Shown piece after piece: positions 1 through 64,000 of a stretch of DNA of 64,000 nucleotides. The stretch comes from Fontimonas thermophila. GTDB lineage: Bacteria; Pseudomonadota; Gammaproteobacteria; Nevskiales; Nevskiaceae. Within the stretch, counting starts at the first letter, position 1, and every line of letters begins with the position of its first letter. The stretch covers positions 248,001-312,000 of the forward strand of contig NZ_FOOC01000001.1 in the NCBI RefSeq assembly GCF_900113085.1, read 5' to 3'. The position numbers and the translations under genes are program-made. The notes below the pieces were generated by a model that was given only the letters and a program-made list of their open reading frames with translations, had not been told where the DNA came from and did not search any database.

Positions 1-644
1 TCGCGGATCGGCCGGCCGACGACGAGATAGTCGGCGCCGGCGCGAATGGCCGCGGCCGGCGTCATGATGCGCTTTTGATCCGCCTCGATCCGGTTGTCGA
101 CCGGGCGGATGCCCGGCGTCACACAGATCAGTTTGCGCGGCGCCTCGGCGCGCAGGCGCGCGACTTCGAGCCCCGAGGACACCACGCCGTCGCAGCCGGC
201 AGCGAGCGCGCGGCGCGCGCGCGACAGCACGAGGTCGGCGACGTCGCAGGCAAAGCCCAGATCGGCCAGATCGCCGCGGTCCAGGCTGGTCAGCGCGGTG
301 ACCGCGAGCACCTTCAGGCCGCCAGACTTGGCCTTGGCGGCGGCTTCCATGATCGACTGGTTGCCGTGGACGGTGCAGAAATCGGCGCCGCGCTCGGCGA
401 GGTTGCGTACCGCGCGGGCCACGGTTTCGGGAATGTCGAAGAATTTCAGATCGACGAAGACCTTCTTGTGCTCGCCCTTGAGCCAGTCGAGCAGGTCGAA
501 GAAACCGGGCGCCATCAACAGCTCCAGACCGATCTTGTAGAAACGCACGGTCTCTTGGAGCTGTATGACCAGCGCGCGCGCCTGCACGGCACTGGGTACG
601 TCGAGGGCGACGATGAGACGGTCTTCGGCGGCAATCGTGTCCAC
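1..644 (-). CDS. pyrF: Orotidine 5'-phosphate decarboxylase, C-terminus cut by window edge
   Basis: Catalyses OMP to UMP, the last step of de novo pyrimidine synthesis, in the cytoplasm. The minus strand reads DRLIVALDVPSA near the N-terminus, then the catalytic DLKFFDIPETV signature (D-x-K-x-x-D), VTALTSLD, CDGVVSSG, VTPGIRP and, at the edge, the phosphate-binding stretch ADYLVVGRPI. About 214 codons are visible, so only roughly the last 15-25 residues are missing. The start is a GTG at 644: an in-frame TAG lies about a dozen codons upstream and no other start codon falls between. No strong Shine-Dalgarno is seen. It lies 44 bases after the hrpA stop on the same strand and may be co-transcribed. 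Confidence 0.95.
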   Translation of the reverse strand, partial: MDTIAAEDRLIVALDVPSAVQARALVIQLQETVRFYKIGLELLMAPGFFDLLDWLKGEHKKVFVDLKFFDIPETVARAVRNLAERGADFCTVHGNQSIMEAAAKAKSGGLKVLAVTALTSLDRGDLADLGFACDVADLVLSRARRALAAGCDGVVSSGLEVARLRAEAPRKLICVTPGIRPVDNRIEADQKRIMTPAAAIRAGADYLVVGRPIR

Positions 645-688
645 GCTGTCTTTATCCGCTGGCTGGTAGAAGACGGGCCTGCCCTAGT

Positions 689-3600
689 CTACCCGCGCAG
701 CGCGGCGTCGATCTTCGCCGCGCTCGGCGCACCCTGGGCGCGCAGCTCCTGCGCGAACAGGGCGATGCGCCACTCCTCGAGCAGCCAGCGCGCGGGATGG
801 AATGGGTGCGGCAGACGCGCCACATACGGCGCGATTTGGTGCAGGAGCGCCGCATCGCGCGCCGGCTTGTGGGTGAGGCGCTCGAGGCGCACGTCGATCG
901 CGCGCAGATACAGCGCGATGCGCTGCCATTGCGGCTCCGGAATCGCGTGGATGAAGCCAGGCGCAAACAGGCTGCCGAGTTGATCGCGCAGATCCGCGCT
1001 TGCATCCGGCCAGCGTGTGCCCAGGGCCTCGATGCGCGCACGCAGCTCACGTGCGCGGCCGAGCCAGCGCGCGATGTCCTCGAGCCGGCGCTGGGCGTCC
1101 GTAGAGAACGCGCCGCGTTTTTCCAGGGCGGCCTGGAATTGCGCGCGCGTGTACGGCAGCGGATCGAGGAGCACGGCATCGGCGCTGCGTTCGGCGAGCT
1201 GGCGCGCGAGCACATCCACATCCAGCGCGAAGGCGGTTGCCAGCAGCCCCAGATGGCGGCGCACCTGCTTGCCGAGATCGCGCAGCCGATCGCTCAGGCG
1301 CAGCAACAGCAGCGCGCGCACGCCGGCGTGGTGTGCGCGTGCCGCCGCTTCCGCGGATTCGAACAGCCGCAGATCGATGCGCTCTTCCTGCGCATCGAGC
1401 GCTGGATGGGCGCGCGCCCCGGTCGCGAGCACGACGTGGGTCGGCAGATCGTCGAAATCCCAGTCGCTGATGCCGGTGCGGGTCCAGCGCGCGAGCGTCT
1501 CGTCACGCGCGGCCGCGCGGGCCAGGGCGGCGCGCGCCGCGCCGCGATGGTGCTGCCGCAGCGCCGCCAGCGAGTCGCCGCTGGCGAGCACGCGGCCGTC
1601 GGCATCCAACAGCTGGAAGCGGGGTTTCAGATACGGTTCGAGCTGCGCGGGCGCGAAATCCGCCGGTGTCACCGCCACCCCGGTCATCGCTTCGAGCGCA
1701 CGGCACAGCTGCGGCAGCAAGGCCCCGTGCGCGGGGTCGAGCCGCGCGCCCGCGGCCTGCGCGAACGCCGCAATCGGCGTAAAGGCGCGGCGCAGCCGGT
1801 TGGGCAGCGTGCGGATCAATCCCTCGATGAGATCCGGCCGCAGGCCCGGGACCAACCAGTCGAACACCTCGGGCGGCAACGCATGCGCCTGATCGACCGG
1901 AATGTGAAAGGTCACGCCATCGTGCGCGGCGCCGGGTTCGTGGTGATACGACAGCGCCACGCGGATGCCGCCGATGTCCAGATGGTCCGGAAACAGCGCG
2001 CCGACATCGGCGTTGGCGCCGGGACGCAGCGCATCGCGTTCGGTCATGGTCAAGCGCTCGGCCAGGCGCGGCGGCGTCGGATCGGCCAGCGCGCGCTTGA
2101 GCGCAGCCGTCGTGCAGATCTGCGGCGGCAGGCGTTCGTCATACCAGCGGAACAGGTCCGCCGTATCGGCGAGCAGGTCGGGCCGGCGCAGGCGTGTTTC
2201 TTTTTCGCGGATCGCTGCAATGACCCCGAGATTGTGTTCGAGAAACGCCGGCTTCTTCGGAATGCGGCCGTTGACGAGCGCCTCGCGGATGAAGATCGCC
2301 CGCGCCTCGGCGGGATGCGTGGAGCCGTAGTGCCGTGCGCGCGTGCCCAGCGCCAGGCCGAGCAGGCTCAGATGTTCGGTGGCGAGCACTTCGCCGCGCT
2401 CCGGATGCCAGGTGGGATGCAGCAGGCTGCGCTTGAGTAAATGGCCGGCGACGGATTCGAGCCACTGCGGCTCGATCGCGGCATTGGTGCGCGCATACAG
2501 GCGCGAGGTCTGCGCCAGCTGCGCGCTCATCACCCAGGGCGGCATTTTCTTGGCCAGCGCCGAGCCGGGATGCAGGCGAAAGCGCCGCCCCTTCGGGCCC
2601 TGATATTCCGGCTGCTCGGGCAGCTTCTGGCCGATGTGGTCGATCAGCCCGGCGAGCAGGGCCTGGTGAATCGGCGCATACACCGCCTCGAGCGATTCCG
2701 CCGTCCAGTTCGGCGCGGACGTTGCCGTCCGGCTGCCGAGCAGTTCGCAGATCTGGTGGTACACCGCTTCCCATTCTTCGAGGCGCAGAAAGGAGACGAA
2801 GTGCTCGCGGCACAACCGCCGCAGTTGGCGGTTGGAGGCCGATGCACTCCATTGCCGGAAACGCTGCCAGAGCAGCAGCAGCGACAGAAAATCCGAGCGC
2901 CGGTGGCGCCATTGCGCATGCTTTTCGCGCGCGGCGTCGGGCGCATCCGCGGGCACTTCGTGCGGGTCCTGCACCGACAGCGCGGCGGCGAGCACGAAGA
3001 CTTCGGTTTCCACCGGCGTGCCGCGCCCGGCGAGCGCGATGCGTCCGATGCACGGATCCAGCGGCAGGCGTGCGAGTTCGCGTCCGAGCGGGGTGAGCAT
3101 CCCGCGTTCGTCGAAGGCGCCGAGCATCTCCAGTACGCGCGTCGCCTCGGCGACGTGGCGGCCCTCGGGTGCATCGACCCAGGGGAAGGTCTCGATGCGC
3201 CCCAGGCCGAGTGCGGCCATTTGCAGCAGCACGCCGGCGAGGTTCGCGCGCTTGATCTCCGGATCGGTGAATGCCGGACGCGCGGCGAAGTCGTCCGCGG
3301 CATAGAGCCGGATGCAAGTCCCCGGCCCCAGCCGGCCGCAACGGCCGGCGCGCTGGTTCGCCGAGGCCTGCGACACCGGTTCGATGTGCAGCTGCTGCAC
3401 ACCGGTGCGCGGGGCAAAGCGGCTGATGCGCGCGGTGCCGGTGTCGATGACATAGCGGATCCCCGGCACTGTCAGCGAGGTCTCGGCGACATTGGTCGCC
3501 AGCACGATGCGCGGCTTTCGCGCCGGCAGGAAGACGAGGTCTTGTGCGCTCGACGCCAGGCGCGAATACAGCGGCAGGATCTCGGCATCGGGGAAGCGGC

Positions 3601-4504
3601 CGCCGAGTACGCGCGCGGCATCGCGGATCTCGCGTTCGCCCGGCAGGAACACCAGAATGCCCCCGGATGCGCCGCGCGACCAGAGCTCGGCGACCGCATC
3701 GGCGATGGCGCCTTCGGCGTCGCTGTCGTCGGCGAGCGGGCGGTAACGGATCTCGACCGGATAGGTGCGCCCGGAGACTTCGATGATCGGCGCGCCGCCG
3801 AAGTGGCGCGACAGGCGCTCGGGATCGAGCGTCGCCGAGGTGACGATCACCTTCAGATCCGGACGCTGCGGCAGGATGCGCTTGAGCCAGCCGAGCAAAA
3901 AGTCGATGTTGAGCGTGCGCTCGTGCGCCTCGTCGATGATGATCGCGTCGTAGCCGGCGAGCAGCGGATCGCGTCCCAGCTCGGCGAGCAGTATGCCGTC
4001 GGTCATCAGCTTGATCAGGCTGGCGTCGGAGACACGGCGGTCGAAGCGCGTTTCGTAGCCGACGAGCTGGCCGAGTTCCGTCTTGAGCTCGGCGGCGATG
4101 CGGCTGGCGATGCTGCGCGCCGCCAGCCGGCGTGGCTGGGTGTGGCCGATCTGGCCGCGCATCCCGTATCCCAGCTCCAGGCACAGCTTGGGCAACTGCG
4201 TGGTCTTGCCCGAGCCGGTCTCACCACAGACCACGACCACCGGGTGCGCGCGCATCGCCGCGAGCAGCGTCTCGCGCATCTGCACCACCGGCAGCGCTTC
4301 GGGATAGTCGATCTGCTGCGGCCGCAGGCGCGCGCGGTTCTCCGCGCGCAGGAGCGCCTGCTGCACGTCGCGCTCGAAGCGGTGCGCATCCAAGCGCCGG
4401 GCATTGCTCTGCGCGAGCAGCCGGTCCAGGCGCAGCGCGTCGCGCACGAGCAGCCGGTCGCGCACGGCGGCATAACGCTCTGCGAAGGCGGATGACTCGG
4501 ACAC
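689..4504 (-). CDS. hrpA: ATP-dependent RNA helicase HrpA
   Basis: DEAH-box helicase of about 1271 residues, close to the usual HrpA length of about 1300. From the chosen GTG (VSESSAFAERY), Walker A GETGSGKTT is near residues 94-102, the DEAH box (IIIDEAHERTLN) near 191, motif III SAT follows in VIVTSATLD, and QRAGRCGRLGPG is motif VI. The long C-terminal part matches the OB-fold/DUF3418 region special to bacterial HrpA. In E. coli HrpA works in mRNA processing and rescue of stalled ribosomes; here that role is inferred. The frame stays open upstream to 4582, but the residues before the GTG look like untranslated GC-rich sequence. pyrF follows downstream. Confidence 0.95.
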   Translation of the reverse strand: MSESSAFAERYAAVRDRLLVRDALRLDRLLAQSNARRLDAHRFERDVQQALLRAENRARLRPQQIDYPEALPVVQMRETLLAAMRAHPVVVVCGETGSGKTTQLPKLCLELGYGMRGQIGHTQPRRLAARSIASRIAAELKTELGQLVGYETRFDRRVSDASLIKLMTDGILLAELGRDPLLAGYDAIIIDEAHERTLNIDFLLGWLKRILPQRPDLKVIVTSATLDPERLSRHFGGAPIIEVSGRTYPVEIRYRPLADDSDAEGAIADAVAELWSRGASGGILVFLPGEREIRDAARVLGGRFPDAEILPLYSRLASSAQDLVFLPARKPRIVLATNVAETSLTVPGIRYVIDTGTARISRFAPRTGVQQLHIEPVSQASANQRAGRCGRLGPGTCIRLYAADDFAARPAFTDPEIKRANLAGVLLQMAALGLGRIETFPWVDAPEGRHVAEATRVLEMLGAFDERGMLTPLGRELARLPLDPCIGRIALAGRGTPVETEVFVLAAALSVQDPHEVPADAPDAAREKHAQWRHRRSDFLSLLLLWQRFRQWSASASNRQLRRLCREHFVSFLRLEEWEAVYHQICELLGSRTATSAPNWTAESLEAVYAPIHQALLAGLIDHIGQKLPEQPEYQGPKGRRFRLHPGSALAKKMPPWVMSAQLAQTSRLYARTNAAIEPQWLESVAGHLLKRSLLHPTWHPERGEVLATEHLSLLGLALGTRARHYGSTHPAEARAIFIREALVNGRIPKKPAFLEHNLGVIAAIREKETRLRRPDLLADTADLFRWYDERLPPQICTTAALKRALADPTPPRLAERLTMTERDALRPGANADVGALFPDHLDIGGIRVALSYHHEPGAAHDGVTFHIPVDQAHALPPEVFDWLVPGLRPDLIEGLIRTLPNRLRRAFTPIAAFAQAAGARLDPAHGALLPQLCRALEAMTGVAVTPADFAPAQLEPYLKPRFQLLDADGRVLASGDSLAALRQHHRGAARAALARAAARDETLARWTRTGISDWDFDDLPTHVVLATGARAHPALDAQEERIDLRLFESAEAAARAHHAGVRALLLLRLSDRLRDLGKQVRRHLGLLATAFALDVDVLARQLAERSADAVLLDPLPYTRAQFQAALEKRGAFSTDAQRRLEDIARWLGRARELRARIEALGTRWPDASADLRDQLGSLFAPGFIHAIPEPQWQRIALYLRAIDVRLERLTHKPARDAALLHQIAPYVARLPHPFHPARWLLEEWRIALFAQELRAQGAPSAAKIDAALRG

Positions 4505-4600
4505 GGTGAGGTCGCGTGGGGCGGCCGCGGATGATACGCGAGCAGCCCGCCGCTGCGGATGGTGCTCGCCGCACCGGGCCATGCGCTGGCGCAGGCCGGA

Positions 4601-5794
4601 TCAGCGCACCTGTGCGGCGTCCAGGCGGTAGAGATAGTCTCGCGTCAGCGGCAGCCGGTCCACCCGCCGGCAGAGCTGGAACTGGAAGACGACGAGTTCG
4701 CCTTCGATGAAGTTTGCCTCCGATGCGAGCAGATAAAACGACCACATCCGCCTGAAGCGGTCGTCGAAACGCGCCGGCAGTTCATGCGCGCGGGCGGCGA
4801 AGCGGCGGTGCCATTCGGCCAGCGTGTAGGCGTAGTGGCGACGCCAGATCTCCAGATCGGCGACGACCAGGCCACTCGGTTCGATGGCCGCGAGCACTTC
4901 CGAGGCCGCCGGGATGTAACCACCGGGGAAGATGTATTTGCGGATCCACGGATTCATCCCGCCGGATGGCGAGCGCCGCCCGATCGTGTGCAACACCGCG
5001 GTGCCATCGGGCGCAAGCAGTTGCGCGATCTGCGTGAAGAAGCGCCGGTACTGCGGGCGGCCGACGTGCTCGAACATGCCGACGCTGATGATGGCGTCGA
5101 ACTGGCCGCGCGTCTGCCGGTAATCCTCCAGGCGGAAGTCCACGCACGCGCCCAGCCCGCGCGCCTGGGCGCGCTGCCGGGCGATTTCGAGCTGTGCCTG
5201 CGACAGCGTGATGCCGGTGACGTGTGCGCCGTGGTGCTGCGCGAGATACAGCGCGAGACTGCCCCAGCCGCAGCCGATGTCGAGCACCCGCGCACCGGGT
5301 CGCAGGTCCAGCTTGCGCGCGATGTGCGCGCACTTGGCCTGCTGGGCCTGCTCCAGGGTCATGCCGTCTTCGGCGAAGTAGGCGCAGGAGTAATGCAGGT
5401 CCTCGTCGAGGAAACGGCGATAGAGCTCGAAATCGATGTCGTAGTGATGGGCGGCGTTGCGCCGGCTCGACGCCGGGGTATTGAACTCCTCGCGGTAGGC
5501 GAGCAGGCGGCGCAGTGCCGGCGCGCGCCGCCCCAGATGCGCCGCCAGACGGACGGCGATACGCAGCACCGGGCGCAAATCGCCGTCGGCGGGCGTCCAC
5601 AGGCCATTCATGTACGCCTCGCCGAAATGCAGCGCGGGGTGGATCAGCAGATGGCGCAGCACGCCGGCGTCGCGCAGGTGCACATGCGCCACCGGTTCGC
5701 CCTGGCCGAGGGTCCAGGTGCGGCCATCCGGAGCCGCGAATTCGATCCGTCCCTGTTCGAATCCGCGGCCGATGCGATCCAGCAGGTACTGCAT
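4601..5794 (-). CDS. cfa: Cyclopropane-fatty-acyl-phospholipid synthase
   Basis: Transfers a methylene group from S-adenosylmethionine to double bonds of membrane phospholipid acyl chains. It has 397 residues, the usual size. The SAM site VLDIGCGWGSLALYLA is intact, with LSQAQLEIA after it and ISVGMFEHVG and FPGGYIP further on, all typical of the CFA synthase family. The N-terminal part (HFGEAYMNGLW) matches the family's lipid-binding domain. The start MQYLLDRIGRG was chosen because the 12 upstream in-frame codons read as basic nonsense. It lies between hrpA and the sugar dehydrogenase gene, all on the minus strand. It may act on acyl chains from the desaturase at 46.5 kb; that link is inference. 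Confidence 0.93.
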   Translation of the reverse strand: MQYLLDRIGRGFEQGRIEFAAPDGRTWTLGQGEPVAHVHLRDAGVLRHLLIHPALHFGEAYMNGLWTPADGDLRPVLRIAVRLAAHLGRRAPALRRLLAYREEFNTPASSRRNAAHHYDIDFELYRRFLDEDLHYSCAYFAEDGMTLEQAQQAKCAHIARKLDLRPGARVLDIGCGWGSLALYLAQHHGAHVTGITLSQAQLEIARQRAQARGLGACVDFRLEDYRQTRGQFDAIISVGMFEHVGRPQYRRFFTQIAQLLAPDGTAVLHTIGRRSPSGGMNPWIRKYIFPGGYIPAASEVLAAIEPSGLVVADLEIWRRHYAYTLAEWHRRFAARAHELPARFDDRFRRMWSFYLLASEANFIEGELVVFQFQLCRRVDRLPLTRDYLYRLDAAQVR

Positions 5795-5835
5795 GCGGGC
5801 ACTTTTACGACGCGATGACGCGCCGCGCAAGCGTG

Positions 5836-6966
5836 CTAGCGCGGCACCAGGCCGACGCGCAGCACCGCGCCATCACTGGCGTCGGTGAGCAGGTACAAAT
5901 ACCCATCCGGCCCCTGGCGCACGTCGCGGATGCGCTGGCCCAGGCCCTCGAGCAGGCGCTCCTCGCCGACGACGCGCTCGCCGTCGAGCGTCAGCCGGAC
6001 CAACAGGCCGAACTTGAGCGAGCCGACGAACAGATTGCCACGCCAGGCAGGGAAGCGCTCGGCGGTGTAGAAGGCCATGCCGCTGGGCGCGATCGACGGC
6101 ACCCAGTAATGCACCGGTTGCTCCATGCCGGATTTGTGCGTGCCCTCGCCGATCTTGCCGCCGAAGTACTCCTCGCCATAGGTGATCACCGGCCAGCCGT
6201 AGTTGTATCCGGCGCGGACGACGTTGACCTCGTCACCGCCGCGCGGACCGTGCTCGTGCGCCCACAGCCGGCCGCTTTGCGGATGCAATGCCGCACCCTG
6301 GACGTTGCGATGACCCACGGACCAGATCTCCGGACGCACGCCGGGAATGCCGACGTAAGGATTGTCGGCCGGGACCGAGCCGTCGGCGCGCAGGCGCACG
6401 ATCTTGCCGATGTGGGTGTCCAGCGACTGCACGTGTTCGCGTGCACTGTTGCGGTCACCGAGGGTCAGGTACAGCGTGTCGGAGGCAGCGAAGACGATGC
6501 GGCAGCCAAAGTGATGCTGCCCCGGCCATGACGGCTGCTGGCGGAAGATCACGCGCAGGTCGGTGAGGCCGCCGTCGGTGAGCCGGGCGTGCGCGAGCGT
6601 CGTGCCGTTGTCGCGTGCGCGCGCTTCGGCATAACAGAAGTAAAGGCGCTGCGATTGCGCAAAATCCGGCGCCAGCGCGATGTCGAGCAACCCGCCCTGC
6701 CCGCGCGCGGACACGGCAGGAACACCGGCGAGCGGCGCCGAGACCGTGCCATCGCGGCCGATCAGGCGCAGCCGCCCCGGCCGCTCGCTCACCAGCAGGC
6801 GCCCGTCCGGCAAGAACGCCAGGCTCCAGGGGTGTTCGAGTCCTTGCGCGATGCGCACGACCTCGACCGCCCCGTGCGCGCTGGGGAAGCGTTGCGCGGG
6901 TGCGGCCAGGGCTGTGCCGGTGACGGTGGTGCACAGCAGGGCGAGCAGGACGAGGATGCGCGGCAT
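5836..6966 (-). CDS. Periplasmic PQQ-type sugar dehydrogenase (YliI/aldose sugar dehydrogenase family)
   Basis: A 376-residue beta-propeller protein with an N-terminal signal peptide (MPRILVLLALLCTTVTGTALA, cleavage near ALA/AP). Family landmarks include LEHPWSLAFLPDG, RLLVSERPGRL, GQGGLLDIALAPDF, GDRNSAREHVQ, GHRNVQGAALHP and EHGPRGGDEVNV, which carry the conserved His/Arg of soluble PQQ glucose/aldose dehydrogenases. It probably oxidises aldoses outside the cytoplasm using pyrroloquinoline quinone; the substrate cannot be read. The ATG at 6966 has a GGAG about 8 bases upstream, lies 28 bases after the metH stop, and puts the signal peptide at the N-terminus. The frame is open further upstream, but that part overlaps metH. 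Confidence 0.9.
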   Translation of the reverse strand: MPRILVLLALLCTTVTGTALAAPAQRFPSAHGAVEVVRIAQGLEHPWSLAFLPDGRLLVSERPGRLRLIGRDGTVSAPLAGVPAVSARGQGGLLDIALAPDFAQSQRLYFCYAEARARDNGTTLAHARLTDGGLTDLRVIFRQQPSWPGQHHFGCRIVFAASDTLYLTLGDRNSAREHVQSLDTHIGKIVRLRADGSVPADNPYVGIPGVRPEIWSVGHRNVQGAALHPQSGRLWAHEHGPRGGDEVNVVRAGYNYGWPVITYGEEYFGGKIGEGTHKSGMEQPVHYWVPSIAPSGMAFYTAERFPAWRGNLFVGSLKFGLLVRLTLDGERVVGEERLLEGLGQRIRDVRQGPDGYLYLLTDASDGAVLRVGLVPR

Positions 6967-6994
6967 GGGCGACTCCGGGTGAGGCCGATGCAGC

Positions 6995-10780
<3,786 letters not shown>

Positions 10781-10969
10781 GCGAAGGCGCAGGGCGGGAG
10801 ACGGGGCGTAAGTATATCCGCTCATGCGGATGCGCGGATGAGCAGGTCGCGACTGCCGCTCGTCTGCCCAGGGTCGCCTCGCATCCTGCCGGGCGCGCAC
10901 TGCGGGCGCCGGCGCGGTAGGGTGACGGCCATGGGTGATTCGTAAAGCCCTGGTGCGCCACCGCCTAGG

Positions 10970-11061
10970 CTGTCCGGATTGTCCACCGGTCTCTCCCCCC
11001 AACCCGGATCCCCCAACCTTTCCGGGTACTCGGGCCAAGCCGCAGGGCTTGGCCCTTTTTT
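10970..11061 (+). ncRNA. Candidate C-rich small RNA or transcribed leader ending in an orphan terminator
   Basis: No gene lies upstream on this strand, yet a textbook intrinsic terminator ends at 11061. Just before it is a perfect 7-bp hairpin (ACCCGGA 11002-11008 with TCCGGGT 11021-11027) whose 12-base loop holds TCCCCC. A second run of six C sits at 10995-11000, also single-stranded. Unpaired C-runs that pair with Shine-Dalgarno sequences are a known design of small regulatory RNAs (for example the Xanthomonas sX13 type). The 5' end is a guess: no convincing promoter was found. It could instead be a regulatory leader for the downstream rubredoxin gene. Confidence 0.4.
11032..11061 (+). terminator. 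Intrinsic terminator with no gene upstream on its strand
   Basis: A perfect 10-bp stem, GGGCCAAGCC (11032-11041) with GGCTTGGCCC (11046-11055), a 4-base loop and six T (11056-11061). It works only in the plus direction, since the reverse lacks a T-run. The next gene, rubredoxin, starts 71 bases later, so it terminates something transcribed from the metH/rubredoxin intergenic region. Confidence 0.85.
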
Positions 11062-11132
11062 ATCGGCGCTCGCTCACGCAGTAACGCCTTGGGGTAACAT
11101 GCGCCGCCGTTTTTGCCTGACCCGAGAATGCG

Positions 11133-11306
11133 ATGCCGTACAAGAAGTGGCGCTGCCTGATCTGCGATTACGTCTATGACGAGGAAGCGGGTGCCCCGCA
11201 GGACGGGATTCCACCCGGAACGCGGTGGGCCGACGTGCCGGAGACCTGGACCTGTCCGGACTGCGGGGCCTCCAAGGCCGATTTCCAGATGGTCGAGATC
11301 GACTGA
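11133..11306 (+). CDS. Rubredoxin
   Basis: A 57-residue one-iron electron carrier. Both knuckles are intact: C8-L-I-C11 and C41-P-D-C44, each Cys pair followed by the usual Gly/aromatic surroundings ([31 protein letters not shown]). It probably passes electrons from a rubredoxin reductase to an alkane hydroxylase, a peroxidase or a similar partner; none is adjacent. The ATG at 11133 ([11 protein letters not shown]) is preferred over an out-of-frame ATG five bases earlier. Its stop is 12 bases before the next gene, ppnP, so the two are probably co-transcribed. A terminator and candidate small RNA lie just upstream. Confidence 0.95.
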
Positions 11307-11318
11307 TAGAGACTTCAC

Positions 11319-11654
11319 ATGCGTACCCCGCCACCGGCCGACGGCCTGCAGTTCGACGGAGTCTCCGTCGTCAAGAAAGCCAATGTCTATTTCGACGGCA
11401 AGTGCGTCAGCCACACCGTGCTGTTTGCGGACGGCAGCCGCAAGAGCGTCGGCGTGATGCTGCCGTCGACGCTGCGTTTCACCACCGCCGCGCCCGAGGT
11501 CATGGAGCTGCTCGCCGGGCGTTGCCGCGTGCGTCTGCCCGGTGCGGGCGCCGCGCAGGAATACACGGGCGGACAGTCATTCGCGGTGCCTGCCGATTCC
11601 GCCTTCGAGATCGAGGTGCTGGAGCCGGTGCATTACGTCTGCCATTTCGGCTAG
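11319..11654 (+). CDS. ppnP: Pyrimidine/purine nucleoside phosphorylase (YaiE/DUF1255 family)
   Basis: A 111-residue cupin-fold protein. The core [26 protein letters not shown], with the later [17 protein letters not shown] and a terminal YVCHFG, follows E. coli PpnP, which splits several nucleosides with phosphate. It is about 15 residues longer at the N-terminus than the E. coli protein, so a later start is possible, but MRTPPPADG is the first ATG after rubredoxin. It converges on nrdJb, 33 bases away, so a nucleotide-metabolism neighbourhood is plausible. The enzymatic role is from family knowledge. Confidence 0.9.
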
Positions 11655-11687
11655 AGGCGCCGCTGCGGTTTGCGCATCCGCGGTCTC

Positions 11688-12425
11688 TCATCCGCATTTC
11701 GAGTAGCCACAGTCGAGGCAGGTCGGGCAGCCATCTTTCATGACCAGATCGCCCTGGCAGTCCGGTTCCGGGCACCTGCCGACGGCGGCGTGCACGGCAT
11801 CCGGCGGCGGGCTTGCGCCGTCGGCCTGCGGGGTGCCCAGCGGCTCCTGGATGCGGGCGTCGCGCGTGCGCGCGTAGTGGTCGGCGAGCGCCGCGAGCGA
11901 CCGCTCGCGACCGTTCTCGTCGAGAAAACCGCGCCTGTAGAGCGCCTGCTGGATCGCCCAGGCGATCGCCGCGACTTCGGAGTCGTGCACCATGGCCTTG
12001 CCCGACCGAGTCTTGCCGTACCAGACCGGGCCGCGATCCCAGGACACCTTGCGCAGATCGGCCAGCGCCTTGGCCAGAAAGCCGCCACGCGCGGCGAGCG
12101 AGAGCGTGCGCATCGTCGCCGACACCCACTGATGTTCGGCGGCGGTCTGCCCTGCCGGCACGAAGAATTCGAGCGGCCGCTCGATGCACACCCGCCGGCC
12201 GCCGATGCGGCCACAGACGACGCCGAAGCCGATCACGAAGTAAATCGTCTTGCGTCCGCCGGCCGAGGTCAGGACGATCTTGGTCGTCGTCGATTCCCAG
12301 CTGCCTTCCTCACGCCGGTCGATGCGCAGCGTCAGCGGGTCGATGTCCGGCGCCGCCGCGTCCTTGACCACCGACCAGCCGACGATGCGCTGGTCGATCC
12401 GCGTGACCTTGCCGCTTTCTGCCAT
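11688..12425 (-). CDS. nrdJb: Class II (B12-dependent) ribonucleotide reductase, C-terminal subunit NrdJb
   Basis: A 245-residue partner of the gene just upstream. In Pseudomonas-type class II reductases the enzyme is split into a catalytic NrdJa and a smaller NrdJb; this arrangement matches. The TSCPD-like central part is visible (EFFVPAGQTAAEHQWVSATM). The extreme C-terminus has CPEPDCQGDL, then CPTCLDCGYSKCG, a Cys-rich zinc-ribbon tail expected to carry the redox cysteines that re-reduce the active site. It starts 18 bases after the nrdJa stop, so the two are surely one operon. The alternative, a stand-alone TSCPD protein, is much less likely given the context. Confidence 0.92.
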   Translation of the reverse strand: MAESGKVTRIDQRIVGWSVVKDAAAPDIDPLTLRIDRREEGSWESTTTKIVLTSAGGRKTIYFVIGFGVVCGRIGGRRVCIERPLEFFVPAGQTAAEHQWVSATMRTLSLAARGGFLAKALADLRKVSWDRGPVWYGKTRSGKAMVHDSEVAAIAWAIQQALYRRGFLDENGRERSLAALADHYARTRDARIQEPLGTPQADGASPPPDAVHAAVGRCPEPDCQGDLVMKDGCPTCLDCGYSKCG

Positions 12426-12443
12426 TGGTCCCTCCGCCGCCGG

Positions 12444-14528
12444 CTACAGCTTGCCGTAAAAGCCTTCCTTGAGGGCGTCGTACAGATTCGCCGCCGTGTA
12501 GGTGCCGCCTTCGTATTCCACCAGCGCAGCGCCCGGCAGGCGCACGCTGCGGCCGTCGGACAGGCGGAATTCGTAGAGCGTCTGGGCCAGATCCTGTTCG
12601 CAGACGAGTACGCCCTGGTGCACCTGCGGATTGAAACGGAACGTCGTACAGCCCTTGAGCCCCTGGTCGATCGCGTAGTGGTAGAGATCCTTGAACGCCT
12701 CGTACTCGATGTCCGGCGGCACGTTGATGGTCTTGGAGATCGACGCATCGACCCAGCGCTGCGCCGCCGCCTGCACGTCGATGTGCGCTTTCGGATCGGT
12801 GTTGGTGGACGTGCCGGTGAAGGCCGGTGGCAGGCGCTCGGCCGCGACATGGGGGTCGATCCACCAGCGATAGGCGAGCAGCTCGTAGGAGTCCATGCGG
12901 ATCGCGCGTTTGGCCTTTTCCCCCGGCACGATCATGTTGCGCAGATAGGTGTGCGCAAAGCTTGGTTCGATGCCATTGCTGGCGTTGTTGCCGACCGCGG
13001 CGGCCATCGTGCCAGTGGGCGCGATCGAGGTGGCGTGCGTATAGCGCGCGCCGACATCGGCGAGCGCCTGCACCAGCTCGGGTTCGAGCTCGGCCAGGCG
13101 CTGGAAGTAGCGCGAATAGCGCGCGTGCAGCACGCGGCCCGGCACGCGGTCGCCGACGGCGTAGCCGTCGCGGGCCAGTTCCGGACGCAGGGTCAACAGC
13201 TCCGGTGTCAGGGTGTGCAGCTCCGCCAGCACCGGCGCCGGCCCTTTTTCGCGCGCAAGATCGAGGGCGGCGCGCCAGTTCTCGACGGCGAGTCGGCGGG
13301 TCACCGCTTCGGTGAAGCGCACCGATTCCGGCGAACCGTAGCGGATACCCAGCATCGTCAGCGCCGATCCCAGTCCCATGTAGCCCATGCCATGCCGACG
13401 CTTGCGCAGGATTTCCGCGCGTTGTTCCGGTAGCGGCAGGCCGTTGATCTCGACGACGTTGTCGAGCATGCGTGCGAACAGGCGCACGACCTCGCCGAAG
13501 GTATCGAAGTCGAAATGCGCCTGCGCCGTGAACGGTTTTTTGACCAGCGCGGCGAGATTGACCGAGCCGAGCAGACAGGCGCCGTAGGCCGGCAGCGGCT
13601 GTTCGCCACAGGGGTTGGTCGCGCGGATCTGCTCGCAGAACCACAGCGGGTTCATGCGGTTGACCTCGTCGATCAGGATGAAGCCCGGATCGGAATAGGC
13701 ATAGGTCGAGCGCATGATCAAATCCCACAGCGCGCGCGCCGAGACCCGGCGGTAGACGCGGCAGGCCGTCTCGCCGCGCGCGTTGACCGTATGGCGCGGA
13801 TCGTGCAGCGGCCAGCGCCGCCAGACGATCTGCGCGGCATCGAGCCCGTCGAGCTCATCGGGGAACGCGGGGAAGGCCAGCGGCCAGTCGTGGTCTTTGC
13901 GCACCGCCTCGACGAAATCGGCGCTGATCAGGCACGACAGGTTGAACGCGCGCAGCCGGCCGGGTTCGCGCTTGGCGACGATGAAATCCTCGATGTCCGG
14001 ATGGCCGATGTCGAGGCACCCCATCTGCGCGCCGCGGCGCCCGCCGGCGCTTGAGACCGTGCGGCAGATCGCGTCGAACACGTCCATGAACGGCAGCGGT
14101 CCGCTGGTGGTCGCGCCGGCACCGGAGACGCGCGCGCCGCGCGGCCGCAGCGTGGAAAAGTCGTAACCGATGCCGCAGCCGGCCTTGAGCGTCAGCGCCG
14201 CTTCCGATGCGGCCTGCATGATGCCCGCCATCGAATCGTCGATCGTACGCGACACCGTGCAGTTGATCGTCGAGACATTGGGTTTGAGCGCCTCGGCGCC
14301 GGCGTTGGCCATGATGCGTCCGGCGGGAAAGGCGTAGTGCAGCACGCGGTAGAACGGCTCTTCCCAGCGCCCGGGATCGGCTTCCGGGCGGGATAGCGCA
14401 TGCGCGAGCCGCCGGCGCATGCCGTCGAGATCCTCGCCCGGCAGAAAGTACTTGCTCTGCGCGATCAGCATCGAGCCTTCCTGCAGGGGCAACGGTGGCA
14501 GCTCGCGGATCGGCAGGCGTTCCTTCAT
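12444..14528 (-). CDS. nrdJa: Class II (B12-dependent) ribonucleotide reductase, catalytic subunit NrdJa
   Basis: Reduces ribonucleotides to deoxyribonucleotides using adenosylcobalamin, without need for or harm from oxygen. It has 694 residues. The active-site loop NPCGEQ is at 305-310 (Cys307 thiyl radical, Glu309). Earlier come NVSTINCTVSRTIDDSMAGI (first active-site Cys) and GCGIGYDFSTLRPRG; later SIAPTGTMAAAVGNNASNGIEP and STNTDPKAHIDVQAAAQRWVDASISKTINVP. The ATG at 14528 gives MKERLPIRELPPLPLQEGS. Its promoter region (14529-14766) is shared with pntAA on the other strand; no cobalamin riboswitch was recognised there. It is paired with nrdJb and, like metH, depends on B12. Confidence 0.95.
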   Translation of the reverse strand: MKERLPIRELPPLPLQEGSMLIAQSKYFLPGEDLDGMRRRLAHALSRPEADPGRWEEPFYRVLHYAFPAGRIMANAGAEALKPNVSTINCTVSRTIDDSMAGIMQAASEAALTLKAGCGIGYDFSTLRPRGARVSGAGATTSGPLPFMDVFDAICRTVSSAGGRRGAQMGCLDIGHPDIEDFIVAKREPGRLRAFNLSCLISADFVEAVRKDHDWPLAFPAFPDELDGLDAAQIVWRRWPLHDPRHTVNARGETACRVYRRVSARALWDLIMRSTYAYSDPGFILIDEVNRMNPLWFCEQIRATNPCGEQPLPAYGACLLGSVNLAALVKKPFTAQAHFDFDTFGEVVRLFARMLDNVVEINGLPLPEQRAEILRKRRHGMGYMGLGSALTMLGIRYGSPESVRFTEAVTRRLAVENWRAALDLAREKGPAPVLAELHTLTPELLTLRPELARDGYAVGDRVPGRVLHARYSRYFQRLAELEPELVQALADVGARYTHATSIAPTGTMAAAVGNNASNGIEPSFAHTYLRNMIVPGEKAKRAIRMDSYELLAYRWWIDPHVAAERLPPAFTGTSTNTDPKAHIDVQAAAQRWVDASISKTINVPPDIEYEAFKDLYHYAIDQGLKGCTTFRFNPQVHQGVLVCEQDLAQTLYEFRLSDGRSVRLPGAALVEYEGGTYTAANLYDALKEGFYGKL

Positions 14529-14766
14529 CGGGCGACCTCGGTGTCGGTCTCGGGGTCATGGTACGCCGCTGGCGCCGGCGGTGGGCGGGCCGGCGCATCA
14601 TTGACCCAGGCTATCGTGGCGCTCACATCGTTTTGGGTGTTATTCCCCAGCCCTTCCGTTAGACTTGCAGCCCGCTGCGCCCTGCCGGCCCACGTCGGGC
14701 CCTGCATCCGGAAAAACCCGGGGCGTTGCGTCGATTCGCCAGTTTTCCGACCAGGGAGCCGTTTAC

Positions 14767-15894
14767 ATGCCGGTCAAGATCGCCGTGCTCAAAGAGACGC
14801 GACCGAACGAGAAACGCGTCGCCATGGTGCCTGCCGTGGCCGACAAGCTGATCAAGCTCGGATGCGAGATTCACATGCAAACCGGTGCCGGCGTCGCCAG
14901 CCGCATCCCGGACAGCGCCTACAAGAACGTCACTTTCGCGGCCAACCCGCAGGGCCTGGTCTCCGACGCCGACATCGTCGTCGCGGTCCAGCCGCCGCCC
15001 GCCGAAGTGCTCGGCGCGATGAAGGAAGGCAGCGTGCTGCTGTCCTTCGTCTATGCGCATCGCGAGCCGGAGCTGGTCAAGCTGATGCGCGACAAGAAAA
15101 TCACCTGCTTTGCGATGGAGCTGGTGCCGCGCATCACGCGCGCGCAGGCGATGGATGCGCTGTCCTCGCAGGCTGCGCTCGCCGGCTATTACGGCGCGCT
15201 GCTCGGCGCCACCCACCTCGCCCGCATCCTGCCGATGATGACCACGGCGGTCGGCTCGATCCGTCCGGCCAAGTGCCTGGTGATGGGTCTGGGCGTGGCC
15301 GGTTTGCAGGCGGTGGCCACCGCGCGCCGTCTGGGGGCGATGGTCGAAGGCTATGACGTGCGTCCCGAGACCAAGGAACAGGCCGAGTCGCTGGGTGCGA
15401 AGTTCGTCGATACCGGCGTCGATGCGCGCGGCGCCGGCGGCTATGCGCGCGAGCTGACCCAGGAGGAAAAAGACAAGGTCGCCGCCGTGCTGACCAAGCA
15501 CATCCAGCAGGCGGACCTGGTCATCACCACCGCCGCGATCCCCGGCCGGCCCTCGCCGAAGCTGATTTCCAAGGCGCAGGTCGAGGGCATGAAAAACGGC
15601 GCCGTCATCGTCGATCTCGCCGCCGATGGTGGCGGCAACTGCGAGTACAGCAAGCCCGGGGAGACCGTGCAAATCGGTCAGGTGACGATCGTCGCGCCGC
15701 TGAACGTGCCGTCGATGCTCGCCGAGCATGCTTCCGAGCTCTACGCCAAGAACCAGCTCAACCTGATCGAGCTGATGTTCGACGCCAACAAGAAGTTCGC
15801 GATCAACTGGGACGATGAAGTGCTCGCCAAGGCCTGCCTGACGCATGCCGGCGAAATCAAGAACGAGGCGGCCAAGAAGGCCATCGAGGGCTGA
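14767..15894 (+). CDS. pntAA: NAD(P) transhydrogenase subunit alpha part 1 (domain I)
   Basis: The NAD(H)-binding domain I of proton-translocating transhydrogenase, which uses the proton gradient to make NADPH from NADH. It has 375 residues, as in three-subunit (Rhodospirillum-type) enzymes. Landmarks are IAVLKETRPNEKRVAMVP at the start, the Rossmann motif GLGVAGLQA, EGYDVRPETKEQAESLGAKFV, AIPGRPSPKLIS and NVPSMLAEHASELYAKN. A good Shine-Dalgarno (AGGGAG) precedes the ATG at 14767; upstream in-frame codons do not match the family. pntAB follows three bases after its stop. Confidence 0.97.
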   Translation: MPVKIAVLKETRPNEKRVAMVPAVADKLIKLGCEIHMQTGAGVASRIPDSAYKNVTFAANPQGLVSDADIVVAVQPPPAEVLGAMKEGSVLLSFVYAHREPELVKLMRDKKITCFAMELVPRITRAQAMDALSSQAALAGYYGALLGATHLARILPMMTTAVGSIRPAKCLVMGLGVAGLQAVATARRLGAMVEGYDVRPETKEQAESLGAKFVDTGVDARGAGGYARELTQEEKDKVAAVLTKHIQQADLVITTAAIPGRPSPKLISKAQVEGMKNGAVIVDLAADGGGNCEYSKPGETVQIGQVTIVAPLNVPSMLAEHASELYAKNQLNLIELMFDANKKFAINWDDEVLAKACLTHAGEIKNEAAKKAIEG

Positions 15895-15897
15895 CAC

Positions 15898-16209
15898 ATG
15901 GAATACGCAACCACGGTACTGACGGGCTTCGTCGCCCTGTACATCTTCATGCTCGCGGCGTTCACCGGCTACGAGATCATCGGCCGCGTGCCATCGATCC
16001 TGCACACGCCGCTGATGTCTGGCAGCAACTTCGTCCACGGCATCGTCGTCGTCGGCGCGCTGTGGGCGCTGCTCAACGCCTCGACGACGCTCGAGCAGGC
16101 GATCGGCTTTTTCGGTGTGCTGCTCGGCGCCGGCAACGCCGCCGGCGGTTACGTCGTCACCGAGCGCATGCTCGAAATGTTCAAGCCGTCCGACAAGAAC
16201 AAGGGCTAA
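15898..16209 (+). CDS. pntAB: NAD(P) transhydrogenase subunit alpha part 2 (membrane domain)
   Basis: A 103-residue membrane subunit corresponding to the C-terminal membrane part of single-chain PntA. Three hydrophobic helices are visible (TGFVALYIFMLAAFTGYEII; FVHGIVVVGALWALL; AIGFFGVLLGAGNAAGGYVV), with family sequence VPSILHTPLMSGSNFVHGI and VVTERMLEMFK near the end. It lies between pntAA and pntB with gaps of 3 and 13 bases, clearly one operon. Confidence 0.96.
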   Translation: MEYATTVLTGFVALYIFMLAAFTGYEIIGRVPSILHTPLMSGSNFVHGIVVVGALWALLNASTTLEQAIGFFGVLLGAGNAAGGYVVTERMLEMFKPSDKNKG

Positions 16210-16222
16210 AGGGGAAGCGCCC

Positions 16223-17644
16223 ATGGATGCTGCTCTGATCATCGACGCCGCTTACTTTGCCGCGGCCTTTCTGTTCATCTATGGCTTGAAGCGCATGTCC
16301 AGTCCGGTGACGGCGCGCTCGGGCATCGTCGTCGCCGGCTGGGGCATGGTCGTCGCCGTGCTCGCCAGCTTCCTCTATACCCTCGACGTCAACGCGGCGG
16401 CGCGGCCGCACCTGCCGACCAACATCACCCTCGCCGCGATCGCGCTGGCCATCGGCCTGGGCTGGGCGTGGTGGAGCGGCAAGCGCGTGGCGATGACCGC
16501 GATGCCGCAGATGGTCGCGCTCTACAACGGCATGGGTGGCGGCGCCGCGGCTGCGATCGCCGCCATCGAACTGCTCGGCCACAAGACCCACGGCAGCGTC
16601 GGCCTGACGCTGGCGGTGCTCGGGGGTCTGATCGGGTCGGTTTCGCTGTCGGGTTCGCTGATCGCCTGGGCCAAGCTCGACGGCCGCATCGACAGGACGC
16701 TGCGTCTGCCGGGCTTGCAGCTGATCAACGGCGCGATCCTGCTGCTCACCGTGGCCATCGGCGTGTTTATGGTCTATCGGCACGGTGCGGTGGCGATGCC
16801 GCTGATCGCGCTGTTCTTCGTGCTCGCGCTGGTCTATGGCGTGATGATGACGATGCCGATCGGCGGCGCCGACATGCCGGTGGTGATCTCGCTGTACAAC
16901 GCGTTCACCGGCCTGGCGGTCGGCTTCGAAGGCTATGTGCTCAACAACCCGGCGCTGATGATCGCCGGCATGGTCGTGGGCAGCGCCGGTACGCTGCTGA
17001 CCCTGTTGATGGCCAAGGCGATGAACCGCAGCGTCCGCAACGTGCTGTTCTCCAACTTCGGCGCTGGCGGCGCCGAAGGCACCGGTGCCATCCAGGGCAC
17101 GATGAAGTCGGTGGACGCCGGCGATGCCGCCATCAACATGCGTTATGCGTCCAAGGTCATCATCGCGCCCGGCTACGGGCTCGCCGTGGCCCAGGCGCAG
17201 CACAAGCTCTACGAATTCGTCAAGCTGCTGCAGGATGCCGGCGTCGAGGTCAAGTTCGCGATCCATCCGGTCGCCGGCCGCATGCCGGGCCACATGAACG
17301 TGCTGCTCGCCGAGGCGGGCGTGCCGTACGACATCATCTACGACATGGAGGACATCAACAACGAATTCAAGGAAGCGGACGTCGCCGTCGTCATCGGCGC
17401 CAACGACACCGTGAACCCGGCGGCGCGCACCAACAAGTCCTCGCCCATCTACGGCATGCCGATCCTCAACGTCGATCAGGCCAAACAGGTCTACGTGATC
17501 AAGCGCGGCCAGGGCAAGGGCTACTCGGGCGTCGAGAACGAGCTGTTCTTCCGCGACAACTGCAGCATGGTCTATGGCGATGCGCAGAAAGTGATGATCG
17601 CGATGATCCAGGCGGTGAAGTCGCTGGAGGGTGGTGGGCACTGA
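16223..17644 (+). CDS. pntB: NAD(P) transhydrogenase subunit beta
   Basis: Membrane domain II plus NADP(H)-binding domain III of the transhydrogenase, 473 residues. The N-terminal half is a run of hydrophobic helices. The C-terminal half has the domain III landmarks IIAPGYGLAVAQAQHKLYEF, HPVAGRMPGHMNVLLAEA, IGANDTVNPAA and IKRGQGKGYSGVEN, which hold NADP. The ATG at 16223 has a purine-rich GGGGAAG upstream. An intrinsic terminator follows at 17668, closing the pntAA-AB-B operon. Confidence 0.97.
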   Translation: MDAALIIDAAYFAAAFLFIYGLKRMSSPVTARSGIVVAGWGMVVAVLASFLYTLDVNAAARPHLPTNITLAAIALAIGLGWAWWSGKRVAMTAMPQMVALYNGMGGGAAAAIAAIELLGHKTHGSVGLTLAVLGGLIGSVSLSGSLIAWAKLDGRIDRTLRLPGLQLINGAILLLTVAIGVFMVYRHGAVAMPLIALFFVLALVYGVMMTMPIGGADMPVVISLYNAFTGLAVGFEGYVLNNPALMIAGMVVGSAGTLLTLLMAKAMNRSVRNVLFSNFGAGGAEGTGAIQGTMKSVDAGDAAINMRYASKVIIAPGYGLAVAQAQHKLYEFVKLLQDAGVEVKFAIHPVAGRMPGHMNVLLAEAGVPYDIIYDMEDINNEFKEADVAVVIGANDTVNPAARTNKSSPIYGMPILNVDQAKQVYVIKRGQGKGYSGVENELFFRDNCSMVYGDAQKVMIAMIQAVKSLEGGGH

Positions 17645-17667
17645 GCGCCCATCCTCTATGGGACCCG

Positions 17668-17691
17668 GGCCGGGCCGATGCCCGGCCTTTT
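17668..17691 (+). terminator. Intrinsic terminator of the pnt operon
   Basis: A perfect 8-bp GC stem, GGCCGGGC (17668-17675) with GCCCGGCC (17680-17687), a 4-base loop and TTTT. It begins about 24 bases after the pntB stop and lies before the YhhQ-type gene. Confidence 0.85.
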
Positions 17692-17765
17692 CATTGCCCG
17701 TCATTGCCGCGGCGCTGACGCCGGTCGCGCGATGCGGTAGCGTTCATTCCATGCCGGGGGAGCCG

Positions 17766-18500
17766 ATGCGCGCATTCCGCTACTACGACTTTCTGGTGGC
17801 CGGCATGGTCGCCGTGCTGCTGTGCTCGAACCTGATCGGGCCGGGCAAGGTGTGCGCGATCACGCTGCCCGTGCTCGGGACGCTGTCGTTCGGCGCGGGC
17901 AACCTGTTTTTCCCGGTCGCCTATATCTTCGGCGATGTGCTCACCGAGGTGTACGGCTATGCCCGCGCGCGGCGCGCGATCTGGGCCGGTTTTGGCGCCC
18001 TGGTCTTCGCCACGATCATGTCGGCGATCGTGGTCGGTATGCCGCCGAGTCCGCACGAGCCGTGGAATGCCACGCTGCAGCCGGCGCTGGAGATCGTCTT
18101 TGGCAACACTTGGCGGATTGTCGCTGCGAGCATGCTGGCGTACTGGGTCGGGGATTTCGTCAATTCCTACGTGATGGCGAAGATGAAGCTGTGGACGCAG
18201 GGCCGCTATCTGTGGATGCGGACGATCGGTTCCACGGCCTGCGGCCAGGCCGCCGACTCGCTGTTGTTCTATCCGATCGCGTTCTACGGTATCTGGACCA
18301 ACGACGCGCTGATTGCGGTGATCGCGTTCAATTTCACGATGAAGGTTACGGTCGAGGCCGTGATGACGCCGGTGACCTATTTCGTCGTCAACCGCCTCAA
18401 GCGCGCGGAGAATGTCGATACCTTCGACGAGGGCACCGATTTCTCGCCATTTTCGCTTGCCGACGGTGGCGTGCGCCGTCCGCTGGATGCAGATCGCTGA
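17766..18500 (+). CDS. Queuosine-precursor transporter, YhhQ/VUT family
   Basis: An integral membrane protein of about 244 residues. Family sequence is clear: VAVLLCSNLIGPGKV, GAGNLFFPVAYIFGDVLTEVYGY, ARRAIWAGFG, SMLAYWVGDFVNSYVMAKMK, LWMRTIGSTACGQAADSLLFYPIAF and NFTMKVTVEAVMTPVTYFVVN. YhhQ imports 7-cyano-7-deazaguanine or related precursors for the queuosine modification of tRNA; that role comes from the family. Two starts are possible: 17751 (MPGEPMRAFRY) and 17766 (MRAFRYYDF). A GGGGGAG sits just before the second, which is chosen here. It lies alone after the pnt terminator. Confidence 0.9.
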   Translation: MRAFRYYDFLVAGMVAVLLCSNLIGPGKVCAITLPVLGTLSFGAGNLFFPVAYIFGDVLTEVYGYARARRAIWAGFGALVFATIMSAIVVGMPPSPHEPWNATLQPALEIVFGNTWRIVAASMLAYWVGDFVNSYVMAKMKLWTQGRYLWMRTIGSTACGQAADSLLFYPIAFYGIWTNDALIAVIAFNFTMKVTVEAVMTPVTYFVVNRLKRAENVDTFDEGTDFSPFSLADGGVRRPLDADR

Positions 18501-18570
18501 AAAGGTCTGCGCCAGGCGCATGGGCTTGGGGCACAATGCGCCCCTGTTTTTCGGCGCTGGAGACGCTCGG

Positions 18571-19785
18571 ATGATTCCCTTTCCGGTGAAGGTGGTGTTT
18601 TTCCGCATCTGGATGTTCCTGCTCAAGCTGGCGACGTGGTTTTTGCCGCTGTTTCGCCAGCCCAAGGTCATCACTGGACCCGGCTCCTCGCTCGTTTTGT
18701 GCGAGGCGATTGCCCAGGCCGGGGTGAAGAAACTGCTCATCGTCACGGATGCGATGCTGGTGAAAATCGGGCTTGTGCGCCCGATGCAGGAGAAGCTCAC
18801 TGCGCTGGGTGTGGCCTGGACGGTGTACGACGGCATACAGCCGGACCCGACCATCGCGCAGATCGAAGCCGGGCTCGTTGTGCTCAAGCGCGAGACCGCG
18901 CAGGCGATACTCGCCGTCGGCGGCGGCTCGTCGATCGACGCGGCCAAGGTGATCGCCGCGCGCGCGACCAATGCCAAGCCGGTCGCCAAGATGGCTGGCC
19001 TGTTCAAGGTCTGGCGTTCGATCCTGCCGCTGTACGTCGTGCCGACCACCGCCGGCACCGGCTCGGAGGTGACGATCGCGGCGGTGGTCTCCGATCCTGC
19101 GGCACAGCGCAAGTTCGCGATCATGGATCCACGGCTTTTGCCGACGATGGCGGCGCTCGACGGCACACTGATGAAAGGCTTGCCGCCACCGATCACCGCA
19201 GCAACCGGGATGGACGCACTGACCCATGCGGTGGAAGCCTACATCTCGCGCAATGCGACGCGCGCAACCGATGCGCTCGCGCTCGAGGCGACGCGGCTGA
19301 TCATGGAGAACCTGCCCAAGGTCATGGCCCATGGCGCCGACGAGCAGGCCCGGCAGAAGATGGCCGAGGCCGCATACAAGGCCGGGCTGGCCTTCACCCG
19401 TGCCGGGGTCGGCTATGTGCACGCAATCGCGCACAACTTCGGCGCGCGTTACCACCTGCCCCACGGCCTGGCCAACGCCATCGTCATGCCCTATGTCCTC
19501 GACTACTCCAAGCCGGCCTGTACCCAGCGCCTCGCCGACCTCGCCGTCGCCGCCGGCCTGGCCAGCGCCGGGCAGACTCCGGCGCAGCTCGCCGACGCCT
19601 TCATCGCGCGCATCCGCGCGCTCAACGCCCAGTTCGGAATCCCGGCCAAGGTGGACAAACTCAGGCGTGAAGACATCCCGGCGATCGCCGCCGCGGCACT
19701 AGAGGAGGCGCATGCCACCTACGCGGTGCCGCGCTACATGGATCAGGCGACGTGCGAGCGCTTCATTGCGCAGATGCTGGCCTGA
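18571..19785 (+). CDS. Iron-containing alcohol dehydrogenase
   Basis: A 404-residue group III (Fe-type) alcohol dehydrogenase using NAD(P). The nucleotide motif ILAVGGGSSIDAAKV, VPTTAGTGSEVT and the metal-binding region MDALTHAVEAYIS through HAIAHNFGARYHLPHG are intact and supply the usual Asp/His ligands. The N-terminus (MIPFPVKVVFFRIWMFLLKL) is unusually hydrophobic for this family and may associate with membrane, which would suit a long-chain alcohol. The ATG at 18571 has GGAG about 10 bases upstream; the open frame before it overlaps the transporter gene and is not supported. The substrate is unknown. Confidence 0.9.
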   Translation: MIPFPVKVVFFRIWMFLLKLATWFLPLFRQPKVITGPGSSLVLCEAIAQAGVKKLLIVTDAMLVKIGLVRPMQEKLTALGVAWTVYDGIQPDPTIAQIEAGLVVLKRETAQAILAVGGGSSIDAAKVIAARATNAKPVAKMAGLFKVWRSILPLYVVPTTAGTGSEVTIAAVVSDPAAQRKFAIMDPRLLPTMAALDGTLMKGLPPPITAATGMDALTHAVEAYISRNATRATDALALEATRLIMENLPKVMAHGADEQARQKMAEAAYKAGLAFTRAGVGYVHAIAHNFGARYHLPHGLANAIVMPYVLDYSKPACTQRLADLAVAAGLASAGQTPAQLADAFIARIRALNAQFGIPAKVDKLRREDIPAIAAAALEEAHATYAVPRYMDQATCERFIAQMLA

Positions 19786-19804
19786 ACTGCGCTGCGGGCG
19801 GCTT

Positions 19805-20677
19805 TCAGTCGCGGCGCAGCGCGTGGCGGCACAGCAGGATGCCGGCGAGGACGATGGCGCCGCCGAGTGCCTGTTGACCGCCGAAGGGTTCATCCAGCAG
19901 CAGCCAGGCGAAGACCGCGGCGGCGAGTGGCTGCACCAGCAGGCTCACTGCCGAGAACGACGCCGGCAGATGGGCAAACCCGTAGGCGATCAGCCCCTGC
20001 CCGCCGACGTGTGACAGCAAGGCCAGACCGGCGAGCAGCCCCCAGTCGGCGGCCGTTGCCGGCCACAGAGTCTCGCCGGCCAGTCCGACCAAGGGCAGCG
20101 TGCACAACGCGGCCGCGCTCGTCGTCCAGAACATCACCGCGGCGGTCGGATATTGCGCCCGGCTGCGGCTGAGCACGAGCAGATAGCCGGCGTAGAACAG
20201 CGAGGTGACGATGGCAAGCCCGTCGCCGGCGAGCGTCCGCGCGGAGATGCGCACGCTGTCGGCCATCAGCACACCGGCTCCGGTCAGCGTCGCGCACAGG
20301 CCGACGACGAAGATCCGTCCGATACGCTCGCCGAAGACGAGTCCGGCGACCAGCGTCACCCATACCGGGGCCAGATTGGTCAGCAGCGTCGAATTCGCCA
20401 CCGAGGTCCAGTGCAGCGAGTGATGCCAGACCGCGAGGTCGCCGGCGAAGAAAGCGCCGCCCAACCACAGGCCCCAGGGCCACCCGCGGCCGGGCAGGAC
20501 GGTCGCGCGCGCCCGCCATAGCCACAGGCCGAGCAGCGGCGTCGCCAGCGCCAGGCGCCAGAACGCCACCGCCGTCGGGCCGAGCTGCGCCTCGCGCACG
20601 AAGATGGGGGCAAGGCCAATCAGCGTGGCGCCGAGAATCAGCGCCGGCAGGGCGCGCGCGGAGGCCGCTGCGCTCAC
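19805..20677 (-). CDS. EamA-family (DMT superfamily) transporter
   Basis: A membrane protein of about 290 residues with ten hydrophobic segments in two homologous halves (GATLIGLAPIFVREAQLGPT and TLLTNLAPVWVTLVAGLVFGE; then ALLSHVGGQGLIAYGFAHLP and AAAVFAWLLLDEPFGGQQALGG). It probably exports a metabolite; the substrate cannot be read. The start is taken as the GTG at 20677, giving a normal N-terminal helix. An open frame runs about 66 codons further up, but it is Arg/Pro-rich and unlike the family. It converges on the alcohol dehydrogenase, 19 bases away. Confidence 0.85.
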   Translation of the reverse strand: MSAAASARALPALILGATLIGLAPIFVREAQLGPTAVAFWRLALATPLLGLWLWRARATVLPGRGWPWGLWLGGAFFAGDLAVWHHSLHWTSVANSTLLTNLAPVWVTLVAGLVFGERIGRIFVVGLCATLTGAGVLMADSVRISARTLAGDGLAIVTSLFYAGYLLVLSRSRAQYPTAAVMFWTTSAAALCTLPLVGLAGETLWPATAADWGLLAGLALLSHVGGQGLIAYGFAHLPASFSAVSLLVQPLAAAVFAWLLLDEPFGGQQALGGAIVLAGILLCRHALRRD

Positions 20678-21155
20678 GGCGCGCCGCCGTAGCGACGCTG
20701 GCGGCGGGCATCGATCGCCGTGCCGCAGTCGCGCCCCGATGTGCCAGGAATTGCCGCGCGGTATGGTTTGCGCAGCGCACCGAGGGCCGGGCACGCGAGC
20801 CCGCGCACGCGCGCGGGTGCGGCGGAGGTGAACAGCGGATCCGGGTGGGCGGTAACGCGCGCGTCCATGCGGCACAGCCTAGCAGGCCGCCGCGCGCTGG
20901 GCGTTTTCTGCAGGTTGCGTAAGCGGTCCGTATCATCGGCCGGCGGTACGTCCGGCTTATGAACAGCGGACGCGGAACACGGCGCGCCGGCACAATCAAG
21001 ACCCAGATCCGTCAAGATCCTGTCATGTTCGTGGAAAATGTTGACTTGACGAAGATTATTTTTGCCGTTCCGGGCGCATCCATGAACGTTGCGCGCGCTG
21101 CGGCCGGCGCGGGGGACGCGCTTGCAGCGGGCATCCACATGCTTATTCACAAGGC
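20678..21155. other. Divergent intergenic region between the EamA gene and priA
   Basis: About 480 bases without a convincing gene. The left two-thirds are GC-rich and featureless. From about 20990 the composition turns more AT-rich and holds a dyad, CGTCAAG (21010-21016) with CTTGACG (21045-21051), including tandem TTGAC repeats at 21041-21050. This is the likely promoter/control zone for priA. A 66-codon open frame over 20959-21159 has no recognisable family and is not called. Confidence 0.55.
21010..21051. promoter_or_regulatory. Inverted repeat and tandem TTGAC upstream of priA
   Basis: CGTCAAG and CTTGACG form a perfect 7-bp inverted repeat with a 28-base spacer, and the right arm overlaps two tandem TTGAC units (21041-21050), one of which could be a -35 element. 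The region ends about 105 bases before the priA start. Whether it is an operator or chance is not known. Confidence 0.35.
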
Positions 21156-23324
21156 GTGAGCACCCTGCTCGTCAGTGTCGCCGTGCCGGTTCCGCTGTAC
21201 CGGACTTTCGATTACCGCGTGCCGCCGGCGCTGGCGCCGATGCTGCGCCGCGGCAGCCGCGTGCGCGTGCCATTCGGCCGGCGCAGCCTCGTCGGCATCG
21301 TCGTGCAGCCGCCGCACGAGGGCGGTGCCGACGGCACCGAATTCCGCGACATCGAGGCCGTGCTCGATTCGACGCCGCTGCTCGGCGCGGAGCTGCTCGC
21401 GCTGTGCGAGTGGGCCGCGGCCTACTACGCCCATCCGCTCGGCGAAGTCTTGATGGCCGCGCTGCCCGGGCGTCTGCGCCAGGGCGCGCCGGGTGAGCTT
21501 GAGCGGCGCGAGCGCTACGCGCTGACCGCGGCCGGCCACACGGCCTTGACCACACTGCCGGCGCGCTATCGCGCGCTGCGCGCCCTGCTGGAGCGCGTGC
21601 ACGCGGGCGTATGTGCCCGGGAAGAACTGCAGACGACCGCCGGGGTGCTCCGCCGCGCCGTCGAACGCGGCTGGATCGAAGTGCAGACCGATGAGTCTGC
21701 GGCGCTGCCAGGTGTGCCGGGGCCTGCGCCGACCGACGAGCAGCATGCGGCGCTGGCGGCGCTCGCGGCGGCGGGTGGCCGTTTCGGCGTGCATCTCGTC
21801 GAGGGCGTCACCGGCAGCGGCAAGACCGAGATCTATCTGCGCCGCATCGAGGCCGTGCTCGAGGCCGGCGCGCAGGCGCTGGTCCTGGCGCCGGAGATCA
21901 GCTTGACGCCGCAGCTCGAGACGCGGTTTTGCGAGCGGCTCGGCGACGGTGTGTGCAGTTTTCATTCGGCTTTGCCCGAGCACGAGCGCGAACAAGTCTG
22001 GCTGCAGGCGCGTGCCGGCGTGGCGCGCGTGGTGATCGGCACGCGTTCGGCGGTGTGGCTGCCCTTTGCGCAGCTGGGTCTGATCGTCGTCGATGAGGAA
22101 CACGACACTTCCTACAAGCAACAGGACGGATTTCGCTACTCGGCACGTGACGTCGCCATCCTGCGTGCGCAGAAGCTGGGGATTCCGGTGCTGCTCGGCA
22201 GCGCGACGCCGTCGCTGGAAACCGTGCACAACGCGCGCACCGGCCGTTACCACCATGTCCGCCTGGAACGCCGCGTGCGCGACACGCCGCCGCCGCAGGT
22301 GCGCGTGCTCGACGTGCGCGGGTTGCCGCTGGAGCACGGCCTGTCGCCCCCGCTCGTGCAGGCGATCGACCGCCACCTCGACGCCGGCGGGCAGGTGCTG
22401 CTGTTTCTCAACCGGCGTGGCTATGCGCCGGTACTGCTGTGCCACGCCTGCGGCTGGAGCGCGCCGTGCGCGCACTGCGACGCGCACATGACGCTGCACC
22501 GCGGCCGCGACCTGTTGATCTGCCACCACTGCGGCGCGCAGCAGCGCGTACCGCGCGCCTGCCCGTCCTGCGGGGCCACTGCGCTGATCGCGGTCGGCAC
22601 CGGTACCGAGCGCATCGAGCAGGCGCTGGCGAATCGTTTCCCGCAGCATCGCGTCGTGCGCTTGGACTCCGACCGCATCACCAGCGCCAGGGCGCTGCAC
22701 CGCCAGCTCGCCGAAATCCGCGAGGGGTGCGCGCGCATCCTCGTCGGCACCCAGATTCTCGCCAAGGGTCACGATTTTCCGAATCTCTCGCTGGTCGGCA
22801 TCGTTTCCGCCGACCAGGCGCTCTACGGCAGCGATTTCCGCGCGATCGAGCGCATGGGTCAGCTGGTCACGCAGGTCGCCGGTCGCGCCGGTCGCGCCGG
22901 CCAGCCCGGAGAGGTCTGGCTGCAGACCCACGAACCCGGGCATCCGCTGCTGCGCCTGCTCGTCGAGCAGGGCTATGCCGCGCTGTGTGACGCCCTGCTC
23001 GTCGAGCGCGAGCAGGCCGGTCTGCCGCCCTATACCCACCTTGCGCTGCTGCGCGCCGAGGCGCGTGCGCCCGCGCTGCCGCTGCGGTTTCTGCACGCGG
23101 CGCGACCGCTGTTTACCGGGCAGCCCGGCGTCGAGGTGTTCGAGCCGCTCCCGGCCGGCATGGAGCGGCGCGGCGGTTACACCCGCGCCCAGTTGCTGCT
23201 GCGCGCGCACCGCCGCGCGGCCTTGCAGCGGGCGCTCGCCGCGGCTGTGCCCCGGCTGGATACGCTGGCGGACGCGCGCCGGGTGCGCTGGTCGATCGAT
23301 GTCGATCCCTACGACCTGATGTAA
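21156..23324 (+). CDS. priA: Primosomal protein N' (replication restart helicase PriA)
   Basis: A 3'-5' helicase that reloads the replisome at stalled forks; 722 residues, the usual length. The N-terminal DNA-binding domain reads VAVPVPLYRTFDYRVP. Walker A VTGSGKTE has Lys223, the DEEH box is in VVDEEHDTSYKQQ, and the two zinc sites are intact (CHACGWSAPCAHC, CHHCGAQQRVPRACPSCG). Motif VI region VTQVAGRAGRAGQPGEV follows. The start is a GTG at 21156 with only a weak AAGG before it. argS begins 82 bases after its stop. Confidence 0.96.
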   Translation: MSTLLVSVAVPVPLYRTFDYRVPPALAPMLRRGSRVRVPFGRRSLVGIVVQPPHEGGADGTEFRDIEAVLDSTPLLGAELLALCEWAAAYYAHPLGEVLMAALPGRLRQGAPGELERRERYALTAAGHTALTTLPARYRALRALLERVHAGVCAREELQTTAGVLRRAVERGWIEVQTDESAALPGVPGPAPTDEQHAALAALAAAGGRFGVHLVEGVTGSGKTEIYLRRIEAVLEAGAQALVLAPEISLTPQLETRFCERLGDGVCSFHSALPEHEREQVWLQARAGVARVVIGTRSAVWLPFAQLGLIVVDEEHDTSYKQQDGFRYSARDVAILRAQKLGIPVLLGSATPSLETVHNARTGRYHHVRLERRVRDTPPPQVRVLDVRGLPLEHGLSPPLVQAIDRHLDAGGQVLLFLNRRGYAPVLLCHACGWSAPCAHCDAHMTLHRGRDLLICHHCGAQQRVPRACPSCGATALIAVGTGTERIEQALANRFPQHRVVRLDSDRITSARALHRQLAEIREGCARILVGTQILAKGHDFPNLSLVGIVSADQALYGSDFRAIERMGQLVTQVAGRAGRAGQPGEVWLQTHEPGHPLLRLLVEQGYAALCDALLVEREQAGLPPYTHLALLRAEARAPALPLRFLHAARPLFTGQPGVEVFEPLPAGMERRGGYTRAQLLLRAHRRAALQRALAAAVPRLDTLADARRVRWSIDVDPYDLM

Positions 23325-23406
23325 GACATCCGGCGGCTCGGTGCGTGGAAGCGGTAAAATCCCCCGCTCCGCGGTTTTTCGGCCCCCGGCCGCCAACATC
23401 CTCCCG

Positions 23407-25185
23407 ATGAAAGAGCATTTGCAGGAGCTGCTGGCCAGCGCGCTCGAGCGCGTGCTCGCCGATGCCGGTGCGCAGCAGGCGCCGGCGATTCAGCTCGACC
23501 CCACCAAGGACCGGAAGTTCGGCGACTTCCAGACCAATCTCGCGCTGCAGCTGGCCAAGCCGCTGGGCCGACCGCCGCGCGCCGTGGCCGAAGCGCTGGT
23601 CCGGGCGCTGCCGCCATCCCCGCGCGTGGCCAGAGTCGAAATCGCCGGCCCGGGTTTCATCAATTTCTTTTTGGCCGACGCGGCGTTCCAGTCGGTGGTC
23701 GCGGACATCCTCGACTTAGGCGAGCGCTACGGCCGCGACGATTCGGGCGGCAAGGGGCGCATTCTGATCGAATTCGTCTCGGCCAATCCGACGGGACCGA
23801 TGCACGTCGGCCACGGCCGCGGTGCCGCCTATGGCGATTCGCTCGCCAACCTGCTCGCCGCCACCGGCTGGACGGTCTGGCGCGAGTACTACATCAACGA
23901 TGCCGGCCGCCAGGTGGACGTGCTCACCGTCAGTGTCTGGCTGCGCTATCTCGAATGCTGCGGCGAGCCGGTGACGATGCCGCGCCGCGGCTATCCCGGC
24001 GACTACCTCAAGGCCAGCGCACAGCGCCTGTTCGATGCGCATGGCCGCGCGTTCCATGTTCCGGCGGCGCGCGTCCGCGAGGGCTTGCCGGAGGAATCCG
24101 TTGCGCCAGACGATGCCAGCGAGGCGCAGCTCGCCGCGGCCAAGGCCAGCCAGGAAGCGCATCTCGATGCGCTGATCGCGCGCGCCCGCGCGCTGCTCGG
24201 CGTGCACTATGCGACCGTGCAGCGCCTGGCGCTCGACGACCAGCTTGCAGCGATCAAGTCCACGCTCGATGCATTCAACGTGCGCTTCGACCAGTGGACC
24301 TCGGAAAAAGCCCTGGTCGACGGGGGGTTCGTCGCCAGGGCGCTGGCGCGGCTCAAAGAAAAAGGGCTGACCTACGAAAAAGACGGCGCGCTGTGGATGC
24401 GCACCCAGGCATTCGGGGACGAGAAAGACCGCGTGCTGATCAAGGCCGACGGCACGGCCACGTACTACTGCAACGATCTCGCCTATCACATCGACAAGCT
24501 CGATCGCGGCTGGCCGTTGCTGCTGGATGTCTGGGGTGCGGACCATCACGGCTACATCGCGCGCGTGCGGGCCGCGATCGAGGCGCTGACCGGGCGCAAG
24601 GATGCGCTCAACGTGCAATTGATCCAGTTCGTCACGCTCTCGTCCGGGCGCATGGGCAAGCGCAGCGGCAATTTCGTCACGCTGCAGGACCTGATCGATG
24701 AGGCCGGCACCGATGCGACGCGGTTTTTCTATCTGACGCGCTCGCACGACCAGCATCTGGAATTCGATATCGATCTTGCGCGCTCGCAGTCCACGGACAA
24801 TCCGGTCTATTACGTGCAGTACGCGCATGCGCGAATCTGCAGTGTGTTCCAGCAGCTCGCGGACAAAGGCGGGCACTGGGATGCCCAGGCCGCGAAGCTG
24901 ACGCTGCACCGGCTCACCAACACGCACGAAAAGGCCCTGCTGACGCTGCTCGGCCGCTATCCGGAGACGCTGCAGCGCGCCGCCGCCAGCTACGCGCCGC
25001 ATACGCTGGTGTTTTTCCTCAAGGATCTCGCCGAGGCCTTGCACGGGTATTACAACGTGCATCGCTTCCTCGTCGAGGACGATCCCGAGCTGCAGTCCGC
25101 GCGGCTGGCCCTGATCCGCGCAACCGCTCAGGTGATCCGCAACGGTTTGCGCATCCTCGGCGTGTCCGCGCCGGAGAAGATGTGA
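23407..25185 (+). CDS. argS: Arginyl-tRNA synthetase
   Basis: Charges tRNA-Arg. It has 592 residues, a class I enzyme. The HIGH-type motif is HVGHGRG (in SANPTGPMHVGHGRGAAYGD) and the KMSK-type loop is degenerate, MGKRSG, as is common in ArgS. The N-terminal additional domain (KFGDFQTNLALQLAK) and the C-terminal DALR anticodon-binding domain are present. The ATG at 23407 is preferred; the short upstream extension of the frame is unlike ArgS. The final TGA overlaps the start of the SPOR protein by one base, so the two are translationally coupled. Confidence 0.97.
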   Translation: MKEHLQELLASALERVLADAGAQQAPAIQLDPTKDRKFGDFQTNLALQLAKPLGRPPRAVAEALVRALPPSPRVARVEIAGPGFINFFLADAAFQSVVADILDLGERYGRDDSGGKGRILIEFVSANPTGPMHVGHGRGAAYGDSLANLLAATGWTVWREYYINDAGRQVDVLTVSVWLRYLECCGEPVTMPRRGYPGDYLKASAQRLFDAHGRAFHVPAARVREGLPEESVAPDDASEAQLAAAKASQEAHLDALIARARALLGVHYATVQRLALDDQLAAIKSTLDAFNVRFDQWTSEKALVDGGFVARALARLKEKGLTYEKDGALWMRTQAFGDEKDRVLIKADGTATYYCNDLAYHIDKLDRGWPLLLDVWGADHHGYIARVRAAIEALTGRKDALNVQLIQFVTLSSGRMGKRSGNFVTLQDLIDEAGTDATRFFYLTRSHDQHLEFDIDLARSQSTDNPVYYVQYAHARICSVFQQLADKGGHWDAQAAKLTLHRLTNTHEKALLTLLGRYPETLQRAAASYAPHTLVFFLKDLAEALHGYYNVHRFLVEDDPELQSARLALIRATAQVIRNGLRILGVSAPEKM

Positions 25186-25757
25186 TGGCGCGTGATTACG
25201 CCCAACGCAACGGCGGCCGGCGCCGGACACGCAGCACGGGCGGGCTGCCGGGCTGGGTCTGGCTCGTCGTCGGACTCTCCGCCGGACTTGCGGTTGCCGC
25301 ATTCGTCTATGTGAGCCGCCCGGTGGCGCCGCCAAGCCCGCCGCTGGCGGCGCAGACCGCGCCTGCCGAGAAAAAAACCGGCACCAGCGGGCCCATCCCG
25401 CTGCCGCCCAAGGAAAAGCCGCGCTTTACGTTCTACGAGATCCTCAAGAACCAGGAGGTGGTGATCCCCGGGGAGACCGCGCGCGCGCCGACCCCGCCGC
25501 CCGCCGCCCAGGCCGCCGGCGAGGGCAGCTACATCATCCAGGTCGCTTCGTTCCGGTCGCAGGCCGAGGCCGAACGGCAGAAGGCCGCGCTCGCCCTGAT
25601 CGGCATTGAATCGCGCATCGAAACCGTGACCATCGACGGCCGCGACACCTACTACCGCGTGCGCATCGGTCCGGAATCGAGCTGGGGGCGGGTGCAATCG
25701 ACCCTGGCCCGTCTCGACGAGAATGGCATCGACGCGATGGTCATCAGGCTGCGTTAG
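25185..25757 (+). CDS. SPOR-domain membrane protein (FtsN/DedD-like)
   Basis: A 190-residue bitopic protein: a short basic cytoplasmic tail (RNGGRRRTRSTGG), one membrane helix (WVWLVVGLSAGLAVAAFVYV), a Pro/Ala/Lys-rich periplasmic linker, and a C-terminal SPOR domain from YIIQVASFRSQAEAERQKAAL to the end. SPOR domains bind denuded septal peptidoglycan, so it probably acts at the division site. The order argS - SPOR/FtsN-like is common in gammaproteobacteria, which supports an FtsN-like role. The ATG overlaps the argS stop codon. It converges on mtfA with the stop codons overlapping (TTAG). Confidence 0.9.
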   Translation: MARDYAQRNGGRRRTRSTGGLPGWVWLVVGLSAGLAVAAFVYVSRPVAPPSPPLAAQTAPAEKKTGTSGPIPLPPKEKPRFTFYEILKNQEVVIPGETARAPTPPPAAQAAGEGSYIIQVASFRSQAEAERQKAALALIGIESRIETVTIDGRDTYYRVRIGPESSWGRVQSTLARLDENGIDAMVIRLR

Positions 25758-26596
25758 CGCCCATCCGGCCCCGCCGCCGGATCCTGCGGCTGCACCTGCC
25801 ACAAGCGGTGCGCGGCCGGATCGAGCCGGTAATACGTGCGCAGCAAGTCGTACAGCTCCGGATGGTGCTGGCGTAGCTCCGGCCCGCGCTGGAAGAACGC
25901 TTCGGTGACCACACCGAAGAATTCGCCCGGGCTTTCGGCGCCATACGGATCGAGGACCGGCGGCCGGCGGTGGCGCTGCAGACGGCGGAACTCGCGCGTC
26001 ATCACGGCGGACCAGCGCGCGTAGTCGCGCATCGGCGGGGCACCCTCGGTTTCCGGGGTTTCATCGTCGAGCTGGTGCGCGAACTCGTGCACCACCACAT
26101 TGACCTCGTCACCGTCGAGCGATGCCTGCACGTCGGCCCACGACAGGATCACACGATCGCCCTGCCAGGACTCACCGAGGTGCTCGACGGGTTCGTCGCT
26201 GACCAGGCCGATTTCGTCCGGCTCGGTGGAAGGCACGTAAAAGCGGTCCGGGTACAGCAGTATGCGCTGGACCAGCGGGAACACCGCGGCCTGCGGGCGC
26301 AGAATCAGCAGACAGGCGAGTCCGGCCACGGCGATGCGCATGTCGTCGTCGACGGTCAGGCCGCCGCAGCCGATGAAGCGTTTTTCCTGGAGAAAGCGCT
26401 CGACGCAGTGCTCGTAGCGCGCACGCGCCTGTGCCGGTACCAGCTGCGCGTGCGGTACGCGTGCATACAGACGCGCGCGCCAGTGCACCGGCGCGGCGGC
26501 GACGATGCGCGGTTTGCGCGGTGCGAACATCCAGCGCAGCAACAGCGCAAGGCCCAGCGCGAGCGCGATGAAGGCTTCCGGCGCAAACCCGGTCAT
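25754..26596 (-). CDS. mtfA: Zinc peptidase MtfA
   Basis: A 280-residue M90-type metallopeptidase. The zinc motif HEFAH is at 170-174 (VVVHEFAHQLDDE), and the family's downstream glutamate lies in SPGEFFGVVTEAFF. The N-terminus is a hydrophobic helix (FIALALGLALLLRWMF), which suggests membrane anchoring. In E. coli MtfA titrates the glucose repressor Mlc; no Mlc or PTS gene is near, so its role here is uncertain. It starts 12 bases after the uvrD stop on the same strand. The coding ends of mtfA and the SPOR gene overlap by four bases. Confidence 0.93.
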   Translation of the reverse strand: MTGFAPEAFIALALGLALLLRWMFAPRKPRIVAAAPVHWRARLYARVPHAQLVPAQARARYEHCVERFLQEKRFIGCGGLTVDDDMRIAVAGLACLLILRPQAAVFPLVQRILLYPDRFYVPSTEPDEIGLVSDEPVEHLGESWQGDRVILSWADVQASLDGDEVNVVVHEFAHQLDDETPETEGAPPMRDYARWSAVMTREFRRLQRHRRPPVLDPYGAESPGEFFGVVTEAFFQRGPELRQHHPELYDLLRTYYRLDPAAHRLWQVQPQDPAAGPDGR

Positions 26597-26608
26597 GTGC
26601 GGGCGGGT

Positions 26609-28825
26609 TCAGACGGGCTGCAGGTTGGCCACCGACAGCATCAGCCATTTCGTGCCGGCGGACTGGAAACGCACTTCCACGCGCATGCGCTCGCCATCGC
26701 CGTCGAACTGCAGGATCGTGCCCTCTCCGAAGCGCGCGTGGCGCACGCGCTGCCCCAGGCGCAGGCCGCGCGTGTCGGCATCCGGCGTGATCCATCGCGT
26801 CTGCGCGGCACCATGCCTGGGTGGGTACGCGGCGGCGCGCACGCCGTGGATGACGCGCATCGATTGCGTGCGCATCCGGACGGATGCGATGCATTCCGGC
26901 GGAATTTCGCGCAGGAACTGCGAGGGCATGCTGATTTGCTCGACGCCGTGCAGCCGGCGCAGCTCGGCATGACTCATGTACAGATGCCACCGCGCGCGCG
27001 TGATGCCGACGTAACACAGCCGCCGTTCTTCTTCGAGCTTGCCTTCGTCGGTGGCGCGGGCGTGTGGGAACAGGCCGTTTTCCATGCCGACCATGAACAC
27101 GACGGGGAACTCCAGCCCCTTGGCGGCGTGCAGGGTCATCAGCTGGACGCCGTCCTCGCCTGGTGCTGCCCGTTCCTCGCCGGCCTCGAGCGCGGCATGG
27201 GTCAGAAAACGGGTCAGCGGATCGAGCGCCGGCTCGCCGTCCTCCGGCGTATCCTCCGCCGACTGTTCGAAGGTGTGCGCGGCGCTGATCAGTTCGTCCA
27301 AGTTTTCCAGCCGCCCTTCGGCCTGTTCGCCTTTTTCCTTGCGGTAGTGTTCGCGCAGACCCGAGCGTTCGATCACGCAGGCGGTGACTTGCGACAGCCG
27401 CAGGCCCTGGGTGTCCGCGGCGAGCGTGTCGATCAGGGCGAGAAAGTCGTGCAGCCGGCCGGATGCGCGTCCGAGCGCGCCGCGCTGCGCGGCCGCCCAC
27501 AGCGACAGGCCATGGGCGCGCGCAAACTCACGCAGTTTTTCGATCGTCGCCGCACCGATGCCACGCGCCGGCAGGTTGACCACGCGCTCGAAGCTGGTGT
27601 CGTCGTCGCGGTTGTGCAGCAGGCGCAGATAGGCGAGCGCATCCTTGATCTCCTGGCGCTCGAAGAAGCGCAGGCCGCCGTAGATGCGGTACGGGATGCG
27701 CGCGCGGATCAGGGCTTCTTCGAGCACGCGCGACTGCGCGCCCATGCGGTAGAGCACGGCGATGTCGGAATACCGGCAGCCGTGGTCGAGATGCGCGCGG
27801 ATGCGGTCGACGACGAAATCCGCCTCGTCGTACTCGTTGAAGGCGGCATACAGCTGGATCGGCTCGCCGTCGCCGAGGTCCGTCCACAAGGCCTTGCCCA
27901 GGCGTGTGCTGTTGTGCGCGATCAGGCCGTTCGCGGCCTTGAGGATCGTGCCGCTGGAACGGTAGTTCTGTTCCAGGCGCACGATCTCGCAGCCCGGGAA
28001 ATCCCGCGCCAGATCCAGCATGTTCTCGATACGTGCGCCGCGCCAAGAATAGATCGACTGATCGTCGTCGCCGACCGCAAACAGCACGCCGCTGTCGCCG
28101 GCCAGCGTGTGCAGCCAGCGGTATTGCAGTGCATTGGTGTCCTGGAACTCATCGACGAGCAGGTGCCGGAAACGGTTCCGGTAATGGGTCTGGATCTGGG
28201 CGCAGTCGCGCGTCAGCTCGTAGGCGCGCAGCAGCAGCTCGGCGAAATCGACGACACCCTGGCGTGCACAGGCCTGCTCGTAGGCGGTATAGATGCGCGC
28301 GAACTGGCCCAGCGTGAAATCTCCCGCATCGGTGATGTGCGCGGGGCGCCGCGCTTCTTCCTTCTGCGCGTTGATCCAGCCGGCGACGGTCTTGGCCGGC
28401 CACTGATCCTCGGGCAAGTCCAGGCTTTTGATCACGCGCTTGACCAGGCGCACCTGGTCGTCGGCATCGAGGATCTGGAAGTTCTGCGGCAGGCCGGCTT
28501 CTTTCCAGTGCAGGCGCAGCATGCGGTGGGCGATGCCATGGAAAGTGCCGACCCACATCGCGCGGATCGGCACGTCCACCAGGCGCTCGATGCGCGCGCG
28601 CATCTCGGATGCCGCCTTGTTGGTGAAGGTGACTGCGAGGATCGACAGCGGCGACACCCCTTCCGCCGCGATCAGCCAGGCGACGCGGTGTGTGAGCACG
28701 CGTGTCTTGCCGGAGCCGGCGCCGGCGAGGACCAGCCGATGCGCGGGTGGCGCGGTGACCGCTTCGCGCTGGGCCGGGTTGAGATGGGCGATCAGGGGGG
28801 ATGGGTCGAAGGCGGCGAATCGCAT
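26609..28825 (-). CDS. uvrD: DNA helicase II
   Basis: A superfamily 1A 3'-5' helicase for nucleotide-excision and mismatch repair; 738 residues (E. coli 720). Motif I is GAGSGKT at 35-41 (LAGAGSGKTRVLTHR), followed by AVTFTNKAASEMRAR, VDEFQDTNALQYRWL, VGDDDQSIYSWRGA, LEQNYRSSGTIL, and in domain 2 LMTLHAAKGLEFPVVFMVGMENGLFP and EERRLCYVGITRA. The C-terminus ends WLMLSVANLQPV, the UvrD Tudor-like tail. It could be Rep or PcrA-like, but the tail and length fit UvrD. mtfA follows downstream. Confidence 0.96.
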   Translation of the reverse strand: MRFAAFDPSPLIAHLNPAQREAVTAPPAHRLVLAGAGSGKTRVLTHRVAWLIAAEGVSPLSILAVTFTNKAASEMRARIERLVDVPIRAMWVGTFHGIAHRMLRLHWKEAGLPQNFQILDADDQVRLVKRVIKSLDLPEDQWPAKTVAGWINAQKEEARRPAHITDAGDFTLGQFARIYTAYEQACARQGVVDFAELLLRAYELTRDCAQIQTHYRNRFRHLLVDEFQDTNALQYRWLHTLAGDSGVLFAVGDDDQSIYSWRGARIENMLDLARDFPGCEIVRLEQNYRSSGTILKAANGLIAHNSTRLGKALWTDLGDGEPIQLYAAFNEYDEADFVVDRIRAHLDHGCRYSDIAVLYRMGAQSRVLEEALIRARIPYRIYGGLRFFERQEIKDALAYLRLLHNRDDDTSFERVVNLPARGIGAATIEKLREFARAHGLSLWAAAQRGALGRASGRLHDFLALIDTLAADTQGLRLSQVTACVIERSGLREHYRKEKGEQAEGRLENLDELISAAHTFEQSAEDTPEDGEPALDPLTRFLTHAALEAGEERAAPGEDGVQLMTLHAAKGLEFPVVFMVGMENGLFPHARATDEGKLEEERRLCYVGITRARWHLYMSHAELRRLHGVEQISMPSQFLREIPPECIASVRMRTQSMRVIHGVRAAAYPPRHGAAQTRWITPDADTRGLRLGQRVRHARFGEGTILQFDGDGERMRVEVRFQSAGTKWLMLSVANLQPV

Positions 28826-28854
28826 GGCGCGATTCTACCGGCCCGCCCGCCGGT

Positions 28855-30207
28855 TCACGGCACGAACCAGGGGCCGCTGACGCAATAGGTGATCCCGGCG
28901 GTGCCAGTGCTGGCGTTGGCGCCGGGGCCGCGTTGCGAGCTGAAGTAGAAATGCCGGCCGTCGGGCGAAAACGCCGGGCCGGTCACTTCGGAACCGTCCT
29001 GGCCGCTCACTTCCACCAGCGGCACGATGCGGCCGTCCGCGCACAGGGCGACCGCCTGCTGGTTGGGCTCGGCTTTGTCCTCGACGATGACCAGATCGCC
29101 CCCCGGCGTGACGACGATGTTGTCCACCGAGTCGAGCACCGGTTGTGGGAAGGCATCGTCGTCATAGACGCAGGTGAGCGTCTGCGCAAGCGGGTCATGT
29201 GCCCAGACACGGCGGTCGCCCTTGGTCGTGAAATAAATCAGGCCGTCGTGGTACCAGATGCCCTCGCCGCCGCGGAAAGCCGTACTCTCCGGCACCTGGT
29301 GGCGTGTCGCGGTGAACAGCGGCAATACGCCGGCGAGCGCGTCGGTGACCATCGACAGCGGCAGCGGGATCACGGACAGATCGACCGGCGTCGGGTTGGG
29401 TACGTCGCGCCACTGCACCGCAAAAATATCTCCGACACACGCCGAAGCGACGGCATCCTGTGCGGCCTGCACCTGCATGACCTGCAACCGGCCGGAGGAC
29501 AGATCGGCGCGGCCGCCGACATTCGGAGTATCCGGGATGAAGCGGTAAAAGCGGCCGTCGGGTTTGTCCTCGGTTTCATAGACCCAGTTCGTACGCGGAT
29601 CGACCGCCGCCGCTTCGTGGGCGAACATGCCGAGCGCCGGTAGCGGCTGCGGCTGGCCGACGCCGCGCGGATCGCATTCCCACAGCAGCCCGAGGTCGTA
29701 TTCCTCACCGGACAGCCAGGTCTGCCACGGCGTGATGCCGCCGCCGCAGTTGATACGCGTGAGTGCGCCCGGCAGCACGGTGTAGCCATCGACGACCGCA
29801 CCCTGTGCGTCGAAGCGCAGCGCGTTGACGCCACCCGGCAGGAATTCGCGATTGGAGACGTAGATCCAGCCGCCGTCCTCGGTTGCGTAAGTTGCGCCGC
29901 CGTCCGGGTCGGTGTGCCAGACCAGCGGCGTGCCGGGAACGATCTGGTTGGCCTGGGCGAGGATCCGTGCGCGAAAGCCTGGCGGGATCAGCAGTCCCGG
30001 CACGTCCGCAGACGGCGCCAGCGCCCCGATCGCGCCGATGCGGCCGCGCACGGCGCCGCCGGCGCCAGCGCCATCGGAGGAGCCACAGCCGGCGAGCGCG
30101 CGTGCGAGCGCAAGATAGGCCGCGCTGCGCGCGGTGACGTCGAGAAATCCGCGGCGCGTCAGGGGGCGCTGCCAGGCGCTGAGGTGTGTCAACGGCAAGT
30201 TCGGCAT
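28855..30207 (-). CDS. Tat-exported DUF839/PhoX-like protein
   Basis: A 450-residue protein with a twin-arginine signal (PLTRRGFLDVTARSAAYLALARALAGC), in which the GC within LAGCGSS could also be a lipobox. The rest matches the PhoX-like beta-propeller family: GGATYATEDGGWIYVSNRE, GMFAHEAAAVDPRTNWVYETED, GEGIWYHDGLIYFTTKGDRRVW, DNIVVTPGGDLVIVEDK. PhoX is a calcium/iron alkaline phosphatase, but many DUF839 proteins have no tested activity, so no substrate is claimed. It lies 81 bases downstream of the tri-haem lipoprotein gene on the same strand and is probably exported to act with it. Confidence 0.85.
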   Translation of the reverse strand: MPNLPLTHLSAWQRPLTRRGFLDVTARSAAYLALARALAGCGSSDGAGAGGAVRGRIGAIGALAPSADVPGLLIPPGFRARILAQANQIVPGTPLVWHTDPDGGATYATEDGGWIYVSNREFLPGGVNALRFDAQGAVVDGYTVLPGALTRINCGGGITPWQTWLSGEEYDLGLLWECDPRGVGQPQPLPALGMFAHEAAAVDPRTNWVYETEDKPDGRFYRFIPDTPNVGGRADLSSGRLQVMQVQAAQDAVASACVGDIFAVQWRDVPNPTPVDLSVIPLPLSMVTDALAGVLPLFTATRHQVPESTAFRGGEGIWYHDGLIYFTTKGDRRVWAHDPLAQTLTCVYDDDAFPQPVLDSVDNIVVTPGGDLVIVEDKAEPNQQAVALCADGRIVPLVEVSGQDGSEVTGPAFSPDGRHFYFSSQRGPGANASTGTAGITYCVSGPWFVP

Positions 30208-30288
30208 GGTGGTTTCCTGTGAGACCGGAAAGCCTACGCCGCCAACGCGACGGTTTTATGAAAGCAACTCTGCCTGCCGCCTGCGCGG

Positions 30289-32742
30289 CTATAGCGTCTT
30301 CAGATACTCGATGATGGCCTTGCGCTCCTGCTCGGTGAGCACGTCGCTGAAGGTATGGCCGCCGTTGCCATTGCCGAGGATGCGCGTGTCGTAGACCAGG
30401 CGCTTGTCGAGCGCATCGGGGGCGGGGTCCGGGATCGTGATCAGGCCGCTCCAGGCGATCGTGCGGTTGAGGAAGTTTTGCATCAACTGCACCAGCGAAG
30501 GACCCTGGTCGTTCACCGGATTGCAGTTGGCGAGAGTGCTGCCGGGGATGTCCGTGCACTGCAGCACGTCGTGTTTCCAGCCCAGCGCCACGTGGTCATA
30601 GGCCACGCTGATGCGCTGGTCGTAGCCCTTGATGCCGCGCTCCTCGCGCAGCTTGCGGCGCCAGATCGGCACGCGCTTGGATGAATCGAGCACCTGTTCG
30701 ACGGTGGGCACCGAGCCATTGTGGAAATACGGGGCGGTTGCCCAGACGCCGTACAGCGGCGGCGCCTGGTAGCCGATCACGTCTTTCTCCCAGCCGCAGA
30801 CGCCCTGCGGACGCAGCGCGGCCGGATAGAGGTCGTCCGCTGCCTCGACGAGTGGGTTTTTGTCCTCCGGCGCGACATAACCCTCGACGTTGTCGTGATA
30901 ACCCCAGAACGTCGTGTCCCAGCGTGTGCGCAGTGTCGGCGTCAGCATGTCCGAGCGTGCGCGGTCGGTGCCGATCACCTCCAGCGGCGAGATGTGCGCG
31001 GCGATGCCTTCGAAATCCGGCGATTCGAGGAAGGCCGGGTCGTGGACAAAGCGCGGCGAATAGACGCCGTGGCAGCTCGCACAGGAGCCGTTGCCGCCCG
31101 GCGGTCGCGGTGCCTGGGCGTTGCCGGGCTCGGCCCACAGGTCCTTGGTGTGGAACAGCACCGCCCCCTGCTCGGCCAAGGCCAGGTCGATCGGGCCTGG
31201 GTACGGCGGCGAACGCAGTGACAGGAAGAACGCCTCCAGATCCTGGTCCCATTCCTCGATACGCGCGCGGTAGTAGGCGCCGTCGAGCGTGAACAGTTCC
31301 TGGAATTCACCCGGACCGGCAGCCATGATGATGCGCGTGCTGTCGTTGGACACCCCGGCGTCGAAAAACTTGCGCGGCCGTGAACCCATGTTCCACCACG
31401 CCGGCGTGTCCTGCGTGTGCGCGAGCGGATGCGCCTGATCGACCGGTCCGCTGGTCTCGGCGAGGGTTTTCAGCGGATTGGGATTGACCCCCAAGGAATC
31501 GAGATCGAGGACGGTGACCAGGAACTCGAAGGCGCCGACCGCATTGTTCTGGCCGCGTTGCTTGATGCCGATGTTGAACAGGCTGTTGATGTCGGTTGGC
31601 GGTAGCAGCGTGGACAGCGGTGTGCGCGCGAACGGCGAGTTATCCTGCGCGTTCATCTGCACGTCGTAGTTGTTGTTGCCAAGACCCAGATGGGCAAGGC
31701 CGACGCGGTTGCCGCCGGGCTCGTCAGCCTCACCGATCTGGCCGCCATGGCACTGGAAGCAGGCGGCGGTGCCGATCACGCCGGTCCAGCGCCCGTTTTC
31801 GTCCTTGAGCTGGCGCAGGCCCAGCGGCAATTGCCCGGAACCGCCATTCGTGGCGTTCGGATCCTCGCCGGGCAACGGATATGGATTGTGGAACGGCGCT
31901 TCGTTGAGGCCGTAGCGCAGGCGGTACAGCGCGTCGAAATTCTCGGGGCGCTCGGTCAGCCCCCATTTCTGCCAGGTGTTGTTGAACTCTTCCGCCGACA
32001 TCGCCGCAACCGGCAGCTCGTCGATCAGGAAATGCAGGCCGCGGTCGCGGCGCGCGCGGTATTCGCCGCAGGTTTTGGGATGCGGCTGATCCGGCAGGTT
32101 GACGTGGCATTCCTCCCAGTACGCGTTGAAGTACACCGCCCGGTCGGCATTGACGCCGGGCCGGATCCGCGACCGCGGATCGACCGGCAGCGGCGCATCG
32201 TCCGGCTTGTCCGCGCAGTAGTCCGCGAACACATGGCCGCCGCGCTTGCTGCCGAGCAGCGGCGCTTCCTCCGCCACGGGGGTGCCGCCGACGCCGTCGA
32301 GGCAGCCGACCGGGTTTTCGAAGCAGCGGAACAGGATCGCCACATCGGCATAGGCTGCGCTGTCGCGGGGCCAGGGCTGACCGCCGCTGTGCGGGGTTTC
32401 GCCACCGGAAGCCATCAGCAGGATGCGCGAGACCGGGTTGTTGCCGCCCAGCCGCAGCCAGGATGCGCGCAGATTGGCGAGATCCTGCGCGGGATTTCTC
32501 GACAGCATCAGATCGTCGCCGTCCTCGACGTCGGCGACCCCGCCAGGGATGTGGCACGTGCGGCAGAACGCAAGGCGCGGTTGCACGCGCTGCGCGAAAA
32601 AACCCTCGACGCTGAAGGAACCGCCAGGCGCCGGGCCGCCGCCCGCGCCATTGCCGACGTCGCCTGCGTATTCGCCGGCGCAGCCGCCCAGGCATGCAGC
32701 CACGAGCAGGCCCACCGCTCCGCCGTATCGTGTCACGCGCAT
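30289..32742 (-). CDS. Tri-haem c-type cytochrome lipoprotein, MauG/RoxA-like
   Basis: An 817-residue exported lipoprotein (lipobox LGGC, Cys21). Three haem c motifs are visible: CRTCH (60-64), CFQCH (328-332) and CASCH (554-558). The second half, with HGVYSPRFV and GYQAPPLYGVWATAPYFHNG, resembles the di-haem peroxidase/MauG superfamily. Large members with this layout include rubber oxygenase RoxA, which cleaves polyisoprene. Here an extra N-terminal haem is present, as in some electron-relay versions. The substrate is unknown: an oxidase, peroxidase or RoxA-type oxygenase are all possible. A TetR gene is divergent, 117 bases upstream, and the DUF839 gene follows. Confidence 0.85.
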   Translation of the reverse strand: MRVTRYGGAVGLLVAACLGGCAGEYAGDVGNGAGGGPAPGGSFSVEGFFAQRVQPRLAFCRTCHIPGGVADVEDGDDLMLSRNPAQDLANLRASWLRLGGNNPVSRILLMASGGETPHSGGQPWPRDSAAYADVAILFRCFENPVGCLDGVGGTPVAEEAPLLGSKRGGHVFADYCADKPDDAPLPVDPRSRIRPGVNADRAVYFNAYWEECHVNLPDQPHPKTCGEYRARRDRGLHFLIDELPVAAMSAEEFNNTWQKWGLTERPENFDALYRLRYGLNEAPFHNPYPLPGEDPNATNGGSGQLPLGLRQLKDENGRWTGVIGTAACFQCHGGQIGEADEPGGNRVGLAHLGLGNNNYDVQMNAQDNSPFARTPLSTLLPPTDINSLFNIGIKQRGQNNAVGAFEFLVTVLDLDSLGVNPNPLKTLAETSGPVDQAHPLAHTQDTPAWWNMGSRPRKFFDAGVSNDSTRIIMAAGPGEFQELFTLDGAYYRARIEEWDQDLEAFFLSLRSPPYPGPIDLALAEQGAVLFHTKDLWAEPGNAQAPRPPGGNGSCASCHGVYSPRFVHDPAFLESPDFEGIAAHISPLEVIGTDRARSDMLTPTLRTRWDTTFWGYHDNVEGYVAPEDKNPLVEAADDLYPAALRPQGVCGWEKDVIGYQAPPLYGVWATAPYFHNGSVPTVEQVLDSSKRVPIWRRKLREERGIKGYDQRISVAYDHVALGWKHDVLQCTDIPGSTLANCNPVNDQGPSLVQLMQNFLNRTIAWSGLITIPDPAPDALDKRLVYDTRILGNGNGGHTFSDVLTEQERKAIIEYLKTL

Positions 32743-32859
32743 GTGCGCTCTCCTTCCACCGCGGGCTCGGCACAGCGGCCGCCCCGCCTTCGCACCCGAT
32801 CGGTAAGATTAATCCGAATAAATGCTCGGAAACACTCGGAATCCGGCGAGGGGCGAAGC
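32743..32859. promoter_or_regulatory. Divergent control region of the tri-haem cytochrome and tetR genes
   Basis: The 117-base gap holds an AT-rich patch (TAAGATTAATCCGAATAAAT, 32804-32823) that stands out from the GC-rich surroundings, then two direct repeats CTCGGAA (32825-32831 and 32835-32841) one helical turn apart. It is the natural place for the TetR operator. The two promoters are not individually resolved. Confidence 0.45.
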
Positions 32860-33489
32860 ATGCGCGGTGGCGAAGGCGAACGTCTTGAATTGCAAGCCAA
32901 AAAGCGGCCGAGGCAGGCGCGGGCGCAGGCCACCTTCGATGCCATCGTGCAGGCCTGTGCTCGGGTCTTGGCCGAGGAGGGGTATGCCGCGGTCACCACC
33001 AACCGCGTCGCCGAACTGGCCGGCGTGAGCATCGGCTCGCTCTACGAATACTTCCCGAACAAGCAGGCGATCGTCGCCAGCGCGCTCGCGCGCGCGATGC
33101 GCGAAATCGTCGAGGAAGTGGGCGCGAGCCTGCGCGTCGCGGTGGCGCTCGAAGGACAGCCGCGCGCCGGGATCGATTACTGGATGCGGGCGATGACCGC
33201 GGCGCTGGAGAAACGCGGTGCGTTGCTGCGCGTGGCGCTGCGCGAGGTGCCCTTTCTCTGGGACATCCCGGAAGTGCGCGATCTCTCCGACACGCTCCAG
33301 CACATCGCCCAGGAGGGGCGCAAGAAAAGCGCGCGCGTCGTGCATTTCGACGATCCCGAGGCGAGCACCTACCTGCTGATGACGATGGTCTGGTCGGCGA
33401 TTTTGCAGAGCGTGCTGTATCGGCCGTCGCATCTGTCGCGCGAGCGTTTGACCTCGACGCTGGTGGAAATGGTGCTCAAGCTGCTGTGA
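32860..33489 (+). CDS. TetR/AcrR-family transcriptional regulator
   Basis: A 209-residue repressor-type protein. The N-terminal helix-turn-helix is clear (ARAQATFDAIVQACARVLAEEGYAAVTTNRVAELAGVSIGSLYEYFPNKQAIVASAL); the C-terminal two-thirds is the helical ligand domain with no recognisable ligand signature. The ATG at 32860 follows GAGGGG with a 7-base gap; the long open frame upstream is antisense to the cytochrome gene and is not coding. Its divergent placement suggests that it represses the tri-haem cytochrome/DUF839 pair and itself, released by an unknown ligand. Confidence 0.9.
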   Translation: MRGGEGERLELQAKKRPRQARAQATFDAIVQACARVLAEEGYAAVTTNRVAELAGVSIGSLYEYFPNKQAIVASALARAMREIVEEVGASLRVAVALEGQPRAGIDYWMRAMTAALEKRGALLRVALREVPFLWDIPEVRDLSDTLQHIAQEGRKKSARVVHFDDPEASTYLLMTMVWSAILQSVLYRPSHLSRERLTSTLVEMVLKLL

Positions 33490-33544
33490 GCGCTGGATCC
33501 CAGACGCCGTACCGCACTGTCGTTGCGGCGCATGAACCCACCGT

Positions 33545-34051
33545 TCAGCGCTCGGAGATGCTTGCCGGCGGTGTCATCAGTGCGGGGACATAAGGCACCT
33601 GCACGTCGGCAAGGCCGGCGCGCATCGCCGCCTGGGCTTCCGGCGGCAGGCGCTCGAAGTCGCTGCGGCGGTAAGGGCGCCCGGCGCAGTGGGCGTCGTA
33701 GTCCTTCCACACCGTGTTGAGCGCGGCGATGTCGGCGCGCAGTTGCTCGACGCGCGCATTGTGCTCGCGGATCGCGGCATCGAGCTCGCGGCGCTGCGCC
33801 TCGCGCGCGAGATGGGCGTGGAGGTCGCTGCCGGTCGTCTCGCTGGCGAGTGCGCGCTGGCGCTCGAGCAGCTGCTCCCGTTGCGCCGAGAGCTGCGCAT
33901 CCTGTTCCAGCAGCCGCGGCGCGGCGCTACGCAGATGGCGCACCTGCGCGGCGCAATGCGCCAGCATATCGGCGTCGAGCGGCGATTGCGCAGCGACGCC
34001 GGTGTTCCACAGGCAACTGCCGGCGATGAGCCAGCGGAGCGACCGGATCAT
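33545..34051 (-). CDS. Secreted coiled-coil protein of unknown function
   Basis: 168 residues from the ATG at 34051. Signal peptide MIRSLRWLIAGSCLWNTGVAA with cleavage near GVAA/Q. The mature part is rich in Gln, Glu, Arg and Ala with heptad character (LLEQDAQLSAQREQLLERQRALA; REAQRRELDAAIREHNARVEQLRADIAALN), so a periplasmic coiled coil is expected. Two cysteines (HCAAQ and HCAGR) could form a disulfide. I do not recognise a family. It lies alone between the tetR gene and the monooxygenase gene, on the minus strand. Confidence 0.7.
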   Translation of the reverse strand: MIRSLRWLIAGSCLWNTGVAAQSPLDADMLAHCAAQVRHLRSAAPRLLEQDAQLSAQREQLLERQRALASETTGSDLHAHLAREAQRRELDAAIREHNARVEQLRADIAALNTVWKDYDAHCAGRPYRRSDFERLPPEAQAAMRAGLADVQVPYVPALMTPPASISER

Positions 34052-34133
34052 CGGATACCTCTCGTATCGTGCCAAAGGCGGCAGCATCCCGGCGCGCATC
34101 GGGGTGGACGACGGAAAAGACGCGCACCGGCGC

Positions 34134-35624
34134 TCACGCGGCGCTGCGCGCCGGTTCGATCAGCGGTGCCGGACGCGAGAACTCCATTGCCGCGTCGTCC
34201 ACCGGCCCGTAGCGCAGCGCGAGCAGGTCGCGCACGTAGTTCTGGTGCAGCCGCCACGGCGTCTTCGAGCCTTGTTTCGGGAAGCGATCGATGGCGCGCT
34301 GGACATATCCGGAGGAGAAGTCGATCAGCGGCAGTTCGGTGACGCTCGGGTCGGTGTTGCGCGGCGTGCACTGGCGGTAACCCATGCGATCCATGTGGTT
34401 GAGCAGACGGCACAGGTAGGCGCTGGTGAGATCGCACTTGAGCGTCCATGAGGCGTTGGTGTAGCCGATCGCAAACGCCATGTTGGGCACGCCGCTGCAC
34501 ATCATGCCCTTGTAGGTGAGCGTCTTGGACAAATCGATACGCTGGCCATCGACGATGAGTTCGGTGCCGCCGAGCAGTTTCAGCTCCAGCCCCGTGGCCG
34601 TGACGATGATGTCGGCTTTGAGCTCCTTGCCGGATGCGAGGCGGATGCCGCTGTCGGTGAAGCGCTCGATGTGGTCGGTGACGATGCTGGCGCGTCCGCA
34701 GCGGATGGCCTTGAACAAGTCGGCGTCCGGGACGAAGCAGACGCGCTGGTCCCACGGGTTGTAGCGCGGTTTGAAGTGTGTATCGACGTCGAAATCACGC
34801 CCGAGCGCCGTGCGCACACCCTTGCGCAGCAGTTTCTTCACCAGCTCCGGATAGCGCCGCGACAACTGGAAGAACAGAATCGACAGCAGCACGTTTTTCC
34901 AGCGCACCAGCGCATATGCGGCCTTGGATGGCAGCACACGGCGCAGGGCATCGGCGATGAGGTCACGGCTGGGCAGTGACATCACATAGCTCGGCGAGCG
35001 CTGCAGCATGGTGACGTGGGCAGCGGTTTCGGCCATCGCCGGGACCAGCGTGACCGCGGTGGCGCCGCTGCCGATGACGACGACGCGTTTGCCGCTGTAG
35101 TCGAGATCCTCAGGCCAGTGCTGGGGATGGACGATGCGGCCCTTGAAATCCTGCACGCCGGCGAAATCAGGAGTGTAGCCGCGTTCGTAGTTGTAGTAGC
35201 CGGCGCACAGGTAGAGAAAATTGCAGGCGATGCGCACGATCTCCCGGTCGGGGCCGCGCTCGGCCTCGACGGTCCAGCGCGCATCCGCGCTCGACCAGCT
35301 CGCGCGCACGACGCGGTGGCGGAAGCGGATGTGCCGCTCGATACCGTGCTCGCGCGCGGTCTGCCGCACGTAGTCGAGGATGGAGGGGCCGTCGGCGATC
35401 GCCTTGGCCTGGGTCCACGGGCGGAAGCGGTAGCCGAGCGTGTACATGTCCGAATCGGAGCGGATGCCGGGGTAGCGGAACAAATCCCAGGTGCCGCCGA
35501 TCGTGTCGCGCGCCTCGAAGATCGCATAAGTCTTCTGCGGGCAATCGTTCTGCAGGTGCACGGCGGCACCGATGCCGGACAATCCAGCGCCGACGATGAG
35601 CACGTCCACGTATTCCAGCGACAT
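34134..35624 (-). CDS. FAD-dependent Baeyer-Villiger-type monooxygenase
   Basis: A 496-residue flavin monooxygenase. The FAD Rossmann motif is GAGLSGIG near residue 12, the NADPH motif is GSGATAV, and between them is the BVMO signature FKGRIVHPQHWP, matching F-x-G-x-x-x-H-x-x-x-W-P. It aligns by eye with EthA-like enzymes (GGTWDLFRYPGIRSDSDMYTLGYRFRPW). Such enzymes insert oxygen next to a ketone or oxidise sulfur or nitrogen. The substrate is unknown; the sterol-desaturase-like gene at 39-40 kb and the SDRs elsewhere fit a steroid or lipid ketone, by inference. The ATG at 35624 (MSLEYVDVLIVGAGLSG) is chosen over an earlier one. Confidence 0.9.
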   Translation of the reverse strand: MSLEYVDVLIVGAGLSGIGAAVHLQNDCPQKTYAIFEARDTIGGTWDLFRYPGIRSDSDMYTLGYRFRPWTQAKAIADGPSILDYVRQTAREHGIERHIRFRHRVVRASWSSADARWTVEAERGPDREIVRIACNFLYLCAGYYNYERGYTPDFAGVQDFKGRIVHPQHWPEDLDYSGKRVVVIGSGATAVTLVPAMAETAAHVTMLQRSPSYVMSLPSRDLIADALRRVLPSKAAYALVRWKNVLLSILFFQLSRRYPELVKKLLRKGVRTALGRDFDVDTHFKPRYNPWDQRVCFVPDADLFKAIRCGRASIVTDHIERFTDSGIRLASGKELKADIIVTATGLELKLLGGTELIVDGQRIDLSKTLTYKGMMCSGVPNMAFAIGYTNASWTLKCDLTSAYLCRLLNHMDRMGYRQCTPRNTDPSVTELPLIDFSSGYVQRAIDRFPKQGSKTPWRLHQNYVRDLLALRYGPVDDAAMEFSRPAPLIEPARSAA

Positions 35625-35758
35625 ATCAGACTCCAGCAGGCCGCGATACAAGATCCGACTCTAAACCGCCGGCGTACACCGGCACTATGACACGCGATGC
35701 CGCAAGGGAACAGATGACGACAGGTGCGTCGCCGCCGGATGGCGTATCCGGCGGCGGT

Positions 35759-36934
35759 TCAGAAGCGGCGGCCGAGGCGCAGATTGAGCACGAGATACTC
35801 GACCAGGCCCGGGTTTTCGACGGCCACCGACCCCAGCGCGTAATCCGCATCGGCGGCGTACCACTCGATGCCGCCGCCGACGATCCACGCACCGAGCACC
35901 TTGCGCAAATCCAGGCGCACGGACAGCGCCCCATACGGGGACAGGCGGTAGTCGCTGGAAGCAAGGCCGTCGCCGCGCGAAGCGGTGTAGTACGGCGCAT
36001 AGAAGTAGGCCTGCGACTGGCTGTACCAGCGCAGCGCCGGGATCACGCGCCAGGTTTCGGCCAGGGTCTGGTGCCAGGCGAGTTCGAGCGCGTGCGCCTC
36101 GATTTCCCAGTCGTCGTAGTAATAGCGGTAATCCGCATGCAGCGCCGCGCCGGCACCGGCGAAGTAATGGCGCAGCTTCGCGCTCAGCGACCACAGATGC
36201 CGTTCGCTCGGGCGGCGGTCGGGTACGGTCGCCGCGCTCGCGGTGATGAACGCGCGCTTGTATGGATCGCTGAGATAGCCGTCGTACACGCCGTGGCTCA
36301 GCGCCGCCTGCATCGTGGTCTGCGCATCGACGATGAACGACACCCCCGCGTAGGCGGTGAGGCTGTCCTTGTCGGCACGCTCGATCACATCGGGGCTGCT
36401 CGCCCCGCGCGTCGGTTCGAGCCGGTCGTAGGAATACCCGAGGCCGGCGCTCAGCGTGTACGCACCGGCCTGCGGGCTGTATGCGGCTTCGATGCCGCCG
36501 TTGACCGCGCGGTAGTCGTCCTCGTCCGAATAGCCAGCGGAGACGGCCCAATCCAGTCCGGCCAGCGGCAATCCGTAGGTCAGCTGCACATCCACCCGCT
36601 CCTCGCGGATGCTCGCCCCGCTCATGACCTGGACCGGCTTGCCGTTCTGGTCCGGCTGTACCCACCACGGCGAGGCGCCGCTCATCGTCTCCACGGTGAG
36701 GTTGCCGGACAGCGCACGCTCGCCAAGGGGCGCGTCCACGCGCACGAGCAGCGTGTCGATCGTGTAGCGCGGCGCATCGCGCCCGGTCGCGCTGCGGCTG
36801 CCGGATATATCGGCCTCGCGGTAGTGTGCGTACAGCGCGTCGGCCTGTACCTCGGCGGCGGCAACGCCCGGCAGGGCGAGCGCCGCGGCGGTCAGCGCCG
36901 ACAAGGACGGCGAGTGCGGTTTAGTTGCAGCCAC
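35759..36934 (-). CDS. DUF3570 outer-membrane beta-barrel protein
   Basis: About 391 residues. The chosen GTG start overlaps the end of the DUF4266 gene by 14 bases and gives a signal peptide (SLSALTAAALALPGVAAAEV). The mature part has many short amphipathic strands with Tyr/Trp/Asp-rich turns (RHYFAGAGAALHADYRYYYDDWEIEA) and ends in a barrel-like aromatic sequence, LVLNLRLGRRF, as expected for an outer-membrane barrel. DUF3570 has no proven function. It is the third gene of the TlpA-like/DUF4266/DUF3570 cassette, a recurring arrangement in proteobacteria. Confidence 0.85.
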   Translation of the reverse strand: MAATKPHSPSLSALTAAALALPGVAAAEVQADALYAHYREADISGSRSATGRDAPRYTIDTLLVRVDAPLGERALSGNLTVETMSGASPWWVQPDQNGKPVQVMSGASIREERVDVQLTYGLPLAGLDWAVSAGYSDEDDYRAVNGGIEAAYSPQAGAYTLSAGLGYSYDRLEPTRGASSPDVIERADKDSLTAYAGVSFIVDAQTTMQAALSHGVYDGYLSDPYKRAFITASAATVPDRRPSERHLWSLSAKLRHYFAGAGAALHADYRYYYDDWEIEAHALELAWHQTLAETWRVIPALRWYSQSQAYFYAPYYTASRGDGLASSDYRLSPYGALSVRLDLRKVLGAWIVGGGIEWYAADADYALGSVAVENPGLVEYLVLNLRLGRRF

Positions 36935-37139
36935 AGCCGCCGCCCCCCAGGGTCGGGCCGCCGCTCGCGGCCTCCTTGCTGAATTCGACATGACGGCGGT
37001 ATGCGCCGAGCACCGCATCGGGCTCGAACGCCATTTCCGTGCGCGCCAGATCGCCCCGCTGCCAGGGCTGTACGGTCGCACACGCGCTTGTCAGTGCCGC
37101 GAACGCGAACACGGACAGCCGCCAAGGCCATTGCACCAT
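36921..37139 (-). CDS. DUF4266 small lipoprotein with C-terminal CGCN
   Basis: 72 residues. Lipoprotein signal MVQWPWRLSVFAFAALTSAC (lipobox LTSAC, Cys20), then TVQPWQRGDLARTEMAFEPD and a C-terminus GGPTLGGGGCGCN with Cys69 and Cys71. This invariant-looking Gly-rich CGCN tail is the family's hallmark; its role (metal site, modification, redox) is unknown. A strong Shine-Dalgarno (GGGGAG) precedes the ATG at 37139, two bases after the stop of the thioredoxin-like gene. DUF3570 starts inside its 3' end, so the three genes are coupled. Confidence 0.9.
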   Translation of the reverse strand: MVQWPWRLSVFAFAALTSACATVQPWQRGDLARTEMAFEPDAVLGAYRRHVEFSKEAASGGPTLGGGGCGCN

Positions 37140-37141
37140 CG

Positions 37142-37642
37142 TCACTCCCCCAATGCGGCCACGATCGCTGCCTCCAGAGCCGGCAGGTCGCTGGCGCGAT
37201 ACCCCGTCTGGATATAAACGATCCGGCCGTCGCGATCCAGCAGATATCCACAAGGCATGCCGCGCAGGCCAAACGCGCCGGGCCAGTGACCCTCCGGGTC
37301 GAACACGACCGGATAACTCACCGGAATGCGCGCGAGCATGGCCAGCGCCGCTTTGCGCTGCGTATCGACGTTGACCGCGAGCACCGTGAAGCCGCGGTCC
37401 CGGTACTTGCGGTAGAGCGTTTCCAGAGCCGGCAGCGCCTGCGCGCAGGGCGCACACCACGAGGCCCAGAAATCGACATAGACGAGCTGCCCGCGCAGCG
37501 TTGCCAGCGACAGCGGCGTGCCGTCCTGCTGTGGCGCGACGAGCGGCGGCGGGACATCGCCCCGCTCCAGCGCCGGAACCGCGGGCGGCAGCGCAAGCAG
37601 TGCAAGTAGCAGGACGGGTAGCCATCGATGTACGCCCATCAT
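37142..37642 (-). CDS. TlpA-like periplasmic thioredoxin
   Basis: 166 residues. A signal peptide or anchor (VHRWLPVLLLALLALPPAVPALE) is followed by a TlpA/ResA fold with the redox pair WCAPC at Cys63/Cys66 and the cis-Pro loop GMPCGYLLD, which carries an extra Cys. It probably reduces disulfides or apocytochrome/metal sites in the periplasm. As the first gene of the cassette it is a natural partner for the CGCN tail of the DUF4266 lipoprotein. ATG-ATG at 37642/37639; the first is listed. Confidence 0.88.
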   Translation of the reverse strand: MMGVHRWLPVLLLALLALPPAVPALERGDVPPPLVAPQQDGTPLSLATLRGQLVYVDFWASWCAPCAQALPALETLYRKYRDRGFTVLAVNVDTQRKAALAMLARIPVSYPVVFDPEGHWPGAFGLRGMPCGYLLDRDGRIVYIQTGYRASDLPALEAAIVAALGE

Positions 37643-37844
37643 GCCGGCGAGCTTAGCGCGGCTGTGGGCTGCCCCATACTCGGATTCGCACGCCGCGTCG
37701 GTCTTGGGCGCCGGCTGCGGCCCTCCGGGCGCGGCTCGGTTTTGCAGGCACTGCCGCGCCGTCATGCACCGGCCACGGTGGCGTCATCGGGCTGTCATCG
37801 CCGGGGTCTAGGCTGGCGCCGGGACGAATGGAGTCGGTGCGCCG

Positions 37845-38990
37845 ATGCGAATCGCCTACGGAGTCATGGGATACGGACGCGGCCATGCGATGCGCACGCT
37901 GTCCGTGCTGCCGGACCTGATGGCCGAGCACGAGGTCACCGTGTTCGCCGGCGGCGACGCCTACGACGTGCTGGCGCCGCGCGTGCCGACGGTGCGCATC
38001 CCGGTCATCGGGTATCGGTACAACGACGCCGGCCGGCACTCGCTGGTGCGGACTGTCATCGGCAACGCCGCGCCGGTCGCCGATCTGCTGTTCGGCGGGG
38101 CCGGGCAGGCACAGCTTGAGCGTGAGTTCCGCCAGCGCGGCATCCAGCTCGTGATCTCCGATTCGGAGGCGTGGACGCACCGCGTGGCCCAGCGGCTCGG
38201 CATTCCGCGCATCAGCTTCGATCACGTCGGCATCATCGCCTATTGCAAACCGCACTTCCCGCCGGATCTGTGGCTGCTCGGCCTGCGCGACGCCTGGGCT
38301 TACCGCCGGCTGATGGGAGTGCCCGAGCGCATTCTCATCTCGAGTTTCTATCCCGCCGAGCCGGCCTATCCGCAGGTGCGGATCGTCGGCCCGATGCTGC
38401 GTGACGAGGTGCGGCGCGCCACGCCCACCGCCGGCGACTACCTGCTCGCCTATTTCAACAAGGGCGAGCATCAATTCCGGCCGCACGTCGCGCGCGCGTT
38501 GCGCCTGCTCGACTGCAGGGTCGTGGTCTATGGCACGCCGCTGCGCGGCGAGGACGATAACCTCATCTTCCGCGCGCCGAGCGTAGAGGGCTTCATCGAC
38601 GATCTCGCCGGGTGTCGGGCGGTGTTGTCCACCGCGGGCAATCAGTTGATCGGCGAGGCCATCCATTTCGGCAAGCCGATTCTGGCGCTGCCGGAAGACG
38701 CCTTCGAGCAACGGCTCAATGCCGACATGGTCGAGCGCATGGGCGTGGGCATGCGCGCCTCGCTCGCGACGCTGACACCCAGTGACATCGACCGCTTTCT
38801 CGGCAACTACGACAGGTATTGCGCGTACATGCACATGTACGCCCGCGACGGGCGGCGGGAGGCGATCGAAACCCTGCACCGCTTCATCGGCGAGCTGGTC
38901 CAGTGCCGTCCGCTCCGCCGCAGCGCGAGTCGGCCGCGTGCCGCTACACGCGCGGCTGCGGCCGTGCGTGTGGGTACGGCGGGGCTGTAA
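37845..38990 (+). CDS. GT-B glycosyltransferase (MurG/UGT-like)
   Basis: 381 residues. The N-terminus MRIAYGVMGYGRGHAMRT is the Gly-rich loop of GT-B enzymes related to MurG and PF13528. The nucleotide-sugar part carries FGKPILALPEDAFEQRLNADMVERMGVGM. The donor and acceptor cannot be read; lipid or cell-surface glycosylation is plausible. The last 30 or so residues (RSASRPRAATRAAAAVRVG) are low complexity. The gene stands alone on the plus strand between two minus-strand groups. Confidence 0.82.
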   Translation: MRIAYGVMGYGRGHAMRTLSVLPDLMAEHEVTVFAGGDAYDVLAPRVPTVRIPVIGYRYNDAGRHSLVRTVIGNAAPVADLLFGGAGQAQLEREFRQRGIQLVISDSEAWTHRVAQRLGIPRISFDHVGIIAYCKPHFPPDLWLLGLRDAWAYRRLMGVPERILISSFYPAEPAYPQVRIVGPMLRDEVRRATPTAGDYLLAYFNKGEHQFRPHVARALRLLDCRVVVYGTPLRGEDDNLIFRAPSVEGFIDDLAGCRAVLSTAGNQLIGEAIHFGKPILALPEDAFEQRLNADMVERMGVGMRASLATLTPSDIDRFLGNYDRYCAYMHMYARDGRREAIETLHRFIGELVQCRPLRRSASRPRAATRAAAAVRVGTAGL

Positions 38991-39087
38991 AACCAGCGCG
39001 ATCGCGCGCGGACTGCCAGGCGGCGCCCAGACCGAGAATCGCGCGGCTGGGAACGTCCGCGCGGCCGCGCGACGTCACCAACCCAGG

Positions 39088-40035
39088 TCAGTGTGGGGGC
39101 TGCCTGCCGTGGACGCGGACCGGCCGTTGCCATTCCGGTGGCATCCACAGATGGCGCAGCCGTTCGCGCCATGTGCCGGGGGCGAGCATGTCGCGCAGCA
39201 TGTCGACGTATTCGTGCGTCCAGCTCTTGATGAGGCTGCGGGTGTACACCGGACGCGTGATGCCGTAACGCACCGGCTGGTCTTCGCGCTCGGCGGCAAA
39301 GGTGCCGAACAGACGGTCGAAGAGAATGAACACTCCGCCGTAGTTGGTATCGATGTAGCCCGGGTTGCTGGCATGGTGCACGCGGTGGTGCGCCGGTGTG
39401 TTGAACACGAACTCAATCGCCGGATGCAACCGGCCGATCAGCGTCGTGTGGATGAAGAACTGATAAACCAGCGACAGCGCGTAGCAGACGCCGATCCACA
39501 CCGGATTGAACCCGATGAAGGCGAGCGGTACGTAGAACAACCAGCCGCCGTTGAAGATGTTGGTGGCGTTCTGCCGCATCGCCGTGGAAAAGTTCATCCG
39601 CTCCGACGCGTGATGGGTGACGTGTGCGCACCAGAACCAGCGCACGCGGTGCGAGGTGCGATGGAACCAGTAGAAGCAGAAATCCGTCAGCACCCATAAG
39701 AGCGCGCCGGTCGCCCAGGTCAGCTCGATGTCGAACAGGCGGTGCCGGTATGCGAAGGCATAGACCGGAAACGCGATGACACCGGCGAACAGCAGCTCGG
39801 TGAGCTGGTAACCGGCGCCGAGCATGAAGTTGCGCACGGCTTCGCCGGCGTCCATCAAGCGCGGATCGTGCCGGATCCGCGTGTATTCCCAGAACGCGAC
39901 GCCGAGAAAAACGGGCGTGGCGGCCACGAAGATCAGCTGGCGCGCATCGAGCGCCAGCCACGGCGCCAGCGCTGCGTAGAGCGCTGCAAGGCCGCTGTCG
40001 GTCCAGACCTCGCGCATTGCCTCCAGCACGATCAT
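39088..40035 (-). CDS. Sterol desaturase/fatty acid hydroxylase family membrane protein
   Basis: A 315-residue membrane di-iron enzyme. The histidine boxes are present: FHRTSH, HVTHH (in CAHVTHHASERMNFSTAMRQN) and HRVHH (in TPAHHRVHHASNPGYIDTNYGG). Several hydrophobic helices precede them. The family hydroxylates or desaturates lipids and sterols using oxygen; the substrate is unknown. Start: two ATGs lie at 40041 and 40035; the strong AGGAGG at 40042-40047 abuts the first, so the second, six bases away, is chosen. It is divergent from the AraC-type regulator gene, with 15-base direct repeats in the gap. Confidence 0.9.
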   Translation of the reverse strand: MIVLEAMREVWTDSGLAALYAALAPWLALDARQLIFVAATPVFLGVAFWEYTRIRHDPRLMDAGEAVRNFMLGAGYQLTELLFAGVIAFPVYAFAYRHRLFDIELTWATGALLWVLTDFCFYWFHRTSHRVRWFWCAHVTHHASERMNFSTAMRQNATNIFNGGWLFYVPLAFIGFNPVWIGVCYALSLVYQFFIHTTLIGRLHPAIEFVFNTPAHHRVHHASNPGYIDTNYGGVFILFDRLFGTFAAEREDQPVRYGITRPVYTRSLIKSWTHEYVDMLRDMLAPGTWRERLRHLWMPPEWQRPVRVHGRQPPH

Positions 40036-40090
40036 CGTCATCCTCCTGGTTCACGGCGCGCGCATTGTCGGCAAGGGGCGCGTGTTTTGC

Positions 40091-40126
40091 TTGACGATCC
40101 ATGCCTCATTTTTGACGATTGATGCC
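40091..40126 (+). promoter_or_regulatory. AraC-type operator: 15-base direct repeats 21 bases apart
   Basis: TTGACGATNNATGCC occurs at 40091-40105 and 40112-40126, with exactly 21 bases between copies (two helical turns). This is the usual geometry for an AraC-family dimer. It lies between the desaturase-like gene and the araC-type gene start, so it could control either or both. Confidence 0.6.
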
Positions 40127-40153
40127 ATTGCGGGCGATCTGCCGACAACCAGC

Positions 40154-41173
40154 ATGATGCGTGTGACCGGAGCCTGGGTGCAGCTGCTGGCCGACTGGCT
40201 GGACCACGAGCGCCTGCACGCACCGGAGCTGCGTGCGGCGATCGTGGCACACGCCAATGCCGATGCCGTACCGATCGCACGGTGGCAGAACTGGCTCGAG
40301 CGCGCCGTCGCGCTGTGTCCGCAGCGGATCGCGCCTGCACTGGACATCGGTGCGCGGGTCGCGCCCCGACACGTCGGTGTACTCGGATACCTGGTCGCCA
40401 GTGCCGGTACGCTGGGCGAGGCGGTCGCCGCCTACCGGCGCTATGAACGGCTGTTCTACGGCGTCGACATCGTCCAAACCATCGTCCATCGCGACGAAAT
40501 CGAACTGTGCTGGCCGCCGAGCGATCCGCCTCTAGGCCATCTCGCCGATTCGGTGGCGATCGCGGCATTGGTGAGCTTTCTGCGCCGCCAGCTCGATGCC
40601 GCGCCGGCGCCGACGCGCATTGCATTCATCCATCCGCCGGTGGCTGCGCATGAGCAGGCAGCTTACGAAGCCTTCTTTGGCTGCCCGGTGCATTTCGGCG
40701 ACCGCCACACCCGCGTCTGCTTCCCAGCCGCATATCTGGCGCTGCCGATGCGCCAGGCCGATCCGCAGCTACGCGATCTGCTCGACCGGCAGGCCCAGGC
40801 CTTGCTGCAGGCCCTGCCCGATCCGGACCCCTTCGACCGTGCCCTCCGGAACGTGTTGTTGCGCCTGCTGCCGGAGGGCGCTGCAACACTGCCGCGCGCG
40901 GCGCGTGAACTGCATACGTCGGTGCGCAGCGTGCAGCGTCGGCTGGCGGCGCGCGATCTGAGCTGGCAGCAGGTGCTCGACCAGACCCGCGCGCGGCTGG
41001 CACACGATTACCTGCATGATCGTGCGCTCTCGCTCGGCGACATCGCACTGTTGCTCGGATACTCCGAACAAAGTGCTTTCACCCGTGCATTCCGGCGCTG
41101 GACCGGGACGACGCCGCAGCACGTGCGTGCTGCTGCCGACAGAACCCGCGGTGCCAGCCGCCGTGCGCGGTGA
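40154..41173 (+). CDS. AraC-family transcriptional regulator (arabinose-binding-like domain)
   Basis: About 339 residues. The N-terminal part resembles the OruR/ArgR-like sensory domain (APRHVGVLGYLVASAGTLGEAVAAYRRYERLFYG); the C-terminal AraC HTH is clear (HTSVRSVQRRLAARDLSWQQVLDQTRARLAHDYL, then LSLGDIALLLGYSEQSAFTRAFRRWTGTTP). Starts at 40154 or 40157 (MMRVTGAWVQLL) are both after the direct repeats; a longer start at 40082 would put the operator inside the gene. It probably controls the divergent hydroxylase gene in response to a lipid or amino-acid-like ligand. Confidence 0.9.
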   Translation: MMRVTGAWVQLLADWLDHERLHAPELRAAIVAHANADAVPIARWQNWLERAVALCPQRIAPALDIGARVAPRHVGVLGYLVASAGTLGEAVAAYRRYERLFYGVDIVQTIVHRDEIELCWPPSDPPLGHLADSVAIAALVSFLRRQLDAAPAPTRIAFIHPPVAAHEQAAYEAFFGCPVHFGDRHTRVCFPAAYLALPMRQADPQLRDLLDRQAQALLQALPDPDPFDRALRNVLLRLLPEGAATLPRAARELHTSVRSVQRRLAARDLSWQQVLDQTRARLAHDYLHDRALSLGDIALLLGYSEQSAFTRAFRRWTGTTPQHVRAAADRTRGASRRAR

Positions 41174-41202
41174 GCGGCGGTGCCGGATCGGTGTGCACCG
41201 GC

Positions 41203-41646
41203 TCAGGCGCCGAGGATCTGCCGCACGGCAGGCTCCAGTGCCTTGAGACCGTGCGCACGGCCTTCGGCGATCGCCTGTGCGGGGGGCATGCCATCGACGT
41301 AATGCGCCTTGAGCGCGAACAGCGCGCCGACACGGTTGCCGCTCGCGCAATGCACCAGGATGGCGCCGTCCGCGGCGGTGAGCACGGCCGCGAGCTTGCG
41401 CGCGTTTTCGGGTGTCAGATCGGCAGGCCCGGCGATGGGAATGTTCACGTAGCGCATGCCGAGCTCGCGCACCAGCGCGGGTTCGTCGTATCCCGGATCC
41501 TCACTCGGCGGGCACAGATTCACGACCGTGCGCACGCCCTTGGCCTGGGCGTCGCGCAGATCCTGCGGCCGCGGCCGGCCGCCGGTGCATAGCCCGTCGC
41601 TGGGCGTACAGCAGTTGGGGATGTCGAGCCAGATCTTTGCGTTCAT
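41203..41646 (-). CDS. DUF442/BLH-type phosphatase-like protein (sulfide-responsive)
   Basis: 147 residues. The active-site loop is VHCASGNRVGALF (Cys100-x4-Arg105), the form seen in beta-lactamase-hydrolase-like (Blh) proteins of the dual-specificity phosphatase fold. Such proteins often lie in sulfide/persulfide operons fused to or next to an ETHE1-type dioxygenase, as here. Its reaction is unproven: a phosphatase or sulfur-transfer role are both suggested. Its ATG overlaps the arsR-type gene's stop (ATGA), so the pair is co-translated. Confidence 0.85.
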   Translation of the reverse strand: MNAKIWLDIPNCCTPSDGLCTGGRPRPQDLRDAQAKGVRTVVNLCPPSEDPGYDEPALVRELGMRYVNIPIAGPADLTPENARKLAAVLTAADGAILVHCASGNRVGALFALKAHYVDGMPPAQAIAEGRAHGLKALEPAVRQILGA

Positions 41647-42032
41647 GGGTTATTCCTCGTTGGGGAGGGGCTGCGTGGCTGGCCGCCGCAGTACCAGCGG
41701 TGAAGGACCTTGATCACGTCGAGTGCCGGCCCTTTGGTTGCGCGGTAGTAGATCGTCTGCGCCTCGCGCCGGGTCGTCACCAGGTCATCTTCGCGCAACA
41801 CCGCGAGATGTTGCGACAAGGCCGACTGCGACAGCGGTACCCGCGCGTTGAGTGCGCCGACCGACAACTCGCCTTCGCACAAGGCGCACAGGATCATCAG
41901 GCGGTATTCGTTGCCCAGCGCTTTGAGCAGGCGCGCGGCCACGCCGGCATGTTCGGCGAGCTGTGTCGGATCAAAACCGTTCGCCGGGCGTTTGTCTGCG
42001 CGCGTGCGAACGCGACTCGCTGTCTTGGGCAT
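41643..42032 (-). CDS. ArsR-family persulfide-sensing repressor (BigR/SqrR-like)
   Basis: 129 residues with an ArsR winged helix (LLKALGNEYRLMILCALCEGELSVG, LSQSALSQHLAVLREDDLVTTRREAQTIYY). Cysteines are Cys49, Cys52 and Cys115. Cys49 and Cys115 are 66 residues apart, the same spacing, as I recall, as the sensing pair of SqrR (41/107) and BigR (42/108), which form a polysulfide bridge and release DNA. A TTAG-N6-CTAA operator candidate lies about 20 bases upstream of its start, which suggests self-regulation. It is operonic with the DUF442 gene. Confidence 0.88.
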   Translation of the reverse strand: MPKTASRVRTRADKRPANGFDPTQLAEHAGVAARLLKALGNEYRLMILCALCEGELSVGALNARVPLSQSALSQHLAVLREDDLVTTRREAQTIYYRATKGPALDVIKVLHRWYCGGQPRSPSPTRNNP

Positions 42033-42051
42033 GGACCGCTCGTCATCTAAT

Positions 42052-42065
42052 TTAGATTAATCTAA
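42052..42065. promoter_or_regulatory. Operator candidate 1 for the ArsR-type sulfur sensor
   Basis: A perfect palindrome TTAGATTAATCTAA (TTAG-N6-CTAA), 20 bases before the arsR-type start on its strand. It overlaps a second copy of CTAATTTAGAT (42047-42057) that recurs before the dioxygenase gene. The AT-richness is striking in this GC-rich DNA. Confidence 0.7.
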
Positions 42066-42203
42066 TGTACAAACCTGCCGCACTGCCTGCAAGCTCCACT
42101 GCGCCGCCAGCACCCGAGCAAGCGATGCGGCGACTCGGACGGCGATGTGCGGGAGGGATGGCGACACGCTATCGACACGACAGGAAAATACAATTCAACT
42201 AAT

Positions 42204-42217
42204 TTAGATAGTTCTCA
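42204..42217 (+). promoter_or_regulatory. Operator candidate 2, upstream of the persulfide dioxygenase
   Basis: TTAGATAGTTCTCA matches TTAG-N6-CTAA with one change, and is part of the 11-base repeat CTAATTTAGAT (42199-42209) shared with site 1. A TATACT -10 candidate follows immediately at 42218-42223, so a repressor bound here would block the promoter. The dioxygenase ATG is at 42308. Confidence 0.65.
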
Positions 42218-42307
42218 TATACTGGCAATGCCCTGCAAGAAGCCTTTGCGTGGCCGTCGTTGTGCCGGGGTTATCCGGTTTTTAGTCTGCGCATCGGGGA
42301 GCACGTC

Positions 42308-43006
42308 ATGATTTTTCGGCAATTGTTCGATCACGCTTCCAGCACCTATACCTATCTGCTCGCGCGTCGCGTCGGTGGCGAGGCCTTGATCATCGATCCG
42401 GTCAAGGAGCAACTGCCGCAGTATCTGACGCTGATCGAGCAGCTCGGCGTCAAACTGGTCAAGGCCATCGATACCCACACGCATGCCGATCACATCACTG
42501 CGCTCGGTGAACTGCGCGACCGTACTGGCTGCGTCACGGTGATGGGCGAACACACCAAGGCGGAATGCGTGTCCATGCACGTGCGCGAGGACGACATCAT
42601 CGATGTCGATGGCATCAAACTGCGCGCGTTGTACACACCCGGACACACCGATGAGTCTTTCAGCTTCGTGCTGGATCCGCGGCGGCCACAAGCGGTGTTC
42701 ACTGGCGACGTGTTGCTGATCCGCGGCAGCGGGCGTACGGATTTCCAGAACGGCGACCCCGAGAAATCCTGGGATTCGATCGTCAACAAACTGTTCCGGT
42801 TGCCGGACGAGACGCTCGTTTACCCCGCGCACGACTACAAAGGCTGGACCGTTTCGAGCATCGGTGAGGAACGCCGCTTCAACCCGCGGTTGGCCGGGAA
42901 GTCGCGCGAAGAATACGTGCGTATCATGCGCGAGCTGAAGCTGCCCGATCCCAGGCTGATGGACGTCGCAATCCCGGCCAACCTCGCCTGCGGCCAACCC
43001 AGATAA
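42308..43006 (+). CDS. Persulfide dioxygenase (ETHE1/SdoA-type metallo-beta-lactamase fold)
   Basis: 232 residues. Oxidises glutathione persulfide to sulfite with a single non-haem iron. The MBL motif is THTHADH (His57, His59, Asp61, His62), with His113 (PGHTDES), Asp134 (FTGD) and His175 (PAHDY). ETHE1 uses two His and one Asp for iron; the equivalents are present. The ATG at 42308 has GGGGAG 7 bases upstream; an earlier frame start is ignored. It lies between its operator candidate and the TauE exporter gene, and beyond the arsR-DUF442 pair, so it is the core enzyme of the sulfur module. Confidence 0.92.
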   Translation: MIFRQLFDHASSTYTYLLARRVGGEALIIDPVKEQLPQYLTLIEQLGVKLVKAIDTHTHADHITALGELRDRTGCVTVMGEHTKAECVSMHVREDDIIDVDGIKLRALYTPGHTDESFSFVLDPRRPQAVFTGDVLLIRGSGRTDFQNGDPEKSWDSIVNKLFRLPDETLVYPAHDYKGWTVSSIGEERRFNPRLAGKSREEYVRIMRELKLPDPRLMDVAIPANLACGQPR

Positions 43007-43127
43007 GACGCTGGCCGGGTCACTGGGCGCGGCTTTGCGCAGGCATGCGGTGATGCGTGCCGCCTGGTCGCGCCATTCCCGGATGCGGCCGCGGCTACTC
43101 GTCGGGAGCCACGTGCTGGGCTGTCAC

Positions 43128-43967
43128 TCAAAGTCCCGCCTGCAGCGCGAGCGCGCCGGCCACGCCGATCAACAGCAGCGCGAATCCGCGTTGCAGCCAC
43201 GAACCGGGAATGCGCGGCGCGATGCGGCGGCCGGCGAACATGCCAGCCAGCGCGCCGCCGACGAAGGGCAAGGCCACGGCCCACGGCAGATGCAGGTCGT
43301 GGGCGATAGCGCTCGCGACCGCGGCGGATCCGGTCAACGCCACGGCCATCAGGGCGGTGGCGATCGCCGCGTGCATCGACAACGTGGTCACGGCACGCAA
43401 GACCGGCACAATGATGAAACCGCCACCGACACCGAGCAGTCCGGAGAGCAATCCGGTCAGCGCGCCGGTCAGCGCGATCACCGCCATGCACGGAATCGTC
43501 CACAGGATGCGGCCGGTGGCGGCACTGATTCTGCAGATCGCCCGGCCGCTGTCGTCCGCGCCAGGCACTGGCGCGGGCAGGTGCTCGAATGCTTGTTCTG
43601 CGGTGCGCGTAGCCTGGTGCAGCATTCGTGCCGCGGCAACGAGCAGTACAACGGCAAAGGCGCGCCGTAGCCATAAATCGGGCAGCGCAGCGGCGGCATG
43701 CAGACCCAGCGGGGCGGATGCCGCGCCGGCGCCGGCGAGCAGGAGCGCCGCCCGCCAGCGCACGATCCGCGCCGGCCAGGCTGCCAGCGTGCCGGCCAAT
43801 GCCGCGGCCGTGACCGCGACGAGCGCGACCGGAGCGGCCTGTGCGAGAGACCAGCCCAACCCCCACATCAGCAGCGGCACGGCCAGAATCGCGCCGCCGG
43901 CACCCGTGAGCCCGAGCACGACGCCGACGAGGGTTCCGAGCGCGCCGGTCAATACGAGCGTCATCAC
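43128..43967 (-). CDS. TauE/TSUP-family sulfite exporter-like membrane protein
   Basis: 279 residues, 7-9 hydrophobic segments with the two-fold TSUP repeat (LVGVVLGLTGAGGAILAVPLL and TGLLSGLLGVGGGFIIVPVL). TSUP proteins export sulfite, thiosulfate or organosulfonates; here, next to a persulfide dioxygenase that makes sulfite, sulfite export is the natural guess. It converges on the dioxygenase gene (121 bases) and diverges from the thioredoxin gene, with operator candidate 3 in between. ATG-ATG at 43967/43964. Confidence 0.9.
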   Translation of the reverse strand: MMTLVLTGALGTLVGVVLGLTGAGGAILAVPLLMWGLGWSLAQAAPVALVAVTAAALAGTLAAWPARIVRWRAALLLAGAGAASAPLGLHAAAALPDLWLRRAFAVVLLVAAARMLHQATRTAEQAFEHLPAPVPGADDSGRAICRISAATGRILWTIPCMAVIALTGALTGLLSGLLGVGGGFIIVPVLRAVTTLSMHAAIATALMAVALTGSAAVASAIAHDLHLPWAVALPFVGGALAGMFAGRRIAPRIPGSWLQRGFALLLIGVAGALALQAGL

Positions 43968-44048
43968 GATTGCCGACTCCCGTCGATTGTGCGCAACATG
44001 GTCGTGCTTGCCCGCCTGCCGGTAAACGTGCGGCGCCGATCCATTGAA

Positions 44049-44062
44049 TTAGTGTATTCTAA
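44049..44062. promoter_or_regulatory. Operator candidate 3, between the tauE-like and cnoX-like genes
   Basis: TTAGTGTATTCTAA is an exact TTAG-N6-CTAA site. On the minus strand a TATATT (-10 candidate, 44061-44066) overlaps its edge, 80-100 bases before the TauE-like start; the CnoX start is 170 bases away on the other side. This suggests control of the exporter by the same ArsR-type sensor. Confidence 0.65.
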
Positions 44063-44231
44063 TATAAGCGCGGTGTGGACGCGGTATGAAGAGATGAACC
44101 GCCGCGCCGTGCGCGCTCCCGTGCACCGGCCACACCGGCGCTTGCGGTGAGACAAGCCGCCGTTGCGCAGCAGCCGCAGCACTGTTTCAGGTTTCATGTT
44201 GGAATAAGCCACTCTTGCAACCGGAATCGCC

Positions 44232-45071
44232 ATGATCGCAGGCTCAATTCCCGGCAATGCCGCGCCGGATATCTATGACGTGCAGGATTTTCCGCGCGAG
44301 GTCATCGAGCGCTCCCGGCAGATACCGGTGCTCGTCGATTTCTGGGCGCCCTGGTGCGGCCCGTGCAAGGCGCTGGCACCGGCGATCGAGGCAGCGGTGC
44401 GCAAGTTTTCCGGGCGCGTCGTTCTCGCCAAGGTCAACACCGACCAGCTCGGCGAATGGGCGCAGCGCGCCGGCGTGCGTAGCATTCCGGCGGTCAAGCT
44501 GATCATCGATGGCGCCATCGTCGATGAATTCACCGGCGTGCAGCCGCAGTCGGTGATCGAGCAATGGCTGGAACGGATGCTGCCGCCGCCTCCGACCGAC
44601 GTCGTCGCCGACGTCGATGCCCTGCTCGCCGAAGGCAAGACCGCCGAGGCGCGGGCGCTGTTGATGCAGGCCGCGCGCGATCCGCAGGCTCCGCCCGGTG
44701 TATGGTTGCGCCTGGCGCGTTTGCTGCTGCTCGAAGACCAGCGTACCGCAGAGGCGCTGCTGCAGCGCATCCCCGAGCAGGCGCGCGAGTTTGCCGCTGC
44801 CGAAGCGATGCGCCGGGTGCTCGCGTTTCTGCGCGAGCCGGAACGCACGCTCGCAGAATCGCCGGCGCGCGCGCCCTATATCGATGCCGCACGGGCGCTC
44901 GCCGCCGGGCAGATCGAGACGGCGATGGACAAGCTCATCGAGGCGGTGCGCGCAGATCGCAAGTTCGAGGACGACGCCGCGCGCAAACGCCTGATCGACC
45001 TCTTCGACTGGCTTGGTTCTGCCGACGAGCGCACGCGCGAATACCGGCTTAAGCTCTACGACGCGCTGTGA
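44232..45071 (+). CDS. cnoX: CnoX/YbbN-like thioredoxin with C-terminal TPR-like region
   Basis: 279 residues: an N-terminal thioredoxin fold with FWAPWCGPCK (Cys42/Cys45) and the cis-Pro loop VRSIPAVKL, then a helical TPR-like C-terminal half (AEGKTAEARALLMQAARDPQ, LIEAVRADRKFEDDAARKRLIDLFDWLG). CnoX is a redox-switched chaperone working with GroEL. Unlike E. coli CnoX, whose first Cys is replaced, this copy has a full CGPC pair, so it should be redox-active. Its 3' end overlaps the pseudogene on the other strand. Its upstream region is shared with the TauE-like gene. Confidence 0.9.
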   Translation: MIAGSIPGNAAPDIYDVQDFPREVIERSRQIPVLVDFWAPWCGPCKALAPAIEAAVRKFSGRVVLAKVNTDQLGEWAQRAGVRSIPAVKLIIDGAIVDEFTGVQPQSVIEQWLERMLPPPPTDVVADVDALLAEGKTAEARALLMQAARDPQAPPGVWLRLARLLLLEDQRTAEALLQRIPEQAREFAAAEAMRRVLAFLREPERTLAESPARAPYIDAARALAAGQIETAMDKLIEAVRADRKFEDDAARKRLIDLFDWLGSADERTREYRLKLYDAL

Positions 45072-45208
45072 CGCGCGGCATTCGGCGCGTGCGCGAGGAC
45101 GCGATCCAGCCACACCACGGTATCGCGCCACAGGCTGTTCTGCATGCGCGGGTGGAAGTAGCCGAAATGCCCGATCGCACCGTGGCGCGGCTGGCCGATT
45201 GGCAAGCC
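45056..45208 (-). pseudogene. C-terminal remnant of an alpha/beta hydrolase (COG4757-like)
   Basis: Translating the minus strand directly after the MFS stop, in the same frame, gives about 50 codons: a run ending QPRHG, then AIGHFGYFHPRMQNSLW, then RDTVVWLDRVLAH, to a TAG at 45056. GHFGYFHP...LW..VV.WL is the tail of predicted alpha/beta hydrolases, with the catalytic-His GH. Nothing before it belongs to that family: the stop of the transporter sits there instead. It has no start codon or upstream domain, so I read it as the leftover of a deleted gene. It overlaps cnoX by 16 bases. Confidence 0.7.
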
Positions 45209-46510
45209 TCAGGATCGCGGCGCGAGGCGGACGGCGAGCAGCGCGCGGGAGCGCTGCCACACCACGGCTACGACCGCCAGCGTCATCGCGCCGCCAAAGA
45301 GCACCGACGGCACCGCGCCCATCAGTCTGGCGGCCAGCCCCGACTCGAAGGCGCCCAGTTCGTTGGATGAGCTGATGAAGATGCTGTTGACCGCCTGCAC
45401 CCGGCCGCGCAGATGATCCGGCGGAATCATCTGCAGAATGGTTTGCCGGATGACAACGCTGATGCTGTCGAAGACGCCGGTCAAGAACAGCGCCGCCGCC
45501 GACAGCCACAGCCGTTCCGAAACGGCGAATACCAGCGTCGCCATGCCAAAGCCGGCAACGGCAAGCAGCAGATTGCGCCAGGCGTGGCGGATCGGTGACA
45601 GCCACGTGCATGCCAGAACCGTCAGCATCGCGCCGAGTGCCGGCGCGCTGCGCAGCACACCCAAACCCTCTGGGCCTATGCGCAAGATGTCTTCGGCGAA
45701 GACCGGCAGGATTGCCACGACGCCGCCGAACAGCACCGAGAACATGTCCAGCGTGATCGCATAGAAGATGATCTTCGTGCGCCGCACGTAAGCGAGCCCC
45801 TCGCGCAGCGACTGCCAGATCGGAGCACGCATCTGAGGATCTGCCGGTGCCGGTCGTGGCGCGATGCGGGCGACGAGGCGTTCGGCGAAAACGGTCAATG
45901 CCAGGGTCAGCAGCAGCGCGCCGGTCAGGCCCAGCCCCGCGTAGGCCAAACCGCCCGCGACCGGCCCCAGGATCGATGCCGCCTGGAACAGCGTGCTCGA
46001 CCAGGTGGCGGCGCTGGGATAGGCCGTGCGCGGCACGAGAAAGGCGCGCAAGGCTGCGGCCGCCGGCGACAGTACGCCGCGTGCGAGCCCCAGCACGCCA
46101 ATCGACAGATAAACCGCCCACAGCCAGGCAGTCTGCGACAGCGCCGCGCGGATTTCAGGCTGCGAGATCAGCGCCAGCAGACTGGTGGCGAGGAACACGA
46201 CACACAGGCTGGCACGCATCAGCGCACGCTTGTCGCGGCGGTCGGCGAGATGCCCGCCGAACAACGCGAGTGCAATGAACGGAATGGCTTCGGCCAATCC
46301 GATCAGGCCCAGCGACAGCGGATCGCCGGTGATCCGGTACAGCGCATAGCCGACGGCCACCTGCTGGATCGACAGCGCAGCATTGAGCAGGAAGCTGGCG
46401 CCGATCAGGTAGCGGAATTCGCGGAAACGCAGGGCCGCGTAGGGGTCATGCGCATTCGCGGCCCCATCGGCGGCAAGACTGCCGTGGTCTTGCGGTGTGG
46501 ACGACTGCAT
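45209..46510 (-). CDS. MFS transporter (EntS/MFS3-type)
   Basis: 433 residues and about 12 hydrophobic segments. The N-terminal part has YLIGASFLLNAALSIQQVAVGYALY and the A-loop GGHLADRRDKRALMRAS, the typical MFS signature between helices 2 and 3. It resembles MFS_3 (EntS-like) exporters. The substrate is unknown. It lies 22 bases downstream of the acyl-CoA desaturase gene on the same strand. After its stop the same frame reads into the hydrolase remnant, which may mark a past deletion junction. Confidence 0.87.
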   Translation of the reverse strand: MQSSTPQDHGSLAADGAANAHDPYAALRFREFRYLIGASFLLNAALSIQQVAVGYALYRITGDPLSLGLIGLAEAIPFIALALFGGHLADRRDKRALMRASLCVVFLATSLLALISQPEIRAALSQTAWLWAVYLSIGVLGLARGVLSPAAAALRAFLVPRTAYPSAATWSSTLFQAASILGPVAGGLAYAGLGLTGALLLTLALTVFAERLVARIAPRPAPADPQMRAPIWQSLREGLAYVRRTKIIFYAITLDMFSVLFGGVVAILPVFAEDILRIGPEGLGVLRSAPALGAMLTVLACTWLSPIRHAWRNLLLAVAGFGMATLVFAVSERLWLSAAALFLTGVFDSISVVIRQTILQMIPPDHLRGRVQAVNSIFISSSNELGAFESGLAARLMGAVPSVLFGGAMTLAVVAVVWQRSRALLAVRLAPRS

Positions 46511-46532
46511 GAATGGAGCGTCGCGGCGACGC

Positions 46533-47699
<1,167 letters not shown>

Positions 47700-47837
47700 C
47701 GATGGGAATCCGGGGAACGGCTGGAATCAGCGCCGATGATCGGCGACGGCGGGCATCCGGTTGCGGCGACGCCGACGGATGGTGCCGTCGATCGGATCAT
47801 GGGCGGGCGAATGGTACACGAGTGTTCGCTGGGCTGC

Positions 47838-49430
47838 TCAGCCGTGTTCCTTGGTGTCGAGGAAGCGCACGTCCGGATGACGCTCCTGGGTCATCGACAG
47901 ATTCACCGCCGAGGACGCCAGATAGACGAGGTCGCCGTAGTGATCGCGCGCGAGCCGCTGCTCGTTCTTGTCGATGAATTCCTTGAGCTTGCGCGCATCG
48001 TCACAGCTCACCCAGCGCGCTGTATGCACCGGCACCGGCTCGAAGACCGCATCGACGCCGTATTCGTCCTTGAGGCGGTATTGCACGACATCGAACTGCA
48101 GCACGCCGACGGCGCCGAGGATGATGTCGTTGTTCGCCAGCGGCCGATACACCTGCGTCGCCCCTTCCTCGGATAGCTGGTCCAGTCCCTTGTTGAGCTG
48201 CTTGGCCTTGAGCGGATCTTTGAGCACGACGCGGCGGAACAGCTCCGGCGCGAAATTGGGAATGCCGGTGAAGCGCAGCGCCTCGCCCTCGGAAAAGGAA
48301 TCGCCGATTGCAATCGTGCCGTGATTGTGCAGGCCGATGATGTCGCCCGGATAGGCTTCCTCGATGGTTTCGCGTTCGCTGGCCATGAACGTCAGCGCAT
48401 TGGCGATGCGCACCGGCGCGTTCAGGCGCACGCTGTGCAGCAGCATGCCCTTGCGATAAACCCCCGAGCAAACGCGCAGGAAGGCCACGCGGTCGCGGTG
48501 CTTGGGATCCATGTTCGCCTGAATCTTGAACACAAAGCCGCTGAACGCCGCCTCGGTCGGCTGCACGGCGCGCGCACCGCCGGGGACGAGTGCGTTGCGC
48601 GGTTGCGGTGGCGGCGCCCATTCGGTGAAGCCATCGAGCAGCTCGCGCACGCCGAAGTTGTTGATCGCCGAGCCGAAGAACACCGGCGTCAGGCGTGCAG
48701 CGCGGTAGGCGTCGAGATCGAAGCCGGTACCGGCCATCTGCAACAACTCGATTTCGTCGAGCAACACCTTGTACACCTCACCGAAGCGCTCGGTGAGTCC
48801 CGGTGCGCGCAGCCCCGCGATGGTTTCGATCTCGGAGACACGGTGTTTGTCGCCGGAATACAGATAAAAGCGGTCCTCGAGCAGGTGATACACCCCTTTG
48901 AACGCGCGCCCCATGCCCAGCGGCCAGGTGATCGGCGCACAATGCAGCCCGAGCACCTTCTCGATCTCGTCGAGCAGTTCCAGCGGCGGGCGACCTTCGC
49001 GGTCGCATTTGTTGACGAACGTGACGATCGGTGTGTCGCGCAGCCGGCAGACCTCCATGAGCTTGATCGTGCGCGCCTCGACGCCTTTGGCCGCGTCGAT
49101 GACCATCAGCGCGGAGTCCACCGCGGTCAGCGTGCGGTAAGTGTCCTCGGAGAAATCCTCGTGTCCCGGCGTGTCGAGCAGATTGACGATCTTGCCGTTG
49201 TACGGGAACTGCATGACCGACGTCGTTACCGAGATGCCGCGCTGCTGCTCCAGCGCCATCCAGTCCGAGGTCGCGTGCCGGCTGGCCTTGCGCCCTTTGA
49301 CCGTACCGGCGAGCTGGATCGCCCCGCCGAACAGCAGCAGCTTTTCGGTGAGCGTGGTCTTGCCGGCGTCGGGGTGAGAAATGATGGCGAACGTGCGACG
49401 ACGCGCCGCCTGTTCGGCGACTGCACTCAT
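47838..49430 (-). CDS. prfC: Peptide chain release factor 3
   Basis: A GTPase that removes RF1/RF2 from the ribosome after termination; 530 residues. G1 SHPDAGKTT is near residue 18, G2 [13 protein letters not shown]3 DTPGHEDF, G4 NKCDREG. The C-terminal part has RF3 landmarks [14 protein letters not shown] (here [14 protein letters not shown]) and RWVSCDD. The ATG at 49430 has GGAGG six bases upstream; a TTG two codons earlier is not used. It lies between the hvf cluster and the desaturase on the minus strand. Confidence 0.96.
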
Positions 49431-49481
49431 GGACAACCTCCGGGAGAGCGGTCATTGTACCCGCTGCCCCGGAACGCTGTT

Positions 49482-50264
49482 TCAGCGCCGCGTGCCGAGC
49501 ACGATGTCGCGCGCGCGCAGATCGGCGAGGATGCGCGCGCCCTGGGCGACGACGGATTGAGGATCGGGATGGGCGAGTTCGGCAGCGATGCGCAGCAGCA
49601 GCGCACGTCCGCTCGCAGCGGGTTCGGCCTCGATCAGCGCGACCAGACGCGCGGTGACGGCATTGATCTCCAGGAAGCGGACGCGGTCTTCACGGTCGCG
49701 GTTGACGATCAGATACGTGGGCGAGTCGCCGGGTGCCTGCGGCTGGAATTGCGGCCCGATGCGGTGCACCGGATAGGCATAGACCAGCGGCCACGCCAGC
49801 GGTGACAGCAGCGGGCATCCGGCGAGCAGATCACCTTCCGGGTCGGCCTGCTCGATGGGCAAATCCTCTGGCGCGATCGCGAGCGCGAGCTCGACCCATT
49901 CATAGTGCGCGAGCTCGCGCAGGAACGGCGGATCGTCGGCGTGTTCGCCGCGCTCCGCCTCGAGATAGCGCAGGAACTCCTCGGGCAGACGATGGAACTG
50001 CGGTGCGGTGCAGCGGTGGCGCGTGAAAAAATCGCGCACGCGCGCATGCCAGACCGCATCGCTCGACAGTTTGCGTAGCACCGGGAATGCACTGGCCAGG
50101 CAGCTCTCGACATTGTTGTAGAACAGCTCGCGGTAAATCCGCAGCCGCCGCTCCTCGATGCCAGCGAAGGCATTGCGCGGGTCGCGCAGATGCGCGGCGA
50201 ACGCGCGCTGGCGCGCACGCCAGTCGCGCTCAGTTGCGGACGCGCAGCGCTGATCGTTAGCCAT
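49482..50264 (-). CDS. hvfC: HvfC-family RiPP maturation protein (DUF2063)
   Basis: 260 residues. The N-terminal DUF2063 domain is clear ([79 protein letters not shown]). HvfC partners the DUF692/MNIO enzyme HvfB, binding the leader of the precursor and helping modification; this is family knowledge. It starts within the last codons of hvfB (8-base overlap), so the two are translationally coupled. It is the last gene of hvfABC; prfC follows 51 bases later on the same strand. Confidence 0.92.
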
Positions 50265-51099
50265 AGGCGAGCTGCAGCGATCGATGCCGCGCCTGGATAT
50301 CACGGATGTGCCCGACTTCGCCGAGCAGCACGTCCAGCGGCGGAATGTTGAAATCGCGCTCGAGCAGCGTCGGCCGCACGCCGAAGCGTGCATAGGCGCG
50401 GTCGAGCAGGGCCCACACCGGATCGATCACGTCGGCGCCGTGTGTATCCACGCGCAAGTCCTCGGCCTCGACGTAATGACCGGCGACGTGGATCCAGCGC
50501 ACGCGCTCGCCGGGCAATGCGTCGAGAAAGGCCTGGGCGTCGTAGCGATGGTTGATGCTGTTGACGTAGATGTTGTTGACATCGAGCAGCAGATCGCAGT
50601 CGGCGCGCTCGATCACCGCCGTGATGAACTCCAGTTCCGTCAGTTCGGTGCACAGCGGCGCGTAATAGCTGATGTTTTCCAGCGCAATGCGGCGCTCGAG
50701 GATGTCCTGCACGCGGCGCACGCGTGCGGCGACGTACTCCACCGCCTCGGCGGTGAACGGCATCGGCATCAAGTCGTAGAGATGCCCGTCGTCGGAACAA
50801 TAGCTCAGATGCTCGCTGTAGTCGGCAATCCCATGCAGGTCGAGGAAAGCCTTGAGCTCACGGACGAAATCCTCATCCAGCGGCGCCGGCGCGCCGATCG
50901 ACAGCGAAAGGCCGTGCGCCGCGAACGGATAGCGTTCGGTCAGCGCGCGAAATGCACGGCCCAGGCGCCCGCCGACGCGCATCCAGTTCTCCGGCGCGAT
51001 CTCGAGGAAATCGACGCAGGGCGCAGATTCACCCAGTGGTTCGAGCAAGGCCCGGCGCAGGCCAAGACCGGCGCCGGCAATGGTCGGGTGCAGGCTCAT
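50257..51099 (-). CDS. hvfB: HvfB, MNIO-family (DUF692) multinuclear iron oxidase
   Basis: 280 residues. DUF692 landmarks and candidate metal ligands are visible: [20 protein letters not shown] (His62), YSEHLSYC (Glu96, His97), ENISYY (Glu141, Asn142), DVNNIYVN (Asp173, Asn175), HVAGHY (His204, His208), DTHG (Asp219, His220) and LLERDFNIP (Glu247, Asp249). MNIO enzymes oxidise Cys in RiPP precursors; HvfB is reported to convert Cys in EGKCG motifs to copper-binding thiooxazoles. It follows hvfA after a strong hairpin and overlaps hvfC. Relatives include MbnB and BufB, but the EGKCG precursor next door fits HvfB. Confidence 0.93.
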
Positions 51100-51110
51100 C
51101 GCATTACAAA

Positions 51111-51139
51111 ACCCGGCGCCGGGCGGCCCGGCGCCGGGT
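51111..51139 (-). terminator. Perfect 13-bp hairpin between hvfA and hvfB (attenuator candidate)
   Basis: ACCCGGCGCCGGG (51111-51123) pairs perfectly with 51127-51139, leaving a 3-base loop. On the minus (hvf) strand it follows the hvfA stop by 8 bases and is followed by a short T-run (TTTT with the stem's last T), 11 bases before the hvfB ATG. No clear Shine-Dalgarno for hvfB is seen there. A partial terminator or mRNA stabiliser would make more precursor than enzyme. Confidence 0.7.
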
Positions 51140-51147
51140 GGGCGGAC

Positions 51148-51471
51148 TCACTGGGTCTTGTTTTCGCCGCACTTGCCCTCGCCGCATTTGCCCTCGTTGG
51201 CCTTGGCGTCGGCCTTCTTTTCACCGCACTTGCCTTCGCCGCACTTACCCTCGCCGCACTTGCCCTCTTTGGCCTTGGCATCGGCCTTTTTTTCGCCACA
51301 CTTGCCCTCGCCACATTTGGCCTCGCCGGATTTGGCGTGCTCACCAGCCGATGCGACCATGTAGCCGGCGCCGAGGTCGGATGCCTGGAACACAGACGCC
51401 TGGGCAGCGGCGGTGCCGAGTGCGAACGCGGCGCCCAGCGCCACTGCAAAGGGTTTACGTGGAATGTCCAT
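51148..51471 (-). CDS. hvfA: HvfA-type RiPP precursor with EGKCG repeats
   Basis: 107 residues. Signal peptide MDIPRKPFAVALGAAFALGT, cleavage near AQA/S (residues 25-26). The segment FQASDLGAGYMVASAGEHAK (28-47) is the conserved pre-core of this family. The core has seven Cys, at 53, 58, 72, 77, 82, 96 and 101: six in EGKCG and one in EAKCG, grouped 2, 3 and 2 and separated by the linker GEKKADAKAK/N. A strong AGGAGG lies six bases before the ATG at 51471, so translation should be high. A TATAGT -10 candidate lies at 51551-51556 on this strand. hvfB and hvfC follow; no DoxX-type hvfD is nearby. Confidence 0.93.
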   Translation of the reverse strand: MDIPRKPFAVALGAAFALGTAAAQASVFQASDLGAGYMVASAGEHAKSGEAKCGEGKCGEKKADAKAKEGKCGEGKCGEGKCGEKKADAKANEGKCGEGKCGENKTQ

Positions 51472-51550
51472 CGTGGTCCTCCTGAGTCGGAAAATGCCCA
51501 TGCGGGCGGATTGGGGGGTCCCGTGCCGCGGCCTTGTCGCCGCGCCTGCG

Positions 51551-51556
51551 ACTATA
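51551..51556 (-). promoter_or_regulatory. Candidate -10 (TATAGT) for hvfABC
   Basis: TATAGT on the minus strand, about 80 bases before the hvfA ATG, in the gap after the EAL-domain gene. No good -35 is visible at 17 bases, so it may use an alternative sigma factor or an activator. It suggests hvfABC has its own promoter. Confidence 0.35.
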
Positions 51557-51622
51557 CGCAGGAACCGCGCGTTTGGATGCCGCCAGCCTGGCTGGCTGGA
51601 GCCCAGACCGCGTCTGCGGGCG

Positions 51623-53683
51623 TCAAGCCGCGACCGCGCGCGACTCGAACTGCCGCGACCATTCGATGAACTGCTCCTCCGGCAGCGCGCGGCTGTAGAG
51701 AAACCCCTGCTGCAAGGCGCAGCCAAGTTCGCGCAGGCGGCGGGCATCCTCCTCGGTTTCCACGCCCTCGACGACCAGCGACATGCTAAGGCGGCTGGCC
51801 AGTTCGGCCAACGAGCGGATGATTTCGGCCGCACGTGCGTTGTGTGCAGCCGCGCGCGCGACGATGGGATCGATCTTGATGCGGTCGATCTGGAAGCGAT
51901 ACAGGTGGGTGATCGACGAATAGCCGGTGCCAAAGTCATCCAGGCACAACTGGATGCCGCTGGCGCGCAGCAGGCGCAGGATTTCGGCGGCGGCGTCGAG
52001 GTGTCCGACCAGCGCAGTCTCGGTGACCTCGGCGATCAGTTGTGAGGGCGGCAGGCCGCTTTCGGTCAACGCCTCGCGACAGATCTGCAGGATGTACGGG
52101 GACAGCAGCTTGGGCGAGAGGTTGAACGACACGGTCAGGACAAAGCCGCGCTCGGCCCAGGCCTTGACCGAGCGGCAGGCCTGGATGAGGACCGCACGGG
52201 TCATGTCGCGGATCGTTTCCGATCCTTCCGCGATGAGGATGAATTCGCCCGGCAGCACCACGCGGCCATCGGGCTGGCGCCAGCGGACCAGCACCTCCGC
52301 GCCGATGACCTTGCCGCGCGCGGCATCGACGACCGGCTGGAAGAACGGGATGAACTGGCCTTCACGCAAACCGGCGCGGATCTGTTCGGCCAGCACCAGG
52401 TGCTTGCGCTGGCGGTGCGTATGCCCGCGCTCGCCGAAGCGCAGCTGGCCGGTGCCGTCTGTGCGGGCCTGGCGCAAGGCTTCGAGACAGACGTTGACGT
52501 ACTCTTCGGGATCGCGGGCATCGTCCGGATAGATCGCCGCGCCGGCGGAAAACCCGAGCAGATAACGCTGATTCTCGACTTCGACCGGCTCACCCAGGCG
52601 CGAAAACGCCTCCGCGGTAATCCGCTTGAGATCGGCGCGCGTCACGGCCTCGGCGATGCCGCGGTCGACCAGCACACCGAGGATTTGCGGCTCGACGCGG
52701 AACACCGACACCGGCATGTGATCGAGCGCGTGCAGCCGCTCCGCGGCCGCGCGCATGATCGCCTCGGCGGTGCGCAGGCCAAAGCCGCTGCGCAGACTGT
52801 CGTAGGTATCGATGCCGATCAGAATCAGCCCATGCGTGCCATCGATCGGCCGCAGCCGGCGTACCTCGCGCAGCTCCAGATCCAGACTGTTGCGGTTGGG
52901 CAGGCCCGTGCCCGGGTCTTCATAGGCGATGCGGCGGATGTGCTCGGCCTGCGCGCGCAGCTTGCGGATCGCGCGCACGATATCGCCGAACTCATCCGGC
53001 GTCTCCTGCAGCCGCTGGTTCGGCTGATGGCCGGTGAGTACGGCATTGAGGCTGCCGGTGACCGCACCGAGCGGCTGGATCAAGCGCCGGTAGGCCCAGA
53101 CACTCAAGGCCAGCGACAACAGCCAGGCGCCGCCGACGATGCCCAGGGCGATGCCGAGCCGACCGCGCAACGTCGCCAGGCCGCGCAGCGCACCGGCCAG
53201 CCCACTGCTGTTGTCGGTTTCGAGCAGATCGGCAAAGGCCCGCCCGGTGCGGTATTGCAGATCCAGCGTCCATGCCGAGAGCTGCGCCAGGGTGTCGGGT
53301 GTCGGCGGCTGCAGCAACAGAGCCTTGATCGGATCGATGTGCTCGCCGAGCAGCGCCTGCACGCGCGCTACCCGCTCGGCCTCGGCGCTGGGGAGAAAAC
53401 GGAGCTGGCCCACGGCCGCGTCCAGCGCCTGCTCCAGCCGCTGGAGTGCCGGCGCCGGATCGGCTCCGGCGGCGAACGCCTGTTGCGCCTGCTCGGCCTG
53501 GTAATGCGCCTCACTGAGCGCGCGGCTGATCGCGATCGACATCGAAATGCGGTTGGCGCGACCACGCAGTTCCGGTTCGATGTCCTGGTCCGACCCCAGC
53601 AGCGACAACATCAGCACGCCCGCCAGTGCAATGGCGAGATTGACCAGCACGATCACCGCAATGAATTTGGTCCGGACCGTCAT
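51623..53683 (-). CDS. Membrane GGDEF/EAL protein, dead GGDEF and probably active EAL
   Basis: 686 residues: an N-terminal helix (TKFIAVIVLVNLAIALAGVLML), a periplasmic helical sensor (about 30-175), a second helix (LGIALGIVGGAWLLSLALSVW), a HAMP-like region to about 250, GGDEF (250-430) and EAL (445-686). At the GGDEF site the sequence is RVEPQILGVLV, so the signature is lost and cyclase activity is not expected. The EAL part keeps AEVLVRW, NLSP, EVTET, LDDFGTGYSS and VVEGVETEE, so c-di-GMP phosphodiesterase activity is likely. It is the first gene before hvfA on the strand, 151 bases away. Confidence 0.88.
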   Translation of the reverse strand: MTVRTKFIAVIVLVNLAIALAGVLMLSLLGSDQDIEPELRGRANRISMSIAISRALSEAHYQAEQAQQAFAAGADPAPALQRLEQALDAAVGQLRFLPSAEAERVARVQALLGEHIDPIKALLLQPPTPDTLAQLSAWTLDLQYRTGRAFADLLETDNSSGLAGALRGLATLRGRLGIALGIVGGAWLLSLALSVWAYRRLIQPLGAVTGSLNAVLTGHQPNQRLQETPDEFGDIVRAIRKLRAQAEHIRRIAYEDPGTGLPNRNSLDLELREVRRLRPIDGTHGLILIGIDTYDSLRSGFGLRTAEAIMRAAAERLHALDHMPVSVFRVEPQILGVLVDRGIAEAVTRADLKRITAEAFSRLGEPVEVENQRYLLGFSAGAAIYPDDARDPEEYVNVCLEALRQARTDGTGQLRFGERGHTHRQRKHLVLAEQIRAGLREGQFIPFFQPVVDAARGKVIGAEVLVRWRQPDGRVVLPGEFILIAEGSETIRDMTRAVLIQACRSVKAWAERGFVLTVSFNLSPKLLSPYILQICREALTESGLPPSQLIAEVTETALVGHLDAAAEILRLLRASGIQLCLDDFGTGYSSITHLYRFQIDRIKIDPIVARAAAHNARAAEIIRSLAELASRLSMSLVVEGVETEEDARRLRELGCALQQGFLYSRALPEEQFIEWSRQFESRAVAA

Positions 53684-53800
53684 CGTGCTCCGCCTCGACG
53701 AGCGGCCGGGTCCGGCCGATGGCCGGCGGCTCGCCCAGGGCCATTCTAGCTGGCCTTACTTCTCCCGGCGCCAGCCGCGGCCGCCGCGCGCTTGCCCCGC

Positions 53801-53806
53801 TACAAT
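53801..53806 (+). promoter_or_regulatory. Candidate -10 (TACAAT) for the tRNA gene
   Basis: TACAAT lies 16 bases before the tRNA 5' end, a good -10 match and a suitable distance for a tRNA transcript. No obvious -35 hexamer is seen at 17 bases. Confidence 0.45.
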
Positions 53807-53821
53807 GCGCCGCGTCCATGC

Positions 53822-53898
53822 GGGCCTGTAGCTCAGCCGGTTAGAGCAGGGGACTCATAATCCTTTGGTCGCAGGTTCGAATCCTGCCGGGCCCACCA
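53822..53898 (+). tRNA. tRNA with CAT anticodon (tRNA-Ile2 or elongator tRNA-Met)
   Basis: 77 bases including an encoded CCA. The acceptor stem is GGGCCTG with CGGGCCC (one G-U), the D-arm is GCTC/GAGC, the anticodon arm GGGGA-CTCATAA-TCCTT carries CAT at 53856-53858, and the T-arm is GCAGG-TTCGAAT-CCTGC. CAT genes can be initiator, elongator Met or lysidine-modified Ile2. The variable loop TGGTC and anticodon-stem context look more like E. coli ileX than metT, so Ile2 is favoured; initiator is excluded by the paired 1-72 ends. Confidence 0.93.
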
Positions 53899-54026
53899 CG
53901 CCGCCGCTTGCGCCGCTCGCCCCGGTCATGGGCGGGGCGAGCCCGTCGCGCGCGGTGCGAAAGCCGATATGCGACGTGCCGAGACCGGCGTCGGCGCCTT
54001 GGCGTGCACGGCACGACGGCGGTCTT

Positions 54027-55274
54027 TCAGGGTTCGAACGTCGGCACCTGCGCAGGAAATTCCCGCTTTGCGTGCCAGTCCGGACCCGGGCGGCCGCGCA
54101 GCATCTGCTCCCAGTAGAGGTAAGGCAGGTAGTGTTTCTTGAGCCACCAGTAGCTGCGCCGCGGAATCCGCGGGTCGAGGGGGAAACTGGGTGTGACCAC
54201 GCCGTCGTAGCAGAACTCCGCGAGCATGATCTTGCCGCGCGAGGTCGTGAGCGGACAGCTGGCATAGCCGTCGTAGCGCGCCTCGCCGCCGCTGCCGGAC
54301 AGGCGGCGCAGCACATTGGTCACCACCACCGGTGCTTGGGCGCGCACGGCCGCGGCGGTCTTGCTGTTGGGCGTGGTGGTGCAGTCGCCAAACCCGAAGA
54401 CGTTGTCGTACTTAGGGCTCTGCAGCGTGAACTTGTCCACGGCCATCCAGCCGCTCGCGTCGGCGAGCGGACTGCGTTTGATGACATCCGGTGCGGATTG
54501 CGGCGGCACGACGTGCAGAAAATCGAAAGCCTGCGTCACCCGTTGTTTGTCCGGTCCGACCTCGAAGGTTGCCGTGCGGCGGGGGCCATCGACCGCGACC
54601 AGGGTGTGGCCAAAGTGCGCCGTGATGCCGTAATGGGCGACGACCTTATCCAGCGCCTGGGCGTAGAAAGGCACGCTGAACATCGCCGGACCCGGTGTGT
54701 AGAAATGGCTCTGCACCGATAGACCGTTGCGCCGGAAATGATCGGCAGCGAGATACAGCGCCTTCTGCGGCGCACCGGCGCATTTGATGGGCATGGCCGG
54801 CTGCGTGAACAAAGCCACGCCCCCCTTGAGCTGGCTGATGCATTGCCAGGTGTAAGGCGCGTATTCGTAAGCATAGTTACTGGACACGCCGTTTTTGCCC
54901 AGCGTTTCCTTCAGGCCCTCGATCTTGTGCCAGTCGAGCTGCAGTCCGGCGGCGACGATCAACACCTGATATTCCACGGCATCGCCATTGCCCAGGACGA
55001 CGCGGTTGTGCTCTGGCTCGAACTGTTCGACCCGCTCGGCCAGATGCCGCACGCCCTGCGGGATCAGTGTGCGCAGCTCACGGCGCGTGCGGCCGATGTC
55101 GTAGCACCCGCCGCCGACCAGCGTCCATGCGGGCTGGTAGTAGTGATACGTGGCGGAGTCGATGAGCGCGATGTCCAGGTCGGGCCGGGTGCGCTTGAGC
55201 ATGGCGGCCGCCGTCAGCCCGGCCGCTCCGGCGCCCACGATGGCAACGGTGTGACGATGGGTGGTGGTTGTCAT
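54027..55274 (-). CDS. sqr: Type II sulfide:quinone oxidoreductase
   Basis: 415 residues. Oxidises sulfide to a persulfide at the membrane, passing electrons to quinone. FAD motif GAGAAG (14-19), then GGGCYDI with Cys57. The catalytic cysteines fit the human SQOR type: Cys165 in PIKCAGAPQK and Cys340 in CPLTTSRGKIMLAEF, which bridge through sulfur; KCAGAPQK and CPL-T are characteristic. The C-terminal helices (SYWWLKKHYLPYLYWEQMLRG) suit membrane attachment. The ATG at 55274 has GGAGGG seven bases upstream. It probably feeds the persulfide module at 41-45 kb, although the operators there do not recur upstream of it. Confidence 0.92.
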   Translation of the reverse strand: MTTTTHRHTVAIVGAGAAGLTAAAMLKRTRPDLDIALIDSATYHYYQPAWTLVGGGCYDIGRTRRELRTLIPQGVRHLAERVEQFEPEHNRVVLGNGDAVEYQVLIVAAGLQLDWHKIEGLKETLGKNGVSSNYAYEYAPYTWQCISQLKGGVALFTQPAMPIKCAGAPQKALYLAADHFRRNGLSVQSHFYTPGPAMFSVPFYAQALDKVVAHYGITAHFGHTLVAVDGPRRTATFEVGPDKQRVTQAFDFLHVVPPQSAPDVIKRSPLADASGWMAVDKFTLQSPKYDNVFGFGDCTTTPNSKTAAAVRAQAPVVVTNVLRRLSGSGGEARYDGYASCPLTTSRGKIMLAEFCYDGVVTPSFPLDPRIPRRSYWWLKKHYLPYLYWEQMLRGRPGPDWHAKREFPAQVPTFEP

Positions 55275-55280
55275 CGGCAA

Positions 55281-55857
55281 ACCCTCCGCATGCTGTCATG
55301 AACCATGAACAGGGTGGCAATGATGCCGCAGATTCTTGCGCATCATTGGCGCAAACCCTGTCCAGAGGTAAATATCGCTGAAAGACATATCAATATTCTT
55401 TTTAGTTTTATGCGGCGGCGCAACTGCCGCGAAAAGCCGCGTCATGCTGGCTGCCAGCCCTATCGCCGATTCTTTTGAAGACCGGGCGGGGTCGGACCTG
55501 GCCGCGTCTGCCGGCAAAATGCCAGGTCAGGCCCAACACGCGGGTGAGAACCCGTCGATGCCGGCGATCCTCGCGTGCGTATCCCCTCGATCGGCGAGCT
55601 GCGTGCGGCCAAGCAGTGCTGACCGTCCGACGGCGATCATCCGGCCAATCTTGCGTGGTCATTTACATGATCGGGTACGTGAGATCCGCAGAGCGTGATG
55701 CGCCGGAACATCTCTATTGGGCAAGGGTTTTGTTGCGTCATAAATGCCGGCCGGTTTTTAGTTCGGGCCATGATGGTTGTTTTTGCTGGGTTTTTCCACC
55801 GCACCACCAAGATTTTGTGCATACTTACGGCTCCGTCAGTTCATTTTGGATTGATGT
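55281..55857. other. Long intergenic region between sqr and the Xre-type gene
   Basis: About 577 bases with no gene that I can support. The left part holds a dyad TTGCGC-N7-GCGCAA (55336-55354) and an AT-rich patch (55365-55415), the likely sqr control region. The middle is ordinary GC-rich sequence. The right part (55720-55857) is T-rich, with candidate promoter sequences for the Xre-type gene. I looked for insertion-sequence ends and found no matching inverted repeats or transposase remnant. Confidence 0.5.
55336..55354. promoter_or_regulatory. Dyad upstream of sqr
   Basis: TTGCGC (55336-55341) and GCGCAA (55349-55354) form a perfect 6-bp dyad with a 7-base spacer, 62 bases upstream of the sqr ATG. 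It differs from the TTAG-N6-CTAA motif, so sqr may have its own regulator. Confidence 0.4.
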
Positions 55858-56343
55858 ATGCCCAACATCGCGGGCCTGCTGAAGGCCGAGATCGTCCGCC
55901 TTTCCAACAAAACCGTCCGTCAACATTTGGAGCCGATCCAAAACGCGGCAGCCAGGCAGCGGCGGGAGATTGCCGCGCTCAAAAAACAGATACAGGGTCT
56001 GGAGCGTGAGCTGCTGAAGCTGCGCCGCGCGGCGGCTGCTGGCAATGATCAGTCTGCGTTTGCAGCCACCGATGCCGAGCCCAAGAGTCGTTTCGTCGCC
56101 AAGGGGCTGCGGTCGCTGCGCGCCCGGCTCGGTTTGAGTGCGGAGGATTTCGGCCGGCTCATCGGCGTCAGCGGTCAGAGCGTTTACAACTGGGAGCAGG
56201 GCCGCGTGCGGCCGCGCCCGGCGCAGGTGGCGGCGATCGCGGCGCTGCGCGGCATCGGCAAGCGCGAGGCGATGGCCCGGCTCGCCGCGCTGGATACGGA
56301 CACAGACGGCGCGGCGCAAAAAGACGGCGGACAAGACGCCTGA
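55858..56343 (+). CDS. Xre-type DNA-binding protein with N-terminal coiled coil
   Basis: 161 residues. The N-terminal half (ARQRREIAALKKQIQGLERELLKLRRA) is a coiled coil; the C-terminal part is a Cro/CI-type HTH (KGLRSLRARLGLSAEDFGRLIGVSGQSVYNWEQGRVRPRPAQVAAIAALRGIGKREAMARL). It probably regulates transcription as an oligomer. No toxin, phage or mobile gene is adjacent, so its target is unknown. Its upstream region is T-rich and unlike the surrounding DNA. It converges on the SnoaL-like gene, 36 bases away. Confidence 0.85.
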   Translation: MPNIAGLLKAEIVRLSNKTVRQHLEPIQNAAARQRREIAALKKQIQGLERELLKLRRAAAAGNDQSAFAATDAEPKSRFVAKGLRSLRARLGLSAEDFGRLIGVSGQSVYNWEQGRVRPRPAQVAAIAALRGIGKREAMARLAALDTDTDGAAQKDGGQDA

Positions 56344-56379
56344 ACGGCGTTACTCCGGCCAACCGCGGCGCCGACCCGC

Positions 56380-56868
56380 TCAGGCGGGCGGCAGTTTCTT
56401 GCCGTGCCGGGCGAGCCAGTGCGCGGTGATGTTCGGCGTCTGCGTCAGCGGCGTGACGATTTCGTAAATGCGCTCGTAAGTGGCCCGCTGGATCCACCAG
56501 CGGCCGTCTCGTTTGACGTAGGTGTCGCGATACAGCGCCGAGCCCTCGGTGATGATCTTGTGGCGCAGGTCGCAGAACCAGTCTTTCAGATACCACACGC
56601 CGGTGGCTTCGCTCGGCGAGACGAAATCGATTTCCGGGTGGTTGACGTGGTGCAGCGCGATGGCTTCGGCGTGGAACGCGTTTTCCAGTGCCTCAAGGAT
56701 GCGGTCGCGGCCTTGGGCTTCGAACAGATAGCTGCCACCCTGGTAGCGCACGCTGGCGTCTTCGGTGAACAGGGTTTTCAGCTCGGCGATGTTGGCCGTG
56801 TCGATGCAGCGGCAATAGGCATACTTGAGCCGGCGGATCTGTTCCAAATCTTCGAGCGGCAGGGCCAT
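56380..56868 (-). CDS. SnoaL-like (NTF2-fold) protein
   Basis: 162 residues. The N-terminus MALPLEDLEQIRRLKYAYCRCID and later EGSALYRDTYVKRDGRWWIQRATYERIYE are typical of SnoaL-4-like NTF2-fold proteins, some of which are dehydratases or isomerases acting on lipids and steroids. The ATG at 56868 is chosen because GGAG lies six bases upstream of it; an in-frame ATG at 56880 is four codons longer. It begins 14 bases after the SDR stop on the same strand, so the two likely act on the same substrate, which is unknown. Confidence 0.85.
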   Translation of the reverse strand: MALPLEDLEQIRRLKYAYCRCIDTANIAELKTLFTEDASVRYQGGSYLFEAQGRDRILEALENAFHAEAIALHHVNHPEIDFVSPSEATGVWYLKDWFCDLRHKIITEGSALYRDTYVKRDGRWWIQRATYERIYEIVTPLTQTPNITAHWLARHGKKLPPA

Positions 56869-56882
56869 TTTGTTCTCCATCG

Positions 56883-57650
56883 TCAGATTCCAAAGCCACC
56901 GGAGACGTTGATCTGCTGGCCGGTGACATAACCATTCGTGGCCAGGAACACTGCGGCATCGCCGATTTCTTCGGGCTTGCCCCAGCGCTTGATGCACAGC
57001 AGCTTCTGTGTCTCCTCCGTCCATTTTTCGTCGAAGACCCCGCGCCGGAGCAGCTCCAGAAACATTCCGGCCTCGATGACACCCACCAGGACCGAGTTGG
57101 CGCGGATGTTGTGACGCCCCTCTTCTTTGGCGATGCCCTTGATCAGGGCCTCGTTGGCGGCCTTGGGCACCACCGAGAGCCCGTCCTTGGGCGGCCACCA
57201 GACATGGCCGGCCGAACCCAGATGGACGTAGGAGCCACCGCCGCGGGCGCGCAGATGCGGCAGCGTCGCCTGCACGGCGTGCAAGAAGCCGTGCACTTCG
57301 ACCTCGATCGAGTTGCGCCAGAGTGCGGCCGGGGTCTCGGCGAGCATCACTTGTTCGACCACGGGGCCGGCCGCCCACACGACCGTATGGATGCGTCCGT
57401 GCGCGGCGATGGCCGCGTCCACGGCCGCCTGCACCTGGGCGGGATCGCGTACGTCGGCGGCATGGCAGGTCGCCTTGCGGCCGCCGGAGGCGATTTCCGC
57501 AGCCACCCGTTCCGCCACCGTCTGTTTGCTGCGATAGACGATGGCGACGTCAGAGCCGGCGCGGCCAAAGCATTTGGCGACTTCCTGACCGATCCCGCCG
57601 CTGCCGCCGAAGACGATCGTCGCGCCGTCCATCCATGCCTTCTGCATCAT
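56883..57650 (-). CDS. SDR-family protein lacking the usual catalytic Tyr
   Basis: 255 residues. The Rossmann loop is GGSGGIGQEV; the strand 4 region is VVWAAGP in place of the common NNAG. The Ser position is kept in YVHLGSAGH, but where Y-x-x-x-K is expected it reads GLSVVPKAANEAL, so the Lys is present and the Tyr is Ser. The usual NAD(P)-dependent reduction may be lost or rewired. The C-terminus (YVTGQQINVSGGFG) is normal. Start 57650 (ATG-ATG). It is coupled to the SnoaL-like gene. Confidence 0.85.
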   Translation of the reverse strand: MMQKAWMDGATIVFGGSGGIGQEVAKCFGRAGSDVAIVYRSKQTVAERVAAEIASGGRKATCHAADVRDPAQVQAAVDAAIAAHGRIHTVVWAAGPVVEQVMLAETPAALWRNSIEVEVHGFLHAVQATLPHLRARGGGSYVHLGSAGHVWWPPKDGLSVVPKAANEALIKGIAKEEGRHNIRANSVLVGVIEAGMFLELLRRGVFDEKWTEETQKLLCIKRWGKPEEIGDAAVFLATNGYVTGQQINVSGGFGI

Positions 57651-57753
57651 GATGCACGCCCTACGGTACGCCACTGTGGGGTGGCCGTGCCGCGATCATG
57701 GGCGCGTCGCGTCGCTGCGGCATCCTCCGATGGGACGAGCGCAGCGCATGGCG

Positions 57754-58953
57754 TCAGTCCACGACTCCGGCCAGCGACAGCGTGCTGCCGAGTACGAGCT
57801 GGGCGAGCGCAGCCTGACGCCGAAGCCCGGTCTTGGCGAGCGCCAGACGCAGATGGGTGCGTGCCGAGGCCGGGCTCAGACCCAGAGCCTCGGCGGCTTC
57901 CTCGACGCTGGCGCCATGCGCAAGGCGCAGACTCAGTTCGATTTCGGTGCGCGTCAGTCCAAACTTGCGGCGCACCGCTTCGTCTCCGGACGGCAGCCGG
58001 GGCGAATCGGGATCGCGCAGGTACAACGCCCAGGCCGGTGGATACGGTGCCTCGCCAAGGGCCTGCGCCGGCAGCGGGCGCAGCAGCAGGGCATACGGTT
58101 TGCGCCCCGAGCGGCGCGGCAGCCGCAGGCCGGCGACGAGGGTAGTCGTCTGCGCTGCGCCGGCCAGCGTGTGCTGCACGGTCGCGTGGACCTGCGCGTC
58201 GTCGATATGCAGGCTCGCCCCGGCGATGCGCATGCCCTCGTCGGCGGCGTCGATGCGCCGCGCTTCGCCGTTGGCCTCGATCACGCGACCGTCGTGCGCG
58301 AGGATGACCAGTCCCAGCGGCGTACGTTCGAGCGTGCCCGCGAGCAGCTGACGCTCGCCGTCCAGACCCTCGACCCGCGCATGCATCCGCACGGCCCGGC
58401 GCAGATGCGGCAGCAACATGCGGCACAGCGCGCGTTCGGTCTCGGCGAACATCGGCGCGCCCAGGGGCCGCGAGATGCGCAGACGCCCCTCGATGCCGTC
58501 GTCGGTCAAAAAATCGATGCCCAGCACCGTGCCGACGCCCTGCGGACGCAGGTAATCCGCGCACAGCGCCGTCTGCGGCCACTGTGCGCCGAGCAAGTCC
58601 TCGGGAGTCAGGGCTTCGCCGGGCGGCAGGCGCAGGAAGGGATCGAAGGCGAAGAAATGTGTCCGGCAGGTATGGGCAGCGTAGGCCGGCCCTGTATCGG
58701 TGTGCAGGATGACGCCTGGCCGCTGCGGTGCCGGCGGACGCAGCAGCAGCGCGACATGGGCGGCGGCGAGCAGGCGCTTGAGTTGCTGCAGGCTGGCGAG
58801 CCAGGCCGACGGGTCGAGCGCGCCCTGGTAAATACCGCCGATCAGTGTGCCGATCGCCTGCGGGTCGATGCCATCGGTTCCTGCGTAGCGCGCGCGGGCG
58901 CGCCAGGCGTGGAGGGTCGGCATCGGTCTTGGACGGTCATCGTTCATCGTCAT
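57754..58953 (-). CDS. LuxR-family transcriptional regulator
   Basis: 399 residues. The C-terminal HTH is GerE-type: KFGLTRTEIELSLRLAHGASVEEAAEALGLSPASARTHLRLALAKTGLRRQAAL. The middle has a PAS-like stretch (LERTPLGLVILAHDGRVIEANGEARRI) and the N-terminus a GAF-like region. It may sense a small molecule; the ligand is unknown. ATGs at 58953 and 58947; the first has GGGGAA upstream. It lies 104 bases before the SDR gene on the same strand and could regulate the SDR/SnoaL-like pair. Confidence 0.85.
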   Translation of the reverse strand: MTMNDDRPRPMPTLHAWRARARYAGTDGIDPQAIGTLIGGIYQGALDPSAWLASLQQLKRLLAAAHVALLLRPPAPQRPGVILHTDTGPAYAAHTCRTHFFAFDPFLRLPPGEALTPEDLLGAQWPQTALCADYLRPQGVGTVLGIDFLTDDGIEGRLRISRPLGAPMFAETERALCRMLLPHLRRAVRMHARVEGLDGERQLLAGTLERTPLGLVILAHDGRVIEANGEARRIDAADEGMRIAGASLHIDDAQVHATVQHTLAGAAQTTTLVAGLRLPRRSGRKPYALLLRPLPAQALGEAPYPPAWALYLRDPDSPRLPSGDEAVRRKFGLTRTEIELSLRLAHGASVEEAAEALGLSPASARTHLRLALAKTGLRRQAALAQLVLGSTLSLAGVVD

Positions 58954-59072
58954 GCGATTCCCCGGCGGTACGGTGTATCGGCGATGCACCGTGCCGCGCC
59001 AGGACAGGGATACCGCAACGGCCTTGCGCCGGCGTCATCCGAAAAGACGACGAGCGGGGATCGGCCCCGGCT

Positions 59073-60056
59073 TCAGACCAGCAGTGCTGCGGCCCGGGTA
59101 TAGCACCAGGCCGCCGCCGGCACGCCGATCGCGTAGGCGGCCAGGCGCGCCAGTCCGGCCGGCGTGGGCAGATGTAGCTTTCGTGTTGCGTGCGCCAGGG
59201 TCAGCACCACGGCGACGACCGCGAGCTGGCCGAGTTCGATGCCCAGGTTGAACGCCATCAGTGCCAGCGGTAGCTCGCGCTGCGGCAGCCCGATCTCGGC
59301 GAGCGCGCCGGCAAAACCCATGCCGTGGACGAGTCCGAAGCCCAGCGCCATCGACCACGGCCAGCGTGCCCACCGCGACGGCGCCTGTGCCGGGCGCACG
59401 ATGGCGCAAGCCAGCGCGAGCAGGCTCACCGCGATGGCGAGTTCGGTCCACGCCGGGTGGATGCGCACGAAGCCGAGTACGGTCAGGCTCAGCGTCAGGC
59501 TGTGACCGAGCGTGAACGACGTGATCGTCCAGAACAGCGCGCGCATGCCGCGCACGAGCAGCAGCAGGCCGAGCACGAACAGCAGGTGGTCCGGTCCGAG
59601 CAGCAGATGCTCGATGCCCAGACCGAGATAACGCGCGAAGACCGGTGGCGGCGCCTGCGGCGCCGGCACGACGAACGCCGGCCGTCCGGCATCGAGCAAG
59701 GTTTGCACCGCGGCACCGTGTGCGGGTTCGATGCGAACGATCGCGTTGATGCCGCTGCGTTCGAGCCCGGCGATGCGCAGCGTTGCACCGACGAGCCCGC
59801 CGGGACAGTCGAGCCGCCAGCGCTGCACGAACGCGTCGTTCGGTTCCAGGGCCTGCGATAGCGCCGTCGCGGTACAAGTCGCAGGCCACTGCGGCGTGAC
59901 CGCCGCGCCCCGAACCTGGACGACCGAGGTGCGCCACAGCACCGCATACTGGTGCGGTGCGGTTTCGCGCAGCTCCAGCAGCGCCGGCGCCAGCGGGTGC
60001 GCAGCCACGACGGTGGTCAGGCCGAGCAGCAGCAGCGCGAGCGCAATCCGTATCAT
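59073..60056 (-). CDS. HupE/UreJ-2-family membrane protein
   Basis: 327 residues: a signal peptide (MIRIALALLLLGLTTVVAAHPL), a periplasmic domain (about 25-150), then six or so helices with the family motifs GIEHLLLGPDHLLFVLGLLLL, TSFTLGHSLTLSL and GLVHGMGFAGAL, whose His suit metal handling. HupE homologues are linked to nickel or cobalt uptake, but this larger periplasmic-domain type is of unproven function. Its ATG overlaps the PPIase stop (ATGA). It is the last gene of the DUF3604-PPIase-HupE operon. Confidence 0.87.
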   Translation of the reverse strand: MIRIALALLLLGLTTVVAAHPLAPALLELRETAPHQYAVLWRTSVVQVRGAAVTPQWPATCTATALSQALEPNDAFVQRWRLDCPGGLVGATLRIAGLERSGINAIVRIEPAHGAAVQTLLDAGRPAFVVPAPQAPPPVFARYLGLGIEHLLLGPDHLLFVLGLLLLVRGMRALFWTITSFTLGHSLTLSLTVLGFVRIHPAWTELAIAVSLLALACAIVRPAQAPSRWARWPWSMALGFGLVHGMGFAGALAEIGLPQRELPLALMAFNLGIELGQLAVVAVVLTLAHATRKLHLPTPAGLARLAAYAIGVPAAAWCYTRAAALLV

Positions 60057-61015
60057 GTCTGGTGTGCGATGGTGTCGAGCGGCGCGACTTCGATGCGGTA
60101 GTGCGCGCGCAGCCGCGCAAGCCGTGCGCGCAGCACCGCCATCCGCTGTTGCTCGATCCAGGCAGACACTACCGGCGCCTGTTGCGCAGCGCCGTTGTCG
60201 GCAACCGCGGGCAGCCGCGCCTCGACGTAAACCAGATGCAAGCCGTAGGGTGAAACCAGCGGGCCGCTCCAACGGCCGGTCGGCACCTGTGCCAGCGCGG
60301 TTGCAAAGCCGGTTCCGAAACGCGCGGCGATTTCTTGTTCCGAGAGGGAATCGAAGACATCGCCGTGCAGGAAGGGATCGCCCGCCTCGCGCGCCGTCAC
60401 CGTTCCCGCATTCAGCCGTGCACGCAGCTCCTGCGCCGCGGCGTGCGCATCGGCATACGCACGGTCGGCGGACAGAAACACATGATGGAAGCGATAGCGC
60501 AGACCGGCGAGGCCAGCGCGATGCGACTCGGCGGCGAGATGCCGGCGTAGTGCGGCTTCGTCATACGGCACGGTGGCGGTCAGCCGCCGCTCCATCATCT
60601 GCACGAGGCGCCGGCGCACCACGGGGTCTTGCATGCTCATGCCCAATGCGCGTGCTTCGTGCAGCAGCGTTGCATCGGAAGCGCGGCGCTGCGGAAACGC
60701 AAACCGCAGATTGCGCAGCAGGCGTTCGCGCGCGACCGCATCGCGCAAATCCAGCTCCAGGCGCAGTGCCTCGCGCAGCAGCACGATCTCGTCGATGTGG
60801 TGTTCGATGCTCGCGCGCAGTTCGGCGGCAGTCGGTGTCCGTCCGGTTTCACGCACCCATTCACGCCGCAGGCGCTCGATGTCCGCGGCCGTGATGCGGA
60901 TCGGTGTTGCGTCGTAAGGCAGCGGTTCGGGAGGAACGAGCAGATGTTGCACGGCGAGCACGAGCCCGCCGAGCACCAGGAAATGGACCAGCGGCTCGCG
61001 GATCAGTCGGCGCAT
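60053..61015 (-). CDS. Membrane-anchored parvulin-type peptidyl-prolyl isomerase
   Basis: 320 residues. One N-terminal helix (PLVHFLVLGGLVLAVQHLLV), an SurA-like helical region (ITAADIERLRREWVRETGRTPTAAELRASIEHHIDEIVLLREALRL), then a parvulin-like domain (FHHVFLSADRAYADAHAAAQELRARLN, GDPFLHGDVFDSLSEQEIAARFG, GRWSGPLVSPYGLHLVYV). It probably folds exported proteins, perhaps those of its own operon. It overlaps hupE by four bases and follows the DUF3604 gene by 22. Confidence 0.88.
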   Translation of the reverse strand: MRRLIREPLVHFLVLGGLVLAVQHLLVPPEPLPYDATPIRITAADIERLRREWVRETGRTPTAAELRASIEHHIDEIVLLREALRLELDLRDAVARERLLRNLRFAFPQRRASDATLLHEARALGMSMQDPVVRRRLVQMMERRLTATVPYDEAALRRHLAAESHRAGLAGLRYRFHHVFLSADRAYADAHAAAQELRARLNAGTVTAREAGDPFLHGDVFDSLSEQEIAARFGTGFATALAQVPTGRWSGPLVSPYGLHLVYVEARLPAVADNGAAQQAPVVSAWIEQQRMAVLRARLARLRAHYRIEVAPLDTIAHQT

Positions 61016-61037
61016 CGCTCCTCAGGCCAGCGTCGGT

Positions 61038-63029
61038 TCACGAAGAAGGCCGGAACCAGATCGGCGAAGTCCACGCGCGCTCCTGCACCGTTTTCGGATA
61101 ATCGGCGTTGCAGCAGTCGGCCCAGGCTTCGGGTACGGCATCGGGATTGCGGCAGTCGATCCCGGCGGCGATGCACTGACGCGTGTGCCAGCGGCAGCTC
61201 GGATTCTCGACGACGCGGGCGTAGTAAAACGCCGGCTGTGTCGGGTTAAACGTGGGGTCTTCCCAGACCGTGCACAGGCTGGCGTAACCAGGTCCTGAGG
61301 TCGCGCAGGTGGCCAGATCGACGCGGGCGCCGTTGTGCGGATCGCCGGCGACTTCGAAGACCTGCTCGTGCGTGATTCCTTCGCCGTCGATCCAACCCTT
61401 GATGATCTGGATGCGCTGCAGTGGTTCGACCGGTTCACCCGGCGCACCGGGATCGCGTAACGCCCAGACGGCGAAGCGCGGACGCGCGCCCGGCGCCGGC
61501 AACGCCGGCAGATCGCTGCCCATCGGCACGCCGCGGGCATAACCGATGGCGACGAAATCGCGCCGTGCGCATTGGTCGGCCGGCAAATCCCAGCCGCCGA
61601 AGAAGCGCACGACCGGCCGGGTGCCGCTCGTCGCATAGGCTTCGCGCCGGCGCATCGCCGCGAACAGGGATTCGCGCGTGTTCTCCTCGGCCCAGAGCAC
61701 GGCAAGGCCACCAGGGCTGGCTTCGATGACGTCGGTCAAGCCCGGCACGCCGTCACGCGGGTTCTGGCCCGCGCCGGCATGACCGGGAAAATTGCTTTCA
61801 ACGACGTTGCCCGGCGTACCGAGGTGTGTGTCCGAGCTGGCGACGAAGCCGTACTTGAACGGATTGACGCCGATCAAGCGCTCCTGGCGCAGTCCTTCCT
61901 TGAGCGCCGAGCGCAGGAAATCCTGTTCCATCGGCGGCCCGGTGTTGGCGCCGCCGAAGCGGTTGCCGGTGAGATTGTTGTACGGCAGCAGCTCGAAATC
62001 GCAGAGCTCGTCCTGCGCACCGGCGCCGCTCGTGCCCAGGCATTCGGACTGGCCCTTGTGCTGGTAGATCTCGGCGAGCGGCTCGGCATCCTGGCGGCGC
62101 TGCGCGAACGCGGCATCGTAGTCGTTGCCGAAGCGGTCCCGGGTTTCGAACATCGTCCCGGCGGAGAGATTGGAGTTGTGCGGAATACTCAACCAGTCGC
62201 AGCCGTCCTCGTGACGGCATAGCCTGGAAAGCGCTTCCCAGAGCAGCTCCGGGCGCGGATATTCCTGGTAAGCCGGCGGTACCACCGGCACCACTGCGCT
62301 GCGGAAGATGACGTTGCGATGCAGATTGTTCGACAGCGGTGCGCCGGTCCACTCATAGCCCACGAAGGTGGTGAAGCGGCACGCCGGGCTGCGGTCGTAA
62401 TAGGCTTCGGCGGCACGCTGGATGTCCTGCCACGGTGTTTTCGCCGCCTCGATGCAGGTCTGACCGCCGAGCCCGCAGTACGGCAGCCGCGGAATGCTGC
62501 CATTGGCGCCGACGATCGGCAGATCGGATACGAGCGGCACGTCCGGCGGCACCGGGAACTGCGGTAGCTCGGGCAAGCCCACTGCGGCGAGATTGAAGGC
62601 GATGAACGCCTGGTCGGGGAAAGCGCGGTAGAACAGGCATTCCGGCGCGTAATACTCCAGATAGTCGGGATTGGTGCAGATCTCGGTTTCACCGAACAGC
62701 TCGGCGTGATCGGTCACCGCGGCAAAGTCGAGGGGCCGGGCCAGCTGCGTGAAGCGCGTCGGCGCGCCGGTCTCGTCGTAGGGTTGCACCCCCAGCCGTT
62801 CGCCGAGCGCGAAGCGATAGGCCTCGTGCGGGCCGATGATCGTGCCCTGCGTGTTCGCGTCGAGCGAATACTTGGTATGGACGTGCAAGTCGCCGAAGAA
62901 CGGCTGACGCTCGGCGCTGTAGTGCAGACAGCGCGGCGCATCCACCGGCGGTGCCGGTCCGTTCACGCCATCGCTGCGGCCGCAGGCGGCGAGCATCAGC
63001 ACCCACAACAGCGTGGACCTGGCGCGCAT
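61038..63029 (-). CDS. DUF3604 lipoprotein
   Basis: 663 residues. Lipoprotein signal MRARSTLLWVLMLAACG (lipobox LAAC). Family landmarks: FFGDLHVHTKYSLDANTQG, AVTDHAELFGE, FVGYEWTGAPLSNNLHRNV, SIPHNSNLSAG, FVASSDTHLGTPGNV, AVWAEENTRESLFAAMRRREAYATSGTR (read as VLWAEENTRES). The HVHTxxS and TDHAE motifs resemble PHP/amidohydrolase metal sites, so a periplasmic metal-dependent hydrolase is likely. The reaction is unproven. The family often co-occurs with a PPIase and HupE as here. It starts five bases after the upstream SDR's stop. Confidence 0.88.
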   Translation of the reverse strand: MRARSTLLWVLMLAACGRSDGVNGPAPPVDAPRCLHYSAERQPFFGDLHVHTKYSLDANTQGTIIGPHEAYRFALGERLGVQPYDETGAPTRFTQLARPLDFAAVTDHAELFGETEICTNPDYLEYYAPECLFYRAFPDQAFIAFNLAAVGLPELPQFPVPPDVPLVSDLPIVGANGSIPRLPYCGLGGQTCIEAAKTPWQDIQRAAEAYYDRSPACRFTTFVGYEWTGAPLSNNLHRNVIFRSAVVPVVPPAYQEYPRPELLWEALSRLCRHEDGCDWLSIPHNSNLSAGTMFETRDRFGNDYDAAFAQRRQDAEPLAEIYQHKGQSECLGTSGAGAQDELCDFELLPYNNLTGNRFGGANTGPPMEQDFLRSALKEGLRQERLIGVNPFKYGFVASSDTHLGTPGNVVESNFPGHAGAGQNPRDGVPGLTDVIEASPGGLAVLWAEENTRESLFAAMRRREAYATSGTRPVVRFFGGWDLPADQCARRDFVAIGYARGVPMGSDLPALPAPGARPRFAVWALRDPGAPGEPVEPLQRIQIIKGWIDGEGITHEQVFEVAGDPHNGARVDLATCATSGPGYASLCTVWEDPTFNPTQPAFYYARVVENPSCRWHTRQCIAAGIDCRNPDAVPEAWADCCNADYPKTVQERAWTSPIWFRPSS

Positions 63030-63034
63030 CTGCC

Positions 63035-63793
63035 TTAGGGCTTGTTCACGTTGGCGGCGTCGAGAAACGCCGGCCGCTCGCCGCCGCCGTGCAGGACCAG
63101 ATTCGTGCCCGTGGCATAAGCCGCTTCCGGCGAGCACAGCCAGACGCAGGCAGCGCCGACGTCCGCGGGCGTGGCCAGGCGCCCGAGCGGAATGGTCTTG
63201 GCCACGGCGGCGATGCCGCGCTCATCGCCGAAGTGCAGGTGGGCCTGTTCGGTCTGCACCGGGCCGGGACTCACCGCGACCACCCGGACCTTCGGTGCCC
63301 ACTCGATCGCCAGCGACTGCACCAGGCTTAATACCCCAGCCTTGGCCGCGCCATACGCGGCAGTGCCCGGCGATGGACGCAGGGCGCTGATACTGGCGAC
63401 GAAGACGATCACGCCGCCCTGCCCTTGCTGCATCAGCGCATTCGCGGCCTGCGCAAGATGCAGCGGCGCGAGCAGATTGAGCGCGATGATTTTTTCGTGC
63501 AGCCGCGGCGAGGCGTCCGCGGCCAGCGCATACGGCGCGCCGCCGGCATTGTTGATCAGCACGTCGAGCCGGCCGTGACGGGCGCGGATTTCGTCGAACA
63601 GCGCCGCGCGCGCCTCGGCCTCGCGCACGTCGCAGGCGATGAACTCGGCGCAGCGTCCATGCGACTGCGGCAGCTCGGGCGGCGCATGGCGTCCGCAGAC
63701 GATGACCGTATCGCCGGCCAAGAGAAAACTTTCGCTGATGCCGCGGCCGACGCCCTTGGCGCCGCCGGTGACCAAGACAATCCGTGCACCCAT
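63035..63793 (-). CDS. Short-chain dehydrogenase/reductase
   Basis: 252 residues, a classical SDR: cofactor loop TGGAKGVGRGIS, NNAG in LINNAGGAPYA, catalytic Ser in FVASISALRP, and Y-x-x-x-K in AYGAAKAGV. The substrate is unknown; the neighbourhood suggests an alcohol or ketone of lipid origin. It lies directly before the DUF3604 gene (five-base gap), so it is the first gene of that operon. It diverges from the alpha/beta hydrolase gene at the window's right end. Confidence 0.92.
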   Translation of the reverse strand: MGARIVLVTGGAKGVGRGISESFLLAGDTVIVCGRHAPPELPQSHGRCAEFIACDVREAEARAALFDEIRARHGRLDVLINNAGGAPYALAADASPRLHEKIIALNLLAPLHLAQAANALMQQGQGGVIVFVASISALRPSPGTAAYGAAKAGVLSLVQSLAIEWAPKVRVVAVSPGPVQTEQAHLHFGDERGIAAVAKTIPLGRLATPADVGAACVWLCSPEAAYATGTNLVLHGGGERPAFLDAANVNKP

Positions 63794-63899
63794 GGCTGCA
63801 TCTTACGGCAAGGGGTTGTGGCGGCTTTCACCCAAAGGGACGAAGCCGCATGCCGGCGTGTGGCCGAAGATCGGCACCGAAACCGTCCCCGCCCCGGCA

Positions 63900-64000
63900 A
63901 TGAACGTTCTCCCCATCCCCGAAGCCCATTACGCGAAGCTGCCCAGCGGCTATCGCATCCACTACCGCGACGACAGTCTCGGCGGTGAGGGTCGGCGGCC
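63900..64000 (+). CDS. Alpha/beta hydrolase, N-terminus only (window edge)
   Basis: The ATG at 63900 opens MNVLPIPEAHYAKLPSGYRI, then HYRDD and GGEGRR, running off the window. The LPSGYRIHYRDD-GGEG form matches the start of bacterial alpha/beta-fold hydrolases, just before the expected LLHG oxyanion loop. Only about 33 codons are visible, so the family call is a guess from the N-terminal pattern. It is divergent from the SDR gene. Confidence 0.6.
   Translation, partial: MNVLPIPEAHYAKLPSGYRIHYRDDSLGGEGRR

Follow-up and report, generated by a model that had tools for sequence, protein, structure and literature searches.

We identified the three-gene cluster hvfABC, which lies on the minus strand at 49482-51471 of a 64 kb window (C19:248001-312000 of the genome), as fonABC of the hot-spring bacterium Fontimonas thermophila, a captophorin cluster (HvfABC / Buf_EGKCG / oxazolin type), and assign this reading, together with the mechanism proposed below, a probability of about 97%. 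A preliminary description of the same DNA had called it a copper-type MNIO RiPP cluster of the HvfABC kind with no linked DoxX partner, and this assignment holds. The finding is real and was correctly read; it is already published for this cluster and is not new. All features are collected in Table 1.

Table 1. Features of the cluster and of its surroundings (positions in the window).
Feature	Position	Strand	Basis
prfC (release factor 3), 45 bp after hvfC	47838..49436	-	NCBIfam
hvfC / fonC, DUF2063 + NGO1945_C RRE partner protein (PME1), 260 aa	49482..50264	-	NCBIfam, Pfam, 3DEE
hvfB / fonB, MNIO (DUF692) maturase, 280 aa	50257..51099	-	NCBIfam, Pfam, alignment to 3BWW, named FonB residues
GC-rich perfect hairpin (13 pairs, 12 G-C), then TTTTG, between hvfA and hvfB	51111..51139	-	folding
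hvfA / fonA, fontiphorin precursor, 107 aa, seven Cys	51148..51471	-	family models and match to FonA in the available part of PMC13097082
HvfA core: EAKCG + 6 EGKCG in 2-3-2 blocks, two EKKADAKA(K/N) linkers	51166..51324	-	sequence
Putative Sec-type N-terminal signal peptide of HvfA, about the first 25 residues, with probable cleavage after AQA	51397..51471	-	read by eye
Gap of 151 bp separating hvfA from the EAL gene; hvfX slot in G039 (Sinimarinibacterium), empty here	51472..51622	.	comparison
GGDEF-EAL protein gene, upstream neighbour of hvfA, conserved in the genus	51623..53683	-	Pfam, synteny

The fon cluster of F. thermophila was chosen and characterized in the laboratory by Gadgil et al. 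2026 (PMC13097082), the available part of which describes it as minimal, consisting of MNIO, PME1 and precursor only, the gene content also seen in the window. The peptide FonA67-80 as printed there, SGEAKCGEGKCGEK, is identical to residues 48-61 of the window HvfA, and the LysC peptides FonA67-80, 88-104 and 110-124 all map to HvfA with a constant offset of 19. For two of these three peptides, the m/z values calculated with a loss of eight hydrogens (458.8519 for 67-80 and 505.8699 for 110-124) equal the expected values of the paper within 0.1 ppm. Further, all four residues named for FonB in the accessible text (R15, R16, D249 and F250) are present in the window HvfB. The AlkB-AlkG fusion of the window's genome could be aligned with chain A of PDB 8F6T along 468 residues, and the alignment as printed shows no mismatch; 8F6T is the F. 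thermophila AlkB-AlkG fusion according to the available part of PMC10113152. The window cluster is taken to be the fontiphorin cluster because the AlkB-AlkG match, the peptide sequence, the offset, the masses and the FonB residues agree; the identity of FonA itself is based on one peptide's sequence, the masses, the numbering and the FonB residues. The genome encodes two separate AlkB-rubredoxin fusions, L089 1480-2979 (-) and L091 1450-2982 (-), of which the L089 one matches 8F6T.

That the window instead carries a cluster closely related to that of fontiphorin but from another species, distinct from the published one, is very unlikely. The sole difference seen from the accessible text of PMC13097082 is the expected m/z of FonA88-104, which is printed as 562.2098 whereas 562.8817 was calculated for the loss of 12 H corresponding to three 5-thiooxazoles, 1195 ppm apart. 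The printed value, 2 H lower, fits a loss of 14 H on the window peptide, compared with the 12 H stated in the text of the paper, and the whole-protein loss given there for modified FonA is about 30 Da, compared with 7 x 4 = 28. By our own arithmetic, an extra disulfide joining two of the three middle-block thiooxazole thiols would explain both values. Against another species stand the 468-residue match to the F. thermophila structure and the agreement in one peptide sequence, in the positions of all three peptides and in the masses of two of them. In addition, Sinimarinibacterium flocculans came first among the 80 named loci retained for comparison, a set from which the genome of the window may be missing; its HvfB is 81% identical and its precursor is different.

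The precursor carries the repeated E(G/A)KCG 5-mers characteristic of captophorins (HvfABC, Buf_EGKCG). Our recount gave residue 50 for EAKCG and residues 55, 69, 74, 79, 93 and 98 for EGKCG, with Cys at 53, 58, 72, 77, 82, 96 and 101, in the same 2-3-2 pattern of six EGKCG and one EAKCG with seven Cys as initially described; the linkers with KKADAKA(K/N) that had been reported are found between the blocks as EKKADAKAK and EKKADAKAN. Judged by eye, the putative signal peptide consists of a basic start, a hydrophobic stretch and the AQA site. When all six frames of the 64 kb window were scanned from stop to stop, the hvfA frame was the sole one with at least two KCG, and its DNA shows a 72-bp tandem period with scattered synonymous differences among the units. 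The HvfA domain model NF050137 matched with 63.2 bits (NCBIfam, cut-off 19.5) while the narrower HvfA equivalog NF050188 scored 51.4, under its cut-off of 95, and no Pfam family was found for HvfA at E 0.001. The features of a DUF2282 bufferin 1 system were likewise not found, as MNIO_BufB scored 272.9 bits, below its cut-off of 310, and no DUF2282 was detected in the precursor (Pfam, E 0.001).

Both enzymes belong to the expected families. HvfB matched NF003818 with 431.1 bits (cut-off 360) and HvfC matched NF050145 with 309.3 bits (cut-off 142; both NCBIfam), and Pfam assigned HvfB to MbnB_TglH_ChrH and HvfC to DUF2063 (PF09836) plus NGO1945_C (PF22106), DUF2063 being the domain proposed earlier. 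Solved relatives are 3BWW for HvfB and 3DEE for HvfC. Among the residues invariant in 20 aligned HvfB rows are H62, H97, E141, N175, H204, D218, H220 and E247, which by alignment we take to be candidate metal ligands. The DUF692 ligand set noted before would be conserved, and the cluster would combine an HvfB-family MNIO carrying these putative ligands with a DUF2063 PME1 partner, as captophorin clusters do. One MNIO gene was found genome-wide. The overlap of eight bases between hvfB and hvfC, also noted before, was measured at 50257-50264.

The chemistry of the system can be drawn from the published work, as far as available. FonB pairs with FonC in a heterodimer, and three Fe copurify with it (PMC13097082), and in the H. 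influenzae homologue an active Fe(II)/Fe(III) cluster is reached only with HvfC (PMC13419390). Co-expression of FonA with FonB/FonC in E. coli converts all seven Cys to 5-thiooxazoles, 4 H being lost per Cys; the EAKCG Cys is no exception, since FonA67-80 loses 8 H (PMC13097082). The preliminary description had predicted a loss of 4 Da per Cys, which is the published value; its statement that the product, the number of modified Cys and the effect of the EAKCG variant were open does not stand, as the same paper already gives 5-thiooxazole, seven and a modified EAKCG. In vitro, a two-repeat substrate is modified while a one-repeat substrate is left unmodified, and repeat positions 1 and 2 tolerate most changes except Pro, and Arg at position 1 (PMC13097082); because of this tolerance, the EAKCG variant is not special. 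The MBP-fused product binds up to four Cu by native MS, fontiphorin aggregates with copper, and F250 of FonB was modeled as a contact to Lys3 and Gly5 of the repeat (PMC13097082). A literature search, mostly without full texts, found no report on the copper physiology of F. thermophila itself.

In the mechanism we propose, HvfC as the DUF2063 RRE partner and the multi-iron MNIO HvfB form a heterodimer that oxidizes each of the seven precursor Cys to 5-thiooxazole, as published for E. coli expression and, with a shortened two-repeat substrate, in vitro. This step proceeds without the DoxX-family HvfX, as published for the in vitro reaction, and the modified product binds copper as reported. The putative signal peptide and work on relatives further suggest that the precursor would be exported through Sec and would buffer copper in the periplasm.

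The fon cluster is a laboratory reference case of the captophorins, which are among the most populous RiPP classes, and the window is for this reason well explained rather than new. The oxazolin cluster hvfABC + hvfX of nontypeable Haemophilus influenzae shares the EGKCG precursor, the MNIO with its RRE partner and the 5-thiooxazole product but has six modified Cys in three AEGKCGEGKCG units and hvfX in the operon, according to the available part of PMC13419390, whereas the window has seven Cys in a 2-3-2 arrangement and no hvfX. The Buf_EGKCG/oxazolin bufferins have a signal peptide, as HvfA putatively does, and share the repeated EGKCG, the MNIO and DUF2063, with DoxX in some combinations only (PMC12452194, as far as available). 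Methanobactin (MbnABC) also relies on an MNIO acting on Cys to give a copper peptide; it differs in carrying oxazolone/thioamide instead of 5-thiooxazole, in having no nearby PME1 partner and in being induced by copper starvation, as described in the accessible text of PMC13097082. Beyond the published work, we add the finding that the genome has no HvfX over the cut-off, the placement of hvfX across the family and the comparison of the chromosomal slot.

The usual DoxX partner is named HvfX in NCBIfam and in PMC13419390, the available part of which does not contain the name HvfD; among the papers listed by a literature search for HvfX, this was the one that deals with the subject. As initially described, the window holds no DoxX partner and none was found beside hvfABC; neither place holds one, as prfC starts 45 bp after hvfC and the 151-bp gap on the hvfA side is empty. 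A remnant of hvfX in this gap was rejected, since its matches to the G039 region did not exceed 9 bases. Genome-wide, no HvfX above the cut-off of 80 was found in the 2.73-Mb assembly (28 contigs, 99.59% complete, so that a gap could hide a gene), and an HvfABC + HvfX operon, with HvfX adjacent or elsewhere in the genome, was accordingly not recovered. The search for an unlinked DoxX gene suggested in the preliminary description did return one distant DoxX-family gene, the only one genome-wide (C22:267-566, 58.6 bits to Pfam DoxX), though nothing of HvfX type over the cut-off. This gene, together with the genome of G044, where an HvfX over the cut-off sits on a different contig from hvfBC, would speak for a partner acting in trans. 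The C22 protein, however, reaches 37.3 or 31.4 bits to the HvfX model against the cut-off of 80 and is unlikely to be the missing HvfX, DoxX matches under the cut-off are spread over 46 of the 58 genomes of the family regardless of whether hvfA is present, and the gene adjoins YaeF-like and ECF sigma genes and no RiPP genes (the ORF lies 51 bases from the contig end, with its upstream context unseen). We thus give an in-trans role of the C22 gene a small chance. At L085 (51-695 (+), 670-1494 (+) and 1694-2506 (-)), this DoxX gene is seen at the contig end, beside the YaeF-like gene and convergent with the ECF sigma factor gene.

The neighboring EAL gene raises a further alternative, namely that it forms one functional unit with hvfABC in which c-di-GMP signaling controls the metallophore. 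The EAL phosphodiesterase gene said to precede the cluster is present and encodes GGDEF plus EAL; it is a neighbor by synteny and not a shown partner. It adjoins the cluster in the window and does so in each of the five further clusters fetched from the GTDB genus (G039, G042, G044, G046 and G038), as a functional unit would predict. Yet the whole order MFS, desaturase, prfC, hvfCBA, EAL is conserved as synteny of the genus, with the end genes running off some of the fetched stretches, and in 14 clusters fetched from other genera no EAL homologue was found near hvfABC, whereas the unrelated housekeeping gene prfC is near in 6 of the 14. Because of this distribution we regard the EAL gene as a neighbor by synteny, reject it as a member of the system and consider a shared functional unit very unlikely. 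G039 (L121; Sinimarinibacterium) shows the order MFS, desaturase, prfC, hvfC, hvfB, hvfA, hvfX, EAL, which is that of the window plus hvfX, and in G046 and G038 the gap holds a short precursor only. In G042 and G044 (L122 6288-7475 (-) and L123 9020-9997 (+)), a divergent ORF that by eye resembles AraC/cupin proteins occupies the hvfX slot, and it may regulate the cluster in these two genomes.

Across the 58 genomes of the taxonomic family, an MNIO match was found in 48, HvfC over the cut-off in 37, a KCG-repeat precursor match in 25 and HvfX over the cut-off in 21. A lack of conserved EGKCG repeats in close relatives had been named earlier as an outcome that would speak against the reading; the 25 genomes show the repeats to be conserved, and this number is a lower bound because the HvfA model misses some precursors, e.g. 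those of G042 and G044, each of which has one. HvfA and HvfX occur together in 19 genomes, and in all 19 the match starts are less than 1.5 kb apart with hvfX upstream on the same strand, while 6 of the 25 genomes with HvfA (G000, G013, G016, G019, G020 and G030) have no HvfX over the cut-off. Outside this family the gene is often placed differently, and an upstream hvfX as a general rule was rejected, since of the 48 named loci with a DoxX-like ORF in the stretch covered (out of 80, several of whose stretches end at contig ends) 11 have it upstream and 37 downstream of hvfB. Absence of hvfX also fails as a clade marker: on a 20-row HvfB tree 6 changes of the label are required, well-supported branches forcing 3 or more of them, and its clustering does not exceed that of shuffled labels (as low a value was reached in 173 of 500 shuffles for 'yes' and in 153 of 500 for 'no'). 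The tree therefore favors neither gain nor loss of hvfX at the F. thermophila branch. Relatives with and without HvfX at one chromosomal slot make the role of the DoxX partner testable.

Precursor variation was surveyed among relatives. The leaders are strongly conserved by eye in most of 18 precursors (KPLAVALGAAFALTG..AQASVFQ.SDLGAGYMVA). The core repeats vary: the Cys count ranges from 2 to 12 in the 69 precursors that the script picked and that carry Lys before half or more of their Cys, and seven Cys are ordinary since 12 of the 69 have this number. The syntenic clusters L139 5871-7105 (G046) and L140 6120-7237 (G038) keep the leader with a single Lys-free core Cys pair, EHACGEGMCG and EHACGEGLCG, respectively. 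Ser at the position of FonB F250 was seen in 2 of 95 HvfB rows (19 of which have no script-found precursor), both from this one branch with the Lys-free pair. The link between F250 and Lys is only suggestive because five other rows with Lys before less than half of their Cys (L044, L051, L061, L079 and L080) keep Phe. It is conceivable, though we put this forward with considerable doubt, that the cluster is modular in the genus, with hvfX coming and going at one slot (HvfX-free in F. thermophila and G042, intact in G039) and the two-Cys core plus Ser of G046/G038 representing a natural re-tuning of enzyme and substrate. If true, this branch, with its two-Cys precursor and changed substrate-contact residue, would test how far the core can shrink.

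Between hvfA and hvfB, the hairpin has a minimum free energy of -31.7 kcal/mol with z -3.34 over 50 nt and z -2.36 over 75 nt. It could possibly be a partial terminator or an mRNA-stabilizing stem and would then perhaps set the precursor level above the enzyme level. As a general feature of hvfA-type genes it was rejected: z was below -2 in just 25 of 70 downstream stretches, many of which run into hvfB, and the hairpin is for this reason at most lineage-specific. The 70 stretches comprised that of the window, 18 from precursors in fetched genomes (two of them in G056) and 51 from named loci with a script-found precursor, with five loci duplicating fetched genomes and an uncounted number of stretches shorter than 60 bases or containing N omitted. 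A consensus search gave no sigma-70 promoter for hvfA, and a tRNA was the only known RNA family found within the window. In two family genomes the enzyme genes are separated, hvfB and hvfC lying about 1 kb apart in G001 (L136 8373-11034) and about 8 kb apart in G002, while they overlap or adjoin elsewhere.
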